Assembly (NCBI GenBank): GCA_903845125.1
Contig: CAIMWS010000043.1
Coordinates: forward strand, 1 to 64,000
Source of the DNA: an uncultured Verrucomicrobiota bacterium
GTDB taxonomy: Bacteria > Verrucomicrobiota > Verrucomicrobiia > Limisphaerales > UBA1319
Reading direction: 5' to 3'
DNA length: 64,000 bases
The translations under genes and the position numbers were made by a program. Every line of letters starts with the position of its first letter. Within the stretch, counting starts at the first letter, position 1. The notes below the pieces were generated by a model. That model was not told where the DNA came from. It saw only the letters and a list, made by a program, of their open reading frames with translations, and did no database searches. Positions 1 through 64,000 of the stretch are shown piece after piece.

Positions 1-298
1 CGCGTCGCCGAAGTTGGTGCCTCCGGAGGCTCGGCAGGCACTCGGCGGAGGTGGAATATGAACGAGGCGCTTATCGATCCCCTAAAAAAAATGCAAACCT
101 AACTTCGGAGTTCGGGTTTAATCCACTGCCAGCCTTATCGTTATCCCCAGCCAGCTTGAATTCCGCTTGTCGGTGCAGAACATGTTAAACGACAGGCATT
201 AGGCTCCTCAGCATTTCACTGTGGTGATCCCTTCGCCTGCGCAATCGGTATGCAATTGACTCGTTGAAACAATCCGCCCTTTTTCCGGAGATATGATC

Positions 299-3200
299 TC
301 ACTCGAAATTCACGCTTATATCCAAACCTGAATCAGGCAGCTGAACCTTTTGTTCTTTGCCACCCGGCCAGCGAATCCAAAGGCCAATGGGTGGCGCCGC
401 CAAACCAAGCACTTGAGCGGCAGCATCCTGGGCCAAATAGCCGGACCCGGATTGGATCGAGCGGCAAGGGCCAGCGCGGCCATCCGCGTAGAGAACACGC
501 AGGGTGGCGCCCACCGCATCCGGATTGGCCGGCGGCCCTTTCAGCACCACCCGGAGCCCCCGTTTGGCGCCTTGATTAATGTAAAGTTTGGTGTCAGCGT
601 TATTTTGGGTAACCGCCAGGTCCACCCGGCCATCGTGATTGAAATCCGCCAGCGCCGCCGCACGCTGTTCCCCATGAATCCTGATTCCGGAAACACTTGG
701 ATCCACGGCTGTGAATGAGCCGTTTCCATAGCCTCGCAGCCAGAGCCCCAGCCCGGCATCATCCCGGGAAAGGTCGGATGAGGTACCGAAAAAATTCTGG
801 CTCAGGAAAAGGTCTTCAATTCCGTCCCCGTCGAAATCTCCCACATTAATTGAAAACACCGGCGACATTTGAGCTTCACGCGGGAATGGCATCCATTCGA
901 ACCGGGAGCCATGGTTGAGAAACACCCCGGATTCAAGATGGGCAGCCTCCAGGATTTTCGATTGTTTGAGCAAGTTCCCGAGGATTTCCGGAACCGTGGC
1001 GCGCCCATAGGCCTCGTGGGTGGGAAAGCGTTGCTGCAAACCGGGCAGCGCAGCCTCGAACCACCGCCGGTTGCGGATGGGCAGCCAGTTGCCGTTTTGC
1101 TGCCAGGCTTCCATGAGCTCGAGCGTCCCATCCCCATCCCAATCTCCGTAATAAACACGCAACGGGCTGGGCTGATTGATTTCGTAAACGGTGTTGCGCC
1201 CCCAATTGCCCACCGCCAGGTCCAATTTGCCATCCCCATCGAAATCTCCGGCGGTCACACTCGTCCATAAACCAGTACGGGCCGCCAATCCCATCGCCCC
1301 GGTCACATCTTGAAAATGGCCTTTGACATTTCGAAACACGCGGATTGCGCCCCACTCCAAGGCCAGGGCCAGGTCAGGGGAACCATCGCCATCCAAATCA
1401 GCAAAGGTGGCCCCGCTCACCATTCCGAGCGATTGGAAAGGCGCGCTGAGCGCTGTGTCCGCCCGCAATTTTCCTTGCTCATTGAGCCAGATGGCGGACG
1501 AAGCCGGTTCCGGATACCGACTGGGGTTGGCCCGCCCGCCGACGAACAGGTCCAAGTCCCCATCCCCATCGACATCCGCGGCGGCCAATGGACCAATGCT
1601 GGCCTTGCCGGCGGGCAATTTTTCAGGCGTCTTGACCGCCGAGTAGATGGCGATGCGGCTTTCCTGATCAGGCGCCAATTCAGCGTTCGAAAGGGCCACC
1701 AGGCACTTCCGATTGCCTAATCCATCCGCCCAGCCCAGCACTGCTTCCTGATCGCCCACCGCCGTCAGGTTGTCAGGTTTGGTGCCAAATCGCTGGCCTC
1801 CCAAATTGATAAAAACGGACAACGTCCCCCCACTGCCGCCGGCCACCGCCAAATCTTCCCAGCCATCTCCATTGTAGTCATACCAGCTCAGCCCGGGGCC
1901 CAACCGGCTGACCCGATGCGGCAAAAGCGGCTGCCGGGCCCAGTCGTCGAAGTCACTCTCCACATGCCGATGGCTGAGCATCCCGCTGGCATCGGTGAAA
2001 AACGGTGAGGGTGGAGCCGGGTGGGGAATTGCAGCCGGCGGTGTGGAACCGGCCTCGTTAATCTCGTAAACATGATTCGCCTGGAGATTGGTGATTACAC
2101 TTTGGTTGCCGCTGCGCCACCGGACTTCCACCGCCAACCCATTTCCGGAATCGGCGCCTGCCGCAAAAACCCGCACCGCCTGGTCTCCAGACAGGTAGCG
2201 ACCCCCACAAATCATTTCCTGGCTTTGGATCAAGGCCGGCTGGCCGCCCTGCGCCATGCCACCCAGCAAACGAATCCTGGCGCCAATCCCCTGGGTATTG
2301 GGTGGCAAACCTTTCAGCCGGACCGCGATCCGCGGGGCAGCCGCATCGTTGCGGTAAATGCCGGCCGGAGCATTGAGGTTGTTTACGACCAAATCCAAAT
2401 CTCCATCGTTGTCCAAATCCCCCAGCGCCATGCCTTGGGCGATGCCTGGCCGATCGAACCCCCAAGCCTGGCTCCGGTTTTCAAAAGTCCCATCACCCCG
2501 ATTGCGGAAGCCGGCGATGGTGGTTCTCCAGTTCGGATGGTATTGCCGGAAGCGTTTCACTTGTTCCGGCGTCCACTTGCGTTTCCGAAATTGGTCGGTG
2601 CTATCCTGGTCCATGACGTCCATTTCGAATCCAGTCGATATCAGCAGATCTTCATACCCATCCAAATCGACATCGAGAAAAATGGGGCACCAAGACCAGT
2701 CCGTGGCTGCTATGCCAGCCATCAGCGCCATTTCCGCGAATGATCCATCCGAACGCCCCATGAAAAGTGTGTTCCGATTGTATAGCTGGCGTTCCCCGAT
2801 GCGTTCACGGGCCGCCGGATCAGGGTAGCTTCTGGCCAGTTGGGACATCCGCTTCACATGCTCCCTGGCAAACATATCCAAAACCAAAAAATCGTCATGC
2901 CCATCACGGTTGAGATCGGCAAAATCGACGCCCATCGAGGAGCGGCTGGCATGGCGCATCGCCATCGGCTCAATCAGCCGAAAGGTGCCTTTCCCGCTAT
3001 TGATCCAAAACCGATCCGGTGAAGCGTTGTCATTGCAGACAAAAATATCCGGCGCCCCATCGCCGTTGATGTCCCGAAACATCACCCCCAATCCCCAATC
3101 GCGGAAAGGTGGAATGGGCTTGCCATCCTCGTCGAGAAACACCCCCGGCTCAGACTGGATGGGCGTGAAGTGGCCATGTCCGTCGTTCCGGTAGAACCCA

Positions 3201-4105
3201 TCGATTTCAGGCACCTCGTTGACACTCCCATCTGGAAGCACCTGCAAGCGATCCTTCCAGCGGGTGGTTTCAATCGGCTGGCCGTTGATTTTGGACACCA
3301 CGATCCGCCCGTTCTGCTGGGCCATCGCCAATTGAATGGTTGGGTCTGCCAACAGCACCGCGTCCACATAATGTGTGCAGTAAAGATCCAAGTCGCCGTC
3401 CCCATCGATATCCGCCAGCGCCAGGGAGGTGGCCGAAGCGGTCGCCGACAATCCGGAGTCCTTTTTTTCCGTCCAGCGCCCTTTCCCATCGTTTAAAAAC
3501 AGCCGAGTCCCAACCCCAATGCCGTTGACGAGCAGATCCAAATCGCCGTCCCCATCCACATCCGCAAACACAGCTCCGGTTGAGGATTGCCCCAAACAGG
3601 CCGCCTCCCCGAGCGGCATCTCCTCAAATTGGAAATGGCCCAGGTTGCGGTAAAGCCGGTTGGGGCCCTGCAAATTGCACAAATAAATGTCCTGCCAGCC
3701 ATCCCCATCCACGTCGCCGATCGCCACTCCGCTGCCGTTATGCGCCACCAGGTTGGTCAGGTAGGCATCGCCTTGCAGGAGGTTGGTAAACCACACCCCA
3801 GTGACACTCGGAGGCATCAAGGTGAATCCTGGCTTCCCTCCAGGTTCAGGGGACACCGCAGCTTCCTGGCATCCCTTTCCGGCCACCCAGGTGAGCGGAT
3901 TAGCAGCCTGGCGATTGCCATGGCTATGCCAGACCTTGATAGCGAAGCAGAAAATGCCCACGATAACCACCAACCCAGCCAGCCATTTGGTTTTTCCTGC
4001 ACCCAGGCACCGCCGCCAGCCAAAGGCGCCGGATACCCGATCCCCGGGGTGGGGGGTGGTGGATTTCGCTTCCCGCGGCTGTCTCTTGTTTTTACGGCTG
4101 GCCAT
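299..4105 (-). CDS. FG-GAP/VCBS repeat protein with ASPIC/UnbV-type domains (CRTAC1-like), membrane-anchored or secreted
   Basis: 1268 aa ORF; many D-x-D-G-D-x-D-L calcium-binding repeats (FADVDGDGDLDLLVNG, GDFDGDGKLDLAVGN, ADFNHDGRVDLAV); N-terminal hydrophobic segment WLAGLVVIVGIFCFAIKVW; ASPIC-like segments GIGARIRLLGG and VGATLRVLYADG. Confidence 0.9.
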   Translation of the reverse strand: MASRKNKRQPREAKSTTPHPGDRVSGAFGWRRCLGAGKTKWLAGLVVIVGIFCFAIKVWHSHGNRQAANPLTWVAGKGCQEAAVSPEPGGKPGFTLMPPSVTGVWFTNLLQGDAYLTNLVAHNGSGVAIGDVDGDGWQDIYLCNLQGPNRLYRNLGHFQFEEMPLGEAACLGQSSTGAVFADVDGDGDLDLLVNGIGVGTRLFLNDGKGRWTEKKDSGLSATASATSLALADIDGDGDLDLYCTHYVDAVLLADPTIQLAMAQQNGRIVVSKINGQPIETTRWKDRLQVLPDGSVNEVPEIDGFYRNDGHGHFTPIQSEPGVFLDEDGKPIPPFRDWGLGVMFRDINGDGAPDIFVCNDNASPDRFWINSGKGTFRLIEPMAMRHASRSSMGVDFADLNRDGHDDFLVLDMFAREHVKRMSQLARSYPDPAARERIGERQLYNRNTLFMGRSDGSFAEMALMAGIAATDWSWCPIFLDVDLDGYEDLLISTGFEMDVMDQDSTDQFRKRKWTPEQVKRFRQYHPNWRTTIAGFRNRGDGTFENRSQAWGFDRPGIAQGMALGDLDNDGDLDLVVNNLNAPAGIYRNDAAAPRIAVRLKGLPPNTQGIGARIRLLGGMAQGGQPALIQSQEMICGGRYLSGDQAVRVFAAGADSGNGLAVEVRWRSGNQSVITNLQANHVYEINEAGSTPPAAIPHPAPPSPFFTDASGMLSHRHVESDFDDWARQPLLPHRVSRLGPGLSWYDYNGDGWEDLAVAGGSGGTLSVFINLGGQRFGTKPDNLTAVGDQEAVLGWADGLGNRKCLVALSNAELAPDQESRIAIYSAVKTPEKLPAGKASIGPLAAADVDGDGDLDLFVGGRANPSRYPEPASSAIWLNEQGKLRADTALSAPFQSLGMVSGATFADLDGDGSPDLALALEWGAIRVFRNVKGHFQDVTGAMGLAARTGLWTSVTAGDFDGDGKLDLAVGNWGRNTVYEINQPSPLRVYYGDWDGDGTLELMEAWQQNGNWLPIRNRRWFEAALPGLQQRFPTHEAYGRATVPEILGNLLKQSKILEAAHLESGVFLNHGSRFEWMPFPREAQMSPVFSINVGDFDGDGIEDLFLSQNFFGTSSDLSRDDAGLGLWLRGYGNGSFTAVDPSVSGIRIHGEQRAAALADFNHDGRVDLAVTQNNADTKLYINQGAKRGLRVVLKGPPANPDAVGATLRVLYADGRAGPCRSIQSGSGYLAQDAAAQVLGLAAPPIGLWIRWPGGKEQKVQLPDSGLDISVNFE

Positions 4106-4159
4106 GCATTATTAACAAGGAACGATGCTGGCCAATGCAAGGAATATTTAGGGCAACCC

Positions 4160-6679
4160 TCAGTAGCCCGCCAATTTCTTACGGATTTGTGGATCACTCC
4201 ACTTGGGGAGGCCCCAAACCGGCTGAACCGCTTCCCCGCGGGCCTGTTTTTCGGGATCAGTATAGGCTCCGTAAAAATTGCTGTTGCAATCGAGCCAAAC
4301 GATAATCGGCCGGAGTTCAGCCGCTGTCAGCTTCAACCCATGGTGGTCCTGGGATATCAAACGATACAATTTGGAAACCCGCGCTCCATCTTGCATCGGC
4401 ACTGAGTATTGCCGTTCCTTGATGGCCACCCCATTACCTCCACTCATTCCCCAGGCGAATTTCACGAGGGAATGGTAAGCCTCCGACCATCCATGCTTGG
4501 CAAATCGGTCACCGTGCAAGCCCGGAGCTTTGGGATCGGCATCGTGGCACCCGACACATTTGGCATCCAGGGTGGGCTGCACCAACCGTGGAAACGTAAG
4601 GGGAAAAGACCCGGCCGCTTCCGGGGCCAGCCTCGATGGCGGACGCCGCAATGCCAAAGGCGGAATCCCGGGACGCGCCTGGGGGCTGCGGTGGGATGAT
4701 TCGTGGCATCCGGCACAGGTCAGGGTTTCCCCCGGATGCACGTAAGTGTCACTGCGCATGGTTTGCACCGCCAACCCCTCCGGGTCCAGCAATTGGAAAT
4801 AGACCGGGGCGCCCGCGGGCAGCTTGAAATGTGCGCTGCCATCCGCTTCCACTGGAGCGGTGCCCAGCACACCCCGGCACAAGGCTTGCGAATAGCCGAT
4901 GTTGGGGTCGTCCATGAACGGATTATCCTTGGGGAAAATATTGATGACCCGGATGGCGCTGATTTGGACGCCGGGCGGGAAAGGAATCCGGCTGTCGTAG
5001 ACATTCATGATCGCCACCGTGCCATAGGCCAGATCAGCCTCGCCGGCCCGGTCCATTCCGGCCTGCAAAGTGGCCGAGGGCAGCACAGGCGGACGGGGGC
5101 GAGCCATAAGCGGCATGGGATCCAGGCAGGCTATGGCGGGATCGCGATAAAGGATCTCCCGATTGCCGAAGGCGTCCAGCAGGCAAATGGCATAGTTGGT
5201 TTGCCCGGCGTCGTAAACGCACAGGAAATAGTTTTCGCTGAGCGGCCACGGCGTTCCATATACTTCCGCCGCGGGCGAGTGAGTGCCTTTGTCATGCGGC
5301 ACACCGGGCTGGGACTCGGATTCAGGAAAAGGCACCTCCGGGGTGAGCCGCCGGACCTGGGCGGTAGCCCGGTCATCGGGCTGCCGGGGATCCAGGATCA
5401 CCAGGGAGCCGTAAGCTTCGCCATGGTGTGGCGTGGCCACCGCCACATAACGATGCGAGCCCGGGATGGCCCGGATGGACATTTCCATCCATGGGCGCAA
5501 TTCCCGCCGCTCCGGATAATTGCCATGCGCGGATCGCGGATCGCGGCCATCCGGTTGGCAGGTCCAGATATGATGAGCCACATCAGAATCGCGATCCACA
5601 TAGTCCCACCGGGTGTAAACCAGCCTTCCATCATGGCCCACACTGGGATGCCATTCCTGGGTGTCATGCCAGCTGAGTTGAATGATGTCCTGGCCATCGG
5701 GCATCATGGCATGCAAAGTGGCGGAGGGCAGCGGGCGCATTCCACAGCGCACCTGCCCGCCCGCCCGCTCGGAAACGAAAGCGATGCGCCCGCTGGGCAG
5801 ATAGCACGGATCATAATCATTCCACATGCCATCGGTCAGCTGCCGCAAATTGGATCCGTCCGCCTGGGCCTGGAAAATGTGATAGGTGCTTTCCGGCCGG
5901 AAAAAATGATGCAAGGCGCCTTTATCGCGCGCCAGGTCTTCCCGGCGGCAATACTGGTTGTCAAAATTGGCATCCCCGGGAACTTCGTATTCGGCTTCGG
6001 TAAAGGCGAACAACAGGCTTTTGCCGTCATAATCCAGGTCCAAGCCGATAAACGAACCCCGGTTCTCCAGTGGCCGGTCCCGCAGCCGGCCATTTTGCAC
6101 GCGGGATTCGGCCAAAATGGATTCCGCCACCGGTTGGTCGCTGAACGGCTGCCGCAACCGGTAAACGCCGCCGGTCTTCCCGGCGTTAAAACCGAGGTAT
6201 TGATCCACCATGTGGCGGTAGCCACGCACTTGCTTGCCATGCTTGAGGAAAACGATGGACTCAAAATTCAACAGCGGATTTTGAAACGCAACCTGCCTTC
6301 TCAAAACGGTGATCTGCTGGAACAGCTTCCGCAACCCGGCTTCGTCCGGCAGGGCCTTTGCCTGGGCCTCCTCCGCGCTGGCGGCCAGCGTCGCCAGCGA
6401 CGCTTTCTCTTTTTCAAACCCGGGTGCGCCGGGCAGATTGCTCAAGTCCGCCAGTAAAGCCTGCGTGCGCCGCAGCACGATATCCACCGGGGACCGATCT
6501 TCCGGATGGATCAAGGCTGCGGATCGATGGGCTTCCACCCGCAACCGGGTCAGATCCCATTTCCGGCTGGCTTTGATTTGCTTCTGGAGTTCGGCAAAAT
6601 CATCGGTAACGGCAGCGTGGACGGCCACCAAGGCGCCGAGGGCCATCCAACCCGCAAACCAGATGCTTTTGGTGTTCAT
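4160..6679 (-). CDS. HzsA-like (hydrazine synthase alpha-subunit related) secreted beta-propeller protein with two C-terminal CxxCH haem motifs
   Basis: 839 aa; signal peptide MNTKSIWFAGWMALGALVAVHA; TolB-like propeller (IFQAQADGSNLRQLTDG...GRIAFVSERAGG); haem motifs TCAGCHESSH and KCVGCHDAD. Confidence 0.8.
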   Translation of the reverse strand: MNTKSIWFAGWMALGALVAVHAAVTDDFAELQKQIKASRKWDLTRLRVEAHRSAALIHPEDRSPVDIVLRRTQALLADLSNLPGAPGFEKEKASLATLAASAEEAQAKALPDEAGLRKLFQQITVLRRQVAFQNPLLNFESIVFLKHGKQVRGYRHMVDQYLGFNAGKTGGVYRLRQPFSDQPVAESILAESRVQNGRLRDRPLENRGSFIGLDLDYDGKSLLFAFTEAEYEVPGDANFDNQYCRREDLARDKGALHHFFRPESTYHIFQAQADGSNLRQLTDGMWNDYDPCYLPSGRIAFVSERAGGQVRCGMRPLPSATLHAMMPDGQDIIQLSWHDTQEWHPSVGHDGRLVYTRWDYVDRDSDVAHHIWTCQPDGRDPRSAHGNYPERRELRPWMEMSIRAIPGSHRYVAVATPHHGEAYGSLVILDPRQPDDRATAQVRRLTPEVPFPESESQPGVPHDKGTHSPAAEVYGTPWPLSENYFLCVYDAGQTNYAICLLDAFGNREILYRDPAIACLDPMPLMARPRPPVLPSATLQAGMDRAGEADLAYGTVAIMNVYDSRIPFPPGVQISAIRVINIFPKDNPFMDDPNIGYSQALCRGVLGTAPVEADGSAHFKLPAGAPVYFQLLDPEGLAVQTMRSDTYVHPGETLTCAGCHESSHRSPQARPGIPPLALRRPPSRLAPEAAGSFPLTFPRLVQPTLDAKCVGCHDADPKAPGLHGDRFAKHGWSEAYHSLVKFAWGMSGGNGVAIKERQYSVPMQDGARVSKLYRLISQDHHGLKLTAAELRPIIVWLDCNSNFYGAYTDPEKQARGEAVQPVWGLPKWSDPQIRKKLAGY

Positions 6680-6766
6680 GCGGCCATCTTAAGGCTTGGC
6701 GGTACGGGAAGCAATCCAGAACCCGGAGGCGCCGCAGCGCCATCCGGGAATTCTCTGGATCAGCCA

Positions 6767-8308
6767 TTATTTCCACTCCACGAAATGGCGTATGAAATTA
6801 TCCGTCGCCCGGCGGGGCCGGGGATCGACATGGTCGGGCAACTGATCGTAAATCCGGTAAACCCGATCCCAATAGGATTTTCGGAGCGCGTCGTAATCTG
6901 GCGCCGCACCGGTAAGATCCGCGAATAAATGGGCAAAGAATTCGAGTTCGGCCCGGTATTTTTCGGGAGCGGGATGAAAGGCCGCGGACGCATTCACGGA
7001 CGGCTTGAGATCGGCCAGGTCAGCGGCCAGCCGGGACATCCGGCGGTGGTAATCAACCCGGGACAGCCGGATCACCTCGTAAGCCCCCCAGTCGGGAATC
7101 GTTTCAAACAGGCGATAGCCCTCCACCAATTTCCGGCCCGGTTCCCCAAACACCCGGGCAAAAAAATCCCCGGCGATACCCCCCGGATCACCACCGGGAT
7201 GGCGGAACGATTGGGCCGCCTCATACAGGGATAATTGGTTGAGCAACGGGCTCATCGTGAAACAGATTCCGCCCTGGTAAGGTGCGGCGGCCAATTCCTC
7301 TTGGCGCCGGGCAAATAAGCGCTGGAACCGGTAGTGCGGGTAAACGGCATTCTCGCCCTCAGTCAGGCTGAAGTCCCAGGTCAAGATCGGGTTCGTGCGG
7401 GCGATTTCCCGCGCCCAAGGCCGCGCATCCTGGTCGCCCGTGGGGTTGCCGTCCGGATTGAATCCCAGGTTGATGGAGACCGCCGTGCCTTCGGGAAAAT
7501 CGCTCAAGCGTTTCAGTAGATGGGCCATCGATTGCACTGCGCGCGGCTTGGAAAAAGCCCAGGCAGATCCCTGGTCCTCCGGGATGAACTCGCCCCGGCT
7601 GGTGGGAGGCATGTGGATATTGCCCCAGCCGAAGAAAGGCGGCCCCCAGGTGCATAGTGCGATCTGCACCCGGGGCAGGATTTTTTTCACCGCCGAGGCT
7701 ACTTCCACCGCCTTGTCGATATACGTAAGCGCGGTGCACCCATTACGGGAACACGCCCCCGGATCGCCCGGGAAAATTCCCACAATGTCCAGCCCCGGCA
7801 ACCGCCGCGTCCATTCCTCCCACAATCCCAATACTTCGCGCCATTCGCCAGGCAGGTTGGGGCAAAGCGTGCGCCACTGCTCCCCCACGGTCGCAAGCCC
7901 GGCGATCATCTCAGTTTTCAGGCCCCGGGATCGGGCGTGGGCAATCACCACGTTCATTTGGCGGGCGTATTCACGCCCCAACTCGGACGTCAGCGCCGGG
8001 CGGCAGAACATGCGCGGTTCCAGCCAGAATTCAAACACGGTAAAGCCAAAGGCCGCAATCATGTCGATGAGGGCCATCCAATCCCCATCGGTCCAGCGAT
8101 GCGGCAGGCCCGGATAATACATGTTGGGGTTGTAGGCGCACAGCAGATGGGACGCGAAGTTGTTGTAATAAATGATCCGTTTTTCAGGCAACTCCGCCGC
8201 TGTGGCCTGGCCGGTGGCTGCCTTGGGTGCCACCGCCAGCACGGCGGCGGTTGTTAAAAATTGGCGGCGCGGCATCATCCCGGTTCGGCTGTTGGTTTTT
8301 TCAGGCAT
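6767..8308 (-). CDS. Tat-exported putative glycoside-hydrolase-like TIM-barrel protein
   Basis: 513 aa; twin-arginine leader PRRQFLTTAAVLAVAPKAATG; barrel-like segments (FTVFEFWLEPRMF, LDIVGIFPGDPGACSRNGC, VQIALCTWGPPFFGWG). Confidence 0.6.
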   Translation of the reverse strand: MPEKTNSRTGMMPRRQFLTTAAVLAVAPKAATGQATAAELPEKRIIYYNNFASHLLCAYNPNMYYPGLPHRWTDGDWMALIDMIAAFGFTVFEFWLEPRMFCRPALTSELGREYARQMNVVIAHARSRGLKTEMIAGLATVGEQWRTLCPNLPGEWREVLGLWEEWTRRLPGLDIVGIFPGDPGACSRNGCTALTYIDKAVEVASAVKKILPRVQIALCTWGPPFFGWGNIHMPPTSRGEFIPEDQGSAWAFSKPRAVQSMAHLLKRLSDFPEGTAVSINLGFNPDGNPTGDQDARPWAREIARTNPILTWDFSLTEGENAVYPHYRFQRLFARRQEELAAAPYQGGICFTMSPLLNQLSLYEAAQSFRHPGGDPGGIAGDFFARVFGEPGRKLVEGYRLFETIPDWGAYEVIRLSRVDYHRRMSRLAADLADLKPSVNASAAFHPAPEKYRAELEFFAHLFADLTGAAPDYDALRKSYWDRVYRIYDQLPDHVDPRPRRATDNFIRHFVEWK

Positions 8309-8415
8309 AATACTTTGGCAACTGTGTTCAACTCCAAAGGCTGAAAGGATCGGCCGTGGGAGTCAAGCCGCGTTGGTTGCCATCAACAGTGCGGAAACCG
8401 GTCACCGGCGCCTGA

Positions 8416-9195
8416 TTACTGGCTGAATATCTCGCTGAAAAAGGTTCGCATGGCCTCCCAGGAACGGCGATCCGCGCTGGCATTATAAGCTGCACCCCGG
8501 GAATTATCACCACCCGCACCTTCATCGGTGAAAGCGTGGACGGCATTCGCATAATAAACCATCTGCCAATCCACCCCGCCCTTCCGCATCTCCTCCTGGA
8601 ATGCGGCGATATCCCTGGCCGGAACAAAAGGATCATCAGCGCCATGGAGCACGAGCACTTTGCACCGGATATTTTTCCCGGCCCCTGGCTCCGGGGAATC
8701 CAAACCACCATGAAAACTGACAACCCCTTGCAGGACCGCCCCGCTGCGGGCCAATTCGAGCACGGTCGTACCACCAAAACAATAACCTATGGCCGCCACC
8801 CGTCGTGCATCAACCCGCGCGTGTTTTTTCAAAACCTCCAGGCCCGCGTTGGCCCGGGCGCGCAACAAGGCCCGGTTGGTCTTGTATTTTCCGGCCTCCG
8901 CACCTGCCTCGGCGGGATTTTTTGGCCGGATTCCCTGGCCATAAATATCCACCGCCAGCGCCACATAACCAAGCCTGGCCAGCATTTCGGCGCGCTTTTT
9001 TTCATTTGGGCCCAAGCCCATCCACTGGTGGACAATCATCACTCCGGGCTGCCGGCCCTGAACCGCTTCGTCATAGGCCAGCCAGCCTTCCAAAACCTGG
9101 CCATCCTGCTGATATTCCACCCGTTCGGTATGGATGTGAGCCGTCACTGTCAGGCACCACGCCAAGGCCACGCAGGCCATTATCAAGGTTTTCAT
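8416..9195 (-). CDS. Dienelactone hydrolase family protein (secreted)
   Basis: 259 aa; signal peptide; PGVMIVHQWMGLGPNEKKRAEMLARLGYVALAVDIYGQG; nucleophile motif AIGYCFGG; C-terminal AVHAFTDEGA. Confidence 0.9.
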   Translation of the reverse strand: MKTLIMACVALAWCLTVTAHIHTERVEYQQDGQVLEGWLAYDEAVQGRQPGVMIVHQWMGLGPNEKKRAEMLARLGYVALAVDIYGQGIRPKNPAEAGAEAGKYKTNRALLRARANAGLEVLKKHARVDARRVAAIGYCFGGTTVLELARSGAVLQGVVSFHGGLDSPEPGAGKNIRCKVLVLHGADDPFVPARDIAAFQEEMRKGGVDWQMVYYANAVHAFTDEGAGGDNSRGAAYNASADRRSWEAMRTFFSEIFSQ

Positions 9196-9347
9196 AATTT
9201 CTTTTTAGTTCAGGACTCACCCCGGTTCCCGCCGCTTGACCGAATTACATAACCGCCAGCCAGCGCGGGGAAATCAGCCGGGCTCGCCTTCATTTTAAGG
9301 CAGGATAATGTAAACGATGGCCGCAACTAATACAAGTGACCCAGGCT

Positions 9348-12300
9348 TCAGCCCCCATCCAGCCCCCGGATGAGCAGGTAACTATCAACGCCATCGAGAT
9401 GGAGTTTGCCACCAGACACATGGGCGTGGCCGTGGAGGACGCCTGGTGCCAGGCGGCCCATGGCATCCTGGGTGCCATCCTCAAAAGTCCAGCGGGCCAA
9501 CGGCTTCACCCGGCCCAGGTCGTTCAGCCGCAGAGCAGCCACTTCAGCATCCTCCAGTGCGGAATCATAAAGGCGCGCCTCCTCCACCGCACCGGCGAAC
9601 CAGCAAGCGCCGCTGGCCTCCAGGTGCCGCCGGCCGATCAGCAGGAGGGACGTTGGGCCAAAGCTCGTGGGTTGGACCGGGTAGCGCGTGCAGATCCGGC
9701 CGTCGCGAAACAGGGTCAACTGGCCGCCCCGATAAACGATGGCCACTTGCACCAGGGTGCGGGAATCCGCTGTTTCCACTGGCCAGGCGGATTGGTCGCC
9801 CAGGGTCCGGCGGAAGGCACCGCTCCCGGGCATCCACTTCCCGGGAGTTATTTCGCCGAAAACGATGGCATCAAAATCCGGCGTCCCCTGGTCCGCCAGT
9901 TTTTCAATGGTGAGCACACTCCCACCGCGCTGGGTCAGGTTGGAGGGGTAAACCCAAGCCACGAGCGTTTTGTCACCGATGGTGGCGCGCCGGCGGCGGG
10001 CGATGCTCTCCAGGCGGCGGCGTTCTTCCGGATCCTTGGTGGTGGCCAAACGGTCTCGAACCACCCCCGCCACGCGGGGATCGTCGCAAAATTCGAGCGC
10101 GGCCAGGGCATCCGCCCGAGCCTCCGGCCAAGGGCTGGCCAAGGCCGCTGCGGCGCCTTCCGGCAGGAAACCACCCAGACTCCACTTCACAGGAAGCGTC
10201 CGCACGGCGCCGATTTGGCCGTTGACGTCCACCGCCCACACCTGAGCGGTATGGGCATCCAGAATGGGAAACCGGCCCGGCGCTCCGCAACGGAACTTCC
10301 ATTCCCGGGAGCCGGCCTCGCAAGCCATGCGCACATCCGAACCCAGCCACCCGGCGGAGAGGTAAACACCCCGCAATTGCTCTGCTGGTGTGTCCACCTC
10401 AGCAGTGAAAGTGACTTCGCGATTCCCGCCCAGCAGCGGCGGATCCATGGCTGCCCGCAATACCTTGGGCAACCCCTTGCCGGCTGGAGCCGAGGCAGCT
10501 CTTGGAACGACCTCTGATTCGACGGGCCGGTCGAAGACCACTCGCGGCCCTACCGGCAGGCCGGATGGTTGCATCTCAGCCGATGGGATGGCTGGATAAT
10601 CCAGATACGGGCCAAGGAATTGGTCCGGCTGAAGGCCCACCAGGTGCAGGGACAGGGTGTTCGTTTGTCCCCATTTTACCACCCCACTCAGATCGGCGTA
10701 AAAAATGATTTTTACGCCACTGACACTGAAACAGGCCACTGGCACCTCAGCGCCACCGCACTCCAACCGCACTTCCCGCACCCGGGAGGCATCGACGAAT
10801 GGCAGCACCAGCCAAAGCCGGTCTGGGCGGGCCCAAGCGAAATTGTGCGGCAACTGCCGGTCTTTCCGCCACTGTTCAATCAGCGGACCGATCTCCACGA
10901 GGTTGGACGGCACGGCACGTTCCAAGGCCTCCCGGATGGCGGGATCCGCGGCGAAGGAAGTCTGCAGTGAAAGCCGCTCCTGGGCGGCGTGGAAGGGGAA
11001 GGAAAACCGCTGACCATCCGGCATTTGCCAATCATCGAGCCTCCGCACCGGCCCTGGGGCGGGTAAAACCACCGGCGCCGCGCTGATGTCGCGATCAGCT
11101 TCCCCAGGCGCCGCGGGTGCCAGTTCCAGCACCAGAACCTCGTATGCCGGCACTTCAAAGGTGATCCGTTCACCCGCCTGAAATACGCTCCGTTGGGAAA
11201 CTGGATCGACCCAAGCGGCCCCGTCGCGGGGATTCAATTCCCGCAAAGTATATTGGCCCGCCTGCCGCAATCCGATCTGATCATCCAGGCACAATTCCTT
11301 GCGGGCCGGACGTGGGGCGGGATTGCAGAGGAACAGGAAGCCATGGCTACCCTTGACACGGACCCATGCGTCGATGCCGCCAGGCTGGACCTGGTCGCCC
11401 AAGGCGAGGTTGTATTTCACCAGGTCGAAATTCTTCCGGGCCCAATCCAGCCACCGGTTGTAGAACTCCTTCATCCCCGGCACGAGGGCAACGTCTTCCG
11501 GCAGGATGCAAGCCGTGACGCTCCCCGCCGCAGCGAGACCGGAGAGTAAACTGTAACGCCAGCCGCCATGGTCCCAAACCTTCGGCAAACGGGGGTCGTA
11601 GCTATTCTCCCCGATGCGATGGGTCAAGGCATGATTCATCACCGAGGGCAGGAAACGGAAATTGCCGTTCCACCAGTTTTGCAAGCGGGCGCCATCGGCG
11701 TTTACCCGGTCATCGTGCAGGTCGGGATGGATGGTGGCGCCGTAAAAGATGGTTTGTTCCCAGTAGGATTCCTGCTGGTCAAAGTATTTAAAGCCCCACA
11801 AGCCATACTCCTTGCGGCCGTAATAGGCCATCAGGTAAAGGTTGGGGAACTCCCCTCGCAGTTTGCGCAACAGCTCATTGGATTTGCGCCAGCCGAGGTA
11901 TCCACCCTGGCCCGGCACGTGGCCATGCTGGTCGCTATAGCAGAAAAAGCCGTGGCCAGGACCCGGGTCCCACGACCAAAACTGAAGCTGGTGGCGGGCA
12001 ATGGTGTTACGCTGCACCGCATGCCACCAATTGGCAAAGCCCTCGCAGGCCAGGCAGTTTTCGCTGCTGATACCGCCCAGCGGTCCGATCCGCTTCCACT
12101 CCGGTTTTTCCGGCACAAACGGCAGATTACAGGCATTGCCTCGATCCCCTTGGGCGGCCACCCCCATATAAAAACCGTATTTCAGGCCCTTCTCGCCTGC
12201 ATATTGCAGAATGTGCTGAGCGGCTGAACCTTCCGGAGCCAGGTTCCAAAAGCTCGCAGCATCCGCCGCCGGCCGGTCGTAACGTACCAGCGGATTGAAA

Positions 12301-13229
12301 ACAACGAGGTCGCCGCCCAGCGCGCGGAAAGTATCCAGCACCCTCCGATATTGCCTTTCCGCCTCCGCCTGGACGGGTAATTGGGCAATGGGATACCAAT
12401 ACATGTACAGGATCGACAGGAAACGATCCTGGCGGGGGGCCAAATAATCAGCGGCAAACTGGCGCATGCCCTGGATTTCGTTCCAATCCAGCGGCACCTG
12501 CCCGGCGGGATTCCGGAAACGAGGGCGGTTTTCACCATCCCTGGTGCTGGTGACAGTACGCGGTGGATGATCCGCCAGCATCCGCCCACTGCGCCGATAG
12601 ACCCCCAGGAACTGCGGCTCGCTCTGGTATATTTCACCGGGGGCGATCCACATGGCGGGCGCGAAGGAAAAGGCCGCTTCGCGGCCATTCAACGCTGTTT
12701 CAAAAAACGGGTTTTCGATGCCGGTGAACAAACCACCCCGTTCCCAACGCAAAAAACTGGCCGTGGGGGCATACCAAAAAGTGTCATACTGGATCGCCTC
12801 CCGGGGAGCAGTCGCGAACACGGTCCGCCCCAAATCAAGCCGCTCCAGGAGCAGGCGCTCGGAGCCATTGGTAATGGTCAGCCATCGCTCAAAATAAGCG
12901 CAGCCAGGTCGCAAACGGTATTCCAAGGCTGCTGTGCCTTGATCGGGCAGGGAGAAGATAAAACGAGCACTTTCGCCATCGGTTGCCACCTGCAAAGGGG
13001 CGGTGCCGAGGTTGCTCAGGCTCCCCCGGCCGGATGCCAGCGTAAAACAGTCCGCTTCGATGGGATACGTTTCCCCGGCGATCAAGTTATCCACCTGTTG
13101 GAGATGGCCACCGGACGAAATCATAACCCGCAAGTGTTCGTTTTGCAGGCTGGCAGCCTTGGCAATGCCTGCGGCAAGGAAGGCTGCGCAAAGCAAGAAC
13201 TCGCACCCAATCCAAGTTATTTTGAGCAT
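9348..13229 (-). CDS. Large secreted multidomain glycoside-hydrolase-like protein (clan GH-D-like catalytic region, HEAT-like stretch, C-terminal LamG/concanavalin domain)
   Basis: ORF to 13259; start at MLKITWIGCEFLLCAAFLAAGIAKA (13229) gives a signal peptide; EYRLRPGCAYFERWLTITNGS, FWSWDPGPGHGFFCYSD; C-terminal TLFRDGRICTRYPVQPTSFGPTSLLLIGRRHLEASGACWFAGAVEEARLYDSALEDAEVAAL is LamG-like. Confidence 0.65.
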   Translation of the reverse strand: MLKITWIGCEFLLCAAFLAAGIAKAASLQNEHLRVMISSGGHLQQVDNLIAGETYPIEADCFTLASGRGSLSNLGTAPLQVATDGESARFIFSLPDQGTAALEYRLRPGCAYFERWLTITNGSERLLLERLDLGRTVFATAPREAIQYDTFWYAPTASFLRWERGGLFTGIENPFFETALNGREAAFSFAPAMWIAPGEIYQSEPQFLGVYRRSGRMLADHPPRTVTSTRDGENRPRFRNPAGQVPLDWNEIQGMRQFAADYLAPRQDRFLSILYMYWYPIAQLPVQAEAERQYRRVLDTFRALGGDLVVFNPLVRYDRPAADAASFWNLAPEGSAAQHILQYAGEKGLKYGFYMGVAAQGDRGNACNLPFVPEKPEWKRIGPLGGISSENCLACEGFANWWHAVQRNTIARHQLQFWSWDPGPGHGFFCYSDQHGHVPGQGGYLGWRKSNELLRKLRGEFPNLYLMAYYGRKEYGLWGFKYFDQQESYWEQTIFYGATIHPDLHDDRVNADGARLQNWWNGNFRFLPSVMNHALTHRIGENSYDPRLPKVWDHGGWRYSLLSGLAAAGSVTACILPEDVALVPGMKEFYNRWLDWARKNFDLVKYNLALGDQVQPGGIDAWVRVKGSHGFLFLCNPAPRPARKELCLDDQIGLRQAGQYTLRELNPRDGAAWVDPVSQRSVFQAGERITFEVPAYEVLVLELAPAAPGEADRDISAAPVVLPAPGPVRRLDDWQMPDGQRFSFPFHAAQERLSLQTSFAADPAIREALERAVPSNLVEIGPLIEQWRKDRQLPHNFAWARPDRLWLVLPFVDASRVREVRLECGGAEVPVACFSVSGVKIIFYADLSGVVKWGQTNTLSLHLVGLQPDQFLGPYLDYPAIPSAEMQPSGLPVGPRVVFDRPVESEVVPRAASAPAGKGLPKVLRAAMDPPLLGGNREVTFTAEVDTPAEQLRGVYLSAGWLGSDVRMACEAGSREWKFRCGAPGRFPILDAHTAQVWAVDVNGQIGAVRTLPVKWSLGGFLPEGAAAALASPWPEARADALAALEFCDDPRVAGVVRDRLATTKDPEERRRLESIARRRRATIGDKTLVAWVYPSNLTQRGGSVLTIEKLADQGTPDFDAIVFGEITPGKWMPGSGAFRRTLGDQSAWPVETADSRTLVQVAIVYRGGQLTLFRDGRICTRYPVQPTSFGPTSLLLIGRRHLEASGACWFAGAVEEARLYDSALEDAEVAALRLNDLGRVKPLARWTFEDGTQDAMGRLAPGVLHGHAHVSGGKLHLDGVDSYLLIRGLDGG

Positions 13230-13339
13230 AAGATTGACCTTCACTCGGATGATGACCAAAACCGGCCCCTGATCCCGCCACAGAAGCGCCTGCTATAACA
13301 CGCCTTCATCCATAAAGACGCCAAACTCTGCTTCCCCTG

Positions 13340-15504
13340 CTATTTACCAAACGCCGCGGGCAATCCAAGGCGTTCAACGGGTGTAATCTCCCGCAAAGTG
13401 GACTTCCCCCCTTTTTCCAGGATGAACTCCCGCACCGCCAGCAAATCAAAGGGAGATTGATTGATGCTGGAGCGTAAGCGTATGGCCACCACTGGCGAGC
13501 CATCCAATCGGGCTTCAGCTACTCCCCTCTCAAAACGTGCGACCTCCTTCCAACGGCCATAGCCCCACGACAACTCCAAAACACCCTGGCGGAGGATATG
13601 GTCGCCATTGGCCAGGCCGGTGACGACCTTGACGCGATCGTAAGTATCAGGCTTCTCCAGCACCACCGTGAACGAATCGACCTCTTTGCGCGGCCCCCAG
13701 GTGAGGTGATAGGTTTCCAGGTCGCCATCGAAAGCGTGCAACGGATGGATCGCATCGTAACCCTGTCCGCGGTCGATGCCGGTCAAGGCCCAGCGCCAGT
13801 CCTCATCATTTTGGTTTTGCGAGGGCGAGTAAATCAGGGATGGCAGGGCATCACGCACGCGGGCTGGAATGGCGGGGCGGATCGGGTAGGAAAACGCCGG
13901 CCCCGTCAGAATCCCCATCTCCGCCAATCTTCCAACGTGGGTTTTAACTCGTTCCAGAAAGTCGTCGAAATCGGATCGGTCAATTCCCCATCCACGCTCC
14001 GCGAGCGCCAATACCCGGGGAAAGGCCTGGCTGTCGAGATGGTTTTCGGGAACCATCTCCCCCCACAAGCAGGCTTCCACTCCGAGGACATGCCGGCGCG
14101 CCTCCGGCGTCAACCCGGCGCCGGGCGGAGCGGGATCGAAATCATAGGTGGTCTTGAGCGTCGTCCGCTCGATATTATAGTTGATATAATGGTGGTTGCC
14201 GGTGGACATGATGACATCCATCCGCCCTTGGCGGCAGCCCACCCGCCGCTGCCATCATTATCCCAGCAGGTGAAGACCGCCCCGCTGGCCACGCCTCCCC
14301 AGCCGACAATTCGCCTGCCTCTGGATTCCACCATCTGCTTCACCCGCTCCATGAACCAGGCGTGCAGGTTGCCGACCTTTTTCTGCCGGGCCTGGCACTT
14401 GGGGCATTCGCCCCAGTAACGCATCTCCGCCTCGTCGCCCCCCACATGGATATAGGGACCGGGGAAAAGCTGCGCCACTTCCGCCAATACTCCGTCCAGG
14501 AACTCAAACACCTCGTCGTTGCCAGGGCAATATTCCGCACCACAAAGCGGATCAATCCCGAAAGACACCGCGGTTTTCCGCGTGCCAAAACAGTTTAATT
14601 CCGGATACGCCACCATGGCCGCCCCGGAATGGGAGGGCGTTTCGATTTCGGGCACAATCATGACGTATCGATCCCGGGCATAGGCTACTATCTCGCGGAT
14701 GTCGTCCTGGGTATAAAAGCCTCCAATACGGACACCATCGCCCAGATCTGCCCAGGCGCCTGCACTGGTCAGGCGCGGGTATTTTTTGATTTCAACCCGC
14801 CAGCCATCGGTGTCGGTCAGGTGCAGGTGGAGCCGGTTGAGCTTGTGGTAAGCCATCCAATCCAGGCATTTCTTTATCCCCTGCTTGCTGATGAAATGCC
14901 GGGACGGATCCAGCAAGACTCCGCGCCAAACAAACTGTGGCTGATCCACAATTTTCAAAACCGGGACGCTCCACTCCACATTGGCGGCCTGAACCAAGCT
15001 GCCGAACCGGGCGGGAACGAGTTGCCGCAAGGTCTGGCAGCCGTAAAAAAGGCCGGCGGGTTTGGCGGCCTTGATGGCCACGCGATCAGCCAGCACCTGC
15101 AGCTCATAACCTTCGTCACCGAACCGTTCAACCTCGCCCGACAAAGAGAGCCCAATGGCGTCGGCCGGAGTGTGGCCGGATGCTTCCGTTACCACTTTGA
15201 GCTGAAAACCCGTGGCCGGGGCAATAACGTCCGCCAGGTAATGCCCGATGGTTTCCGCCATCAGAGAGGCAGCAATGGTCGTCTGTGCCTTCAGTGTGAA
15301 CCGGCCTTCACCCGGCTCGATCCGGGCCGGGCGGGGAATGACCGCAATACCCTTGCCACGGTATTCCGCCAAAAGGGTGGCTGAGGACTTGTCAGCCGCG
15401 GAAACCGGCCAGGAACCTCCGGCCAGCCCACCGATCACGCAAAACCAAACCAGCCAGCGCGCCTGGCGGTTTTTTTGAATCGGATTATTAAAAGGATATT
15501 TCAT
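13340..15504 (-). pseudogene. GH20 beta-N-acetylhexosaminidase, reading frame split by a frameshift near 14225-14242
   Basis: N-terminal ORF 14110..15504 has GH20 hallmarks (GVLLDPSRHFISKQGIKKCLDWMAYHKLNRLHLHLTDTDGWR; HVGGDEAE); C-terminal ORF 13340..14242 continues in another frame (MDVIMSTGNHHYINYN...VLGVEACLWGEMV). Confidence 0.85.
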
Positions 15505-15560
15505 GGTTTTGTCCCCGACCAGCAGACTGGATTTAAACTATTCCTGAGCGGTGTTTGGCG

Positions 15561-18332
15561 TCATTCATTGGCTGGTTCCGGCTGGCCGGGATTCACCATG
15601 ATTTCATCGGCAAAGAGCCAGGCATCAACCCCGGCGGCTGGATGAGGAGCGGGGATTTTGCCCGGATTCACCGCGCGCACGCGCAAAAAACGGGTCCGCA
15701 CTTCGAGGCCCGTGGCGGTGAGCGTTTCGCACCAGGCACCTTCCTGTTCCGGGCGGGTTTTGGCTTTAACCAGGGCCACTTCACGGAATGCTTCGCCATC
15801 GTCGGAAACTGCGATCCGGGCTTCCACGGGCAGGAAAATGCCCAAGCGCCTATCCTGCAGCACATGCACACCCACCTGCCGGATATCGGTGGCCACACCC
15901 AAATCGATGGTGGCCTCCAGGTCGCATCCGAGAAAACCGAGCCAATCGGGCAGCCGGTGGCCGGATGATTCCAGCTTCCCATTCACCAATCCCGCCGGAC
16001 CTTCGCCCGGGTATTGCGCCGCCGCGGGGTGGGCCAGGCGGATAGGTTTGCCCAAGGCTTGATGCTTCACCTGTTGCCGGCTGGTGGCGGTCAAGGCATC
16101 GTCGGGCAGCATCTGCCGCCGCAAGGCATCGAAGCCACCCGCAATTTTGGTCTGCCGCGTGTAATCCCAAAGGGATGTCTGCATCTGCCGCAAGGCCAGG
16201 ACGGCGGTAATCCAGCTTTGCGACCACCCACTTTCAATGCACCAGGCACCCCACCCCGCATCCGTGCTGGAGGCCCAATATTCCCAGCGTTTGAAATCAA
16301 AGGCGCGGAACCAACCGCCGTCCAATTCCGGGTGATCTTCGCTGCGGATTTGGATCCGGCACAGGAATTTCGCCAGCTTATCCTCCGCGTTCCGAAGGGA
16401 CGGGTCACCCGTGGCCGCCGCGGCTTCGTGCAGGGCGAGGAACGCAAAGTTGCAGGTGTAAAGCAGATCGCTTGCCGCATCGGCGTTGGATTGAATCAGG
16501 GGGGCTTCCGCGGTGCCATACGCCTCATTGGAGGCGGGCGGAGGGCAGCCTCCCTTGCCGGGCTGGCCGATCTCCTCCCGGATCGCCCCGCAGGCATCCT
16601 GGCCCGCCAGCAAATCCCGCGCCATCTGGTCCAGCCAGCCGCGATGCTCCGCGGTGTCTTCCACCCGCACCAGCCAGGCCAGCGCCAGCAGCATTTTCGC
16701 CCGCTCCTGCTGGATGCCATTGGTCCAGGTCCAGCGGCCGGGATAAGCGGCCAGGGTCGTGCGGATGGCGGTCTTCGCCCGGCGCAGGAACAAGCCGAAG
16801 CCGGTCTGTTTGTAGGCCCACAAATGGCAGGCCCAGGCCGTGGCCTGGTAGTGCGGCGCGCAACTGACATTCCAATCGTTGAAATAGGCGCGCCAGCCAG
16901 CCTGTTCCAAAGGCCCCTGGTCGATGCGGTCCGGCTGGAATCCCAGTTGGCCGCTGACGCGCAGGTTGGCCAGCAGGCATTTCATCAGCCGCTCATCGAA
17001 CCGATCCGTCCGCAGCGACGCGGCGGCCAGCATCATGCCCAACATGGACCGCGCATTGTCATCGCCGTAAAAGACCCCATAGCCATCCATCGAGCCGGGG
17101 CCGCAGTATTGGGGGGAGTCGTTCCAGCCAAACAAACCGTAACCCGGATGCTGGGGATTGGCGTGGTCGCCCAGCGACATCAACGATTGAAAATACAGCC
17201 AATCGCCGATGTTCGCGCCGGTTTTAAGCCAGCCTGGATTATCCAGGGCCACCCCCGCCGCGGCCATGGCACCGGCAATTTCCCCGTTGCAGTCAGATCT
17301 TCTCCACCACCGCACCGGTTGGGTGCCATCAGCGAAGATTCGGGCGTCGAAACCCTCCAGCACACCCAAAGAACCGTCGCCAGCGGGTCCATTCAAATCC
17401 GGCATCCGGGCGATGCGATGGCCCAGCGGCCAGTCCTGGGTCAAATCCACGTTGGCCGGGGGCGGATCCGGCGCATTGGCGGGCCGGTTATATTTCCCCA
17501 GCAGCGAAGGATGGACCAGCATCCGCGAATTGAAATACCAGCCGATGCCCCTTTGAATGGCCTGCCTTTCCACCGCTTCGGGCAGGGAATCTCCAGTGCC
17601 ATAGCTGGGCCGCACGCTGGGCGTCCACCTCAATTCGGTGGGCTGGCCGTCCGGCTGCAGCCAGGTGAAAATATACTTCCATATCTCCCGCCAGGCATCC
17701 TGGGGCGCGTATCGGCCCGTGATGAAATTGCTGAGCTTGGTGGCCGCCACCAGCACCTCCCCGGCCTCCTGGCGCACGGGCAATCTGAACAGGATCGGGA
17801 AGGATTCCTTTGCCAACCCGAACACAGCAGTGTCGAACCCCGCCACCCGGCCGAGGACAATTTCCGGATTCCCGGCCTTCACCGGCACAAAACGGCAGCC
17901 GTGGATGGCCAGGATGCGTAATTTGGCCAAACCCGGGGCGAAAGCGTCGGAGGCAATGACCGCCCGTTCCCAGTGGGTGCTTCGGGGCGCGCCGATTTCC
18001 ACCCCGGGCAGAAAGGATGGGTATTCCACATACAACCGGAGTTTTTTGGCGTCGGCTTCCTGAAACACCGAAGGGCCAAGGGCCGTCGTCATCGCCGGAT
18101 ACCCGTCGGCCAGTATCAGCACCCCGGACTTTTCCGGGGCGGCCAGCAGGGCGGCCTGGGGGGTGTCATACCTTTGCACTTCCATCCCATTCGCCAAGGC
18201 GGTTCGGAAAAGGTCGTTGGTGGCTGCACAACTGAAAAAAAGCGGTCTGGCGACGATGGGCAGGCTGTCGGCCAGCAGAATCAGGGCGGCGAGGAGGCAG
18301 GCTGCCCGGCGGCGCGGAATTGAATCATTCAT
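15561..18332 (-). CDS. Secreted (alpha/alpha)6-type putative glycosidase with C-terminal F5/8 type C (discoidin-like) domain
   Basis: 923 aa; N-terminal signal-like segment; central helical segments; C-terminal ATIDLGVATDIRQVGVHVLQDRRLGIFLPVEARIAVSDDGEAFREVAL...RTRFLRVRAVNPG. Confidence 0.6.
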   Translation of the reverse strand: MNDSIPRRRAACLLAALILLADSLPIVARPLFFSCAATNDLFRTALANGMEVQRYDTPQAALLAAPEKSGVLILADGYPAMTTALGPSVFQEADAKKLRLYVEYPSFLPGVEIGAPRSTHWERAVIASDAFAPGLAKLRILAIHGCRFVPVKAGNPEIVLGRVAGFDTAVFGLAKESFPILFRLPVRQEAGEVLVAATKLSNFITGRYAPQDAWREIWKYIFTWLQPDGQPTELRWTPSVRPSYGTGDSLPEAVERQAIQRGIGWYFNSRMLVHPSLLGKYNRPANAPDPPPANVDLTQDWPLGHRIARMPDLNGPAGDGSLGVLEGFDARIFADGTQPVRWWRRSDCNGEIAGAMAAAGVALDNPGWLKTGANIGDWLYFQSLMSLGDHANPQHPGYGLFGWNDSPQYCGPGSMDGYGVFYGDDNARSMLGMMLAAASLRTDRFDERLMKCLLANLRVSGQLGFQPDRIDQGPLEQAGWRAYFNDWNVSCAPHYQATAWACHLWAYKQTGFGLFLRRAKTAIRTTLAAYPGRWTWTNGIQQERAKMLLALAWLVRVEDTAEHRGWLDQMARDLLAGQDACGAIREEIGQPGKGGCPPPASNEAYGTAEAPLIQSNADAASDLLYTCNFAFLALHEAAAATGDPSLRNAEDKLAKFLCRIQIRSEDHPELDGGWFRAFDFKRWEYWASSTDAGWGAWCIESGWSQSWITAVLALRQMQTSLWDYTRQTKIAGGFDALRRQMLPDDALTATSRQQVKHQALGKPIRLAHPAAAQYPGEGPAGLVNGKLESSGHRLPDWLGFLGCDLEATIDLGVATDIRQVGVHVLQDRRLGIFLPVEARIAVSDDGEAFREVALVKAKTRPEQEGAWCETLTATGLEVRTRFLRVRAVNPGKIPAPHPAAGVDAWLFADEIMVNPGQPEPANE

Positions 18333-18351
18333 GGGAACTTCGTTGGGTGGT

Positions 18352-21300
18352 TTATTTTACAGTTTCCGGAATCGTGGATTGGAACCGATAAGTCCCGGAT
18401 CCGACGGCATATACAGCGGCCATATTTTCCAGGCGCAGGAATTTCACCCCTTCCGCCCGGGCGGCAGGCTGGCCGGATTCAGTGACCGATCCCGCATCGC
18501 TGGCCGGCACATACACCGTGGCGGTGGTGTTGGCGGGAATGACAAGGTCCAGGTTCCATTGGTTGCCGTCGCGCTGCCAGTGGCTGACAATGCGCCCGTG
18601 GGTGGAATCGTGATGGGCCTTCACCCAGGTCACGCCGCCAACGGGTGCAGGTTTGATGAGGATTTTCTTGAATCCCGGCCCTTCAGGATCGGGCCGGATT
18701 CCAGCCAGGCCCTCGTAGAACCAGGCGCCAGGGGTGCCCACTACTTGAATGATCTGGCTCCCCCACCCGCTCCAGGTTTCCGGCCAGGTCGTGACCTTGC
18801 GTTCCGGATCAAGAACCCCCAACCGGGAAAAGTCGTTTGGTTCATCATCAAGGCAACCAAGTCATTGCGGTTTTCCCGGTTCAATAAATCCAGCATCAGA
18901 AAGGTTCCCTGCAAACCCGTGGCGAGGTGCCCTTTGGCTTGGGTAACGATCGCCTCCTCCAATTGCCTGCGGATCTCGGGCCGAAGTTCCGGCGGCGTGA
19001 CCTGCGCGTAAAGCGCCAAGGTAAGATAGGCCTGCTGGTTGACTTTATAAGTCCGCTTTTCGGAATCGTAAAAATTCTGGTGGATCAATGGGCGGAGCAC
19101 CGCCAACCGTTCCCGGCACAGCTGGGCCTCGTCCCGCTTCCCCAGCGCCTCGGCAAACAAGGCCAGTTGGTCCCAGAGCAAAACCCGGTAGCAATTGTTG
19201 AAGAACTCCCGTTGCTCCCCCGTTTCGAAAACAAAACCATGCTGGTCCGCGGACGGACCGGGGGGCGTCCAATCACCCAGGAAATACCACTCCTGCTGCA
19301 CATTGGGTGCATAGGGATTGAAGTAGCGCAACAGATCACGGCTCGTCTGGCTTTCCAGATGTTGGAGGTATTTTGTCAGCGTGCCGTAAGCCCCGGCAAT
19401 GGCCCGTCGATCTCCGTAATATAAATATAAACGCCGGGCCAATTCGCTGGCCTGTCCACCCCAGGATGGCCCCCCGCCCGCCGGATAAAATTCCGGCGCG
19501 GTATGGCCCAAAAACCCATCGGCCCGCTGGCCGTCGCACCAATCCTGCAGCCATTTCTGGAAAAAAGCGTCGCTCCTCAGGTTGTATAACATCCCGGAAA
19601 GAAAAGAACCCCCATCGCCGTAACCCAGCTTCTCGCGGGCCTCCCCGCCGCCCAGCACCCCGCAGGGGATCTGGGTGTGGTAGGTGGCCACTGTCACCTG
19701 GTGGATCCGGTTGAACAGCTCGTTTGAACAGGCAAATTCCCCGGCTTTCTCCAGATCCGTTTCGACGGTCATCGCCTGCGCATCGGCCAGGGCTGGTTCC
19801 TGCAGCAACCCAGCAATCACCGCGTAGCGGAAGGCATGCTGGTTGAACTTGCTGCAGAAAATCCCGGATCCTTCACCGCCAGCAATATACACATCTTTCT
19901 GGCCGAAGGTCTGGAATCCATCCCCATTGGGCATATGTTCCAACACCGGGTTATCCAAGTCGGCATATTCAATGGTTACCTGTTGCCCGGGCCTCAGAGC
20001 CGGCAGGCGCATCCGCATCCATCCCGTCAAGGTGGTTCCGAAGTCCACCACCCACTTCCCTTTGTGGGCGTAAATTTTTTTCGCCGCCATGGGCGCTCTC
20101 AGCCGGCTGCCCGGTAGCGCCTGCCAGGAATGCACCGCTTTCGGCGCGGGAACCTCCACCGCCAAGGGCCAACCGCGGTCGTCGAACGCCACCTGATTCC
20201 AATCCCTGACGAACCGGCGTTCGTCCCATAGTTCTCCCCCCATATCGCTCCACCCCCAGGCGCCGATCTGGCTGATGCAACTTTCAGTGGCGCGCCACTG
20301 AGCGTCGGTTCCCACGACCATTCGGCCATCCGCAGCCTCAACCTCCAGTTGCGCGCGAACGATCGGCGCCTGATGGGGATTACCGTAGCGGGGTTGATAC
20401 CATCCGGGCGCCATCCAGAGGCCTATGCAGTTGGTTCCCGGGCGAAGATAGCCGGCCACATCGTAAACATTATAGAGCATGCGCTTCCTCACATTCACAT
20501 GGGCCGGCGCCAGCACCTCGTCACCCACTTTGCGGCCATTGATATAGAGTTCGTATTCGGAAGGGGTGTTGACATAAATGGCGGCGCGCTGGATATCCGA
20601 TTTCACCTCAAAAGTGCGGCGCAACCAGGGATGGATGATTTTCTCCTCCGCCTTGCCCATGGGGCCCCAGGGCGGGGCGCCAAACCGGGCCACCTCTTGG
20701 GCGGCAGACCAACCCTGTTCATCGATTCCAGCTTCCCGCCACCCGGTTTGCTCCCGAGCGCAACTCTTCCAGTTGGCGCCGGTTTCCAGAGTCACCGCGC
20801 CTCCGTTGGCCAGTTCGACAGTCACCCGGCCAATCAACCCAGCCGGGCTTGGGTTGCCGGTGGAATTGGTGGCCGCCACGGCGAAGATATTTTCGCCAGA
20901 CTTCAGCATCCGGGTGATCTCGGTCCTTTGCGGTGCATGCCAGTCGTCGCCTTTCAGCACTTCCTTCCCGTTCACAAACAAAGCAAAGGCATTATCGGCA
21001 CACATCACCACCGAAGCGCGCCGGATGCCAGCCCCGGGCGGCAATTGAAGCCGCGCGCGAAAATAGGCGGTGCCCGGCGGAATCTGGTCCAGGGCGCCGG
21101 CCTGCGGGAACCATATCCACGCGGAGCCTTCCAGGCCATTTTTCACCGGGTCCACTGGAGCAGGCTTGATCCAGGCTGCCTGCCAATCCGTGGATTCGAG
21201 CAAACCCATGGTCCACCGAGCCGGTTGGCTCCAGGCCGACACCTTGCCATCCTTGTCCCAGACCCGGACTTTCCAATGGCACCGCGTCCTGGAACGTAAA

Positions 21301-22694
21301 GCCTGGCCCGCATATTCAACCTGGATGCTCTGGCTCGAAGCCACCTCGCCGCTGTCCCAAAGATCACCCTGGTCTTGGGCGAGCAACTCCGGGGTCGAGG
21401 CGACGAGCACCTGATACCTGGTCTGCCGTTCACCGCGCTGGGCGGATTCGATCTCCCAACTCAAACGCGGTTTGGCAGCGTCGATCCCCGAGGGATCCGT
21501 GAGATATTCGCAGCGCAAATTCGCCACGCCGGCCGCGGACGCGGATGAACGATAGACTTTGCGCAGCTTCTCGATATTGCTCCGGATGTTTTTCTGGGTG
21601 GCGTCCCGGGGGGGATCGGGTGGAAACGTGGTCGCCGGGTCTGGCCACGGCGCAAAACCGTATAGACCCACATCCTGGTATTTCGGATCATCCAGCACTT
21701 TTGAAGCGTCATACTCAGTGCTGCCACCGGAAACGCATTGGATCAGCTTGGTGTGGGGGCCAACCATCCGCTGGGTGGCGTCCAACTTCGCCGGGGTGGG
21801 CGTCTCGTTCATCACCCAATCCACCTCACGCAGCATCGCCGAACCCACGACCTGCGGATGTGCCAGGTCGAAACAACTCAGCCAGATGATGCAGCCAGGC
21901 AGGACCGACTTGGCCGCCGTATGAATCCGGCGCCAGCAGCGCTCCAGAGCGCGGCGCTGGAAATCCAAAGTCTCGCCCACTGCCAGCTTATCCTTGCCGG
22001 GAAATGGCCGCCCGAACAATTCCGCATACATCTGCTGCTCACAGGGCAACCACCGGACGGTCTCCTGATCCATCAGCAGCGGCGGGCTGAAAGCCCAATC
22101 AATCATAAAACCGTCAATCCCGGTCTTGGTGAGCGCATCCCGGATGCTGCCTTCCAGGTAGTCCAGGTATTCGCTGGTGAAAGGGATATGAATGGCGCTG
22201 GGGATTCCATAGCTTTGCTCGGGATGCTTCTGGCCCCAGTAGGTGTTGGCGCCCACGCAGAAGTATCCCATGACCTTCACGCCATCCTTATGCGCCAATT
22301 CCGTGATCTGTTTCAGGAAATCATGCTTCAGGCCAGGCTGCACTGGCGCCACTCCGCTTCCTTGGTACCAGGCATAGCCGTTGCAGCTCACACAGAACGT
22401 CTGGATCGCGTTGACCCCCAGATCCCGGTACCATCGATAATGCGCCGCGGGATCCGCCTGCGCAAAGGTGCCCGGCGCCGGAAAGCCATTGGGTCCGCCG
22501 GCCCCCCAGTTGAAGTCGATGCAGAATGCTTTGATGCGGTCGTGCGGATTGGCTCGAGCCCCTGGTTGCAGGACCGCCTGGTTGGCATTCGCCAGATCCG
22601 CCGCCGAAAGGGCCGGCCGGGCGGATAACAGGGCCATTACTGCGACGAACCAGGCTGCCGTGCAGCGTGCATCAAGGCCTAATCGATGGGACAT
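18352..22694 (-). pseudogene. GH78 alpha-L-rhamnosidase with extra N-terminal TIM-barrel-like domain; frame split at a G5 run near 18805-18822
   Basis: ORF 18741..22694 carries the GH78 core (LRCEYLTDPSGIDAAKPRLSWEIES; CGVLGGGEAREKLGYGDGGSFLSGM); ORF 18352..18822 supplies the missing C-terminus (GVLDPERKVTTWPETWSGWGSQ...GVTWVKAHHDSTHG) in another frame. Confidence 0.85.
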
Positions 22695-22732
22695 AGGGAT
22701 GTTTCCTCCGCTGGGTAAATTGTTTCGCCCGG

Positions 22733-24892
22733 TTATTTCTTTTCTTGCTGCTTTTGCACCTCGGTAAACAACGCCGCGAGCTGCTTTTGCCGGGCATCGC
22801 CTTTTTCGGCGTAAACGGTCATCCGTCTGGCCAGGCCACTATACATTTCCAAGGCCACCTGCTCGTAGAACTTATTCAGGGCGGTGGCACGTTGCGGTTT
22901 GATCGGCCGGTAATAACCGGGGCCGGCAACCATCGCCGCCCGCCCTCGATAAGCCTCGCAGGCTTCAATCGTGGCGGAGACGAAGGCACGTTCATAGCCG
23001 GCGCCGGCTTCGGCGGCCAGGCGTTTGCTCAAGGCGGTAAGGACTGCGAAAGGCTTCTGCAATGCTTCCGTCAACTCGGCCGGGGGCGGTGCCAACTGTC
23101 CCTTCTCCGGGACCAGCGCGGGAACCGTGGGATAGGCCACCGTGGAAGCTGCCTCCGGCCAGCGGCCTTCAGTGGTGATCTGGATGCTGGCCTGGTCTGG
23201 CAGTTCGTCATAGACCAGCACCACGGCCTCGGGGGATTGGGTCTTGCTCGGTCGCCCATTGATCTCAACCGATTTGACCTTGGGCCCACCATTGCGGCAG
23301 GTAAGGCGAAGCGTCTTGGCGCCGAACCGCACCGGCTCTTTCTGGGTGAATTGAGTGATCGATCCCGGGATCCGCGGCCGGAGGATGAGGCGATCCCAGC
23401 GATAATCGTAGTCAAACAGCCCGCGGACGGTCGCGGCGGGGATGGCGAAATTATCCGCCGCCACCTTGATCCCGTTACCGTAAAGCCATTTGCCTTCGTC
23501 ATACCAGGAATTGTCGGTATTCTCACCGCGCTGCGACCACGGGGCGTCCATGCGGAAATCCTTGGCCCATTTCATCGCCCGCGTGGCGGAACGCCGGACA
23601 TCCTCAAATTGGCCCAACCGGTAATACATCAGGATCGCCCGGCCTTCGACGGTGGCCCAAACGCCGCCATTGACCCAGTCGCCAAATTGCTGAATGCCTT
23701 CCAAACCCGGCCCGGAGGTACGCCCCCAGGCCCAATACGTATCGTCAAGGCACGGGGCACTCGTGAGGAGAAAGTCGAAAGGGCGAATCGCCGGGAACGC
23801 CGCGATCTGCCGGTATATACTTTCGGAGGTCTGATCGTCGGCCACCCGGAACGCAACCGCATCGGCGTTGGCCACTCCTTCCAGGTAGCCAAACTGCTTT
23901 TGCCCAAGCACGCCGTGTTTGGTGCCGCCGGGTTCCATGGATTTGACGAAATATCCGGCGGGCGCCAGCAAGAGGGATAAGGATTGCCTCGTGATTCTCT
24001 GCCGCCGTTCATATTCGGCAAGGCTGTCTTGGTCCCCCGCCAGCCTGAGGATCTCCACCATCCGGTCCAGCGCCGCGAGGTAGTTAATCGTGAGGCCCGC
24101 CAGGTAACCTTTGCCAAAGGAGCCGTCAGGCTGCCGCACACCGCCGTAGCTGGGCGCCAGGAGATTGCACGCGGGACCGACGAGAAACAGGTTATTGCCG
24201 GGATCACGAGTCCGCTCTATGGAGTCGCAGGCCCGTTTCATTTTCGGCAGATAATAGGCCAACCCCGCGCGGTCCCGGTTGGCCAGTAGTATTTCCGCCT
24301 GCATCACGATGCCAGCCGCAGTGGCCTCGTGGAACCAATCGTGCCGGGCCACATCGCCGTCCCCCTGTTTATACATGATTTTGCCGGGTGCGGCGCAATC
24401 GCCCAGGCAGCCATCGGGCGCCACCAACACCGGGCCGGACCACCCGCCCTGGCGCTTGCCATCGCCCTGATTATCCCAGAAAAGGTCCCAGGATCGCTGC
24501 AATGTGGAAAACCACGGTTCCTGGAGGAAGGGGGTGGCGGCGTAGGAGAATCCGTAGCTGTTCTGGATCCACCAACCCTGCCAGCCCGCGCCTTCGACAA
24601 ATGTATCCCAATCCGGACGATAGATCATCGCCAGGTTTGGCACCACCGCGTTGGGGTGGAAGAAGGCATACGACTCGTCGATCAAACGCAGGAAATCGAC
24701 ATCGCCTGCGCCCGCGCAGTATTTCCCGTCGTAATGGTTCACGGCCGTAGTCGGTGCCAGGTCGGAAATCTCCGCGGCTACCAGGGGTGGGCTTTGGGCT
24801 ACGACCATCAGGGCCACGAGTCGGACCGAGGCGTTGAGGAAGAGATGGACTCGCATGAAGAAGGGGGCTTTGGGCTGGTTTGTTTCATTCAT
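22733..24892 (-). CDS. Secreted protein of unknown function, probable (alpha/alpha)6-type glycosidase (paralogue 1)
   Basis: ORF to 24961; MNETNQ start at 24892 precedes hydrophobic MRVHLFLNASVRLVALMVVAQSPPLVAA; DVDFLRLIDESYAFFHPNAVVPNLAMIYRPDWDTFVEGAGWQGWWIQNSYGF. Confidence 0.65.
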   Translation of the reverse strand: MNETNQPKAPFFMRVHLFLNASVRLVALMVVAQSPPLVAAEISDLAPTTAVNHYDGKYCAGAGDVDFLRLIDESYAFFHPNAVVPNLAMIYRPDWDTFVEGAGWQGWWIQNSYGFSYAATPFLQEPWFSTLQRSWDLFWDNQGDGKRQGGWSGPVLVAPDGCLGDCAAPGKIMYKQGDGDVARHDWFHEATAAGIVMQAEILLANRDRAGLAYYLPKMKRACDSIERTRDPGNNLFLVGPACNLLAPSYGGVRQPDGSFGKGYLAGLTINYLAALDRMVEILRLAGDQDSLAEYERRQRITRQSLSLLLAPAGYFVKSMEPGGTKHGVLGQKQFGYLEGVANADAVAFRVADDQTSESIYRQIAAFPAIRPFDFLLTSAPCLDDTYWAWGRTSGPGLEGIQQFGDWVNGGVWATVEGRAILMYYRLGQFEDVRRSATRAMKWAKDFRMDAPWSQRGENTDNSWYDEGKWLYGNGIKVAADNFAIPAATVRGLFDYDYRWDRLILRPRIPGSITQFTQKEPVRFGAKTLRLTCRNGGPKVKSVEINGRPSKTQSPEAVVLVYDELPDQASIQITTEGRWPEAASTVAYPTVPALVPEKGQLAPPPAELTEALQKPFAVLTALSKRLAAEAGAGYERAFVSATIEACEAYRGRAAMVAGPGYYRPIKPQRATALNKFYEQVALEMYSGLARRMTVYAEKGDARQKQLAALFTEVQKQQEKK

Positions 24893-24974
24893 AGGCACAT
24901 TCGATTTAGGGCGTGTTGGGAATGCTGATTCAAAGCGGCGGCCTTGGTGGTTGAGGTTCATGTTCTATCGTCAG

Positions 24975-27161
24975 TTACTCGTTTGCCGTGGCGAATAACG
25001 CCGCCAGGCGCTTTTGACGGTGGTCTCCTCGGGCAGCGAAATTCGTCATTCGTTGAGCCAATCCCTGGTACATCCCGACCGCTGTCTCCTCGAAGAATTT
25101 GTTCAATCCTTTCTGTCTCTCCGGCGAGATTGGACGGTAATAGCCCGGGCCCGGATCCATTTTGGCCCGCACTGCACAAGCTTTGCATAGTTCCATCGCT
25201 TCCTTGATGAAGGCGCGTTCATAATTCACGCCGGCTTCCGCGGCCAGCAAACCGTTCATGGCGGAGAGAACCTTGAACGGTCGTTTCAGCGCTTCCGGCA
25301 GTTCAGTCGGAGTGAGTGCTTTGAAGTCCGCCATCGGAAGCACGTCCGGGATTCTTGGGTAGGCTGCGGCCGGCGTTGCTTTTGGCCAACCGCCGCCGGT
25401 GGTGATTTCGATTCGCGCCTCAGCCGGCAGTTCCTCATAGGCGAGCATCACCTCGTCGGGCGAGGTGGTTTTGATTTCGCGGCCGTTGACGGTGGCGGAC
25501 CTGACTTGGGGGCCCCCGTTCCGGCAGGACACATAGATTAGTTTTTCACCGAATCGGACTGGTTCCTTCTGCGTATACTGGGTAATGGCCCCGGGAACCC
25601 GGGGGCGGAGAATCACCCGATTCCAGTAATATTCGTAATCGAACAGCCCACGGATCGTGGCCGCCGGGATGGCAAAATTATCAACCATCACCGAGACGCC
25701 GTGAATCTTGAAATTACCGGAGTCAGACCACGGATTGTGCGTGTTCTCGCCGCGTTGCGACCAGGGTTGATCCATACGGAAGTCCTTGGCCCATTTCATG
25801 GCCCGCGTGGCGGAGCGTCGGATATCCTCAAATTTGCCGAGGCGGTAGTACATCAGAATGGCCCGCCCCTCCACCGTGCTCCAGGCCCCGCCATTGACCC
25901 AATCTCCGAACGCATGGAATCCCTCAAAACCTGGCCCGTTCGTATGGCCCCAATTCCAGTAGGTATCGTCCAAGCCAGGCGCGCTGGTCAACAGGAAGTC
26001 AAACGGCCGAATGGCTGGATACGCGGCAATCTGTCGATAAATATTTTCGGCGGTGTGCAGGTCGGCCACCCGCAAGGCCACCGCATCGGCATTGGCCACC
26101 CCTTCCAGGTAGCCAAACCGCTCCTGACCCAGCACACCGTGCCGGGTGCCGCTCGGTTCGATTGATTTCACGAAATAGCCCGCGGGTGCCAGCAACTGGG
26201 ACAGCGATTCCTTCGTTATCCTTTGCCTTCGCTGATACTCCGCAAGCCGCGGCTGGCCAATGGTGAACTTGCTCAACTCCACCATCCGATCCAGCGCAGC
26301 CAGGTAGGTGATCGAGAGGCCGGCCAGGTATCCTTTGCCGAAGGTGCCGTCCGGCTGCTTGACGCCGCCGTAGCTCGGCGCGAGCAGATTGCACGCGGGG
26401 CCTACGAGAAACAGATTGTTCTTCGGATCGCGAGCCTTTTCAATGAAAGCACAGGCCCTTTCCATTTTCGGCAGATAGTGGGCCATCGCCTTCTGATCGC
26501 GGCTGGCCAGGAGCATCTCGGCCTGCACCAGCACCCCGGCGGCGGTGGCTTCGTAGAACCAATCATGCACGTTCAAATCGCCGTCGCCTTGTTTGTAAGC
26601 GATGATTCCGGGGAGTGCAGCATCGCCCAGGCAGCCATCGGGGGCCACCAATCCGTGGTACGATCCGGTGGCCGGACCAACCAGTTTGCCCCGGCGCTTG
26701 CCATCCCCCTGGTTATCCCAGAACAGATCGAACGACCTTTGCACCAGCGAGCACCAGGGCTCCTGCAGAAAAGGGGTCGAGGCGTAGGCGAAACCGTAAC
26801 TGTTCTGGATCCACCAAGCGTCCCAATTGGCTCCTTCAATCAGAAGATCCCATTCGGGTTTGTAGAGCATGGCCAGGTTCGGCACGACCGGGTTGGCATG
26901 GAAAAAGGCAAACGACTCGTCGATCAAACGCAGGAAATCGACGTCGCCCGTGCCCGTGCAAAATTCACCCTCGTAAAGGTTCGGTGTGGGAACTTCCGCG
27001 CCGCCGGCTTTATCCTCACCGGGCGCGCTCGAACCTTGGCAGGTGGCCACCGCCGCCGCCACCACCAAAATGCGGAATGCGCCCAGGAAGCCATTGGCAA
27101 AGATCCTGCCGCGGGGTGTGGAGGAGGCTGCGCCAATGTTCGTTGTGAATATTTTCATCAT
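24975..27161 (-). CDS. Secreted protein of unknown function, tandem paralogue of 22733..24892
   Basis: 728 aa; DVDFLRLIDESFAFFHANPVVPNLAMLYKPEWDLLIEGANWDAWWIQNSYGF aligns along its length with the neighbouring gene. Confidence 0.65.
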   Translation of the reverse strand: MMKIFTTNIGAASSTPRGRIFANGFLGAFRILVVAAAVATCQGSSAPGEDKAGGAEVPTPNLYEGEFCTGTGDVDFLRLIDESFAFFHANPVVPNLAMLYKPEWDLLIEGANWDAWWIQNSYGFAYASTPFLQEPWCSLVQRSFDLFWDNQGDGKRRGKLVGPATGSYHGLVAPDGCLGDAALPGIIAYKQGDGDLNVHDWFYEATAAGVLVQAEMLLASRDQKAMAHYLPKMERACAFIEKARDPKNNLFLVGPACNLLAPSYGGVKQPDGTFGKGYLAGLSITYLAALDRMVELSKFTIGQPRLAEYQRRQRITKESLSQLLAPAGYFVKSIEPSGTRHGVLGQERFGYLEGVANADAVALRVADLHTAENIYRQIAAYPAIRPFDFLLTSAPGLDDTYWNWGHTNGPGFEGFHAFGDWVNGGAWSTVEGRAILMYYRLGKFEDIRRSATRAMKWAKDFRMDQPWSQRGENTHNPWSDSGNFKIHGVSVMVDNFAIPAATIRGLFDYEYYWNRVILRPRVPGAITQYTQKEPVRFGEKLIYVSCRNGGPQVRSATVNGREIKTTSPDEVMLAYEELPAEARIEITTGGGWPKATPAAAYPRIPDVLPMADFKALTPTELPEALKRPFKVLSAMNGLLAAEAGVNYERAFIKEAMELCKACAVRAKMDPGPGYYRPISPERQKGLNKFFEETAVGMYQGLAQRMTNFAARGDHRQKRLAALFATANE

Positions 27162-27179
27162 TCGCAGGGGGGCGTTGGT

Positions 27180-28385
27180 TTAACGGTTGGGGCTTGCCAA
27201 CTGGTTCCGCCGTTTCAGTTCCTCCTCCAACCGCTGCCAGCAATACCATTGCATGCGCGGCAGGTGGAACGGCCCCTTCCACACATTGCCTTTCAAGCGG
27301 GTGGATACGCTGCCATCGCGATGCAGATACCCAAACCATTCCCCGTGCACCGGGTCGGGGAAGTGCGCATAGGACCAATCGTGGACCATTTGGTGCCACC
27401 GGGCATACTTGGATTCGCCGGTGAGCAGGTGCGCCAGGAGGGTGCCGATGATGGCTTCGTTGTGCGGCCACCAGAACTTCATATCGTGCCAATACTCCGT
27501 GCAGGGCAGGCCCTTCACGTCGCGGAAATAATAAATGCCGCCGTGGTCCCGATCCCAGCCCCAGTCCATCATCCAGTCGATGATGGTCGTGCCCAGCCGG
27601 ACCAGGCGCGGATCGTGGTTGCGCAACCGTGCCTCCTCGAGAATGAACCACCCGGCTTCGATGGCATGCCCGGGATTCATCATGCGTCCGTCGAAGGTGT
27701 CGATGAATTCGCCTTGAGGTCCGACGGTTTCCAGCAGGCACTTGAATTCGGGCTTGAGAAAATCCCTTTCAATCTCCGCGATGCACCGGTCAATGACCTC
27801 ATCGCACAAAGGATTGTTGGTGGCCTTCCGCAATTCCTGGGCGGTCACGATCAGGATCATCGGCATGACCAACCCCTTCATGGGGCGGGTGCGCGAATCC
27901 GTCTTGGGCTCGGGCTGGAAGTGCAGCACCCGCTGGAAAAGTTCCAAGGCCTGCTGCGCCGCCTCCTGGTTCCTGGCCGCGATCGAGTAAGCCGCCAGCG
28001 CCACAATGGCGAAAACCTCCGAAAAACAATAACGCCGCTTCCGCAGCGGCCGGCCTTCCCGCGTCACCAGGAAAAACATCCGGCCGTCCTGATCGAAACA
28101 ATGCCGGTTGATGAATTCGATGCCATGCCTGGAATATTCCAGCCATTCCGGGCGCTGTTCCACGGTGTTATACAAGGTGGCCAGGAGCCATGCGAAACGG
28201 CCCTGGAACCAGACCGACTTGTCCGTTTGCAGAACCGCGCCATCCTCACCGAGGGCGGTCAGGTAACCGCCCTGCTCCAAGTCGATGGCGCGTGGCAGCC
28301 AAAACCGCAGGGTGTCGTTCAGCAAACCGTCACGGTAAATGCGGAGATAGGATTTTATAAGGTCCAAGTCCATTTGCGTATCCAT
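27180..28385 (-). CDS. AGE/RnBP family N-acylglucosamine 2-epimerase-like protein
   Basis: ORF track starts at 28697, but MDTQMDLDLIKSYLRIYRDGLLNDTLRFW at 28385 gives about 401 aa, typical for AGE; FDGRMMNPGHAIEAGWFILEEAR, YWHDMKFWWPHNEAIIGTLLAH, HGEWFGYLHRDG. Confidence 0.9.
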   Translation of the reverse strand: MDTQMDLDLIKSYLRIYRDGLLNDTLRFWLPRAIDLEQGGYLTALGEDGAVLQTDKSVWFQGRFAWLLATLYNTVEQRPEWLEYSRHGIEFINRHCFDQDGRMFFLVTREGRPLRKRRYCFSEVFAIVALAAYSIAARNQEAAQQALELFQRVLHFQPEPKTDSRTRPMKGLVMPMILIVTAQELRKATNNPLCDEVIDRCIAEIERDFLKPEFKCLLETVGPQGEFIDTFDGRMMNPGHAIEAGWFILEEARLRNHDPRLVRLGTTIIDWMMDWGWDRDHGGIYYFRDVKGLPCTEYWHDMKFWWPHNEAIIGTLLAHLLTGESKYARWHQMVHDWSYAHFPDPVHGEWFGYLHRDGSVSTRLKGNVWKGPFHLPRMQWYCWQRLEEELKRRNQLASPNR

Positions 28386-28405
28386 ATTGAAAGGTTCAGA
28401 ATGAG

Positions 28406-29872
28406 TTATTCCCGGCCGCTCCCGGCGAGGTGGCCGCGCCGCCAAAACCGCTCGATTTCCTCCAGGCTTCTGCCTTTGGTTTCCGGCACGTATTTCCAGA
28501 AGAACCAGGTGGCCACCGCACAAATGGCGGCGGAAGTAAGAAAAGCCGCCTGCATGCCAAACCGGGCCGAATACCAGGGGAACAGCTGGGCGCTGAGCGC
28601 ATTGGTGCACCAGTTGGCGAAGGTGGCGATGGAAGCCGCCCGCCCGCGGATGCGGTTCGGAAATATCTCCGGCGTGAGCACCCAGATCACCGCACAAATG
28701 GAGAAGGCAATGCTGGCCATATAGACACAGATCACCAGGCCGATCAAAAGACCCACGGTTTTGGAGACGACTGCCCCTTGGGCTGCGAATAGGAACAAGC
28801 CACCCAGAACCGCCAAAGCGAGCGAGACCACGGCCATGCCCCCGACTAATAGCGGGCGCCGCCCCCAGCGGTCGATGACCATGAGCGCCAGGATGGTAAA
28901 GACCAGGTTGATGAGACCAAAGCCCGCCTGGCTGAGCAGCGCGGCGGCATCCTGGTATCCGGCGGCCATGAGAATCTTGGGTCCATAGTAAACGACGATG
29001 TTCACCCCGGATAGTTGCCCAAAAACCGAAAGCATCACCCCCACGAGCAGGGCCAGGCGCAAGCCAGGCCTGAACAGCTCCCGCACGGAGCCTTCCTCAC
29101 GCGCCAGGCCCTCCATTATTTCCTGCTGTTCCCGCCGGGCCGTTTCCGTGCCCCCGATGCGGGCGAGGATGGCCAGGCCGCGTTCCGCCTGCCCGGCCTT
29201 AAGGAGCCAGCGCGGGCTCTCGGGCACGAAGAGCAACAGGACGAAAAACACCACGCACGGCACCATCTCAGCCCCAAACATGCCCCGCCAAAACTCGGCC
29301 ACCAGGGTCCAATGCCAGACGCCATGCCCCCCGAAGGCGGAGGGATTATTCTGCGCGAACTGCAGGATCAGCCAGTTGGACAGGTAGGCCAGCAAGATGC
29401 CGATGACGATGGAAAGCTGGTAAAAGGCCACCAGCCGGCCACGGTGCCTGGGAGGCGCAAACTCCGAGATGTAAAGCGGCGCCAGCACCGACGCCATCCC
29501 CACCCCCACCCCACCGATCCATCGGGCAATGACGAGCACGTTGAACGTGGGTGGGATGGCGGAGTAAAGCGCCGAGACGAACAAAAACACCGCCGAAATC
29601 AACAGGATCGGCTTGCGCCCGAAGCGGTCCCCCAGCACGCCCGACACCGCCGCGCCGAGAATGCAGCCCACCAGGGCCGAGCTGGTGAACCAGCCCTCCA
29701 GCATTTCGGTCAGGCCATATTGCTGTTTGACCCGCTCGACGGTCCCCGAGATGACCGCCGTATCAAAGCCGAACAACAAACCACCCAGTGAAGCCACCAG
29801 GCATACCAGTGACAAAAACAGCAGGCTGCCGCGGGCCTGAACGTCGTTTGGCGGTGGATCAAAGCGGTTCAT
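28406..29872 (-). CDS. MFS sugar porter family transporter
   Basis: 488 aa; GLLFGFDTAVISGTVERVKQQYGL, GDRFGRKPILL, PESPRWLLKAGQAERG, FGQLSGVNIVVYYGP, DRWGRRPLLVGG, PETKGRSLEEIERFW. Confidence 0.95.
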   Translation of the reverse strand: MNRFDPPPNDVQARGSLLFLSLVCLVASLGGLLFGFDTAVISGTVERVKQQYGLTEMLEGWFTSSALVGCILGAAVSGVLGDRFGRKPILLISAVFLFVSALYSAIPPTFNVLVIARWIGGVGVGMASVLAPLYISEFAPPRHRGRLVAFYQLSIVIGILLAYLSNWLILQFAQNNPSAFGGHGVWHWTLVAEFWRGMFGAEMVPCVVFFVLLLFVPESPRWLLKAGQAERGLAILARIGGTETARREQQEIMEGLAREEGSVRELFRPGLRLALLVGVMLSVFGQLSGVNIVVYYGPKILMAAGYQDAAALLSQAGFGLINLVFTILALMVIDRWGRRPLLVGGMAVVSLALAVLGGLFLFAAQGAVVSKTVGLLIGLVICVYMASIAFSICAVIWVLTPEIFPNRIRGRAASIATFANWCTNALSAQLFPWYSARFGMQAAFLTSAAICAVATWFFWKYVPETKGRSLEEIERFWRRGHLAGSGRE

Positions 29873-29964
29873 AGCCTGGCTTGGATTTCATGATTTGCAC
29901 CCGGCCATGCTAAATTGGCCGGCGAGGTTAGTCGATAGCCAAAACAGTTTTGTTCGCCGGTGAA

Positions 29965-32889
29965 TTACTCAATCACCAGCCAGGTATATCCTTTGGCGGG
30001 GATTTCCACTGGCACTTGGACGTTGTATTCGCGGTCCAGGGCATACCGGATGGAAGCCCCTTCCCGCTCGCGGATCCGGGCAGCACCAGCCAGGCCGGTG
30101 TAATAAAGCGGAAGACTCAAAGTCCTTTTAACGGATTCGGGCAGCGGATTGTAAACCATGGCCAGGCCGCGGTGTTCCAGGGCGGGATTGACATGCAGCA
30201 TGCAGTCGATGTCCTGCCCATTGGGGCGCCGGACATGGATGATGTCGGAATCCAGGATGGCCCGGTATTTCTTGTACCAGGCGACGGTGTCCTTGACCAA
30301 CACACGGGTTTCCTCCACGTCGTAGAGGCGCGGCCCGCGGTAGCAGCTCTGGACTCCGGACCCAAAATTCTGCGCCAGGTGCGCGCCATACGCATCCAGG
30401 TGGTCTTTGAGTGGCTCGAGCGTGGCGGCCGGCCCCCCGCCGTGATATTCCACCAGCGGCGTCATCATCCAGCCCATGCTCGACAGCTTGTGCCAGGTGC
30501 CGTCGTAGATGTTCTGGCGGCCAATGAGGATCTGGTATTCGCGGGGCAGGGACCAGTTTTCCTCCCGGTAACCCATGCCGGTCTTGTTGCTGCCTTGGTG
30601 GAAGTAGCTGTCCGGCGCATTGACGAATATCCCCCGCCGCCGGCAGCCGTGGAAAAACTCGGTCATCTTCTCCCATTGCACCCGGAAGGAGTCCTCGCGG
30701 CCCTGGTGATACTTGTGTGTGGTGGACTCGCAAGGATAACCGTGGTAGGGACCATCGGTTTCGATGACGTCCTGCCCGACGAAATCCATGAAATCAAAGA
30801 GGTGCTTGAAGTAACGATCCACATACTCCGAGCCGAGGCAAAGGCTGGGCGGGTAAAAGTCCTGCTTGGCGTCATTGGCCGGCCCCTTGGAAGCGGTGGA
30901 GCAAAACAGGATGTAGCCGCCGATCCGGATGCCTTTGGAGTGGGCATAGTCGAAGTCCGCCTTGATCCGTTCCCAATATCGGCGATCCGTGCTGTTCATG
31001 TCGAAACCACTCCAAAAAGTGATGATGATCATCTCAAAGCCAGTCTCCACGCACTGGTCCACCGCGCGACGGATGGATTCGGAATCGGAGTTGCGCAGGT
31101 GCATGAAGATGGGGTTTTCCTGCGTCCAGGGCGCCACGGCGCGGAACATCTTCCGGCGGGCCAGGCCCTGGCGCTCGGCATCGTCGTTATCGTGGAGGGT
31201 CTCAAAGGTCCGGAACGAGGTGAAGACCTCGCCGGGTTTCAGGGTTTTGGCGAGGCCCTGCGAATACTGGCTCAGCAAAAGATAGCGCGCGGCCCCCAGG
31301 CTGGGGAAATCGCGGGCATCCACCGGCTTCCAGGGATGGTCCAAAGTGGTGTTGGAAATGTAACGCAGATCCCCGATGGGTTCCCGGCCTTCGGAGTAGG
31401 TGGCATAAAGCGGATCCTCCTCCCAGCGGGTGGTGGTCATCCTGCTGAACGTGTAATCGCTTTCGACCCAGATGCGCGAAGCCTGGTCGTGGGGCACCGC
31501 CAGCATCTCCGCCACCAACTGGCCGATCTGGATCTCCTTCAGGCCGGCGTTCCGGACCACCACCTGTTTGCTCAGGATCGGCAGGCCGTCGAACATCTCA
31601 TAATGCACCGCCACCTGAAGGCCGCCACCCGAACGGGATTGGAAATGCAGCGTCAGCCGCTTGCCTTTGGGGGGCCAAGCGGTTTCCGGCGCTCCGTAGC
31701 GCGGATGCCACGGGAGATTGCTGGCCACATCGCCGGTCTCCAGGCCGGTAAAACCGAGCGCTGCGGGATCACCCGTCAGCGTGGCGATCCAGGCACGGTC
31801 GAAGTAGTTGTGCACCGGCTGGCCGAGCAGGCCGCCAACGTGCAGTTTTTGACCATTCACGGTCAACACGGCTTCCGGGCGGATGGACCGCACGAATTCA
31901 GCGCCGGAACGCAGGTTCTTGAAGCTCATGGTGGCCGCCGCCGGGGCCGCCAAACTGGCATCGGCGACCAGGAACGTGCGACTGATCAGCCCGTTGGCCA
32001 GCCTGATCTGCGCGCTTTGGTGATCCGGACCGGGCAACACCTCCACTGCGGTGGGGGTGGCGGGCGCCTTGACCAGCCAATCCTCCGAGGCGGGGGCCGA
32101 ATCCAATTGATCAACCAGCCTGACCCCGGGCGTCTTCAATACTGCGGCCACCAGGCTCGAACGGACCTGCCGGCCTTCGGCCTGGATGCGCTTCAGCTCC
32201 GGAACGTCCAGCAGGAAATCCGCCACCGGGTCAAATTGGCCCGGCTGGAACGTGGCGTAGCGGACCTCGGCCACTGCGCCATCGAATGCCTCCCGCCCCG
32301 GGGCGGTGGCGCCGATGGAGAAATTCTGCGGTCCTCCGCCCAAACCCGGCAATTCACATATTTTCCGGCCATTGAGCCAGCCGCTCACCCGGTCGCTGGA
32401 CTTTACGATGGCCAGATGCGTCCATACCCCCGGCGCCACCGGCGCCAGCGGGGTGAACCCGATCCCGCCCACCAGGACACCCCAGTGATCGCCGGATTGA
32501 CCCAGGATGAAACCGATGCCGCCATGGCCGTTGGCCACCACCGTATGCAGGCCGCCCGCATTCCCCAGGCGCGCGCAAGCCCAGGCCTCCAGCACAAAGT
32601 TGCCGCCCCCGGCCAGGTTTCGCGCCACCCGGTAGCACTGGCTGGGATCGCTGAACTGAATGGATGAATCATAGTGCGAACACCGTGCCCCGGGAGCACT
32701 GGCGGCGGCTTTCGGCGCCCCCTCGCGCGCCAGATCCGGCCCGCCCGGCGCGAGGCTTTTCCAGGTTTCCGGCGCGGTGGGGGCTTGGACGCCGCGGAGG
32801 TCACGCAGGTTGTAGTGTGCCACTTCCTGCACCGCCGCCGCGCCAGACAACGGCAGGATAACCGCTAAAAAAAGGCCAAGTTTATTCAT
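29965..32889 (-). CDS. Secreted glycoside hydrolase-like protein: N-terminal LamG domain plus clan GH-D-like barrel
   Basis: 974 aa; signal peptide MNKLGLFLAVILPLSGAAA; LamG-like FVLEAWACARLGN...GVWTHLAIVKSSDRVSGWLNGRKI; barrel MIIITFWSGFDMNSTDRRYWERIKADFDYAHSKGIRIGGY...DVIETDGPYHG. Confidence 0.7.
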   Translation of the reverse strand: MNKLGLFLAVILPLSGAAAVQEVAHYNLRDLRGVQAPTAPETWKSLAPGGPDLAREGAPKAAASAPGARCSHYDSSIQFSDPSQCYRVARNLAGGGNFVLEAWACARLGNAGGLHTVVANGHGGIGFILGQSGDHWGVLVGGIGFTPLAPVAPGVWTHLAIVKSSDRVSGWLNGRKICELPGLGGGPQNFSIGATAPGREAFDGAVAEVRYATFQPGQFDPVADFLLDVPELKRIQAEGRQVRSSLVAAVLKTPGVRLVDQLDSAPASEDWLVKAPATPTAVEVLPGPDHQSAQIRLANGLISRTFLVADASLAAPAAATMSFKNLRSGAEFVRSIRPEAVLTVNGQKLHVGGLLGQPVHNYFDRAWIATLTGDPAALGFTGLETGDVASNLPWHPRYGAPETAWPPKGKRLTLHFQSRSGGGLQVAVHYEMFDGLPILSKQVVVRNAGLKEIQIGQLVAEMLAVPHDQASRIWVESDYTFSRMTTTRWEEDPLYATYSEGREPIGDLRYISNTTLDHPWKPVDARDFPSLGAARYLLLSQYSQGLAKTLKPGEVFTSFRTFETLHDNDDAERQGLARRKMFRAVAPWTQENPIFMHLRNSDSESIRRAVDQCVETGFEMIIITFWSGFDMNSTDRRYWERIKADFDYAHSKGIRIGGYILFCSTASKGPANDAKQDFYPPSLCLGSEYVDRYFKHLFDFMDFVGQDVIETDGPYHGYPCESTTHKYHQGREDSFRVQWEKMTEFFHGCRRRGIFVNAPDSYFHQGSNKTGMGYREENWSLPREYQILIGRQNIYDGTWHKLSSMGWMMTPLVEYHGGGPAATLEPLKDHLDAYGAHLAQNFGSGVQSCYRGPRLYDVEETRVLVKDTVAWYKKYRAILDSDIIHVRRPNGQDIDCMLHVNPALEHRGLAMVYNPLPESVKRTLSLPLYYTGLAGAARIREREGASIRYALDREYNVQVPVEIPAKGYTWLVIE

Positions 32890-32893
32890 AGGA

Positions 32894-33868
32894 TCATTTC
32901 TCAGGAATAGTGGTTGGGATGGGGAGACGTTGAGCGCCAGGGATCATGGTCGACATCGCCTCCGCGAACCGGGCGCCGAGTGTCAACATGCCATCGGCGG
33001 TGAAATGAGCGGCATCGCCGCTGACGCGCGGCAAATCGATGGTTTTGACCAACCGCGTTTGGCGGTCCTCCCGGCAGACCTCCTCCTGGCCTTGGCGGGC
33101 GATATCCCCAAACGCCCAGGTGTGGCTGTTCACCTGGCCGATGGCGAACGGCAGGGAAGGCGCCTGCAGATCTTTCCGCACCGAGCGGATGAAGCCGCTT
33201 AATAGCTGGGCGTAGTCCCCGGCCATTTTCCGGCTGATCCCTCCTTCGTGCTCCCCCTGCATCCAGATAAAACCGGACAACTCCGCTGGTTTCCCCTCGC
33301 GTTCAAGGGCGGCTAACGCGGCGCGGAGGTTGGCCAGGAGCGCCCGGTAAAGCGTCCCGGCCTCCTGGCCGTCGGATGGCGGGTGCCAATTGCGGCCCTG
33401 GTCATTATAGCCGGCCAGGGCGGGAATGTAATCCTGGTAATCCGCGCTCCGGGCAATGCCGGTCCCGCCTGAGGCATATTTGACGATCGCGATCTCCTCT
33501 CCCGGCAGCATCCGCTCCAGTTCCCTGGCCAGGCCAATCTCCGGCCCAAAGGAGCCCGCCTCGCCCACCCGCAGCGTGGTCCACAGGTTTTCCTGGTTTT
33601 GGAGCGTATCCTTCCCGGGCCAATACCGGATCCGGGGTTGCACCCGCAGCGCCTCCGGGAACGCTTCCCGGCCGCCGTGGTATTGCCGGATGTGGTTGTA
33701 ACCTTGCGCGTTGGACTGCCCCGAGACGACAAACACCCGCCACGGCCGCCGGCTTTGGGCCGGAGCCAACGCCGGGGCGGCCAGCAGCACGCACGCCACC
33801 GCGGCGAGCAACTGGCCAAGGAATCGTTGCGCCGCCATTCCGCAGGGGCCGCGGCACCCGGTTTTCAC
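32894..33868 (-). CDS. SASA-domain carbohydrate esterase (sialate O-acetylesterase/CE6-like)
   Basis: 324 aa; VFVVSGQSNAQGYNHIRQ; FIWMQGEHEGG; 4-bp overlap with the upstream GH89 gene. Confidence 0.85.
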   Translation of the reverse strand: MKTGCRGPCGMAAQRFLGQLLAAVACVLLAAPALAPAQSRRPWRVFVVSGQSNAQGYNHIRQYHGGREAFPEALRVQPRIRYWPGKDTLQNQENLWTTLRVGEAGSFGPEIGLARELERMLPGEEIAIVKYASGGTGIARSADYQDYIPALAGYNDQGRNWHPPSDGQEAGTLYRALLANLRAALAALEREGKPAELSGFIWMQGEHEGGISRKMAGDYAQLLSGFIRSVRKDLQAPSLPFAIGQVNSHTWAFGDIARQGQEEVCREDRQTRLVKTIDLPRVSGDAAHFTADGMLTLGARFAEAMSTMIPGAQRLPIPTTIPEK

Positions 33869-36800
33869 TTTTCAAACGCCATTACTTCGACCAAATGCCG
33901 GCCGGTATTGGCTGAGTTGAGGGTCTGGGTCACGCGCAAATAGCGCACCGTGCGCGGTGGAAAAACGCAGGTATACCCCTCCTCAGCCGCGGGTTCTTTC
34001 TGGTCGCGGCGGTCGGCCACCAACTCCCATTGCCGGGCATCGTGGGAGACTTCCAATTTGAAACCATAATGGCGGCGATCGCCGTAGTAACCCACCACCA
34101 CCACCCGGCCGATCCGGGTTGGCTGCCCGAAATCGACCTGCCACCAGGCTTGCGGGTCGTGGGTGACGTCGGTGGCCCAATACGCTTCCGTGCTGTTGCT
34201 GAAACCGTCATTGGCCAGGCTGGCCGGATGTCCCGGCAGGGCCGCCGAACAGGTGGCCGGCTTGCCCGTGGTCAGGCTCACCGCGTTGGGGGTGAAATCC
34301 GGAAGATATTTTTCGCAGAGCTGGCGCCCCAGGACCACCGGATCCCCCTGGGGCGCGGTGGCATAAGTTTCCCGGGCCCGGGTCCACCGCACCTCCAGGT
34401 CGCGGACCTCCTGTTCAAAAGCTCCGGAGTCAAACGCCGCCCCGCCTTCCAAGGCCGCGCCCATCCGCCGGAAAAACAGCTCCCAGCGCGGCAGGTAAAA
34501 TCCGGTGATCAGGCCGGACCACTGCCGCTGGGCATATTCGTGGAGCACCCCATCGCGGGGGCCCCAGAGGGTGATCAGGTTCCGGGCATTCCACTCGTAG
34601 AGCCGGCGTTCCTCGTCATTGCCCGCCCACTGCCGGGCATCGGCCAGCCAGCGGCCCAGGAGGAATTCCTCGCGGGTGCCCAGCAACCGGTCCAGGTCGC
34701 GGAGCAGTTCCAGGAACCGGGCCGTGGCCTCGCCAAAAGCCGGGCGATCCTTGAGCTCGTAGGCCCGGGCAACGCGCTGGAGCTTCATGGCGGCCAGGCT
34801 GTCCAGGACGTGCCGCCCCACGTGTACGAGATCAAACCGGTAGGCATCCACGCCCCCCAACTCGCCACCGCAGGCAAGCAGTTTCTGCCAGGCTTGGGCC
34901 AGGCGGGATTTTTCGTAAGGTGCGCCGGCGACGGCCCACTGCGGCCGGCCGGAAAAGGCGGGGCGGTTGCACACCAGGGAGTCGGTGCGGTTGGGCTCCT
35001 GGTAGGCGGTTTCACGCAAGGTGCTCCAGGCCTCCGCGGCGGCGGCGGGCAGCCGCCCGTAGCGGCTGAGGGCAAATTCCGGCACCCAGTTTTTCAGGTC
35101 CGGGGCGGCGGCCCGCCAGGCCATTTCACCCATGAGACTGTTCACCACGGGATTGTAGCCCAGCGCTTCGTTCACAAAACCGATGCCCGACAAGCGTCCG
35201 CGCTGCGGGCTGGTTCTGGCGGCTTGGAGGGCGTCCGCGATTTGCGGCAGCCCGCCGTGGAGGCTCACCACCCCGCCAAAATCCTGGATCAGGCAATACA
35301 GCCACGGCTTGCCGTAGAACGCCTCGGTCCGGCTCCAAACCGGAGCTTGCTCGCAATAAAGATCCAGCAGGATCATCCGGTCATCCGGCACCGCCCCCAG
35401 CAAGGCTTTGGCCTGGGGCGGCTTCCAGAACTGCGGCGCATTGTGGAAGACCCAGCCTTGCATCACCCAGATGGCCTCGGGATCTCCCGCCCGCATGGCC
35501 TCGTAAACCCCTTTACCCATGGCCGCCAGAAAGGGTGGATCATTGCTCGGGGGGGGCATTTCAATGAAGGTATCCGAGGCGTAAAGATGATCGGTGCCAA
35601 ATTCGCGGGTCTGCTCCGCGATGAACCGCCGGCCTATTTCCACGAACAGCGGCTGGCTGGGATCCAGGAAACGGGTGGGCGGGAAGTCACACCACGAAGG
35701 CAGTTTGTGCAGTGTGGCCTGGGGAAACACGTTGGTGAGGGCGGCCGGCACATGACCGGTGAAACCTTGCAGCACGGGCGTCATGCCCAGTTCCCGCTGG
35801 CGGCCGACGATCCGTTTCTGCAGCGCCAGGTGCCGGTCGATCCAGCTTTGCGGCAGCGGCCCGCCCCAGGCGTCGATGCACCCCATCCAGCCGAACGGCA
35901 GGTAGGCGGGCCCCACAAAAAATTCCTCCAGCTGGCGGTCGGTCAAGCCCAGGTCATGGTAAACCTTGCGCCAGATCGCCTCCTGGCCGGTGACGGACAA
36001 GGGCATATTGATCCCTTCCAAAGCCATCCAATCAATCAAACGTTCCCACTGGGCCCAGTCGAACCACGGCAGGCTGTAGCTGAAAGCGCAGAAATTCAGG
36101 TAATAACGGTATTTGAACGGGCTCACCTGGCGGACCTTGCCCGGAACCTCCGGCAGCGGATCCGGCAGCGCCAGGTTGCTGCCCCACAGCGACATCTGGC
36201 AGTGGCAATAATGCTTCAAATACCAATTCAACGCCGAGGCTTGCGAAACCCCGTTGTTGCCGCGCAGGATGACGCGCCCATCCCGGGTTTCAATTTCAAA
36301 AACATCGCCCGCCGGATCCTTGGGGATGTTTTCCAGCACGAACTTTTGCGCCTGTCCGGGGAGCAGGCGCGCCACCAGCCCGCGGGCGGATGGGGCATCC
36401 ACAATGGGCTGATCCCCCATCAGTTGCGCCAGCATCGGCTCCGCCGCCTGCACCCAGGCCTCGGTCCCCGCCGGCCCGGGATGCAGCAAATCCCACATCA
36501 GGTCCGTGTTGATTTTCCCGTCCGGGCGCAGGAACACCTGGTTGATATCGAGCCAGAACACCTGCCGGCCATCCGCCAGTTGGGCGGTGAGCTCGCCCGC
36601 GCGGCGGCAGGTCTCAATGCATTGGGCGGAGGAATTGAATGCCGGCGGGCTGATCCCCTGCTCCTGGTCCCCACCGCGCGGGAATATGCGCAGCAGGAGA
36701 ATCCTGGACGCTGGGTGGCGCAGGCGGATCAGATCGACAATCGCCTTGGTGCCCGCGAAAACCTCCTCCGGCGTATGGACTTTGGGGAAATGCCGGTCAT

Positions 36801-37176
36801 CGGTATTGTTCGTGCCGATCAGGATCATGAATACCTTCGGCGAGCGGGCAAAATCGAGTTCCCCGTGGAGCAGGTTCCAAAGGATGTTCTCGGTTCGGTA
36901 GCCATTATGGCCGAGATTGATCGCACGGCGTGGCGCAAAATGCCTGTCCCAAACCGCCTTCAGCGGCTCGTATTTTCCGCCGAGTTCGCCGATGGTGTGG
37001 GTGATCGAATCGCCAATCAGCACGAGGTCGTAGTCCCCGGATTTAACCGCTTTTACTTTCTCCTCGTGCCGGGCAGTGGGTGAAGCGGCCGGATAATCGG
37101 CATCGCCCGGCTTGGGTTCAGCCGCCGCCAGCGCGGATGCCAAGGCGAAAATCGGCCAAAAAATGGCTTTATTCAT
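33865..37176 (-). CDS. SGNH/GDSL esterase - GH89 alpha-N-acetylglucosaminidase - F5/8 type C (CBM32-like) fusion
   Basis: Start at MNKAIFWPIFALASALAAAE (37176; track ORF to 37344); GDSL block DLVLIGDSITHTIGE and ILIGTNNTDDRH; NAGLU block YRYYLNFCAFSYSLPWFDWAQWERLIDWMALEGINMPLSVTGQEAIW; C-terminal WWQVDFGQPTRIGRVVVVGYYGDRRHYGFKLEVSHD. Confidence 0.93.
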   Translation of the reverse strand: MNKAIFWPIFALASALAAAEPKPGDADYPAASPTARHEEKVKAVKSGDYDLVLIGDSITHTIGELGGKYEPLKAVWDRHFAPRRAINLGHNGYRTENILWNLLHGELDFARSPKVFMILIGTNNTDDRHFPKVHTPEEVFAGTKAIVDLIRLRHPASRILLLRIFPRGGDQEQGISPPAFNSSAQCIETCRRAGELTAQLADGRQVFWLDINQVFLRPDGKINTDLMWDLLHPGPAGTEAWVQAAEPMLAQLMGDQPIVDAPSARGLVARLLPGQAQKFVLENIPKDPAGDVFEIETRDGRVILRGNNGVSQASALNWYLKHYCHCQMSLWGSNLALPDPLPEVPGKVRQVSPFKYRYYLNFCAFSYSLPWFDWAQWERLIDWMALEGINMPLSVTGQEAIWRKVYHDLGLTDRQLEEFFVGPAYLPFGWMGCIDAWGGPLPQSWIDRHLALQKRIVGRQRELGMTPVLQGFTGHVPAALTNVFPQATLHKLPSWCDFPPTRFLDPSQPLFVEIGRRFIAEQTREFGTDHLYASDTFIEMPPPSNDPPFLAAMGKGVYEAMRAGDPEAIWVMQGWVFHNAPQFWKPPQAKALLGAVPDDRMILLDLYCEQAPVWSRTEAFYGKPWLYCLIQDFGGVVSLHGGLPQIADALQAARTSPQRGRLSGIGFVNEALGYNPVVNSLMGEMAWRAAAPDLKNWVPEFALSRYGRLPAAAAEAWSTLRETAYQEPNRTDSLVCNRPAFSGRPQWAVAGAPYEKSRLAQAWQKLLACGGELGGVDAYRFDLVHVGRHVLDSLAAMKLQRVARAYELKDRPAFGEATARFLELLRDLDRLLGTREEFLLGRWLADARQWAGNDEERRLYEWNARNLITLWGPRDGVLHEYAQRQWSGLITGFYLPRWELFFRRMGAALEGGAAFDSGAFEQEVRDLEVRWTRARETYATAPQGDPVVLGRQLCEKYLPDFTPNAVSLTTGKPATCSAALPGHPASLANDGFSNSTEAYWATDVTHDPQAWWQVDFGQPTRIGRVVVVGYYGDRRHYGFKLEVSHDARQWELVADRRDQKEPAAEEGYTCVFPPRTVRYLRVTQTLNSANTGRHLVEVMAFEK

Positions 37177-37809
37177 GTTGGACGGTGATTTTGAGGGTTT
37201 CAGGGGATCGGATTCCGGATTTCGGCCACTTGGGGAAATCGGCTGTGCCAGGAGGTTTCCCCGGCTGTAACCGACCCAAGGTGTCGTATTGCTGGAGCGG
37301 GTAAAAACCACCAGCCAAGGCCGGACTGGTGCGCCGGTTGGCAACCTGGCGGCCGCAACCGGAACTGGCCAGCGCTCCGGTGTTGGCCAAGACCATCACC
37401 CAATTGGGCCGGTCCAGATTGCCCTGTATGGCGGTCGTTTTCATCCGGGAATGCTCATTCTGTTTCACCTGAGTCTGCCGAACCCAATCGAAAGTCTCAA
37501 GGTTAGAATAGGTAAGAACAGGTGCCTTTGCCGGCGCCATTGGGAATCGGGCCGAGCTGGCTGTGAGCCGGATGATAACTGAAAGCCCGGGCCAGCGGGG
37601 AATTGCCATGCTTCCGGCGGCGGCGGGTCCCACCTACCAATAATCCAGCCGGACTGAGGTTGCGCCCGATGCTGATTCAACGCACCCGCTCGGATCACGG
37701 CTTGGAAAATCATTCCATCTTGCACACCCTCTGTGAGACCGCCCGGCGGCAAGTTAAAAAGGCGATAGGCTTGTTGGTGGTTTACACCAATCAACACGAA
37801 TCAACTCGT

Positions 37810-38112
37810 TTATGGAAGCTTGATCTGATTCCAAGAATTCGTCGGTGAAAGCCGGTAAAAGACCATGTCCAACGGAAAATAAAGGTGGTTGAATATGGAG
37901 ACTTCAACCGCATCTGGACCGCCTTTTTGAATTCGACCAACCGTTTGCCCAAACCGAAACGCCGACTGAAATTGGACGTTTCCAAACTGGTCCACCGCCG
38001 CCACGTTGCGAGCCATCAATATAAAATAGGAGGCAACATACATCGCGATAAGAACGGCGAAAAAAACCGCAGACTTAACGAAAAAATGCAACCAACCATG
38101 ATTCGTTTTCAC
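37810..38112 (-). CDS. Small putative membrane protein
   Basis: 100 aa; single N-terminal TM segment FFVKSAVFFAVLIAMYVASYFILMA; no recognised family; isolated in a gene-poor region. Confidence 0.35.
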   Translation of the reverse strand: MKTNHGWLHFFVKSAVFFAVLIAMYVASYFILMARNVAAVDQFGNVQFQSAFRFGQTVGRIQKGGPDAVEVSIFNHLYFPLDMVFYRLSPTNSWNQIKLP

Positions 38113-38240
38113 AGGCTACAGATCACTTTGCGTGCTTTGACAATGCGTTCCCATAATTCAGTCGGCATCCCCCCGTCGCCAAACACCTCCCAGCAAATGA
38201 TTGAATCGAGTATTTATCTGCGCCTCCTGTTCCACGCGGC

Positions 38241-38621
38241 TTATGAAAGTTGAACCATGGTGAACCAACAATCCGACTTCGAAATGTCCGAAAAGATCAC
38301 GCTGGCCAGTTGGTCCACGTCGTCGTAACTGTAACCGTAGGCATAATAGTTCACCTGCCCCGTCAGGTTCCCGTTGTTGTCGTTGGTGTACCAGCTGGTG
38401 GGGCCGCCCGTCAGCTGGTTCAGACTATCGACCCTGAAACTGGTGCCCGAGTCGTTGTCGGTTCGCCGGTTCAGGTTCCAAAAGCAACCAGGCGGCAAGG
38501 CTTTGCCGCCCAGGCATGAGGAAGGCACCTTGGCGCTACAGTCCCACCCTCCCAGCAGGCCAAGCAGGCAGGCCAGGCATCGCCAAAAGGCAACCCGATC
38601 ACTTATTATCCCAACGTGCAC
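38241..38621 (-). pseudogene. RHS/YD-repeat protein fragment
   Basis: ORF segment FRVDSLNQLTGGPTSWYTNDNNGNLTGQVNYYAYGYSYDDVDQLASV matches the RHS repeat pattern (LNQLT...YDxxGNLT...YxYDDxDQL); flanking residues do not look RHS-like and the ORF is very short. Confidence 0.6.
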
Positions 38622-38962
38622 GGTTCATTGGTAATCAATATGCCCGGCATAATGCAATCCGGTTTCTCCAGGAATCTTTATTCAGGCTTTCGATCTTCGG
38701 GCCGATGGGAGGCGGCCTGAGTTGCCGCTTCGTGCCCAGGAACAGAGATTCATGCGCGTAGAGCTGACCGAGGGAAAGGACCAGGCCCGGAAAGGACGCA
38801 AAGCACAACAAATGAGGAGGGAATAAACCATGGATCACGCAGATTACACGGATAGGGAAACCGGGATTAACAGTTTGCGATTTCTGAGGCAAACAAGGCG
38901 CATCAATCCGGGATGGGTAATGGAGGCTGGGCCAAAGCGGCGCTTTCACCTCACGACGGCGG

Positions 38963-41900
38963 CTACACGCTTTGGGTGGGAGGAACGGGCCAGTGCCCCA
39001 GCTTTTCCAGCCAATCACCGCCCGGCAGGGCGTAAGGCCGGAACATTTCCCAATAACCTTCCCGCTCGTTGTAATAGATGGCGCGGTGCAGGCCGAGGCT
39101 GGCGGCGTCGGCGTTTTCCAGCAAGCTGGCGGAATCATTGGCACTCATTTGGAAGGCCACCCGCAGGGAAATTTCACTGGTCAACTTCCGGCCCAGAAAG
39201 CGGTTCACATTGGCATAGGAATCGCAAGTGATCAGGCAATGCAGCCCCAGGCTGGGGCCTTCAGTGATCAGTTCCGGCAGTATCTTGGCTGGATTGGGCC
39301 CTTCCGAGCGGTCCTCCAGCGAAAAACTGAATTCCTCTTCCTGGCGCAATTTTTTGAAATTCTCCAAACCCAAAACAAACAGGAATGTGGCCGGGCGCTC
39401 CGCGCCGGGAGCCAGCCCCTCGCCGGATTTCATCGACTCCGCCAAGCCACCGAAAATCCCAGCCAGTTCGTGGGCCATGGGGCGCTGGACCGGGTGCGAA
39501 ATCCCCTGAAGGACGCGATCCAGGAAAACCCGCTGCCGCGAGCCGGGAGGGGAACTATCCAGCACTATGAAGCGCACTCCGCCGGGGGGATATTGGCTGG
39601 CCAGCGAAACCAGGCCGATCCCGGCGATGGCCAGCGCGGCCTCGTCGCGCTGCCCCACCATCAGGAGATGATTCCCGCCTTGGCGTTGGAAACGCGCTTC
39701 CGTCGGACCTTTGACCGAATTAGGGGCACCCAGCCAAACGCGGGGCGCGGTGGGCACGGCCACCGGCTTGCTCTCCATGATTTTTGCCAATTCCACGTTT
39801 TCCCGGACATCGGCGGGGGAATTGCCTTCAAAAACCACGGGGCCGGGAAGCGGCCGCGGCCACTGCCGAGCCTGGGCTTGGAGCCGGGCCAAGTGGCGGT
39901 CGCGCGTTTCGTCGGATAGCCAGACGGTTTGGAAGGGGCTGTTGCCCTCCAGCGATCCGGCGGCATCATTATAGATGCCCTCGCCGGGCCGGGACAACAA
40001 CCGCGGGGCGGCGTTGTTTTCGTCCATGATGAGATAGGCATCCGCCTCATTGCATTGGAGCGCCACCCGGATCACCATCTGGCCGAGGGTGGCCCGCGCC
40101 AGCGTGTAGGCTCCGCCCAAGGTTTGCGAACCCAGCAGGACATGAATGCCGAAAGCCCGGCCTTGCCGGACAATGCGGTCCAGCAGCAGGGCGGCGCTTT
40201 GGGAAACGCGGTCCTCCTCCACGAAATATTCCTGGAACTCGTCGATGATCAGGAGACTGCGCGGGATGGGCTCCGTGCCGCCGGCCCGCTGGTAGCCCGC
40301 CAGGTCTTGCACGCCCAACCGCCGGAACAGATCGCCCCGGCGTTGCAGTTCCTCATCCACCCGCTGCAGCACGCTCAAGCCGAACTGGCGGTCGCTTTCG
40401 ATCGCGATCACCCGCGCGTGAGGCAGGCGCCGGTTCACATAGCATTTGAATTCCACCCCCTTCTTGAAATCGACCAGGTAGAACTCCACCTGTTCCGGGC
40501 TGCACCAAAGCGCCAGGTTGGTGATGATCACATGGAGCAAGGTGGACTTGCCCGAGCCGGTTTTCCCGGCGATCAAGGCGTGCTGCCGGGTCCCTTTGCC
40601 GATGGCCAGGTATTGGAACTTGGTCGCCCCGGAACGCCCAATGGCCACGCGCAGTTCGTCGGTGGTTGGCCTCGTCCACATTTCCGACTCCCGAGGCGCC
40701 ACCTGGTCAAACGGCACCTCCACCCGGCCGGCGTCCCGGCCGCATTGGCCGACTTTTTTCAAAAACCGGGTGGCGAACTCGGGTGAAGGGGGTGCGTCAA
40801 GAAAGAGCCTGGCTCCCGGCAGCCGCCGGCCAGCCAGCGTGAAGCCAAATTCCGAGCCCGTGAGGCAGAGGCAGTTTTTCCGCAACTCATCCGGCACAAA
40901 ATCGTGCGGCAGGGCAAAGCGGTGATCCCAATGCACCAGGAGGAACACCCCGCAGCGCGCGCCGCTGGCGGCAATGTTCAGCAGCCGGCGCGCCGCGGTC
41001 TCGCTGAAATTCACCGGGAAGCCCGCGACCACGACAAAATGATATTTCTCCGCGATGGAACCGGCCTGGCGGTTGTATTCGGAGATCGTGGCATATTCGT
41101 TGCGCAAGTACATCTGGATCACTTTTTCCATGTGCTCGTTCAACTCGCCCAGCTTCTCCTCCATCTGCGCCGTTTGGGTCCAAATCCGGCTGTTGACCTG
41201 GCTCTCCAGGTAGTCGGTCAAATGCATCAGGCCCGCGAAGCTCTGGCCCAGCCCGGCGGGGTCAAACAAAGTGAAGCTCAACCGGCCCGGGGGCGACATG
41301 GACAACAACCGGAAAACGATGTTGTTGAGGGACTGAACCGCCTCAGCCGCCCCATCCTTATGGGTTTCAAACAAAACCGATCCCTGCCTGGGATAGGCGA
41401 GCAGCAAGGGGACTTCGAATTCGGTGGGGCACGGCAGCGTCACCGTTCGCGGCGCCACGCCCAGCTGGGCGTAATGCTCGATCGCCACCTCCAGGCGCCC
41501 GAAACGGGCAAACTCGCCGAAGGCAGCCGGCGGCGTCCATTGTTCCCAGCCGGAATCGTTCCATGGCGGAAAAAAGCGGGCGGCGGCGCGCTGGTTGTTT
41601 TGCAGGGTTTCCCAGATGGAACCCAGGCTGGCCTGCCCTTCCTCCGCGAGTGCCTGGCACTGGGCTTGGTGCTCCGCCTTCAGCCGGGCCAGGGCCGCCT
41701 CCCGTTCCCGAGCGGTGCTCCCCTGCCGGACCTCTGCCGATTGCCGCGCCTGGCTCACGAAAGCGGTTTTATTGGCTTCCAGCCGGCCGATTTGCCCCTG
41801 GAAATACCGCTCATTCCGCTGGAGTGCCCGCTGTTCCCGCTCCGCGATTTCCCGGGGTTCGCGTTCGCGCCGCCTGTCCGCTTCTTCCAGGATTTCCTGC

Positions 41901-42859
41901 CACTGTTGATCCAGGGTGGATTTGGCTTTTTGGTGATCCTGGGTAATACGCTCCTGGTCCCGCAAGTGGCGGGTACCGGCCTTGGCCAGGCCCGCTTCCA
42001 GCAAGCGGTACAGCCAGGCCAGGTTCCCGGCTATCGCCTGGGCACTCTTTGCGCCCTGGTGTCCCCCCAGCCAATAAAGCAATCCCACGAGCAGACACAC
42101 GGCGCCCAGGGAACACCCCGTCTGCCCGTAGGTCACTGGAAACCAATGGTAGTATTGGGCGAGCGGCACGACGGCCGCGTGGCCCAGTGCCAGCAACAGC
42201 AACAACAGGCCGATGGATAGCCTCCGGAAAACAGCCGGCAGCACCAGGCGCCGATGGGCTTTTAATTGGTCCCGGGTGGCCGCCTGCAGTTTTTGCGCTT
42301 GGGCGATGAGCTGATGTTCGTCTGCGGCCAGGTCGGGTTCCGGCCATGGGTGGTTGGGATCCAGCATCCGGCGAAACCGGGGATAACCACGAAAAACCTG
42401 GAGTGTTTCCAAATCCAAAGCGTGAATGGCTTCCCGCTGCTCCTCGGTTTGCCGCTGGAAATCCGTCAATTGCGCGGCGGATTGCGCCAGGTCCGCCTCC
42501 CGGCGCCGCTCCAGTTCAAGAAAACCCTTCTGAATCTGGAATTTCCGGCGTCCCTCCCATTGCTCCAGCCGGTCCCGGGACTGTTTGAGGCTGCTTTTGG
42601 CGGCTTTCCGGATGATTTCCTGCCGTCTCTCGCATCGGGTTCGGCGGCGCTCTGCTTCGGCCTGGAAGTCCGCTTCCGCTTTGGCCAAGCCCTCGTCCAG
42701 CTGGCTGGCCAGGTTCCAGGCCGTAGTTTCGTGAAGTTTGGTTACCGCCGCCAGCTTGGCCCGGTATTCCGCGGCCAGTTTTTCCTCCCGCGCCGCGAAC
42801 GTGCCGATCACCCCCTTCAATTGATCCAGCCGCTCGAGGAGTTCCTCAATTCCCAGCAT
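38963..42859 (-). CDS. FtsK/SpoIIIE-family (EssC-like) ATPase with N-terminal coiled coils and two TM segments
   Basis: ORF track to 42889; ATG at 42859 (MLGIEELLERLDQLKG) lies 1 nt after the upstream stop. Walker A HALIAGKTGSGKSTLLH, Walker B SLLIIDEFQEY, FtsK-like VDFKKGVEFKCY and IHVLLGSQTLGG; TM segments IGLLLLLLALGHAAVVPLA and LGAVCLLVGLLYWLGG. Confidence 0.88.
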   Translation of the reverse strand: MLGIEELLERLDQLKGVIGTFAAREEKLAAEYRAKLAAVTKLHETTAWNLASQLDEGLAKAEADFQAEAERRRTRCERRQEIIRKAAKSSLKQSRDRLEQWEGRRKFQIQKGFLELERRREADLAQSAAQLTDFQRQTEEQREAIHALDLETLQVFRGYPRFRRMLDPNHPWPEPDLAADEHQLIAQAQKLQAATRDQLKAHRRLVLPAVFRRLSIGLLLLLLALGHAAVVPLAQYYHWFPVTYGQTGCSLGAVCLLVGLLYWLGGHQGAKSAQAIAGNLAWLYRLLEAGLAKAGTRHLRDQERITQDHQKAKSTLDQQWQEILEEADRRREREPREIAEREQRALQRNERYFQGQIGRLEANKTAFVSQARQSAEVRQGSTAREREAALARLKAEHQAQCQALAEEGQASLGSIWETLQNNQRAAARFFPPWNDSGWEQWTPPAAFGEFARFGRLEVAIEHYAQLGVAPRTVTLPCPTEFEVPLLLAYPRQGSVLFETHKDGAAEAVQSLNNIVFRLLSMSPPGRLSFTLFDPAGLGQSFAGLMHLTDYLESQVNSRIWTQTAQMEEKLGELNEHMEKVIQMYLRNEYATISEYNRQAGSIAEKYHFVVVAGFPVNFSETAARRLLNIAASGARCGVFLLVHWDHRFALPHDFVPDELRKNCLCLTGSEFGFTLAGRRLPGARLFLDAPPSPEFATRFLKKVGQCGRDAGRVEVPFDQVAPRESEMWTRPTTDELRVAIGRSGATKFQYLAIGKGTRQHALIAGKTGSGKSTLLHVIITNLALWCSPEQVEFYLVDFKKGVEFKCYVNRRLPHARVIAIESDRQFGLSVLQRVDEELQRRGDLFRRLGVQDLAGYQRAGGTEPIPRSLLIIDEFQEYFVEEDRVSQSAALLLDRIVRQGRAFGIHVLLGSQTLGGAYTLARATLGQMVIRVALQCNEADAYLIMDENNAAPRLLSRPGEGIYNDAAGSLEGNSPFQTVWLSDETRDRHLARLQAQARQWPRPLPGPVVFEGNSPADVRENVELAKIMESKPVAVPTAPRVWLGAPNSVKGPTEARFQRQGGNHLLMVGQRDEAALAIAGIGLVSLASQYPPGGVRFIVLDSSPPGSRQRVFLDRVLQGISHPVQRPMAHELAGIFGGLAESMKSGEGLAPGAERPATFLFVLGLENFKKLRQEEEFSFSLEDRSEGPNPAKILPELITEGPSLGLHCLITCDSYANVNRFLGRKLTSEISLRVAFQMSANDSASLLENADAASLGLHRAIYYNEREGYWEMFRPYALPGGDWLEKLGHWPVPPTQSV

Positions 42860-42860
42860 G

Positions 42861-43073
42861 TCACTCACAATCGTTCCTGGCTTTGGCAATTATCCTGTCG
42901 AGTTTCTCGCAAATCACCGACGCCTTTTCCATTTGTTGGGCCAGCGGTTCGATGTATTTTTTCCCAAACTCGCCGCCGCGTGCGTCCCGCCAATAATTCC
43001 TTGTTTCCTCCCATTGGAGCAACAGGTTTTTCGTGATGGCGGAGAGCCGGGCGCGATTGGCATTAAGACTCAT
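42861..43073 (-). CDS. Small helical WXG100-like protein (W-x-D-x5-F)
   Basis: 70 aa; QWEETRNYWRDARGGEFGKKYIEPLAQQMEKA; located between the coiled-coil gene and the FtsK-like gene with tight spacing. Confidence 0.65.
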   Translation of the reverse strand: MSLNANRARLSAITKNLLLQWEETRNYWRDARGGEFGKKYIEPLAQQMEKASVICEKLDRIIAKARNDCE

Positions 43074-43082
43074 AACCGGCGT

Positions 43083-43664
43083 TCAGACCTTGGGGACCTC
43101 TGTTCCCGCCGGGGGCTGGTGCGCGCCGTCGGCACCGGGAGCGCCCTCGGAAGTGCCGCCGGCTGCGGCAGGATGGACCAAAGCTGCCCCTGGCATCATT
43201 TGGGTATAGGCTTCCAACGTGGATCGGATCTGCTCCAGGTAAGCCACCGCATGCACGAGGTCGGCCGCGAGAAAGGAGTTCAATTGATCCAGCTGCCTGG
43301 TCAGCGGCAGGGTTTGATTCTCCAACTCCCGGATCCATTGGCGGGTATGCTGCACTTTTTCCTCCGCCTGCCGCAGAGCCGCCTGGGCCCGGGCCACGTT
43401 GGCTTGATGCGCTGCCGTCGGCTGGCGCAGGCCGGACAGGCTGGCGCCGAAAAGCTCCTGCCGGGCCTGCTCCAGCTCCCGGCTCCGCACTCTCACCTGG
43501 TTTTCCCAATAAACCCGCCGGTCGCTTTCCAGCCAGCTCCGGGTGCGCCGGACTTCGTCGCAGATGTCTTCCAGCGCGGGCCGCGCTTTGCTCAGGAAAA
43601 CAATCAGCCCCGCCCGGAAGGATTCCAGGGCATCCAGGGAGGCGACTTGAGCGCGTTCAGCCAC
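43083..43664 (-). CDS. Coiled-coil protein of WXG100/FtsK-like operon
   Basis: 193 aa; extended helical heptad-like sequence (QVRVRSRELEQARQELFG...NVARAQAALRQAEEKVQHTRQWIRELENQ), A/G/P-rich tail; 9-nt gap to the next gene and 6-nt gap from the previous gene. Confidence 0.7.
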   Translation of the reverse strand: MAERAQVASLDALESFRAGLIVFLSKARPALEDICDEVRRTRSWLESDRRVYWENQVRVRSRELEQARQELFGASLSGLRQPTAAHQANVARAQAALRQAEEKVQHTRQWIRELENQTLPLTRQLDQLNSFLAADLVHAVAYLEQIRSTLEAYTQMMPGAALVHPAAAGGTSEGAPGADGAHQPPAGTEVPKV

Positions 43665-43670
43665 GGCAGA

Positions 43671-43943
43671 TCAGCGCTGACGCAAATAATCCTCGATCCG
43701 CTGGGCTTTGCGCAGGAGAAAAGGGGTTTGCAGGTTCGACGCCTCCACAAATTTTTTGAGCGATTTCATGATTTGTGAGAACTCCTCGGCGAACTTGGCG
43801 TGTTCCTGGTCCTGCCAGGCGTCGCTCAAAGCCGCAAAACGCGCCTGCAAGGAAACCATCCGGTTTTGCAGATCCTCGTTGAACCGATTCAGTTCATCGG
43901 CGAACCGCCGGACTTTTTCGGGATCCATTACTGCCTGGGCCAT
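43671..43943 (-). CDS. WXG100-family-like protein
   Basis: 90 aa two-helix protein MAQAVMDPEKVRRFADELNRFNEDLQNRMVSLQARFAALSDAWQDQEHAKFAEEFSQIMKSLKKFVEAS; Trp turn motif W-Q-D followed by F at +8; first gene of an operon with an FtsK-like ATPase. Confidence 0.78.
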   Translation of the reverse strand: MAQAVMDPEKVRRFADELNRFNEDLQNRMVSLQARFAALSDAWQDQEHAKFAEEFSQIMKSLKKFVEASNLQTPFLLRKAQRIEDYLRQR

Positions 43944-44190
43944 ATTGCTTCCTTCCGTTGAACAATCATTTCCTGAGAATCCGCTCTCGGGTTTCCGCCA
44001 ATAGCATACTACAAACCAGCATTAATGCGGCTGGAAGTTCCTTTCCCCGGCTGCGGAACCCGCCAATACCGATTTCCAGCCGGCCAGCACCGCCCGGATG
44101 GCAGCCAAAGGGATAATAAACTAATCCACCCCCCAAAGGAAAGGGGAAATTCCCCAGGCAGACGAATTGGCTGGCGGAGGAATGAAGTCC

Positions 44191-44541
44191 CTATTTGGCG
44201 CTGGAAGCCTTGCTTTTCCTGGCGGGGGCGGTTTTTTTGGGAGCCGCCTTTTTAGCCGGACGCTTGGGTTTGGCAGCCGCTTTGGGCGGAGGGCTGGCCG
44301 GTTTTGGAGCCAGCTTGGGCGCGGTTTTATCGTGAATGATCTGCCGCATCCGGTCCAGCTTGCCATCAATCTGCGCTTTCGCTTTGCCCAGGTTGTCCTG
44401 GGCAAAGTTGATGCTGTTGGTCAGGATGGAGCAGCCCTGGCGCAGACGGGAGGAAAAAGATCCGTCGGTCAGTTCAATCCCCTTGCCCCGCAAAAATTTG
44501 CCGAGGTTATCGTAGATTTCGTCTTTTTTGAGCTTTTTCAT
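44191..44541 (-). CDS. Small protein with histone H1-like Lys/Ala/Pro-rich C-terminal tail
   Basis: Start at MKKLKKDEIYDNLGKFLRGKGIEL (44541; track ORF to 44574); C-terminus PPPKAAAKPKRPAKKAAPKKTAPARKSKASSAK. Confidence 0.7.
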   Translation of the reverse strand: MKKLKKDEIYDNLGKFLRGKGIELTDGSFSSRLRQGCSILTNSINFAQDNLGKAKAQIDGKLDRMRQIIHDKTAPKLAPKPASPPPKAAAKPKRPAKKAAPKKTAPARKSKASSAK

Positions 44542-44622
44542 ATTTGTATGGCATGCCTGCCGATTTCTCACCATACATCGTTATAGCACACCTGCCATTA
44601 CGAGAACAGTCGATTTTTATAA

Positions 44623-46257
44623 TCACCGGGAGCGGGAGAAGGCGGAGTGGGTCAGCAATTCGGCCCCCAGCGGGCCAACCTCCACCGGCCATTGCCGGCC
44701 CTTCAGGGTGACGGTCAAGGTCCGCTTCGCGGCCGTCAAATTCCACAACAAAACCGAATGGGCGGTAGGATACCAGGCGCACACCGCGGGGGCGTCCTCC
44801 AGGAGGTGGGGTGTTGAGGCCAGTTGCTGCCGCAGCTGGTGCTTGAATTCGAACAATCCCTCCAGGCTTTCGGGCACGGCCCGCCCAAGGGTGGCCGCCC
44901 CGGCCACTTCCGGACGGCAAATGAAAACCGTGCCCCGGGATTTCAGTTGCCCCTCGGAAACCGCTTGCGCATCGAAATTTCCCAGAAAGGTCCATCCGCC
45001 GGCGGCCGGCTGGCTGGTCACTTCAAAAGGCACACCCGTGGCCAGAAACAAGCTGAATGGGCGGTCATCCCCCACCCACCGTTCCCGTTCCCCCCAATAG
45101 TGCTTGAAGGGACCCCGCGGGCGGTGCCCGGCGAGGATTTTATGGAAACTGGCCTGGCGCCGCATTTCCGGCCCCAGCCGCTCCCAATGGGCCTTGGGGA
45201 ACGGATCCAATCCGCTCATGAACAGGGTGTGACGCACATCCGCCAGGGTGGAAACGACCAACTTGGCGGCCATATGGGCGGCGGATAATTGGTCGCAGGG
45301 ATAAGCCGTGGTTTCGCTCCAACTCAAGCTGGGGGCAATAAACCGGCGATGGAAGAGCGCGCTGAATAATTCGTCAGTTTTGCCTTTGGCCGTTCCAAAC
45401 GACCGGTCGTCAAACATTCCCTCCCCCACCCTGACCGGCACCCCCGCATAATCCGTGAGCCGGATCCCAGCCTTTTCTGAACCCATAAACATGATCATGG
45501 GCCCCAGCTGGATTTCCGGAGCGGCGGCGGCCTGGGCCCGGAAGCAGTGGGTCAGGTCATCGCAGACATCTGTGATCCAGGCTCTCACCAACCTGGAATA
45601 ACGCCGGTCCTTGATCTCCAGCAGCAAGTCCGACCATTGGTGTTCATTCCAGCCGTGTTGGCGTAAAAACCGCTCCCGGTGCCAACCGCAAAAACAGCCG
45701 CCGATCCGGCCCGGGCTGATGGCCAGGCGGAAATCGTCATCCAGGAAAAGCCGTTTCGCCCGCAAATGTTTCAGCCGTTTCAAGGCGTCCACGTTTTCGG
45801 CGGTGGCCGGCTCATGCAAGGACACTCCGCTGTACGGCTGGCCGGACTCTGTTTTCCCCAGCCGCCAATGGTCGGGCGGACTGTTCAGGTTGAACTCAGC
45901 CGCCAGGGAGCCCCCTTTTTGAGCTCCGGGATTCATCATGGGATGCCCCAGCGGAATGTTGATCAACTGCGCCGCCATCCCGAGCTGGCGAATCCGTTTC
46001 GCCCATTGGCCCAGCGATTCCTGAGTGAAAGGCCAGTGGCCGTAAAAAAAGGCCGCCAGCCAGATTTCCGATACGCCGGCCTGGTGGGCTATATCCAGCA
46101 ATTCCGGATCCTTTTCCAAGGCCCGGGTGGAAATGGACCAGTGATACTGGCGGGCCACGGAGCCACGGCTTTGGGGAAACGCACAGATGGCCCCGAGCGA
46201 CTTGCCACCGGCCAAGGCCAGGCTGGCGGCGATGAAGGAACGGCGGCTGAGGATCAT
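44623..46257 (-). CDS. Tat-exported putative TIM-barrel (glycoside-hydrolase-like) protein
   Basis: Start at MILSRRSFIAASLALAGGKSLGA (46257; track ORF to 46332), twin-arginine leader; barrel-like segments EIWLAAFFYGHWP, AKRLFLDDDFRLAISPGRIGGCFCGWHRERFLRQHG. Confidence 0.6.
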   Translation of the reverse strand: MILSRRSFIAASLALAGGKSLGAICAFPQSRGSVARQYHWSISTRALEKDPELLDIAHQAGVSEIWLAAFFYGHWPFTQESLGQWAKRIRQLGMAAQLINIPLGHPMMNPGAQKGGSLAAEFNLNSPPDHWRLGKTESGQPYSGVSLHEPATAENVDALKRLKHLRAKRLFLDDDFRLAISPGRIGGCFCGWHRERFLRQHGWNEHQWSDLLLEIKDRRYSRLVRAWITDVCDDLTHCFRAQAAAAPEIQLGPMIMFMGSEKAGIRLTDYAGVPVRVGEGMFDDRSFGTAKGKTDELFSALFHRRFIAPSLSWSETTAYPCDQLSAAHMAAKLVVSTLADVRHTLFMSGLDPFPKAHWERLGPEMRRQASFHKILAGHRPRGPFKHYWGERERWVGDDRPFSLFLATGVPFEVTSQPAAGGWTFLGNFDAQAVSEGQLKSRGTVFICRPEVAGAATLGRAVPESLEGLFEFKHQLRQQLASTPHLLEDAPAVCAWYPTAHSVLLWNLTAAKRTLTVTLKGRQWPVEVGPLGAELLTHSAFSRSR

Positions 46258-46353
46258 GGTTGATGAAAAATGGAAGTCATTGCCAAACGCACGGCTCCGC
46301 GAGTTATGCACGGTTTTGCCTGCGGCCGCCAATACAGGATCCGGCCGGCCCGG

Positions 46354-47331
46354 CTATTTTCCGCTGGCGGCCGCTTCGGTGGCACGCGCGCGATAATAGC
46401 TTGAGGGAAACATCGAAGCGGTCACATCCTTGTAGAGGAAAACCCCTTCGGCAGTGGTGCGGTTGGTTTCCAGCGGAATCCAATGGACCATATTGGTGGT
46501 CACATCCACCGCGTAGGTGGCCAGCGGCTCACCCCGTATGCTTAAAAGGAATGAACCATCTTCCAGCTTGGCCAGCACGGCCAGGCTGGGCAACGGTTTC
46601 GGCTGCGGCTCCGGAGGCAGGGAGAGCAATTTGAAATTATCGAACAACATGTAATTATCACCAGGCCGCTGGGGATTGCGAATGGACCAAACCGCATCCA
46701 CATCGCCAAAGTTCAAGGCTTGCCCCCGCGTGGCAATGGGCGCGGAAAGCACCACTGGCTGGTCATCCAGACGGGCGGACCAGGCATTGCGGTTGAAGTC
46801 CATGTCGATGGACAGGCCGTAAACCGTGTTGGTCTGGAATCGGGCGTTGGTGATCACGTATTGGTCGTTGTCCAATATATAACCTATGGCCAGGTCCCGG
46901 TTGTCGAAGTCCAGTGAGAAAAGCTTGATCCCATCGCTATTGTAAACGCTCCAGCGGAAATCATCGTAATGCTGGTTTCCGGAATCCACGATGAGCATGG
47001 TGGTGCTGAACCGCAGCCGCGAATACAAATCGGCATTCCCCGGCAGGTTGAACGGATAAAACACGTTCAACAAATTATCGCCCGGCTCCGGAGCCGTAAA
47101 ACCGACAAAAGCTTGCTGCCCTTGGCCGGGGAAATAGTTTACCACCAGTCCATTGCCACCCGTTCCATGGGCCAGCCAGCCATTCTGGCCAGCCAGCGTC
47201 AGGCCTGGATCGTAGCCCTCCTCCAATTCAAATCCGGTCGAAAAAAGGAGGTCGTCCGTTTCCTGGGCCTGCACCCAACCCAGGCCACCCAGCACCACCA
47301 AAGCCATCGAGACCAAACGATGATTTTTCAT
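46354..47331 (-). CDS. Secreted hypothetical protein
   Basis: 328 aa track ORF; MKNHRLVSMALVVLGGLGWVQAQ signal peptide; beta-rich sequence FSTGFELEEGYDPG...NYMLFDNFKLLSLPPEPQPKP; C-terminal YYRARA. Confidence 0.55.
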   Translation of the reverse strand: MKNHRLVSMALVVLGGLGWVQAQETDDLLFSTGFELEEGYDPGLTLAGQNGWLAHGTGGNGLVVNYFPGQGQQAFVGFTAPEPGDNLLNVFYPFNLPGNADLYSRLRFSTTMLIVDSGNQHYDDFRWSVYNSDGIKLFSLDFDNRDLAIGYILDNDQYVITNARFQTNTVYGLSIDMDFNRNAWSARLDDQPVVLSAPIATRGQALNFGDVDAVWSIRNPQRPGDNYMLFDNFKLLSLPPEPQPKPLPSLAVLAKLEDGSFLLSIRGEPLATYAVDVTTNMVHWIPLETNRTTAEGVFLYKDVTASMFPSSYYRARATEAAASGK

Positions 47332-47355
47332 GTGCGGCAATATTACACCAAGTTT

Positions 47356-49983
47356 TTACCGGCGTCGATCCTGGTTTTCTTTTGGATCCTTCGTGCTGCT
47401 ACCCGAACTGGGGGCGGTTCGTGCGGCCGGGCTGGATTGGGCACCGGAACGGGAGGAATCACTTCCCATGCTGGGCGAGTTACCCCGCGACGGAGCAGTA
47501 GGAGCAGAAGAGGATCTGGACGGAGCTGTCGCAGGAGTGCTGTAGCTCGGCGCTGATGCAGGAGACGAGGGCCGGCTGTAGCTGGGTGAGGAGGACGCGC
47601 CGGGTGACGAATAGCTGCGCGAGGGCGCTGTGCCGGAACTGGATCCACTGGATCCTGACGAGGATCGGGATGACGGATAGGAAGGCTGGCTTACGGACGG
47701 AGCCGAGGCCCCAGACGATGTGCTACCACCGCGCACGGGAGCGGTGGAATAAGATCGCGAAGCGCTCCCAGCATCTGGAGAGCTGGAACCACCCGGGGAG
47801 ATGCGTGTCCCCCCGTACGCAGGAGGTGAGCTCGCATTTGCCGCCGGACGACTTTCCACCCGCTTGGGAGAATTATCCTGCATGGTTTGCTGCCACGGTC
47901 GCGCGGAGGCGGTTGGCGGGGAACTTGGGGATTTCGTGGAACCGCCCGATGGTGGTTGGGTTGTTACTGGATTGGGATTAGCCCCACCTGTGCCTCGGGA
48001 ACCAGCGGTGAGAGCGGTGCTGGGATTGCTGGCTCCGCCAACCGGCGCAGGCCGGGTTCCAACCGCTGGCGATTGGCGATCAGAAGCCGTTGGCGCAGTT
48101 GTGGAACTACCGGTTTGTCCCATGCCAACCGGCCTGCGGGAACCAACCGTTGGCGCCGTGCCAGTACCGGTATTGCCACCGCCTGGTGCTGGACGGGTTC
48201 CAACCGCGGGCGGTTGACGATCTGACGCTCCCGGCTGAGTCGTAGAACCAGTGGCTTGGCCCGGGCCACCCGGCCTGCGGGAACCCACTGCTGGGGCCGT
48301 GCCGGTGCCGGTATTGCCACCGCCTGGTGCTGGACGGGTTCCAACCGCGGGCGGTTGACGATCTGACGCTCCCGGCTGAGTCGTGGAACCGGTGGCTTGG
48401 CCGGGGCCACCTGGCCCGCCGGAACCTCCTAATGGTGGCCGGCCTCCGGAGATATCACTCCCTCCGACATTCGGCCTGGTCCCTATAACTGGCGCGCCTG
48501 CGGGTGGGCTTCCTTTTTGAGGAGGAGTTCCTCCTCCGGGACCGCCGGCTACTCCACCTTGCGGTGGGCGTGGCGCAGTGGATCCACGATCTCCGGCGGC
48601 CGGCGGCTTCATTCCCGGTCCGGGGCCGGCGCTATTACGCCCCGGGGCCAGGTGGGGAACCGGTGGCGGATTAGCTGCCAATTGCGGACGGTAAAGAACG
48701 CCCGCGGAGCGATCCAAACGATCCCGAACTTTCCCGGGTGATCCCGGGGGCACGGGACGAATGGGAATCACTTTGACTTCCGCGCGGGTAAAGGCCTTGA
48801 TGTGGGCGGGGTCCAAACCTTGATTCATAACCACCCTATCCCGGCCCCAAACATATTTATTCACGACGACGCTTTGCACAAAAACCGGTTGCACCTGCCG
48901 CGGTGGCAGACAATACAAATGCAGGTTGCGATCCATTACGTTCTTATAGTGGACGAAGGTGAAGTGCCCGAGGCTGATCCCAAAATCGCATTCAGCCCCG
49001 ACCCGGGCCCCCAGATAAACAAATCCTTGCTCCGGCTCGTAAACCGCCTGGGGAGGCAAAGGGGCCCACCCACAGTAAACCGGGGTTCGTCTCCAGCATA
49101 CCCAGGAGGGAGCCCAAGTGGTACCCGGCAGCCATAGCCATCCGTGCTGAGGATGATTCCACCATCGGCCATAATGAAATGGCGCCCAACCCCAGGAGTA
49201 ATCAGACATCCAATACCAACCGGCATCCGTATAAACCCAGTGGCCGCGGTCAAAATACGGGCGCCAGGCAGCATTTTGCCTGGCAACTGACGGCTGCCAA
49301 ACCCAACCAGATTCCGGCATATTGATCCATGTCCCATAAGGGGCAAGGTTGTCGTAGAAATAGGCTGGCGACTCGCTCACGGTTTCGGTTACGGCCACAG
49401 TGTTCGGATGGGACGTTGTTTCAACCAGGATGTCCGGATGGGACGCCGTTTCAACAACGGTCTCCGTGGGAGTGGTTTCCACCATGGCTGAGGCAGGCGA
49501 ACTCACGGGCGGGCGTGTGGCGGGCTGGAGGGGCTTGGGCCTGGCTGGCTCGGCTGGCGGCGCATTGACGACAATTGGTTTGGCTTCCTCCCGCAATACC
49601 TTCCCCCGCTGGATCAAAGCCGTCACCACCCTGGGGGAGAGGCCAATATCGTTTAAATAAAGCAACTCCTCAGCGGTGGGTTGGTAAGGAATATTGGAGT
49701 TTTCAATAAAGGCAATCACCACCTTCTCGTCCAAATTGGATTGCGCCAGCTTTACTATCTCAGCCAGCCCGGGAGAAACCAATTTGCCATCCGCACGTTC
49801 CACCTCCACTGGTTGCTCGGTTGTGGTAACCGCTTCCTCCGTGGTGGTGACCGGATTGCCAGAGCCAGGCTCGGCTCCCGCGAGAGGCATGGCTGGGCCG
49901 GCATTTTCAGTCTGCGCCAAAACCAATCCCACCATTCCGCTTAAAAGTAGAAATATTATCGCCAGCCAGGTCGGTTTTTTCAT
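47356..49983 (-). CDS. DUF6600-like W/Y-rich domain protein with long low-complexity P/G/S/T C-terminal repeat region
   Basis: 875 aa; signal peptide; YGTWINMPESGWVWQPSVARQNAAWRPYFDRGHWVYTDAGWYWMSDYSWGWAPFHYGRWWNHPQHGWLWLPGTTWAPSWVCW; C-terminal PAVGTRPAPGGGNTGTGTAP repeats. Confidence 0.8.
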   Translation of the reverse strand: MKKPTWLAIIFLLLSGMVGLVLAQTENAGPAMPLAGAEPGSGNPVTTTEEAVTTTEQPVEVERADGKLVSPGLAEIVKLAQSNLDEKVVIAFIENSNIPYQPTAEELLYLNDIGLSPRVVTALIQRGKVLREEAKPIVVNAPPAEPARPKPLQPATRPPVSSPASAMVETTPTETVVETASHPDILVETTSHPNTVAVTETVSESPAYFYDNLAPYGTWINMPESGWVWQPSVARQNAAWRPYFDRGHWVYTDAGWYWMSDYSWGWAPFHYGRWWNHPQHGWLWLPGTTWAPSWVCWRRTPVYCGWAPLPPQAVYEPEQGFVYLGARVGAECDFGISLGHFTFVHYKNVMDRNLHLYCLPPRQVQPVFVQSVVVNKYVWGRDRVVMNQGLDPAHIKAFTRAEVKVIPIRPVPPGSPGKVRDRLDRSAGVLYRPQLAANPPPVPHLAPGRNSAGPGPGMKPPAAGDRGSTAPRPPQGGVAGGPGGGTPPQKGSPPAGAPVIGTRPNVGGSDISGGRPPLGGSGGPGGPGQATGSTTQPGASDRQPPAVGTRPAPGGGNTGTGTAPAVGSRRPGGPGQATGSTTQPGASDRQPPAVGTRPAPGGGNTGTGTAPTVGSRRPVGMGQTGSSTTAPTASDRQSPAVGTRPAPVGGASNPSTALTAGSRGTGGANPNPVTTQPPSGGSTKSPSSPPTASARPWQQTMQDNSPKRVESRPAANASSPPAYGGTRISPGGSSSPDAGSASRSYSTAPVRGGSTSSGASAPSVSQPSYPSSRSSSGSSGSSSGTAPSRSYSSPGASSSPSYSRPSSPASAPSYSTPATAPSRSSSAPTAPSRGNSPSMGSDSSRSGAQSSPAARTAPSSGSSTKDPKENQDRRR
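47960..48420 (-). repeat. About three in-frame copies of a 141-bp (47-aa) tandem repeat in the DUF6600-like gene
   Basis: The ggttcc landmark ends at about 48060, 48201 and 48342 (period 141); protein unit VGTRPAPGGGNTGTGTAPAVGSRRPGGPGQATGSTTQPGASDRQPPA. Confidence 0.85.
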
Positions 49984-50178
49984 AGGTCGCTCCGTGTTTC
50001 GATTCCTCGCGGAACCGGTTTCAGTTTGGTCATCAGCCGATGCCTGTCATGGTCACACCCTCGATCCGATCCGTTCACCGTCTGTTGACTCCCACCTTCA
50101 ACTTAATAGAAGCAGTTATGTCCCACAAGGATAGACGTTTTCAAGCAATTCCTATTCACCGGGTCCCTTGATCCAAAC

Positions 50179-50381
50179 CAAGGTGGCTGATCATTCTGCC
50201 GCGGTTCCCCACTTTTCGGCTTGTTGAATGTTCATTTGAAGGGCCGGTGCAGGTTCCCATCCCCCCGCAAACTGCCCCGCCATCCAGAATTGAAACATGG
50301 AACATCCTGTCTGGCAGCACTTTAAGGAGGGCCGCAGCCTTCCATTGCCAGGTCGGCCAGAGTGGTAACAAGGTGGCTGAT
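50179..50381. repeat. Intergenic segment bounded by 13-bp direct repeats (CAAGGTGGCTGAT), 190 bp apart
   Basis: CAAGGTGGCTGAT at 50179-50191 and 50369-50381. Confidence 0.6.
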
Positions 50382-50540
50382 TGGCCGTTCCAGCCACGCT
50401 GAAAATTATTCCGAAATTCTTTTGAACATTTTGCCGGCTCACCTTTCCAACTTATCAGAAGGTTTTGGTTCGGTGAGTGAAAAAGCGGATCTCCCGAAGG
50501 AAGATTTAAAACAGGTTGGTTTAGGTTAGTTGGTTGGCTC

Positions 50541-50574
50541 CCGCCGGTGAAAAAATCACCGGCGGTTTGCTTTT
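50541..50574 (+). terminator. Stem-loop with T-rich tail in + orientation (10-bp perfect stem)
   Basis: CCGCCGGTGA-AAAAA-TCACCGGCGG followed by TTTGCTTTT; overlaps the 3' end of the minus-strand Sel1 gene. Confidence 0.55.
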
Positions 50575-51065
50575 GGGCATGCAGGCTCAGGTGAAAAAGT
50601 TTCCACCTTGCGTTTGCCCTCCTCAATCTCCTCCGGGGCCATTCGTTCCAGAGTGGATTTCTGCATTTTCAGAGCGAGGGCGTGGCCACTGTTGGCAGCC
50701 AGGGTCAGCCATTTGTAAGCTTCGGCGTGATTCCGCACCACACCACGTCCAATAACATACATCATTCCCAAATTGCATTGAGCTTGAGCATGCCCCTGGT
50801 CGGCCGCTTTCCGGAACCATTCAGCGGCCAGGTAGTAATCCTTCGCCACCCCCAAGCCATCGTGGAACCGCTCGGCGAGATCAAACTGGGCCTGGGCATC
50901 GCCCGCTTCGGCTTTGGCCTGGCCCCGCTCCGCCAGGCTGCTCCGCCCATTTTCAAGCACGTTGCGCCACCGTGAGGCCGCCGCCTTGGCTTCCGGCACG
51001 GAACCCAGCACTCTTTTTGCGCCTTGCGCCAGGGCGTAAATGGTTCTGATCCAACCCACGGTCAA
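50556..51065 (-). CDS. Sel1-repeat (TPR-like) protein
   Basis: 169 aa; GDAQAQFDLAERFHDGLGVAKDYYLAAEWFRKAADQGHAQAQCNLGMMYVIGRGVVRNHAEAYKWLTLAANSGHALAL; probable TTG start overlapping the stop of the upstream gene. Confidence 0.85.
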   Translation of the reverse strand: MTVGWIRTIYALAQGAKRVLGSVPEAKAAASRWRNVLENGRSSLAERGQAKAEAGDAQAQFDLAERFHDGLGVAKDYYLAAEWFRKAADQGHAQAQCNLGMMYVIGRGVVRNHAEAYKWLTLAANSGHALALKMQKSTLERMAPEEIEEGKRKVETFSPEPACPKANRR

Positions 51066-52603
51066 AACTTGGTTTGCTTGGGAGCGGTGCTCATTGGAAA
51101 ACTATCGGTGCGGAAGGGTGAGGCAGGCAAGCCCTCTTTGTTGAATAAATTGACCACCGGGTAATCCGCCCATCCATAGCGCACCGCCATGGGATGCGGA
51201 ATTTCCGGCGCCTGCACCACCACCTGGTTCTTTTGAATCCGCGCATTGGCCCACACGAATATCCGGTCCGGACCGCAAATGGAAAATCCACTCAACAGTC
51301 CATCCCGCGACTCCAATCCGCGCCCGATTTCGCCAAATTGGAGCACAATCTTGTCTTTCTCCACTTTTTGCCTTTGAAAAACGGGGCCCATGGCCACCAA
51401 CCGCTCCCGGTAGGCAATTTTGCGGGCCAGCAAAGCCAGGCGCTCGCCAACCGGGGCTTTGTGGACGGGATGAATGTTGTCCTTCTCGCCCCAATCCGTG
51501 ATGACCGCCAGCCCCACGTTTTTCATGGTTTGGGCCGCCAGCAATTGCGCTTCCCGCAGTTCAGCCCAGGTGCTTTCACCAGGCGCAGCGGTGATGACCG
51601 GCAGCGGCCTTTTCAAGTCCCGGTCCCAAGGCGCCAACTGGACCGCTAAAAACGGTAAATCACCCTGGCCCCAATCCCGCCGCCAGGAGCGGATCAAATC
51701 CGGGAATAGCCTCCGATATTGCCAGGCGCGATCGGCATTGGCCTCGCCTTGATACCAAATGGCGCCACGGATCGCAAACGGCTTCAGCGGAGCGATCATT
51801 CCGTTGTATAATTCCCCGGGACACCACGGAGCCCGGGGACGCGGCCGGTCCAGCTTTCGCCCGGCCTGCTCCAAATCCGACTTTTCCTGTGACCATCGCA
51901 GCAAATCCACCTGGTAACGCTGAACGGCTCCCGGAAATGCATCCAGGATGGTTTCCTGATACTCCGGACTGGCGGCCAGGGCCGCCCGACTCATCCAAGC
52001 TTCCGCTGGCGAACCACCCCAGGAGGCGTGGATCAATCCCACGGGCACCCGGCGTGCGGCCCGCAAAGACCGCCCAAAATAATAGGCCACTGCCGAAAAA
52101 TTACTGACCGCGCTGGGGCTGCTGGCTTGCCAGGTCCCCTGGATATCACTGGCGGGCGCGTCGGATTTCAATTTCGGAACCGTGAAGCACCGGAGCATCG
52201 GATCGTCAGACTCTTGAATATCCGCCTCGGACTGGAAGGACCGGGCTAAAGGCCACTCCATATTCGATTGCCCGCTGCATAGCCACACTTCGCCCACCGC
52301 CACATTGGTCAATTCCAGGGTGTTCTGCCCAACCACCTTCAGGCTGTAAGGCCCTCCGGCGTTCTGCGGCGATAATTTCGCCATCCAAATCCCGTCTTTG
52401 GCGATGGCCGAGGCCTTCTGTCCGCGAAACTCCACCGTCACTTTTTCGCCCGGATCGGCCTGCCCCCATATCGGCACAGCAACGCCTTGTTGCAGCACCA
52501 CGTTATCCGAAAACAGATGATGCAAACGCACCTCCGCCCGGGCTTGTGAAGCCAGGCCAACCAGGGCGGCCAGGCTGACAGCATGTATTACATAGCGGAC
52601 CAT
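51062..52603 (-). CDS. Sialate O-acetylesterase family protein (secreted)
   Basis: 513 aa; LHHLFSDNVVLQQGVAVPIWGQADPGEKVTVEF; VWLCSGQSNMEWPL; IWYQGEANADRAWQY. Confidence 0.93.
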   Translation of the reverse strand: MVRYVIHAVSLAALVGLASQARAEVRLHHLFSDNVVLQQGVAVPIWGQADPGEKVTVEFRGQKASAIAKDGIWMAKLSPQNAGGPYSLKVVGQNTLELTNVAVGEVWLCSGQSNMEWPLARSFQSEADIQESDDPMLRCFTVPKLKSDAPASDIQGTWQASSPSAVSNFSAVAYYFGRSLRAARRVPVGLIHASWGGSPAEAWMSRAALAASPEYQETILDAFPGAVQRYQVDLLRWSQEKSDLEQAGRKLDRPRPRAPWCPGELYNGMIAPLKPFAIRGAIWYQGEANADRAWQYRRLFPDLIRSWRRDWGQGDLPFLAVQLAPWDRDLKRPLPVITAAPGESTWAELREAQLLAAQTMKNVGLAVITDWGEKDNIHPVHKAPVGERLALLARKIAYRERLVAMGPVFQRQKVEKDKIVLQFGEIGRGLESRDGLLSGFSICGPDRIFVWANARIQKNQVVVQAPEIPHPMAVRYGWADYPVVNLFNKEGLPASPFRTDSFPMSTAPKQTKF

Positions 52604-52687
52604 GTTAATATTCCTGCCATTTCCACTTCAGTTGTCAATGGAATTCGATTGTCATATGAATTCCCGGGCCACCCGCCTTATTTTAAA

Positions 52688-53599
52688 TCAACTCCCCAGG
52701 GGGGCCGGCTTGGCATCCTGTTTCCCGCGATGATACCGCCGCCGGTGCTCCCTGGGCGAGATCCCAAAGACGCGGGTGAATTGGCGGGTGAAATAATTGC
52801 TGTCATTGAAGCCCACATTGAACGCCACCTCGGTGATCGTTCCGGAGTCGCGGCGCAGCAAATGGGCGGCCCGCTGCATCCGGAGCTGGATCAAATACGC
52901 GATCGGTGAAATGCCCAAAGCCGACTGAAAAGCCCTGATGAAGCTGCGTTTGGACATGTGGGCTATCCCCGCCAGTTCGTCGAGGTGGATCGCTTTGTTA
53001 TAGTGTTTTTCCAGGTGGCTGATCGCCTCCCCGATCCGCAACAAAGAGCACGAATCCGGATTGGGGGTACGGCTGTAACAACGTGACAAATACCCAATGA
53101 TCTGCATGAACGCCACCGTGGCAAAAAAACCGTAGCCGGGCGTGCGGGCCGCCAATTCCTTATCCAGCTCATCCACGAAACCTGAAACCACTTCCAGTTC
53201 CGCCGGAGCCAGGTGCAACCGGCTTTTGAACTGGTGCCGCGCCCGCCAGGCGGGTTCGAGGGTAAAAAGCGCATGATAACCCGGCAGCGTGGCCAGATCC
53301 GCCATCTCCAGGAGCAATTTTTCCGGCTGGAACAAAATATTGATCAGGCAGAGGTTTTCCATGTTTTGGTAATCGTGCGGCCGTGAACCGCCAATCACAA
53401 AAACATCCCCGGCCGACAGTGGCCAGGATTCCGTCCCGGTGATATGCAGCCCATGCCCGCCCGTGATCAGGACGATTTCCGCAAACTCATGGGCGTGGAG
53501 CCCAAACGGCTCCTGCGGATCGCGCCGGGCCACGGCGAGGGGTACTCCGTCCGACTGGAACCAATCTGATGTTTTTAACGTTCGAATCTCAACTGCCAT
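52688..53599 (-). CDS. AraC-family transcriptional regulator with N-terminal cupin
   Basis: 303 aa; cupin-like HAHEFAEIVLITGGHGLHITGTESWPLSAGDVFVI; AraC HTH IHLDELAGIAHMSKRSFIRAFQSALGISPIAYLIQLRMQRAAHLLRR...VGFNDSNYFTRQFTRVFGISPREHRRRY; divergent from rhaA. Confidence 0.95.
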   Translation of the reverse strand: MAVEIRTLKTSDWFQSDGVPLAVARRDPQEPFGLHAHEFAEIVLITGGHGLHITGTESWPLSAGDVFVIGGSRPHDYQNMENLCLINILFQPEKLLLEMADLATLPGYHALFTLEPAWRARHQFKSRLHLAPAELEVVSGFVDELDKELAARTPGYGFFATVAFMQIIGYLSRCYSRTPNPDSCSLLRIGEAISHLEKHYNKAIHLDELAGIAHMSKRSFIRAFQSALGISPIAYLIQLRMQRAAHLLRRDSGTITEVAFNVGFNDSNYFTRQFTRVFGISPREHRRRYHRGKQDAKPAPLGS

Positions 53600-53693
53600 T
53601 CCCCGCTCGCTTCCAATTCCAAACCCAAAGCTCTCAACAAAACCAACCCCACCGAATCATTTTGGCAATTTTGTGCTATTATTTGGCGCGATC

Positions 53694-53711
53694 GTCAAGG
53701 ATGCGCTTGAC
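53694..53711. promoter_or_regulatory. Perfect inverted repeat in the araC-type regulator/rhaA divergent intergenic region (possible operator)
   Basis: GTCAAG-GATGCG-CTTGAC about 50 bp upstream of the rhaA ATG. Confidence 0.35.
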
Positions 53712-53760
53712 CAGAACCGCTAAAATTGCAGAATACTGAAAATCCAAAAAAGATTGCCCT

Positions 53761-55029
53761 ATGAGTAATTTGAAAAAAAATATCGAAGGAGCCTATAAAC
53801 TGGCTAAAGAACGTTTTGCCGATCTGGGCGTGGACACCGATGCCGCCGTCAAAAAACTGGCAAAAACCCCCATTTCACTGCACTGCTGGCAGGGGGACGA
53901 CTGCGGCGGTTTTGAAAAACAGGGAGAGTTGGGCGGCGGGTTGGCCGCCACCGGAAACTACCCCGGCAAGGCCCGAACCCCGGCCGAACTCCGCTCGGAT
54001 GTCGAAAAAGCCCTGGCGTTGATCCCCGGCAAACATCGTTTTAACCTCCACGCCTTTTATGCGGAAGTGGGCGGCAAGAAAGTGGACCGGAACGAACTGG
54101 GGCCGGAGCACTTCAAAGGCTGGATTGATTGGGCCAAGTCGCTCGGTTTGGGAATGGATTTCAACCCCACCTATTTTGCCCATCCCAAGGCAGCCGATGG
54201 CTTCACCCTTTCCCACAGCGATAAGGGCATCCGCAATTTTTGGATCGAACACGGCATCGCCTGCCGCAAAATCGGAGCCGCCATGGGCAAAGCCTTGGGC
54301 ACCCCGTGCGTTACCAATGTATGGATTCCTGACGGCTATAAGGACATTCCCGTGGACCGCAAAGGCCCCCGCGAACGATTGGCGGAATCGCTGGATAAGG
54401 TATTCGCCCAATCCATCAGCCCAAAATTGAATCTCGACGCCATCGAAGGCAAACTGTTTGGCATCGGTTTTGAGAGTTACACGGTCGGCTCGCACGAGTT
54501 CTACCTGGGGTATTCGGTCAAAAACAACAAACTCCTCTGCCTCGACGCCGGCCATTACCATCCCACGGAAAGCCTCGCCGACAAAATCACCGCCGTTTTC
54601 TCGTTCCTACCCGAAATCCTGCTCCACGTCAGCCGCGGCGTGCGCTGGGACAGTGACCATGTCGTTATTCTGAATGACGACCTGCTCGCGCTCGCTCAGG
54701 AATTGGTGCGCGGGGATTATTTATCCCGGACCCATATCGGCCTGGATTTCTTCGATGCCTCCATCAACCGCATCGCGGCCTGGGTCATCGGCACCCGCTG
54801 CATGATTAAAGCTCTCTTAATGGCCATGCTTGAGCCCATCGATGATTTGCGCCGCCTGGAGGCGGAAGGCCAGCATACCGCCCGCCTGGCCCTCCTGGAG
54901 GAGTGCAAAACTCTGCCGCTGGGCGCGGTTTGGGATTATTATTGCACCACCCAAAACGTCCCCGTGGGAATGGCTTGGATGGAAGAAGTCAAAGCTTATG
55001 AGGCGGCGGTGACCAGCAAACGTCAATAA
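53761..55029 (+). CDS. rhaA: L-rhamnose isomerase
   Basis: 422 aa; [86 protein letters not shown]. Confidence 0.96.
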
Positions 55030-55042
55030 TCCGGATATATTT

Positions 55043-55082
55043 GGATGGCCGGCCCCCTCGGGCCGGCCATCCCCCCTTTTTT
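55043..55082 (+). terminator. Rho-independent terminator between rhaA and rhaT
   Basis: Perfect 13-bp stem GGATGGCCGGCCC / GGGCCGGCCATCC with 4-nt loop CCTC, followed by CCCCTTTTTT. Confidence 0.85.
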
Positions 55083-55121
55083 CGACCCTCTATATCAAAC
55101 CCCATATCGAATTACCTGCAT

Positions 55122-56237
55122 ATGAATATGACCACCCCGAGTGAAGCAGCCCCCATCCTGGGCATGTTGCTCTACATTATTGGCGGGTTGACTGGCGCCG
55201 TTTTCTACCTGCCCTTCAAAAAGGTTAAAAATTGGGCCTGGGAAAGCTACTGGATGGTTTACAGCGTGGTGGGTTTGATCCTCGTTCCCTGGCTGTTGGC
55301 CTTTGCGGTGTCGCCCAATCTGATCACCCTGCTCAAAAACACCAAACCCAGCATCCTCGGCTATTGTTTCCTGTTTGGAGCCATGTGGGGGGCGGGTGGA
55401 TTGACGTGGGGCCTGATGATCCGCTACCTCGGGGTCGGTTTGGGGCTGGCGGTTGGATGCGGTCTTTGCGCCTCCGCGGGCACTCTCATTCCCCCCATTT
55501 TCAAAGGAGAATTGGGAACCCTGATGGCGAAAAACTGGGGCATTGCCACCCTGGTTGGCGTCGGCATTTCCCTGGTGGGCATCGTGGTTACCGGCGCCGC
55601 CGGCATGTCCAAGGAGCGGGAGCTATCCGAGGCGCAGAAAAAGGCCTCCGTCGCTGAATTCGATTTTGAAAAAGGCATCCTGGTAGCCCTTTTTTCCGGC
55701 ATCATGAGTGCCGGCATGGCCTTTGGCCTGGGCGCTGGCGCCGACATTGAAACCCGGGCGGTGTTGATGGGAACGCAGGAAACCTGGAAAGGGATTCCCG
55801 TGCTGGTGGTGGTTTTGCTGGGCGGTTTTACCGTCAACGCCCTTTGGTGCCTTTTCCTGAACGTTAAAAATAAAACCTTGGGTGATTACACCAGGCAGGA
55901 TGCCCCCATGGTTAACAACCTGATCTTTGCGGGCGCCGCCGGTGCCATCTGGTGCCTTCAGTTTATCTGCTACAAGATTGCTGATTCCAAAAGTGGCGAC
56001 TTCGCTTTTGCGGGCTGGACCGTTTTCATGTCGAGCATGATCATTTTCAGCTCCTTGCTCGGGATCGTGATGCAGGAGTGGAAAGGTGCCAGTTCGCGCA
56101 CCAAATCACTGCTGTTCGCCAGTCTGGCGATCCTGGTCACCTCCCTGGTGACTATTGGTTATGGCAACAAATTGAAATCCGAGGAAAAACCAGCCGCAAA
56201 AATCCCCCTGCAATTGAATCTTCAACAATCCCGGTAA
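55122..56237 (+). CDS. rhaT: L-rhamnose/proton symporter RhaT family
   Basis: ORF track from 55041; ATG at 55122 gives MNMTTPSEAAPILGMLLYIIGGLTGAVFYLPFKKVKNWAWESYW; GAMWGAGGLTWGLMIRYLGVGLGLAVGCGLCASAGTLIPP; multiple TM segments. Confidence 0.93.
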   Translation: MNMTTPSEAAPILGMLLYIIGGLTGAVFYLPFKKVKNWAWESYWMVYSVVGLILVPWLLAFAVSPNLITLLKNTKPSILGYCFLFGAMWGAGGLTWGLMIRYLGVGLGLAVGCGLCASAGTLIPPIFKGELGTLMAKNWGIATLVGVGISLVGIVVTGAAGMSKERELSEAQKKASVAEFDFEKGILVALFSGIMSAGMAFGLGAGADIETRAVLMGTQETWKGIPVLVVVLLGGFTVNALWCLFLNVKNKTLGDYTRQDAPMVNNLIFAGAAGAIWCLQFICYKIADSKSGDFAFAGWTVFMSSMIIFSSLLGIVMQEWKGASSRTKSLLFASLAILVTSLVTIGYGNKLKSEEKPAAKIPLQLNLQQSR

Positions 56238-56256
56238 ACCTGTTAAGGTGAGTCTT

Positions 56257-59200
56257 ATGAAGTTGAATCGTTCCATCTTTCGGCGTTGGACGGGAGCGGC
56301 CTTGGGGTTGGCCCTTTCGTTTTCGGTTCAGGCGGCCTCCAAGGCCAACCTGTTTCCATCCGGGCTCCGCTGTGAATACCTGGTGAACCCGTTGAACATC
56401 GGCGACCTCAGTCCTCGGTTGAGCTGGATTGTTGAATCCGGCCAACGGGGCCAAGCGCAGACGGGCTACCAAATCCAGGTGGCCACCAGCGCGGACCAGC
56501 TAAAACGCAACGTGGCCGATTTATGGGACTCGGGGAAAATTGCGAGCGATGAAACGATCGGGGTGCCCTACGCAGGCCAACCCCTGCACTCTGCCCAGCG
56601 TTGCTTTTGGCGGATCAAGGTCTGGGATAAAAATGACCAACCCTCCCCGTGGAGCCAGCCCGCTTTCTGGGGCATGGGCCTTTTGGAAGCCTCTGATTGG
56701 GAAGCCGAGTGGATTGGCTACGACAAGCCCCGCCAGGCGCAAACTCCCGAGGCACCCATGGAGGGTGCCAAATGGATCTGGTTTGCCGCCGATCCCACGC
56801 CCAATGCCCCCAAGGCAGCCCGCGTCTTCATGACGACTTTCCTGCTTCCGGTGGATCAAAAGGTGGAAAAAGCCGATTTGTGGGTGACGGCCGACGACAG
56901 CTTTTCATTCAACGTCAACGGCAAGCTGGCCGCCTCCACTGAGGCCGGCAACGATGGCTGGAAAAACGTCCACCAGATCGACCTGTCCCCTTTCGTCAAA
57001 AACGGTGAAAACATGGTGACCGTCCAGGTCGAAAACGCCACGGAAAGCCCCGCCGGTTTGCTCGCCAAAATCATCGTCCAACTTTCCGGCCAGAAGGCCG
57101 TGCAAGTGGTCACCGATGGCAAATGGCGCGCCACGGACCAGCCAGGAACCAATTGGCATACCCGCGAGATAGGCCCCAGCGAATGGCCAGCCTGCAAGGT
57201 CATCGGTGACTATGGCGTGCAGCCTTGGGGACAACTCAGTGCCAACGAGGTATTCACTCCGCCGCCGGTATTGCTTCGCAGCAGCCTGTTCCAGGTCCCC
57301 AAACCGTTGAAACGCGCCACTTTATTTGCCACCGGCCTCGGCTGGTTCGATTGCTACCTCAATGGCGCGCGCGTTTCCGAAGATCGCCTCAACCCGGGAT
57401 GGACCGACTATAACAAACGTGTTTATTACCGGGCCTACGATGTCACGCCGCTCCTCAAATCGGGCCGGAACATCATGGGAGCGGTTTTGGCGGATGGCTG
57501 GTATAGCGGTTATATCGGTGGCGGGCACAAACGGGAGCATTACGGGAAGAATCCTCGTTTTCGCGGCCAACTGCTGATCGAATTCGCTGACGGATCCAAA
57601 ACGGTGGTTTCCAGCGGCGCCAATTGGAAAGCCGCCACGGGTCCAACCTTGGCCGCCGACATCCTGATGGGTGAGACTTATGACGCCCGCCTGGCGAATA
57701 TTGCCTGGTCGGTCGCCGACTTTAACGATCAGGCATGGGAATCCGTTGACACCGGGGCGGAAGTCAAACCGCTGGTTCAGCCACACCCCGGCCCGGCGGT
57801 ACGCACGATCGCCCAGTTAAAACCCGTCTCCTACAAAGAAACCAAACCGGGCGTTTACGTGCTGGATATGGGGCAAAACTTTGCCGGAGTAGTTCGCCTC
57901 AAAACCTCCGGCGCTGCAGGCCAGCAAATCACCCTCCGCTATGCCGAACGCCTGAACCCGGATGGGACCATTTACACCACCAACTTGCGCAGCGCCAAGG
58001 CCACCGATGTTTATTTCTGTCATGGCAAGGGCGTGGAACTGTGGGAGCCCCGGTTTACCTTCCACGGCTTTCAGTATGTCGAAGTCACCGGCCTCTCCAA
58101 AGCCCCGGTGGAAGACACCATCACCGGGATTGCTTTGAGCAGCGACACTGCGCTGGCGGGTGGTTTCGAGACGAACGACCCCATGCTGAACAAACTGCAC
58201 AACAACATCCTTTGGACCCAGCGCGCTAATTTCATCGATATCCCCACCGATTGCCCGCAGCGCGATGAGCGGCTCGGCTGGACCGGCGACGCCCAGGTCT
58301 ATGTCCGCACCGCCACCTTGAACACTGACGTCCAGGCCTTCTTCACCAAGTGGCTGGTCGATTTGACCGATGGCCAGCGGGCCGATGGGCAATTCCCCAT
58401 GGTGGCCCCTGTGAAAGTCGCCGGAGATGATGGCGGTCCGGCTTGGGCGGATGCCGGCGTGATTTGCCCCTGGACCATTTATGAAGTCTATGGCGACAAG
58501 CGCCTCTTGGAACGCCAATACGATTCGATGGTCCGCTTCATCGACTTCTGCAAAAAACGGAGCAACGAAAACCTGCTGCCGCCTACGAACTACCATTGCT
58601 TTGGCGATTGGCTTTCCATCAAAGCCGAAACCCCGAAGGATGTCATCTATACGGCGTATTTCGCCGGTGCCACGCGCCTGGTGGCGCGCGCGGCGGAGGT
58701 TTTGGGCAAAACGGATGATGTGGCCAGGTTCCGCGACCTTTATAACCAGATAAAAACTTCCTTCAATAAGGAATATGTGGATAAAAAGGGCCGCATCAAA
58801 GGCAACACCCAGGCGTGCTATGTTCTGGCACTGGCGTTTGACCTGGTTGACACCACCAATTACGCCGCCGCCACGCAATACCTGGTGGAGGACATTCAAA
58901 ACCGGGGCTGGCACCTTTCCACCGGCTTTATCGGCACGAAGGATTTGATGCTCGTCCTGGAAAAAACGGGACGCATCAATGAAGCCTACCGGCTCCTGCA
59001 CAATGATTCATTCCCTTCCTGGGGATTTTCCATAAAACATGGCGCCACCAGCATCTGGGAACGCTGGGATGGATGGACACCTGATAAGGGCTTTCAAGAT
59101 CCCGGCATGAATTCCTTCGCCCATTATTCCTTCGGGGCGGTTTACCAATGGATGGTTGAAAACATAGGTGGTATTCGCAACAACGGCCCCGCCTACAAAA

Positions 59201-59508
59201 AAATTATCATAGCGCCGCAACCCGGCGGCCGGGTGGAAAACGCACAGGTATCTTACCAAAGCATTCGGGGAAAAATCCAAACCACCTGGAAACAAAGTGG
59301 ATCCGCTTTGGTTCTCGAAGTCTTGATCCCGGCCAATACCACCGCCACGGTGATCATTCCCGCGTTTGCCCCCGAGGATGTGACCGAAAGTGGCAAACCC
59401 ATCAAGGAAATTCCTGGCATTCAATTCGTCCGCATGGAGAAAAACCGGATTGTTTTAGAGGTGCCTTCGGGTCTGTATAATTTTGTATCCAGTCACTCCA
59501 TTTACTAA
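56257..59508 (+). CDS. GH78 alpha-L-rhamnosidase (secreted)
   Basis: ORF from 56248; MKLNRSIFRRWTGAALGLALSFSVQA signal peptide; LRCEYLVNPLNIGDLSPRLSWIVES; DCPQRDERLGWTGDAQVYVRTA; SWGFSIKHGATSIWERWDGWTPDKGF. Confidence 0.95.
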   Translation: MKLNRSIFRRWTGAALGLALSFSVQAASKANLFPSGLRCEYLVNPLNIGDLSPRLSWIVESGQRGQAQTGYQIQVATSADQLKRNVADLWDSGKIASDETIGVPYAGQPLHSAQRCFWRIKVWDKNDQPSPWSQPAFWGMGLLEASDWEAEWIGYDKPRQAQTPEAPMEGAKWIWFAADPTPNAPKAARVFMTTFLLPVDQKVEKADLWVTADDSFSFNVNGKLAASTEAGNDGWKNVHQIDLSPFVKNGENMVTVQVENATESPAGLLAKIIVQLSGQKAVQVVTDGKWRATDQPGTNWHTREIGPSEWPACKVIGDYGVQPWGQLSANEVFTPPPVLLRSSLFQVPKPLKRATLFATGLGWFDCYLNGARVSEDRLNPGWTDYNKRVYYRAYDVTPLLKSGRNIMGAVLADGWYSGYIGGGHKREHYGKNPRFRGQLLIEFADGSKTVVSSGANWKAATGPTLAADILMGETYDARLANIAWSVADFNDQAWESVDTGAEVKPLVQPHPGPAVRTIAQLKPVSYKETKPGVYVLDMGQNFAGVVRLKTSGAAGQQITLRYAERLNPDGTIYTTNLRSAKATDVYFCHGKGVELWEPRFTFHGFQYVEVTGLSKAPVEDTITGIALSSDTALAGGFETNDPMLNKLHNNILWTQRANFIDIPTDCPQRDERLGWTGDAQVYVRTATLNTDVQAFFTKWLVDLTDGQRADGQFPMVAPVKVAGDDGGPAWADAGVICPWTIYEVYGDKRLLERQYDSMVRFIDFCKKRSNENLLPPTNYHCFGDWLSIKAETPKDVIYTAYFAGATRLVARAAEVLGKTDDVARFRDLYNQIKTSFNKEYVDKKGRIKGNTQACYVLALAFDLVDTTNYAAATQYLVEDIQNRGWHLSTGFIGTKDLMLVLEKTGRINEAYRLLHNDSFPSWGFSIKHGATSIWERWDGWTPDKGFQDPGMNSFAHYSFGAVYQWMVENIGGIRNNGPAYKKIIIAPQPGGRVENAQVSYQSIRGKIQTTWKQSGSALVLEVLIPANTTATVIIPAFAPEDVTESGKPIKEIPGIQFVRMEKNRIVLEVPSGLYNFVSSHSIY

Positions 59509-59518
59509 AGATTATTGG

Positions 59519-59549
59519 GCGGACTGGAGAGGCTTGCCCCCCAGTCCGC
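59519..59549 (+). terminator. Hairpin between GH78 and lutA (possible terminator or attenuator)
   Basis: GCGGACTGG / CCAGTCCGC with 13-nt loop; short T-rich tail (TCCCTTT). Confidence 0.4.
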
Positions 59550-59587
59550 TCCCTTTCAAAATTGAAGGGGCCGGCTGGTTTATTTCC

Positions 59588-60307
59588 ATGAAAGCAACCT
59601 TGTTCATACCTTGTTTTATCGACCAGTTCTATCCCCAGGTCGGGGTGGGAGTGGTCAAAATCCTGCGGAAACTGGGACATGCTGTCGATTTTCCCGACCA
59701 GCAAACCTGCTGTGGCCAGCCCGCTTTCAACTCCGGCCTCTGGGATCAGGCACGCTCGGTAGCGGAACACGCCTTGGACGTGTTTCGGCAAGCCGAAGTG
59801 ATTGTCACCCCTTCCGGCTCCTGCGGGGCCATGATGAAAATCCATTACCCGGAATTGTTCCAAAACACGCCGCGCTACCAGGAGGCTTGTGAACTGTCCT
59901 CAAAAATTTACGAGTTCTCCCAATTCCTGGTCAACCGGCTCGGGGTAACCGACTTTGGCGCCACCTTCAAAGGGAAGGTCACCTTTCATGATGGCTGCCA
60001 TGGGCTGCGGGGATTGGGTGTTAAAAATGAACCTCGGGTTTTGCTCCAGCATGTCCGGGGATTGGAACTCCTGGAGCTGAAACCGGCTGAAACCTGCTGC
60101 GGGTTTGGCGGCACGTTTGCCGTCAAGTATCCACAGATTTCCTCCGCCATGGGAGATTCCAAATGCTCGGCGGTCCTGGAAACCGGGGCGGATTACGTCG
60201 TTTCCAACGATTCCAGCTGCTTGATGCACATCCAGGGCATGCTGACCCTTCAGAAAAAACCGATCCGCAGCCTCCATTTGGCGGAAGTTCTCGCTCATTC
60301 GTTATGA
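59588..60307 (+). CDS. lutA: Lactate utilization protein A (Fe-S oxidoreductase)
   Basis: Start MKATLFIPCFIDQFYPQVGVGVVKIL at 59588; CCG motifs TCCGQPAFNSG and TCCGFGGTFAVKYPQIS. Confidence 0.95.
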   Translation: MKATLFIPCFIDQFYPQVGVGVVKILRKLGHAVDFPDQQTCCGQPAFNSGLWDQARSVAEHALDVFRQAEVIVTPSGSCGAMMKIHYPELFQNTPRYQEACELSSKIYEFSQFLVNRLGVTDFGATFKGKVTFHDGCHGLRGLGVKNEPRVLLQHVRGLELLELKPAETCCGFGGTFAVKYPQISSAMGDSKCSAVLETGADYVVSNDSSCLMHIQGMLTLQKKPIRSLHLAEVLAHSL

Positions 60308-61707
60308 CTACTGCAGCCCGGCAATTCAAAGGCGAAGCCACTCGTTACACTGGCGATTTGACCCACCGGCATTGGATTCAAAAGGCATTGAGCGGCTATG
60401 AGGTCAAACGCGATGAGAACAAGGGGCGTTTCCAGGATTGGGAATCCGCCCGCCAGGCGGCCGCCCAAATAAAATACGAAGTCATCAACCACCTGGACCA
60501 ATACCTGGCTCAATTCGTAAAAAATATTGAAGCCCGGGGAGCGGTGGTTTTTTGGGCCAGCGATGCACAGGAAGCCCGGGATTACATTGTTGAAGTAGCC
60601 CGCAAAAACCAGGTGCGCAGCATTGTTAAATCCAAAAGCATGACCACCGAGGAAATCCACTTGAATCCGGCCCTGCAATCCGCTGGATTCGAGGTGGTGG
60701 AAACCGATCTCGGCGAATTCATCGTGCAATTGCGGGATGAAGCCCCCTACCACCTGGTCTTTCCCGCCATGCATTTAACCCGGGATCAAATCAGCGAGAT
60801 TTTCCAGCAAAAACTGGGCGCCGCGCCCGTAAAGGATCCCGAGCAATTGACGATGATCGCCCGCGGGGTGATGCGCCAAAAGTTTTGCCAGGCGGATATG
60901 GGGATCAGCGGAGTCAATTTCGGCGTGGCCGATACGGGCATGATTTCCATCACGGAAAATGAGGGCAACGCCCGTTTGTCCACTTCCCTGCCCCGCGTGC
61001 ATGTGGCCGTAATGGGTCTCGAAAAAATCATGCGCAGCATGGATGATCTGGCCCTGTTCCTGCCCATGCTGGCCACCGCCGGGGCCGGCCAGCTGATTTC
61101 CGGGTACAACACCCTTTATGCCGGCCCCCGGGCGGCTGACGAATGCGATGGCCCCCAGCAATTCCATATCGTCCTGCTGGACAACGGGCGCACCCGCCTG
61201 CTGGCCGATGCCGAGCAGCGCGACGCCTTGCATTGCATCCGCTGTGGCGCCTGCTTGAATGTCTGCCCCATTTTCCGCAATGTGGGCGGCCATTCTTACG
61301 GCACCACCTACCAGGGTCCCATAGGCTCGGTGATTACCCCCCACCTGCGCGGTTTGCTCGAGTGGAAGCACCTCTCTTTTGCCTCCTCCTTGTGCGGTGC
61401 CTGCACCCAGGCCTGCCCGGTTAAAATCGATTTGCACCACCATCTCCTCCAAAACCGGCGCAACGCCACCCAGGCGCATCCATCCTGGCTCGAAAGGCTC
61501 ATGTTCGGCGCTTTCTCGATCGTCATGCGCCGTGCGGCGCTGTACCGGCTCGCCATGTTCATGGGCAAGCTCTTCCAACCGCTGCATCCTTTGGTCAAAG
61601 GCACCGCTGTGGACCCTGTAAAAGCCTGGACCCGCACCCGCGAAACGCCACCTTTCGCTAAAACCAGCTTCCGCTCCTGGTGGCGCGATCAACAAAAAGG
61701 CGCATGA
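60304..61707 (+). CDS. lutB: Lactate utilization protein B (4Fe-4S iron-sulfur protein)
   Basis: ATGA overlap with lutA; MTTAARQFKGEATRYTGD; CIRCGACLNVCPIFRNVGGHSYGTTYQGPIG and LCGACTQACPVKIDLHHHLL. Confidence 0.95.
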   Translation: MTTAARQFKGEATRYTGDLTHRHWIQKALSGYEVKRDENKGRFQDWESARQAAAQIKYEVINHLDQYLAQFVKNIEARGAVVFWASDAQEARDYIVEVARKNQVRSIVKSKSMTTEEIHLNPALQSAGFEVVETDLGEFIVQLRDEAPYHLVFPAMHLTRDQISEIFQQKLGAAPVKDPEQLTMIARGVMRQKFCQADMGISGVNFGVADTGMISITENEGNARLSTSLPRVHVAVMGLEKIMRSMDDLALFLPMLATAGAGQLISGYNTLYAGPRAADECDGPQQFHIVLLDNGRTRLLADAEQRDALHCIRCGACLNVCPIFRNVGGHSYGTTYQGPIGSVITPHLRGLLEWKHLSFASSLCGACTQACPVKIDLHHHLLQNRRNATQAHPSWLERLMFGAFSIVMRRAALYRLAMFMGKLFQPLHPLVKGTAVDPVKAWTRTRETPPFAKTSFRSWWRDQQKGA

Positions 61708-62393
61708 TTATGGCCACTCAAGAAAACATCCTGGGGCGAATCCGTGAAGCGCTCCGCCTCCCTGCGGCAGTTCCCGGGCAATTGCACGGAGACCACTCGC
61801 CGGCCCCCACCGATGCCGCCGCTTTCCGGAAGTATCTTCCCAAAACGGGAGCTGATTTCGAGGCAAACTGCCAGCTCTTTGCCGCCAACGCTGCGGGTCT
61901 GAAGGCGGACTTTGTGCGCCTGCCAGACTTCGCCGCGGCGACGGCCGCGGTCAAGGAAATCGCCCGCCGTGAAAGCTGGCGCCGCCTGGCTACCCATCGC
62001 TGTGCGGCCACTGACGCGGTCTGCCAGAACCTGGGTTTGGATTTGCTCTATACCGACCAGCCATGCCCCACCGCCGATCTGGAAAAATGCGAGGCCGGCC
62101 TGTCCGCCTGTGAAGCGCTCATTGGCCAGACTGGCAGCGTCCTGATCACCAGCCGCAGCTGCGGTGGACGTGCCCTTTCCGTTCTGCCTCCGCACCATGT
62201 CGTGGTCGCCACCCCGGAACAGCTATTGCCGGATCTGCCGGCCGCATTCGCTCACATCCGCCAGAAATACCAGGCTAATTTCCCCAGCTGCATTTCCTTT
62301 ATCACCGGCCCCAGCCGCACGGGCGATATTGAACGCATCCTGGTCCTGGGGGCGCATGGCCCGAAAAAACTGACTATCCTGCTCGTCGGCTAA
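61704..62393 (+). CDS. lutC: Lactate utilization protein C (LUD domain)
   Basis: ATGA overlap with lutB; ALIGQTGSVLITSRSCGGRALSVLPPHHVVVATPEQLLPDL; FITGPSRTGDIERILVLGAHGPKKLTILLVG. Confidence 0.95.
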   Translation: MIMATQENILGRIREALRLPAAVPGQLHGDHSPAPTDAAAFRKYLPKTGADFEANCQLFAANAAGLKADFVRLPDFAAATAAVKEIARRESWRRLATHRCAATDAVCQNLGLDLLYTDQPCPTADLEKCEAGLSACEALIGQTGSVLITSRSCGGRALSVLPPHHVVVATPEQLLPDLPAAFAHIRQKYQANFPSCISFITGPSRTGDIERILVLGAHGPKKLTILLVG

Positions 62394-62415
62394 AACCCCT
62401 ATTGCGAAACATCTT

Positions 62416-63276
62416 ATGCCTGAAACAATTTCCCGCCGTTCGTTCCTCGGGCGGATGGCCGTTGCCTGCGCTGCCGGGCCTGGTTTGTATGCCAACTCAA
62501 GGGCAGCCACCGAAACCGCGGCTTTCGATTTCCCTTTGGCCGATCTCCACGTTCATCTCGACAATTCAACCCTGGATAAAGTCGTCGCACTTTCCAAACA
62601 GCTCGGCATCAAATTTGGGATCGTGGAACACGCTGGCACCAAGGAAAATAAATATCCCGTGGTGTTGAGCAATGATGAGGAACTCACCCAATATTTGGAT
62701 CGCCTTGAAGGCCAGCCGGTTTATAAGGGAGTTCAAGCTGAATGGGTGGACTGGATGAGTTGCTTCTCCAAAGGCGTTTTAGCCCGCTTGGAGTACGTGC
62801 TCACCGATGCCATGACAATCCGCAATGCATCCGGCCAGCGTGTAAAAATGTGGGAATCCGGATTTGAAATCGGCGAAAAACAAAAATTCATGGACCGTTA
62901 CGTGGATTGGCACGTTGAAATCATGGCCACCGAGCCCCTGGATGTTTTTGCCAATCTGACCTGGCTGCCCGCCACTTTGATGCCTGAATACGACACACTC
63001 TGGACCACGCAACGAATGGAAAAAATCATCCGGGCCGCGCTCCAATATGGTGTGGCTTTGGAGATCAGCTCCAGTTTCAAGGCCCCGAGGCTGGAATTCC
63101 TTAAAACGGCCAAAGCGGCCGGCGCAAAATTTTCCTTAGGGTCCAATGGCCGTTATCCCAACATGGGCAAGCTGGATTATTCACTCAGCATGGCCCGTTC
63201 CCTGGGGCTCCAGCGCCAGGATATGTTTGTTCCGCCAGCGGATGGACAAAAAGCCGTGCAACGGCGCAAGTTTTAA
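62416..63276 (+). CDS. Tat-exported PHP/amidohydrolase-like metal-dependent hydrolase
   Basis: 286 aa; SRRSFLGRMAVACAAGPGLYA leader; ADLHVHLDNSTLDKVVALSKQLGIKFGIVEHAG; C-terminal KFSLGSNGRYPNMGKLDYSLSMARSLGL. Confidence 0.7.
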   Translation: MPETISRRSFLGRMAVACAAGPGLYANSRAATETAAFDFPLADLHVHLDNSTLDKVVALSKQLGIKFGIVEHAGTKENKYPVVLSNDEELTQYLDRLEGQPVYKGVQAEWVDWMSCFSKGVLARLEYVLTDAMTIRNASGQRVKMWESGFEIGEKQKFMDRYVDWHVEIMATEPLDVFANLTWLPATLMPEYDTLWTTQRMEKIIRAALQYGVALEISSSFKAPRLEFLKTAKAAGAKFSLGSNGRYPNMGKLDYSLSMARSLGLQRQDMFVPPADGQKAVQRRKF

Positions 63277-63294
63277 CCGCACTTGTTTTCCACC

Positions 63295-64000
63295 ATGAAT
63301 TCGTTTCGCTTCCGCCTCTGGAGTGCCGCCATCCTCTGCCTGTGCCTGGCCCATTTTTCTCGCGGCCAGGAGTTGTTGGTCACACCCCGCAACCAGCAGG
63401 CTGTTTACCAGCCCAAACAAAACATCCAATGGGATGTTCAATGCCTGGGAGCCACCATCCCTGAAGCCAACTTTGTCTTGAAACTGGGCGGCCTGGCGGA
63501 AATCGCTCACGGCAGCATTCCACTGTCTGATGGAAAAGGCCAAATCGATGCAGCGCTCGAAAATCCCGGCTGGCTCCTGGCTGAAGTCAGTGTCAAACTT
63601 GCGGATGGCAAGCAACTGAAAGCCCTTGGTGGCGCCTTGGTTTCACCCGAAAAAATCACCCCTGCCCTGCCGCCACCAGGAGATTTCGATGCTTTTTGGA
63701 GTGAACAACTGAAGGTTCTGGCCGCCGTCCCGATGAATGCCCAGGTGGAGCCAGCAACCGCCGGCAAACCGGAAATCAGCTACTTCCATATCACCATGGA
63801 TAATATTCGGGACTCCAGGATCCGCGGCCAGTTGGCCCGGCCGGTTCAAGGTGAAAAATTGCCCGCCCTGCTCATTGTTCAATGGGCCGGAGTTTATCCC
63901 CTGCAAAAAAACTGGGTGCTGGACCGCGCCGCAGAGGGCTGGCTGGTGCTGAATATCAACGCCCACGACCTGCCGATCGATAAGCCGGAGTCATTTTACA
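63295..64000 (+). CDS. Acetylxylan-esterase-like (AXE1) secreted hydrolase, truncated by window end
   Basis: Open frame from ATG 63295 to window end: MNSFRFRLWSAAILCLCLAHFSRGQ signal peptide; PPPGDFDAFWSEQLKVLAAVP...RGQLARPVQGEKLPALLIVQWAGVYPLQ. Confidence 0.7.
   Translation, partial: MNSFRFRLWSAAILCLCLAHFSRGQELLVTPRNQQAVYQPKQNIQWDVQCLGATIPEANFVLKLGGLAEIAHGSIPLSDGKGQIDAALENPGWLLAEVSVKLADGKQLKALGGALVSPEKITPALPPPGDFDAFWSEQLKVLAAVPMNAQVEPATAGKPEISYFHITMDNIRDSRIRGQLARPVQGEKLPALLIVQWAGVYPLQKNWVLDRAAEGWLVLNINAHDLPIDKPESFY

What the first reader, a model, noticed from the sequence alone, without database searches (positions are those of the whole stretch)
38963..43943. Candidate minimal, divergent type VII (Esx)-like secretion operon
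Four tightly packed minus-strand genes in transcription order: a 90-aa WXG100-like protein, a 193-aa coiled-coil protein, a 70-aa helical protein, and a roughly 1300-aa FtsK/SpoIIIE ATPase with TM segments. Gaps are only 1 to about 10 nt. WXG100 plus a membrane FtsK-like ATPase is the conserved core of Esx/T7SS (EsxA/EssC in Firmicutes, EsxAB/EccC in mycobacteria). No recognisable EsaA, EssA, EssB, YukD, EccB, EccD, EccE or mycosin was found nearby, and the setting is an apparently Gram-negative, Verrucomicrobiota-like genome. It could be a stripped-down secretion, surface-assembly or DNA-handling system.
Basis: partly seen in the sequence, partly recalled or inferred. Interest (0 to 1): 0.88.

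Follow-up and report, generated by a model that had tools for sequence, protein, structure and literature searches.

The report
Minimal WXG100/EccC-like module in Verrucomicrobiota
Four linked genes encode a stripped-down relative of the type VII protein-export machine, with one membrane motor and three small helical partners; Verrucomicrobiota have passed it down vertically without toxins or the usual accessory parts, and its job is untested.

Summary
Four minus-strand genes at 43943→38963 encode a 90-aa WXG100 protein (Pfam PF06013, above the curated cut-off), a 193-aa two-helix hairpin with a disordered tail, a 70-aa WXG100-like helical protein, and a 1301-aa three-domain EccC/EssC-type ATPase. 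The ATPase has two predicted transmembrane segments, and only its middle domain keeps Walker motifs. The same four genes, in the same order, occur in 47 of 49 inspected relatives; flanking genes are not conserved. The ATPase occurs in 51 of 87 good genomes of the order, and its tree follows genome families, so the module is inherited vertically. YukD and EssB are absent. Zhang et al. 2012 noted the class in a footnote ("solo WXG", only the middle ATPase domain active, including verrucomicrobia) and called it mobile. Plasmid relatives carry a coiled-coil nuclease or longer coiled-coil protein where this module has the plain 193-aa hairpin. The best reading is a resident, toxin-free, membrane-anchored version of that class, working like a minimal type VII exporter of its own helical complex. 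Export itself is not shown. I rate it a new variant of a known kind.

The parts
43671..43943 (-). w90: 90-aa WXG100 (Esx-like) protein with W-x-D in place of W-x-G; first gene of the operon
   Evidence: PF06013 E=2e-9 above cut-off; 46/46 aligned orthologs hit it; profile matches HP0062 and EsxB structures; 27 invariant columns
43083..43664 (-). c193: 193-aa two-helix hairpin (residues 6-76 and 82-156) with a disordered tail; occupies the gene slot that holds longer coiled-coil or coiled-coil-nuclease proteins in plasmid relatives
   Evidence: AF2 mean pLDDT 86.9, helices 6-76 and 82-156; no Pfam family; orthologs 173-210 aa; slot comparison
42861..43073 (-). s70: 70-aa helical protein with invariant W21, W28-x-D30 and F36; probable divergent second WXG100-type partner
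   Evidence: Alignment A1; a few orthologs hit WXG100 weakly, best E 9e-4; one found by a whole-genome WXG100 search, E 0.008; w90-s70 profile comparison not significant
38963..42868 (-). 1301-aa EccC/EssC-type ATPase: coiled coil, two TM segments (about 208-226 and 251-269), coiled coil, then three FtsK-like domains of which only the second keeps Walker A/B; GTG start overlaps the s70 stop by 8 nt
   Evidence: NCBIfam EccCa 1.3e-33, below cut-off; PDB sequence hits EccC/YukB; TM and Walker analysis; AF2 and Foldseek top hit EccC 4nh0 E=2.9e-31 over 979 columns

Best explanation
This is a self-contained four-gene relative of type VII (Esx/EccC-EssC) export, resident in Verrucomicrobiota and Lentisphaerota. 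[quoted passage not shown] The module is inherited vertically as a unit. Inferred: the three helical proteins pack into one bundle, as LXG, Lap1 and Lap2 do in Firmicutes. That bundle docks on the degenerate D1/D3 domains, as Esx signal peptides dock on EccC. ATP turnover in D2 then moves the bundle, or the 193-aa protein with its proline/alanine-rich tail, across the inner membrane. The exported object would be the helical complex itself rather than a toxin, because no orthologous hairpin carries a toxin domain and the genome has no other clear WXG100 protein.
For: WXG100 identity. EccC/EssC as best relatives by family model, sequence and predicted fold. Two TM-like segments in 40/47 orthologs and Walker motifs only in D2. 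Four-gene order in 47/49 loci, in 71/80 named loci with most of the rest cut by contig ends, and in 13/13 phylum-wide loci. No conserved flanking genes. One WXG100 above cut-off in 35 of 36 operon genomes and none above cut-off in 6 genomes without the ATPase. Vertical inheritance: 12 label changes against a minimum of 11, shuffled mean 22.6. LXG-Lap precedent: a ~200-aa helical domain plus two ~100-aa hairpins form the pre-secretion complex (PMC9600955). Plasmid relatives with WXG - coiled-coil nuclease - SUKH immunity - small protein - ATPase in matching order.
Against: No secretion data exist for any member that I found. No YxxxD/E export motif is evident by eye in w90. No outer-membrane route is encoded. 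c193 is not detectably homologous to LXG, and Foldseek finds only generic coiled coils. s70 being WXG100-like rests on motif and weak hits; w90 and s70 profiles do not match significantly. The plasmid relatives checked lack the pair of TM segments of the verrucomicrobial anchor, and the authors of PMC11090510 expect a different mechanism for such TM-less forms.
Confidence: 0.6

Rival explanations
1. An intracellular defence or stress module. The ATPase and its helical partners act inside the cell, like the WXG100/EssC-like extensions of CoCoNuT and TerY-P loci, without exporting anything.
For: The closest ATPase relatives on plasmids sit beside CARF, vWA, PP2C and kinase genes or TerD genes; PMC11090510 and PMC4978471 link such pairs to CoCoNuT and TerY-P.
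Against: The verrucomicrobial ATPase has TM segments those relatives lack. No defence genes recur beside it. It is vertically inherited in the majority of an order, unlike typical defence islands. No effector or nuclease domain is present.
Confidence: 0.2
2. A fossil of a mobile toxin-exporting type VII element that settled on the chromosome and lost its toxin and immunity genes.
For: A plasmid relative has a nuclease-tipped coiled coil plus immunity gene in the same slot; Zhang et al. call the class mobile.
Against: The module is conserved as a unit across the phylum, with w90 at 82% mean column identity and an invariant D2 active site. That is strong purifying selection, not decay. It could still be a domesticated descendant.
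Confidence: 0.12
3. An FtsK/SpoIIIE-like DNA pump with coiled-coil accessory proteins, for chromosome or plasmid handling.
For: PF01580 hit; FtsK motors among fold matches.
Against: EccC/EssC outrank FtsK clearly by sequence and fold. Two of three motor domains lack Walker motifs. WXG100 partners are the hallmark of type VII, not of DNA pumps.
Confidence: 0.06

Closest known systems
Solo-WXG / middle-domain-active YueA-like ATPase class (Zhang et al. 2012, PMC3482391 Table 1 footnote 6; HP0062/HP0066 of H. pylori, PMC4978471, are probably of this class)
   Same: WXG100 protein with no fused toxin; three FtsK-like domains with only the middle one active; verrucomicrobia explicitly listed
   Different: The footnote gives no gene composition and calls the class mobile. 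Here the unit is four genes, TM-anchored and vertically inherited.
CoCoNuT/TerY-P-associated EssC-like ATPase operons (PMC11090510) and the Caballeronia, Helicobacter and Rhodococcus plasmid loci found here
   Same: WXG100, coiled-coil protein, small protein and ATPase in the two loci with upstream partners; D2-only motor; N-terminal coiled coil described for the CoCoNuT forms
   Different: Those lack the paired TM segments, carry nuclease-tipped or longer coiled coils and sometimes immunity or defence genes; this module has none.
T7SSb LXG-Lap1-Lap2-EssC (Firmicutes)
   Same: A ~200-aa helical protein with two small helical proteins, plus an EssC-type motor
   Different: No EsaB/YukD, no EssB, no toxin domain; D2 rather than D1+D2 active; c193 not detectably LXG by sequence
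T7SSa ESX/EccC (mycobacteria, Thermomonospora)
   Same: EccC fold over all three motor domains; WXG100 partner
   Different: EccC D1 is the active domain (established knowledge) versus D2 here; no EccB hit (that search had no positive control); one WXG100 plus non-canonical partners instead of an EsxA/EsxB pair

Membership tests
Type VII secretion (Esx/EccC-EssC) | WXG100 family protein | tested here: met
   PF06013 above cut-off
Type VII secretion (Esx/EccC-EssC) | Membrane-anchored three-domain EccC/EssC ATPase | tested here: met
   Fold match to EccC over 979 columns; predicted TM segments; but below the EccCa/EssC equivalog cut-offs
Type VII secretion (Esx/EccC-EssC) | Accessory core YukD/EsaB and EssB/YukC | tested here: not met
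   0 of 30 operon genomes for each, with the Bacillus subtilis control ringing
Type VII secretion (Esx/EccC-EssC) | EccB (T7SSa) | tested here: inconclusive
   0 of 30, but no control genome rang
Type VII secretion (Esx/EccC-EssC) | EsaA, EssA, EccD, EccE, mycosin | not tested
   No separate search run; flanking genes are not conserved
Type VII secretion (Esx/EccC-EssC) | Export of WXG100 proteins dependent on the ATPase | not testable with these tools
   Needs a secretome comparison
Solo-WXG / middle-active ATPase class (Zhang 2012) | Solo WXG protein, no toxin fusion | tested here: met
   90 aa in 47 orthologs; one WXG100 above cut-off in 35 of 36 operon genomes
Solo-WXG / middle-active ATPase class (Zhang 2012) | Three FtsK-like domains, only the middle one active | tested here: met
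   Walker motifs only in D2; three-domain fold
Solo-WXG / middle-active ATPase class (Zhang 2012) | Mobile behaviour | tested here: not met
   ATPase tree follows genome families; no match in viral contigs; plasmid hits are distant, at most about 33% identity over part of the protein. This was an interpretation by the authors, not a definition.
T7SSb LXG-Lap | LXG domain (PF04740) | tested here: not met
   LXG not among the families hit by c193 or among the 25 most-hit families of its orthologs; the whole-genome LXG search did not ring at c193 in any of 30 genomes
FtsK DNA translocase | FtsK gamma DNA-directing domain and active C-terminal motor | tested here: not met
   No gamma-domain hit; C-terminal motor domain lacks Walker motifs

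The most novel reading that the evidence does not exclude
A resident, diderm type VII-like exporter reduced to one D2-only motor and three helical proteins. It would serve a housekeeping or envelope role rather than toxin delivery, and would stand as a separate Verrucomicrobiota/Lentisphaerota subtype of type VII secretion.
Probability: 0.4. Interest if true: 0.8.

Novelty: new variant of a known kind. Interest (0 to 1): 0.6.

Why it matters
The smallest set of parts that can run type VII export is an open question. A four-gene, vertically inherited version in diderm bacteria, with a single active motor domain and no toxin, would show which parts are essential and how such export copes with an outer membrane. 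It also gives concrete gene composition to a class known mainly from a table footnote and from mobile loci, and it is testable in cultured Verrucomicrobiota.

Tried and rejected
DNA-pump reading: rejected because EccC/EssC outrank FtsK by sequence and fold. PADLOC defence matches: the SspH and mad8 hits cover the FtsK domain alone. c193 as LXG: no sequence hit, and Foldseek gave only generic coiled coils. Profile comparison of w90 with s70 and with c193: not significant. Viral contigs: 133 pattern matches, none encoding a relative. The V. spinosum essential-genome paper discusses canonical FtsK; my term search found no WXG100 or secretion text.

Full report
The window holds four minus-strand genes in the order 90-aa WXG100 protein (43671-43943), 193-aa coiled-coil protein (43083-43664), 70-aa helical protein (42861-43073) and a large ATPase ending at 38963. 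The mechanical ORF starts at a TTG at 42889, inside the 70-aa gene. Orthologs begin at a GTG that overlaps the preceding stop, which places the start here at 42868 and gives 1301 aa. The overlap recurs: 44 of 49 loci have TGT at the cysteine codon that supplies this GTG.

Identity of the small parts. The 90-aa protein passes the Pfam WXG100 cut-off, and all 46 aligned orthologs hit the family. Its profile matches the solved structures of H. pylori HP0062 and EsxB. The WXG motif reads W-x-D here. The 193-aa protein has no family. AlphaFold2 predicts a confident hairpin of two long helices, residues 6-76 and 82-156, with a disordered tail, and Foldseek finds only generic coiled coils. The 70-aa protein keeps W21, W28, D30 and F36 in every ortholog. 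A few orthologs hit WXG100 weakly, but its profile does not match that of the 90-aa protein significantly, so calling it a second WXG100 is a probable reading, not a shown one.

The ATPase. Its best curated models are EccCa, EccCb and EssC, all below their cut-offs; its best solved relatives by sequence are EccC and YukB. Forty of 47 orthologs have two hydrophobic segments before residue 350. Walker A (GKTGSGKST) and Walker B (LLIDEFQE-like) are present only in the second motor domain; the first and third lack both. The AlphaFold2 model of residues 430-1301 (mean pLDDT 84) matches Thermomonospora EccC across all three domains as the top PDB hit, ahead of EssC and FtsK. The TM-scores are modest (0.37 over the whole length), so the relative placement of the domains is not established.

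Conservation and distribution. In the same order the ATPase is found in 80 of 146 genomes, 51 of 87 good ones. Of 49 loci examined, 47 hold all four genes in order; L044 is cut by a contig end and L068 lacks the 90-aa gene. Of 80 named loci, 71 hold all; most others are cut by contig ends, while L104 and L110 look like real departures. The two sets overlap in part and should not be added. A phylum-wide search with the 193-aa profile found it in 14 of 291 genomes, the window's own included, and the 13 others all had the four genes. Named carriers are Verrucomicrobiota and Lentisphaerota, with one Bacteroidetes and one Omnitrophota label that may be misbinned MAGs. No flanking gene family is conserved.

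What is missing. In 30 operon genomes YukD and EssB/YukC are absent, with the Bacillus subtilis control positive. EccB gave nothing, but no control rang, so that is inconclusive. One genome has an LXG hit above cut-off. Of 36 operon genomes searched for WXG100, 35 have one hit above cut-off; in the 36th, G036, the ATPase match begins at residue 84, so the operon is probably cut by the contig end. Six genomes without the ATPase have no WXG100 above cut-off.

Resident, not mobile. On the ATPase tree of 47 rows, twelve genome-family labels need 12 changes, where 11 is the minimum; shuffles average 22.6 and none of 200 was as low. Named loci group into Lentisphaerota near the base, then subdivision-3 and Verrucomicrobiales/Chthoniobacter-type clades, with the plasmid sequences far outside on long branches. 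No viral contig encodes a relative.

Precedent. Zhang et al. 2012 state in a table footnote that verrucomicrobia and other lineages have solo WXG domains with a distinct three-domain ATPase, only the middle one active, and call these mobile versions of T7SS. PMC4978471 treats WxG plus FtsK as a minimal type VII set and names HP0062 and HP0066. PMC11090510 describes TM-less, D2-only EssC-like ATPases with two WXG100-type proteins and a coiled-coil nuclease, and cites Anantharaman et al. 2012 for a stand-alone mobile system. My searches of this paper library found no description of the four-gene verrucomicrobial module; most subscription papers, Anantharaman et al. 2012 included, were not read.

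The slot comparison. A Helicobacter plasmid has a WXG100-like 89-aa protein, then a helical protein ending in a WHH/colicin-type nuclease domain, a SUKH immunity protein, a 77-aa protein and the ATPase. A Caballeronia plasmid has WXG100, a 436-aa coiled-coil protein, 113 aa, 76 aa and the ATPase. The gene order parallels ours, with the 193-aa hairpin in the place of the toxin carrier and the 70-aa protein in the place of the small protein. Sequence similarity of the 193-aa profile to these proteins is weak; the best is a Rhodococcus protein at E 7e-5 in a very small search. The correspondence of slots is therefore a matter of gene order, not of shown homology.

Mechanism. LXG effectors of Firmicutes, with a helical domain of about 200 aa, need two small hairpin proteins to form the pre-secretion complex (PMC9600955). 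By analogy I propose that the three small proteins form one bundle that docks on the degenerate motor domains and is moved by D2. The assembly and the transport are inference; the parts, the motor anatomy and the inheritance are shown. The very high conservation of the 90-aa protein (82% mean column identity) fits a fixed structural role better than an arms race.

Noticed in passing
window 38241-38621, minus strand: A 126-aa ORF just downstream of the operon contains RHS/YD-repeat-like text (GGPTSWYTNDNNGNLTGQ...) but no Pfam hit at 1e-3; it looks like a fragment.
   Followed up: partly
window 33865-37344, minus strand: GDSL hydrolase, alpha-N-acetylglucosaminidase (three NAGLU domains) and F5/8 type C domain in one ORF, in a glycan-degradation neighbourhood with SASA esterases.
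   Followed up: partly
window 44191-44574, minus strand: 127-aa protein upstream of the operon with a Lys/Ala/Pro-rich C-terminal tail resembling histone H1 tails; no family.
   Followed up: no
window 28001-30000: AT skew of 0.219 stands out against values within about 0.13 elsewhere in the window.
   Followed up: no
L165 8345-8773: In a Deinococcus plasmid relative a separate 142-aa coiled-coil protein with one TM segment precedes the TM-less ATPase, as if the membrane anchor were split off.
   Followed up: partly
L169 2700-5381: A human-gut phage-like contig carries a distant relative of the ATPase.
   Followed up: no
L124 and L106: Loci titled Bacteroidetes and Omnitrophota carry close relatives; L124 falls inside the Verrucomicrobiota tree, so the labels may be misbinned MAGs.
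   Followed up: partly
L068, L104, L110: Loci with the ATPase but without a detectable 90-aa WXG100 gene upstream; L110 also lacks the 193-aa gene.
   Followed up: partly
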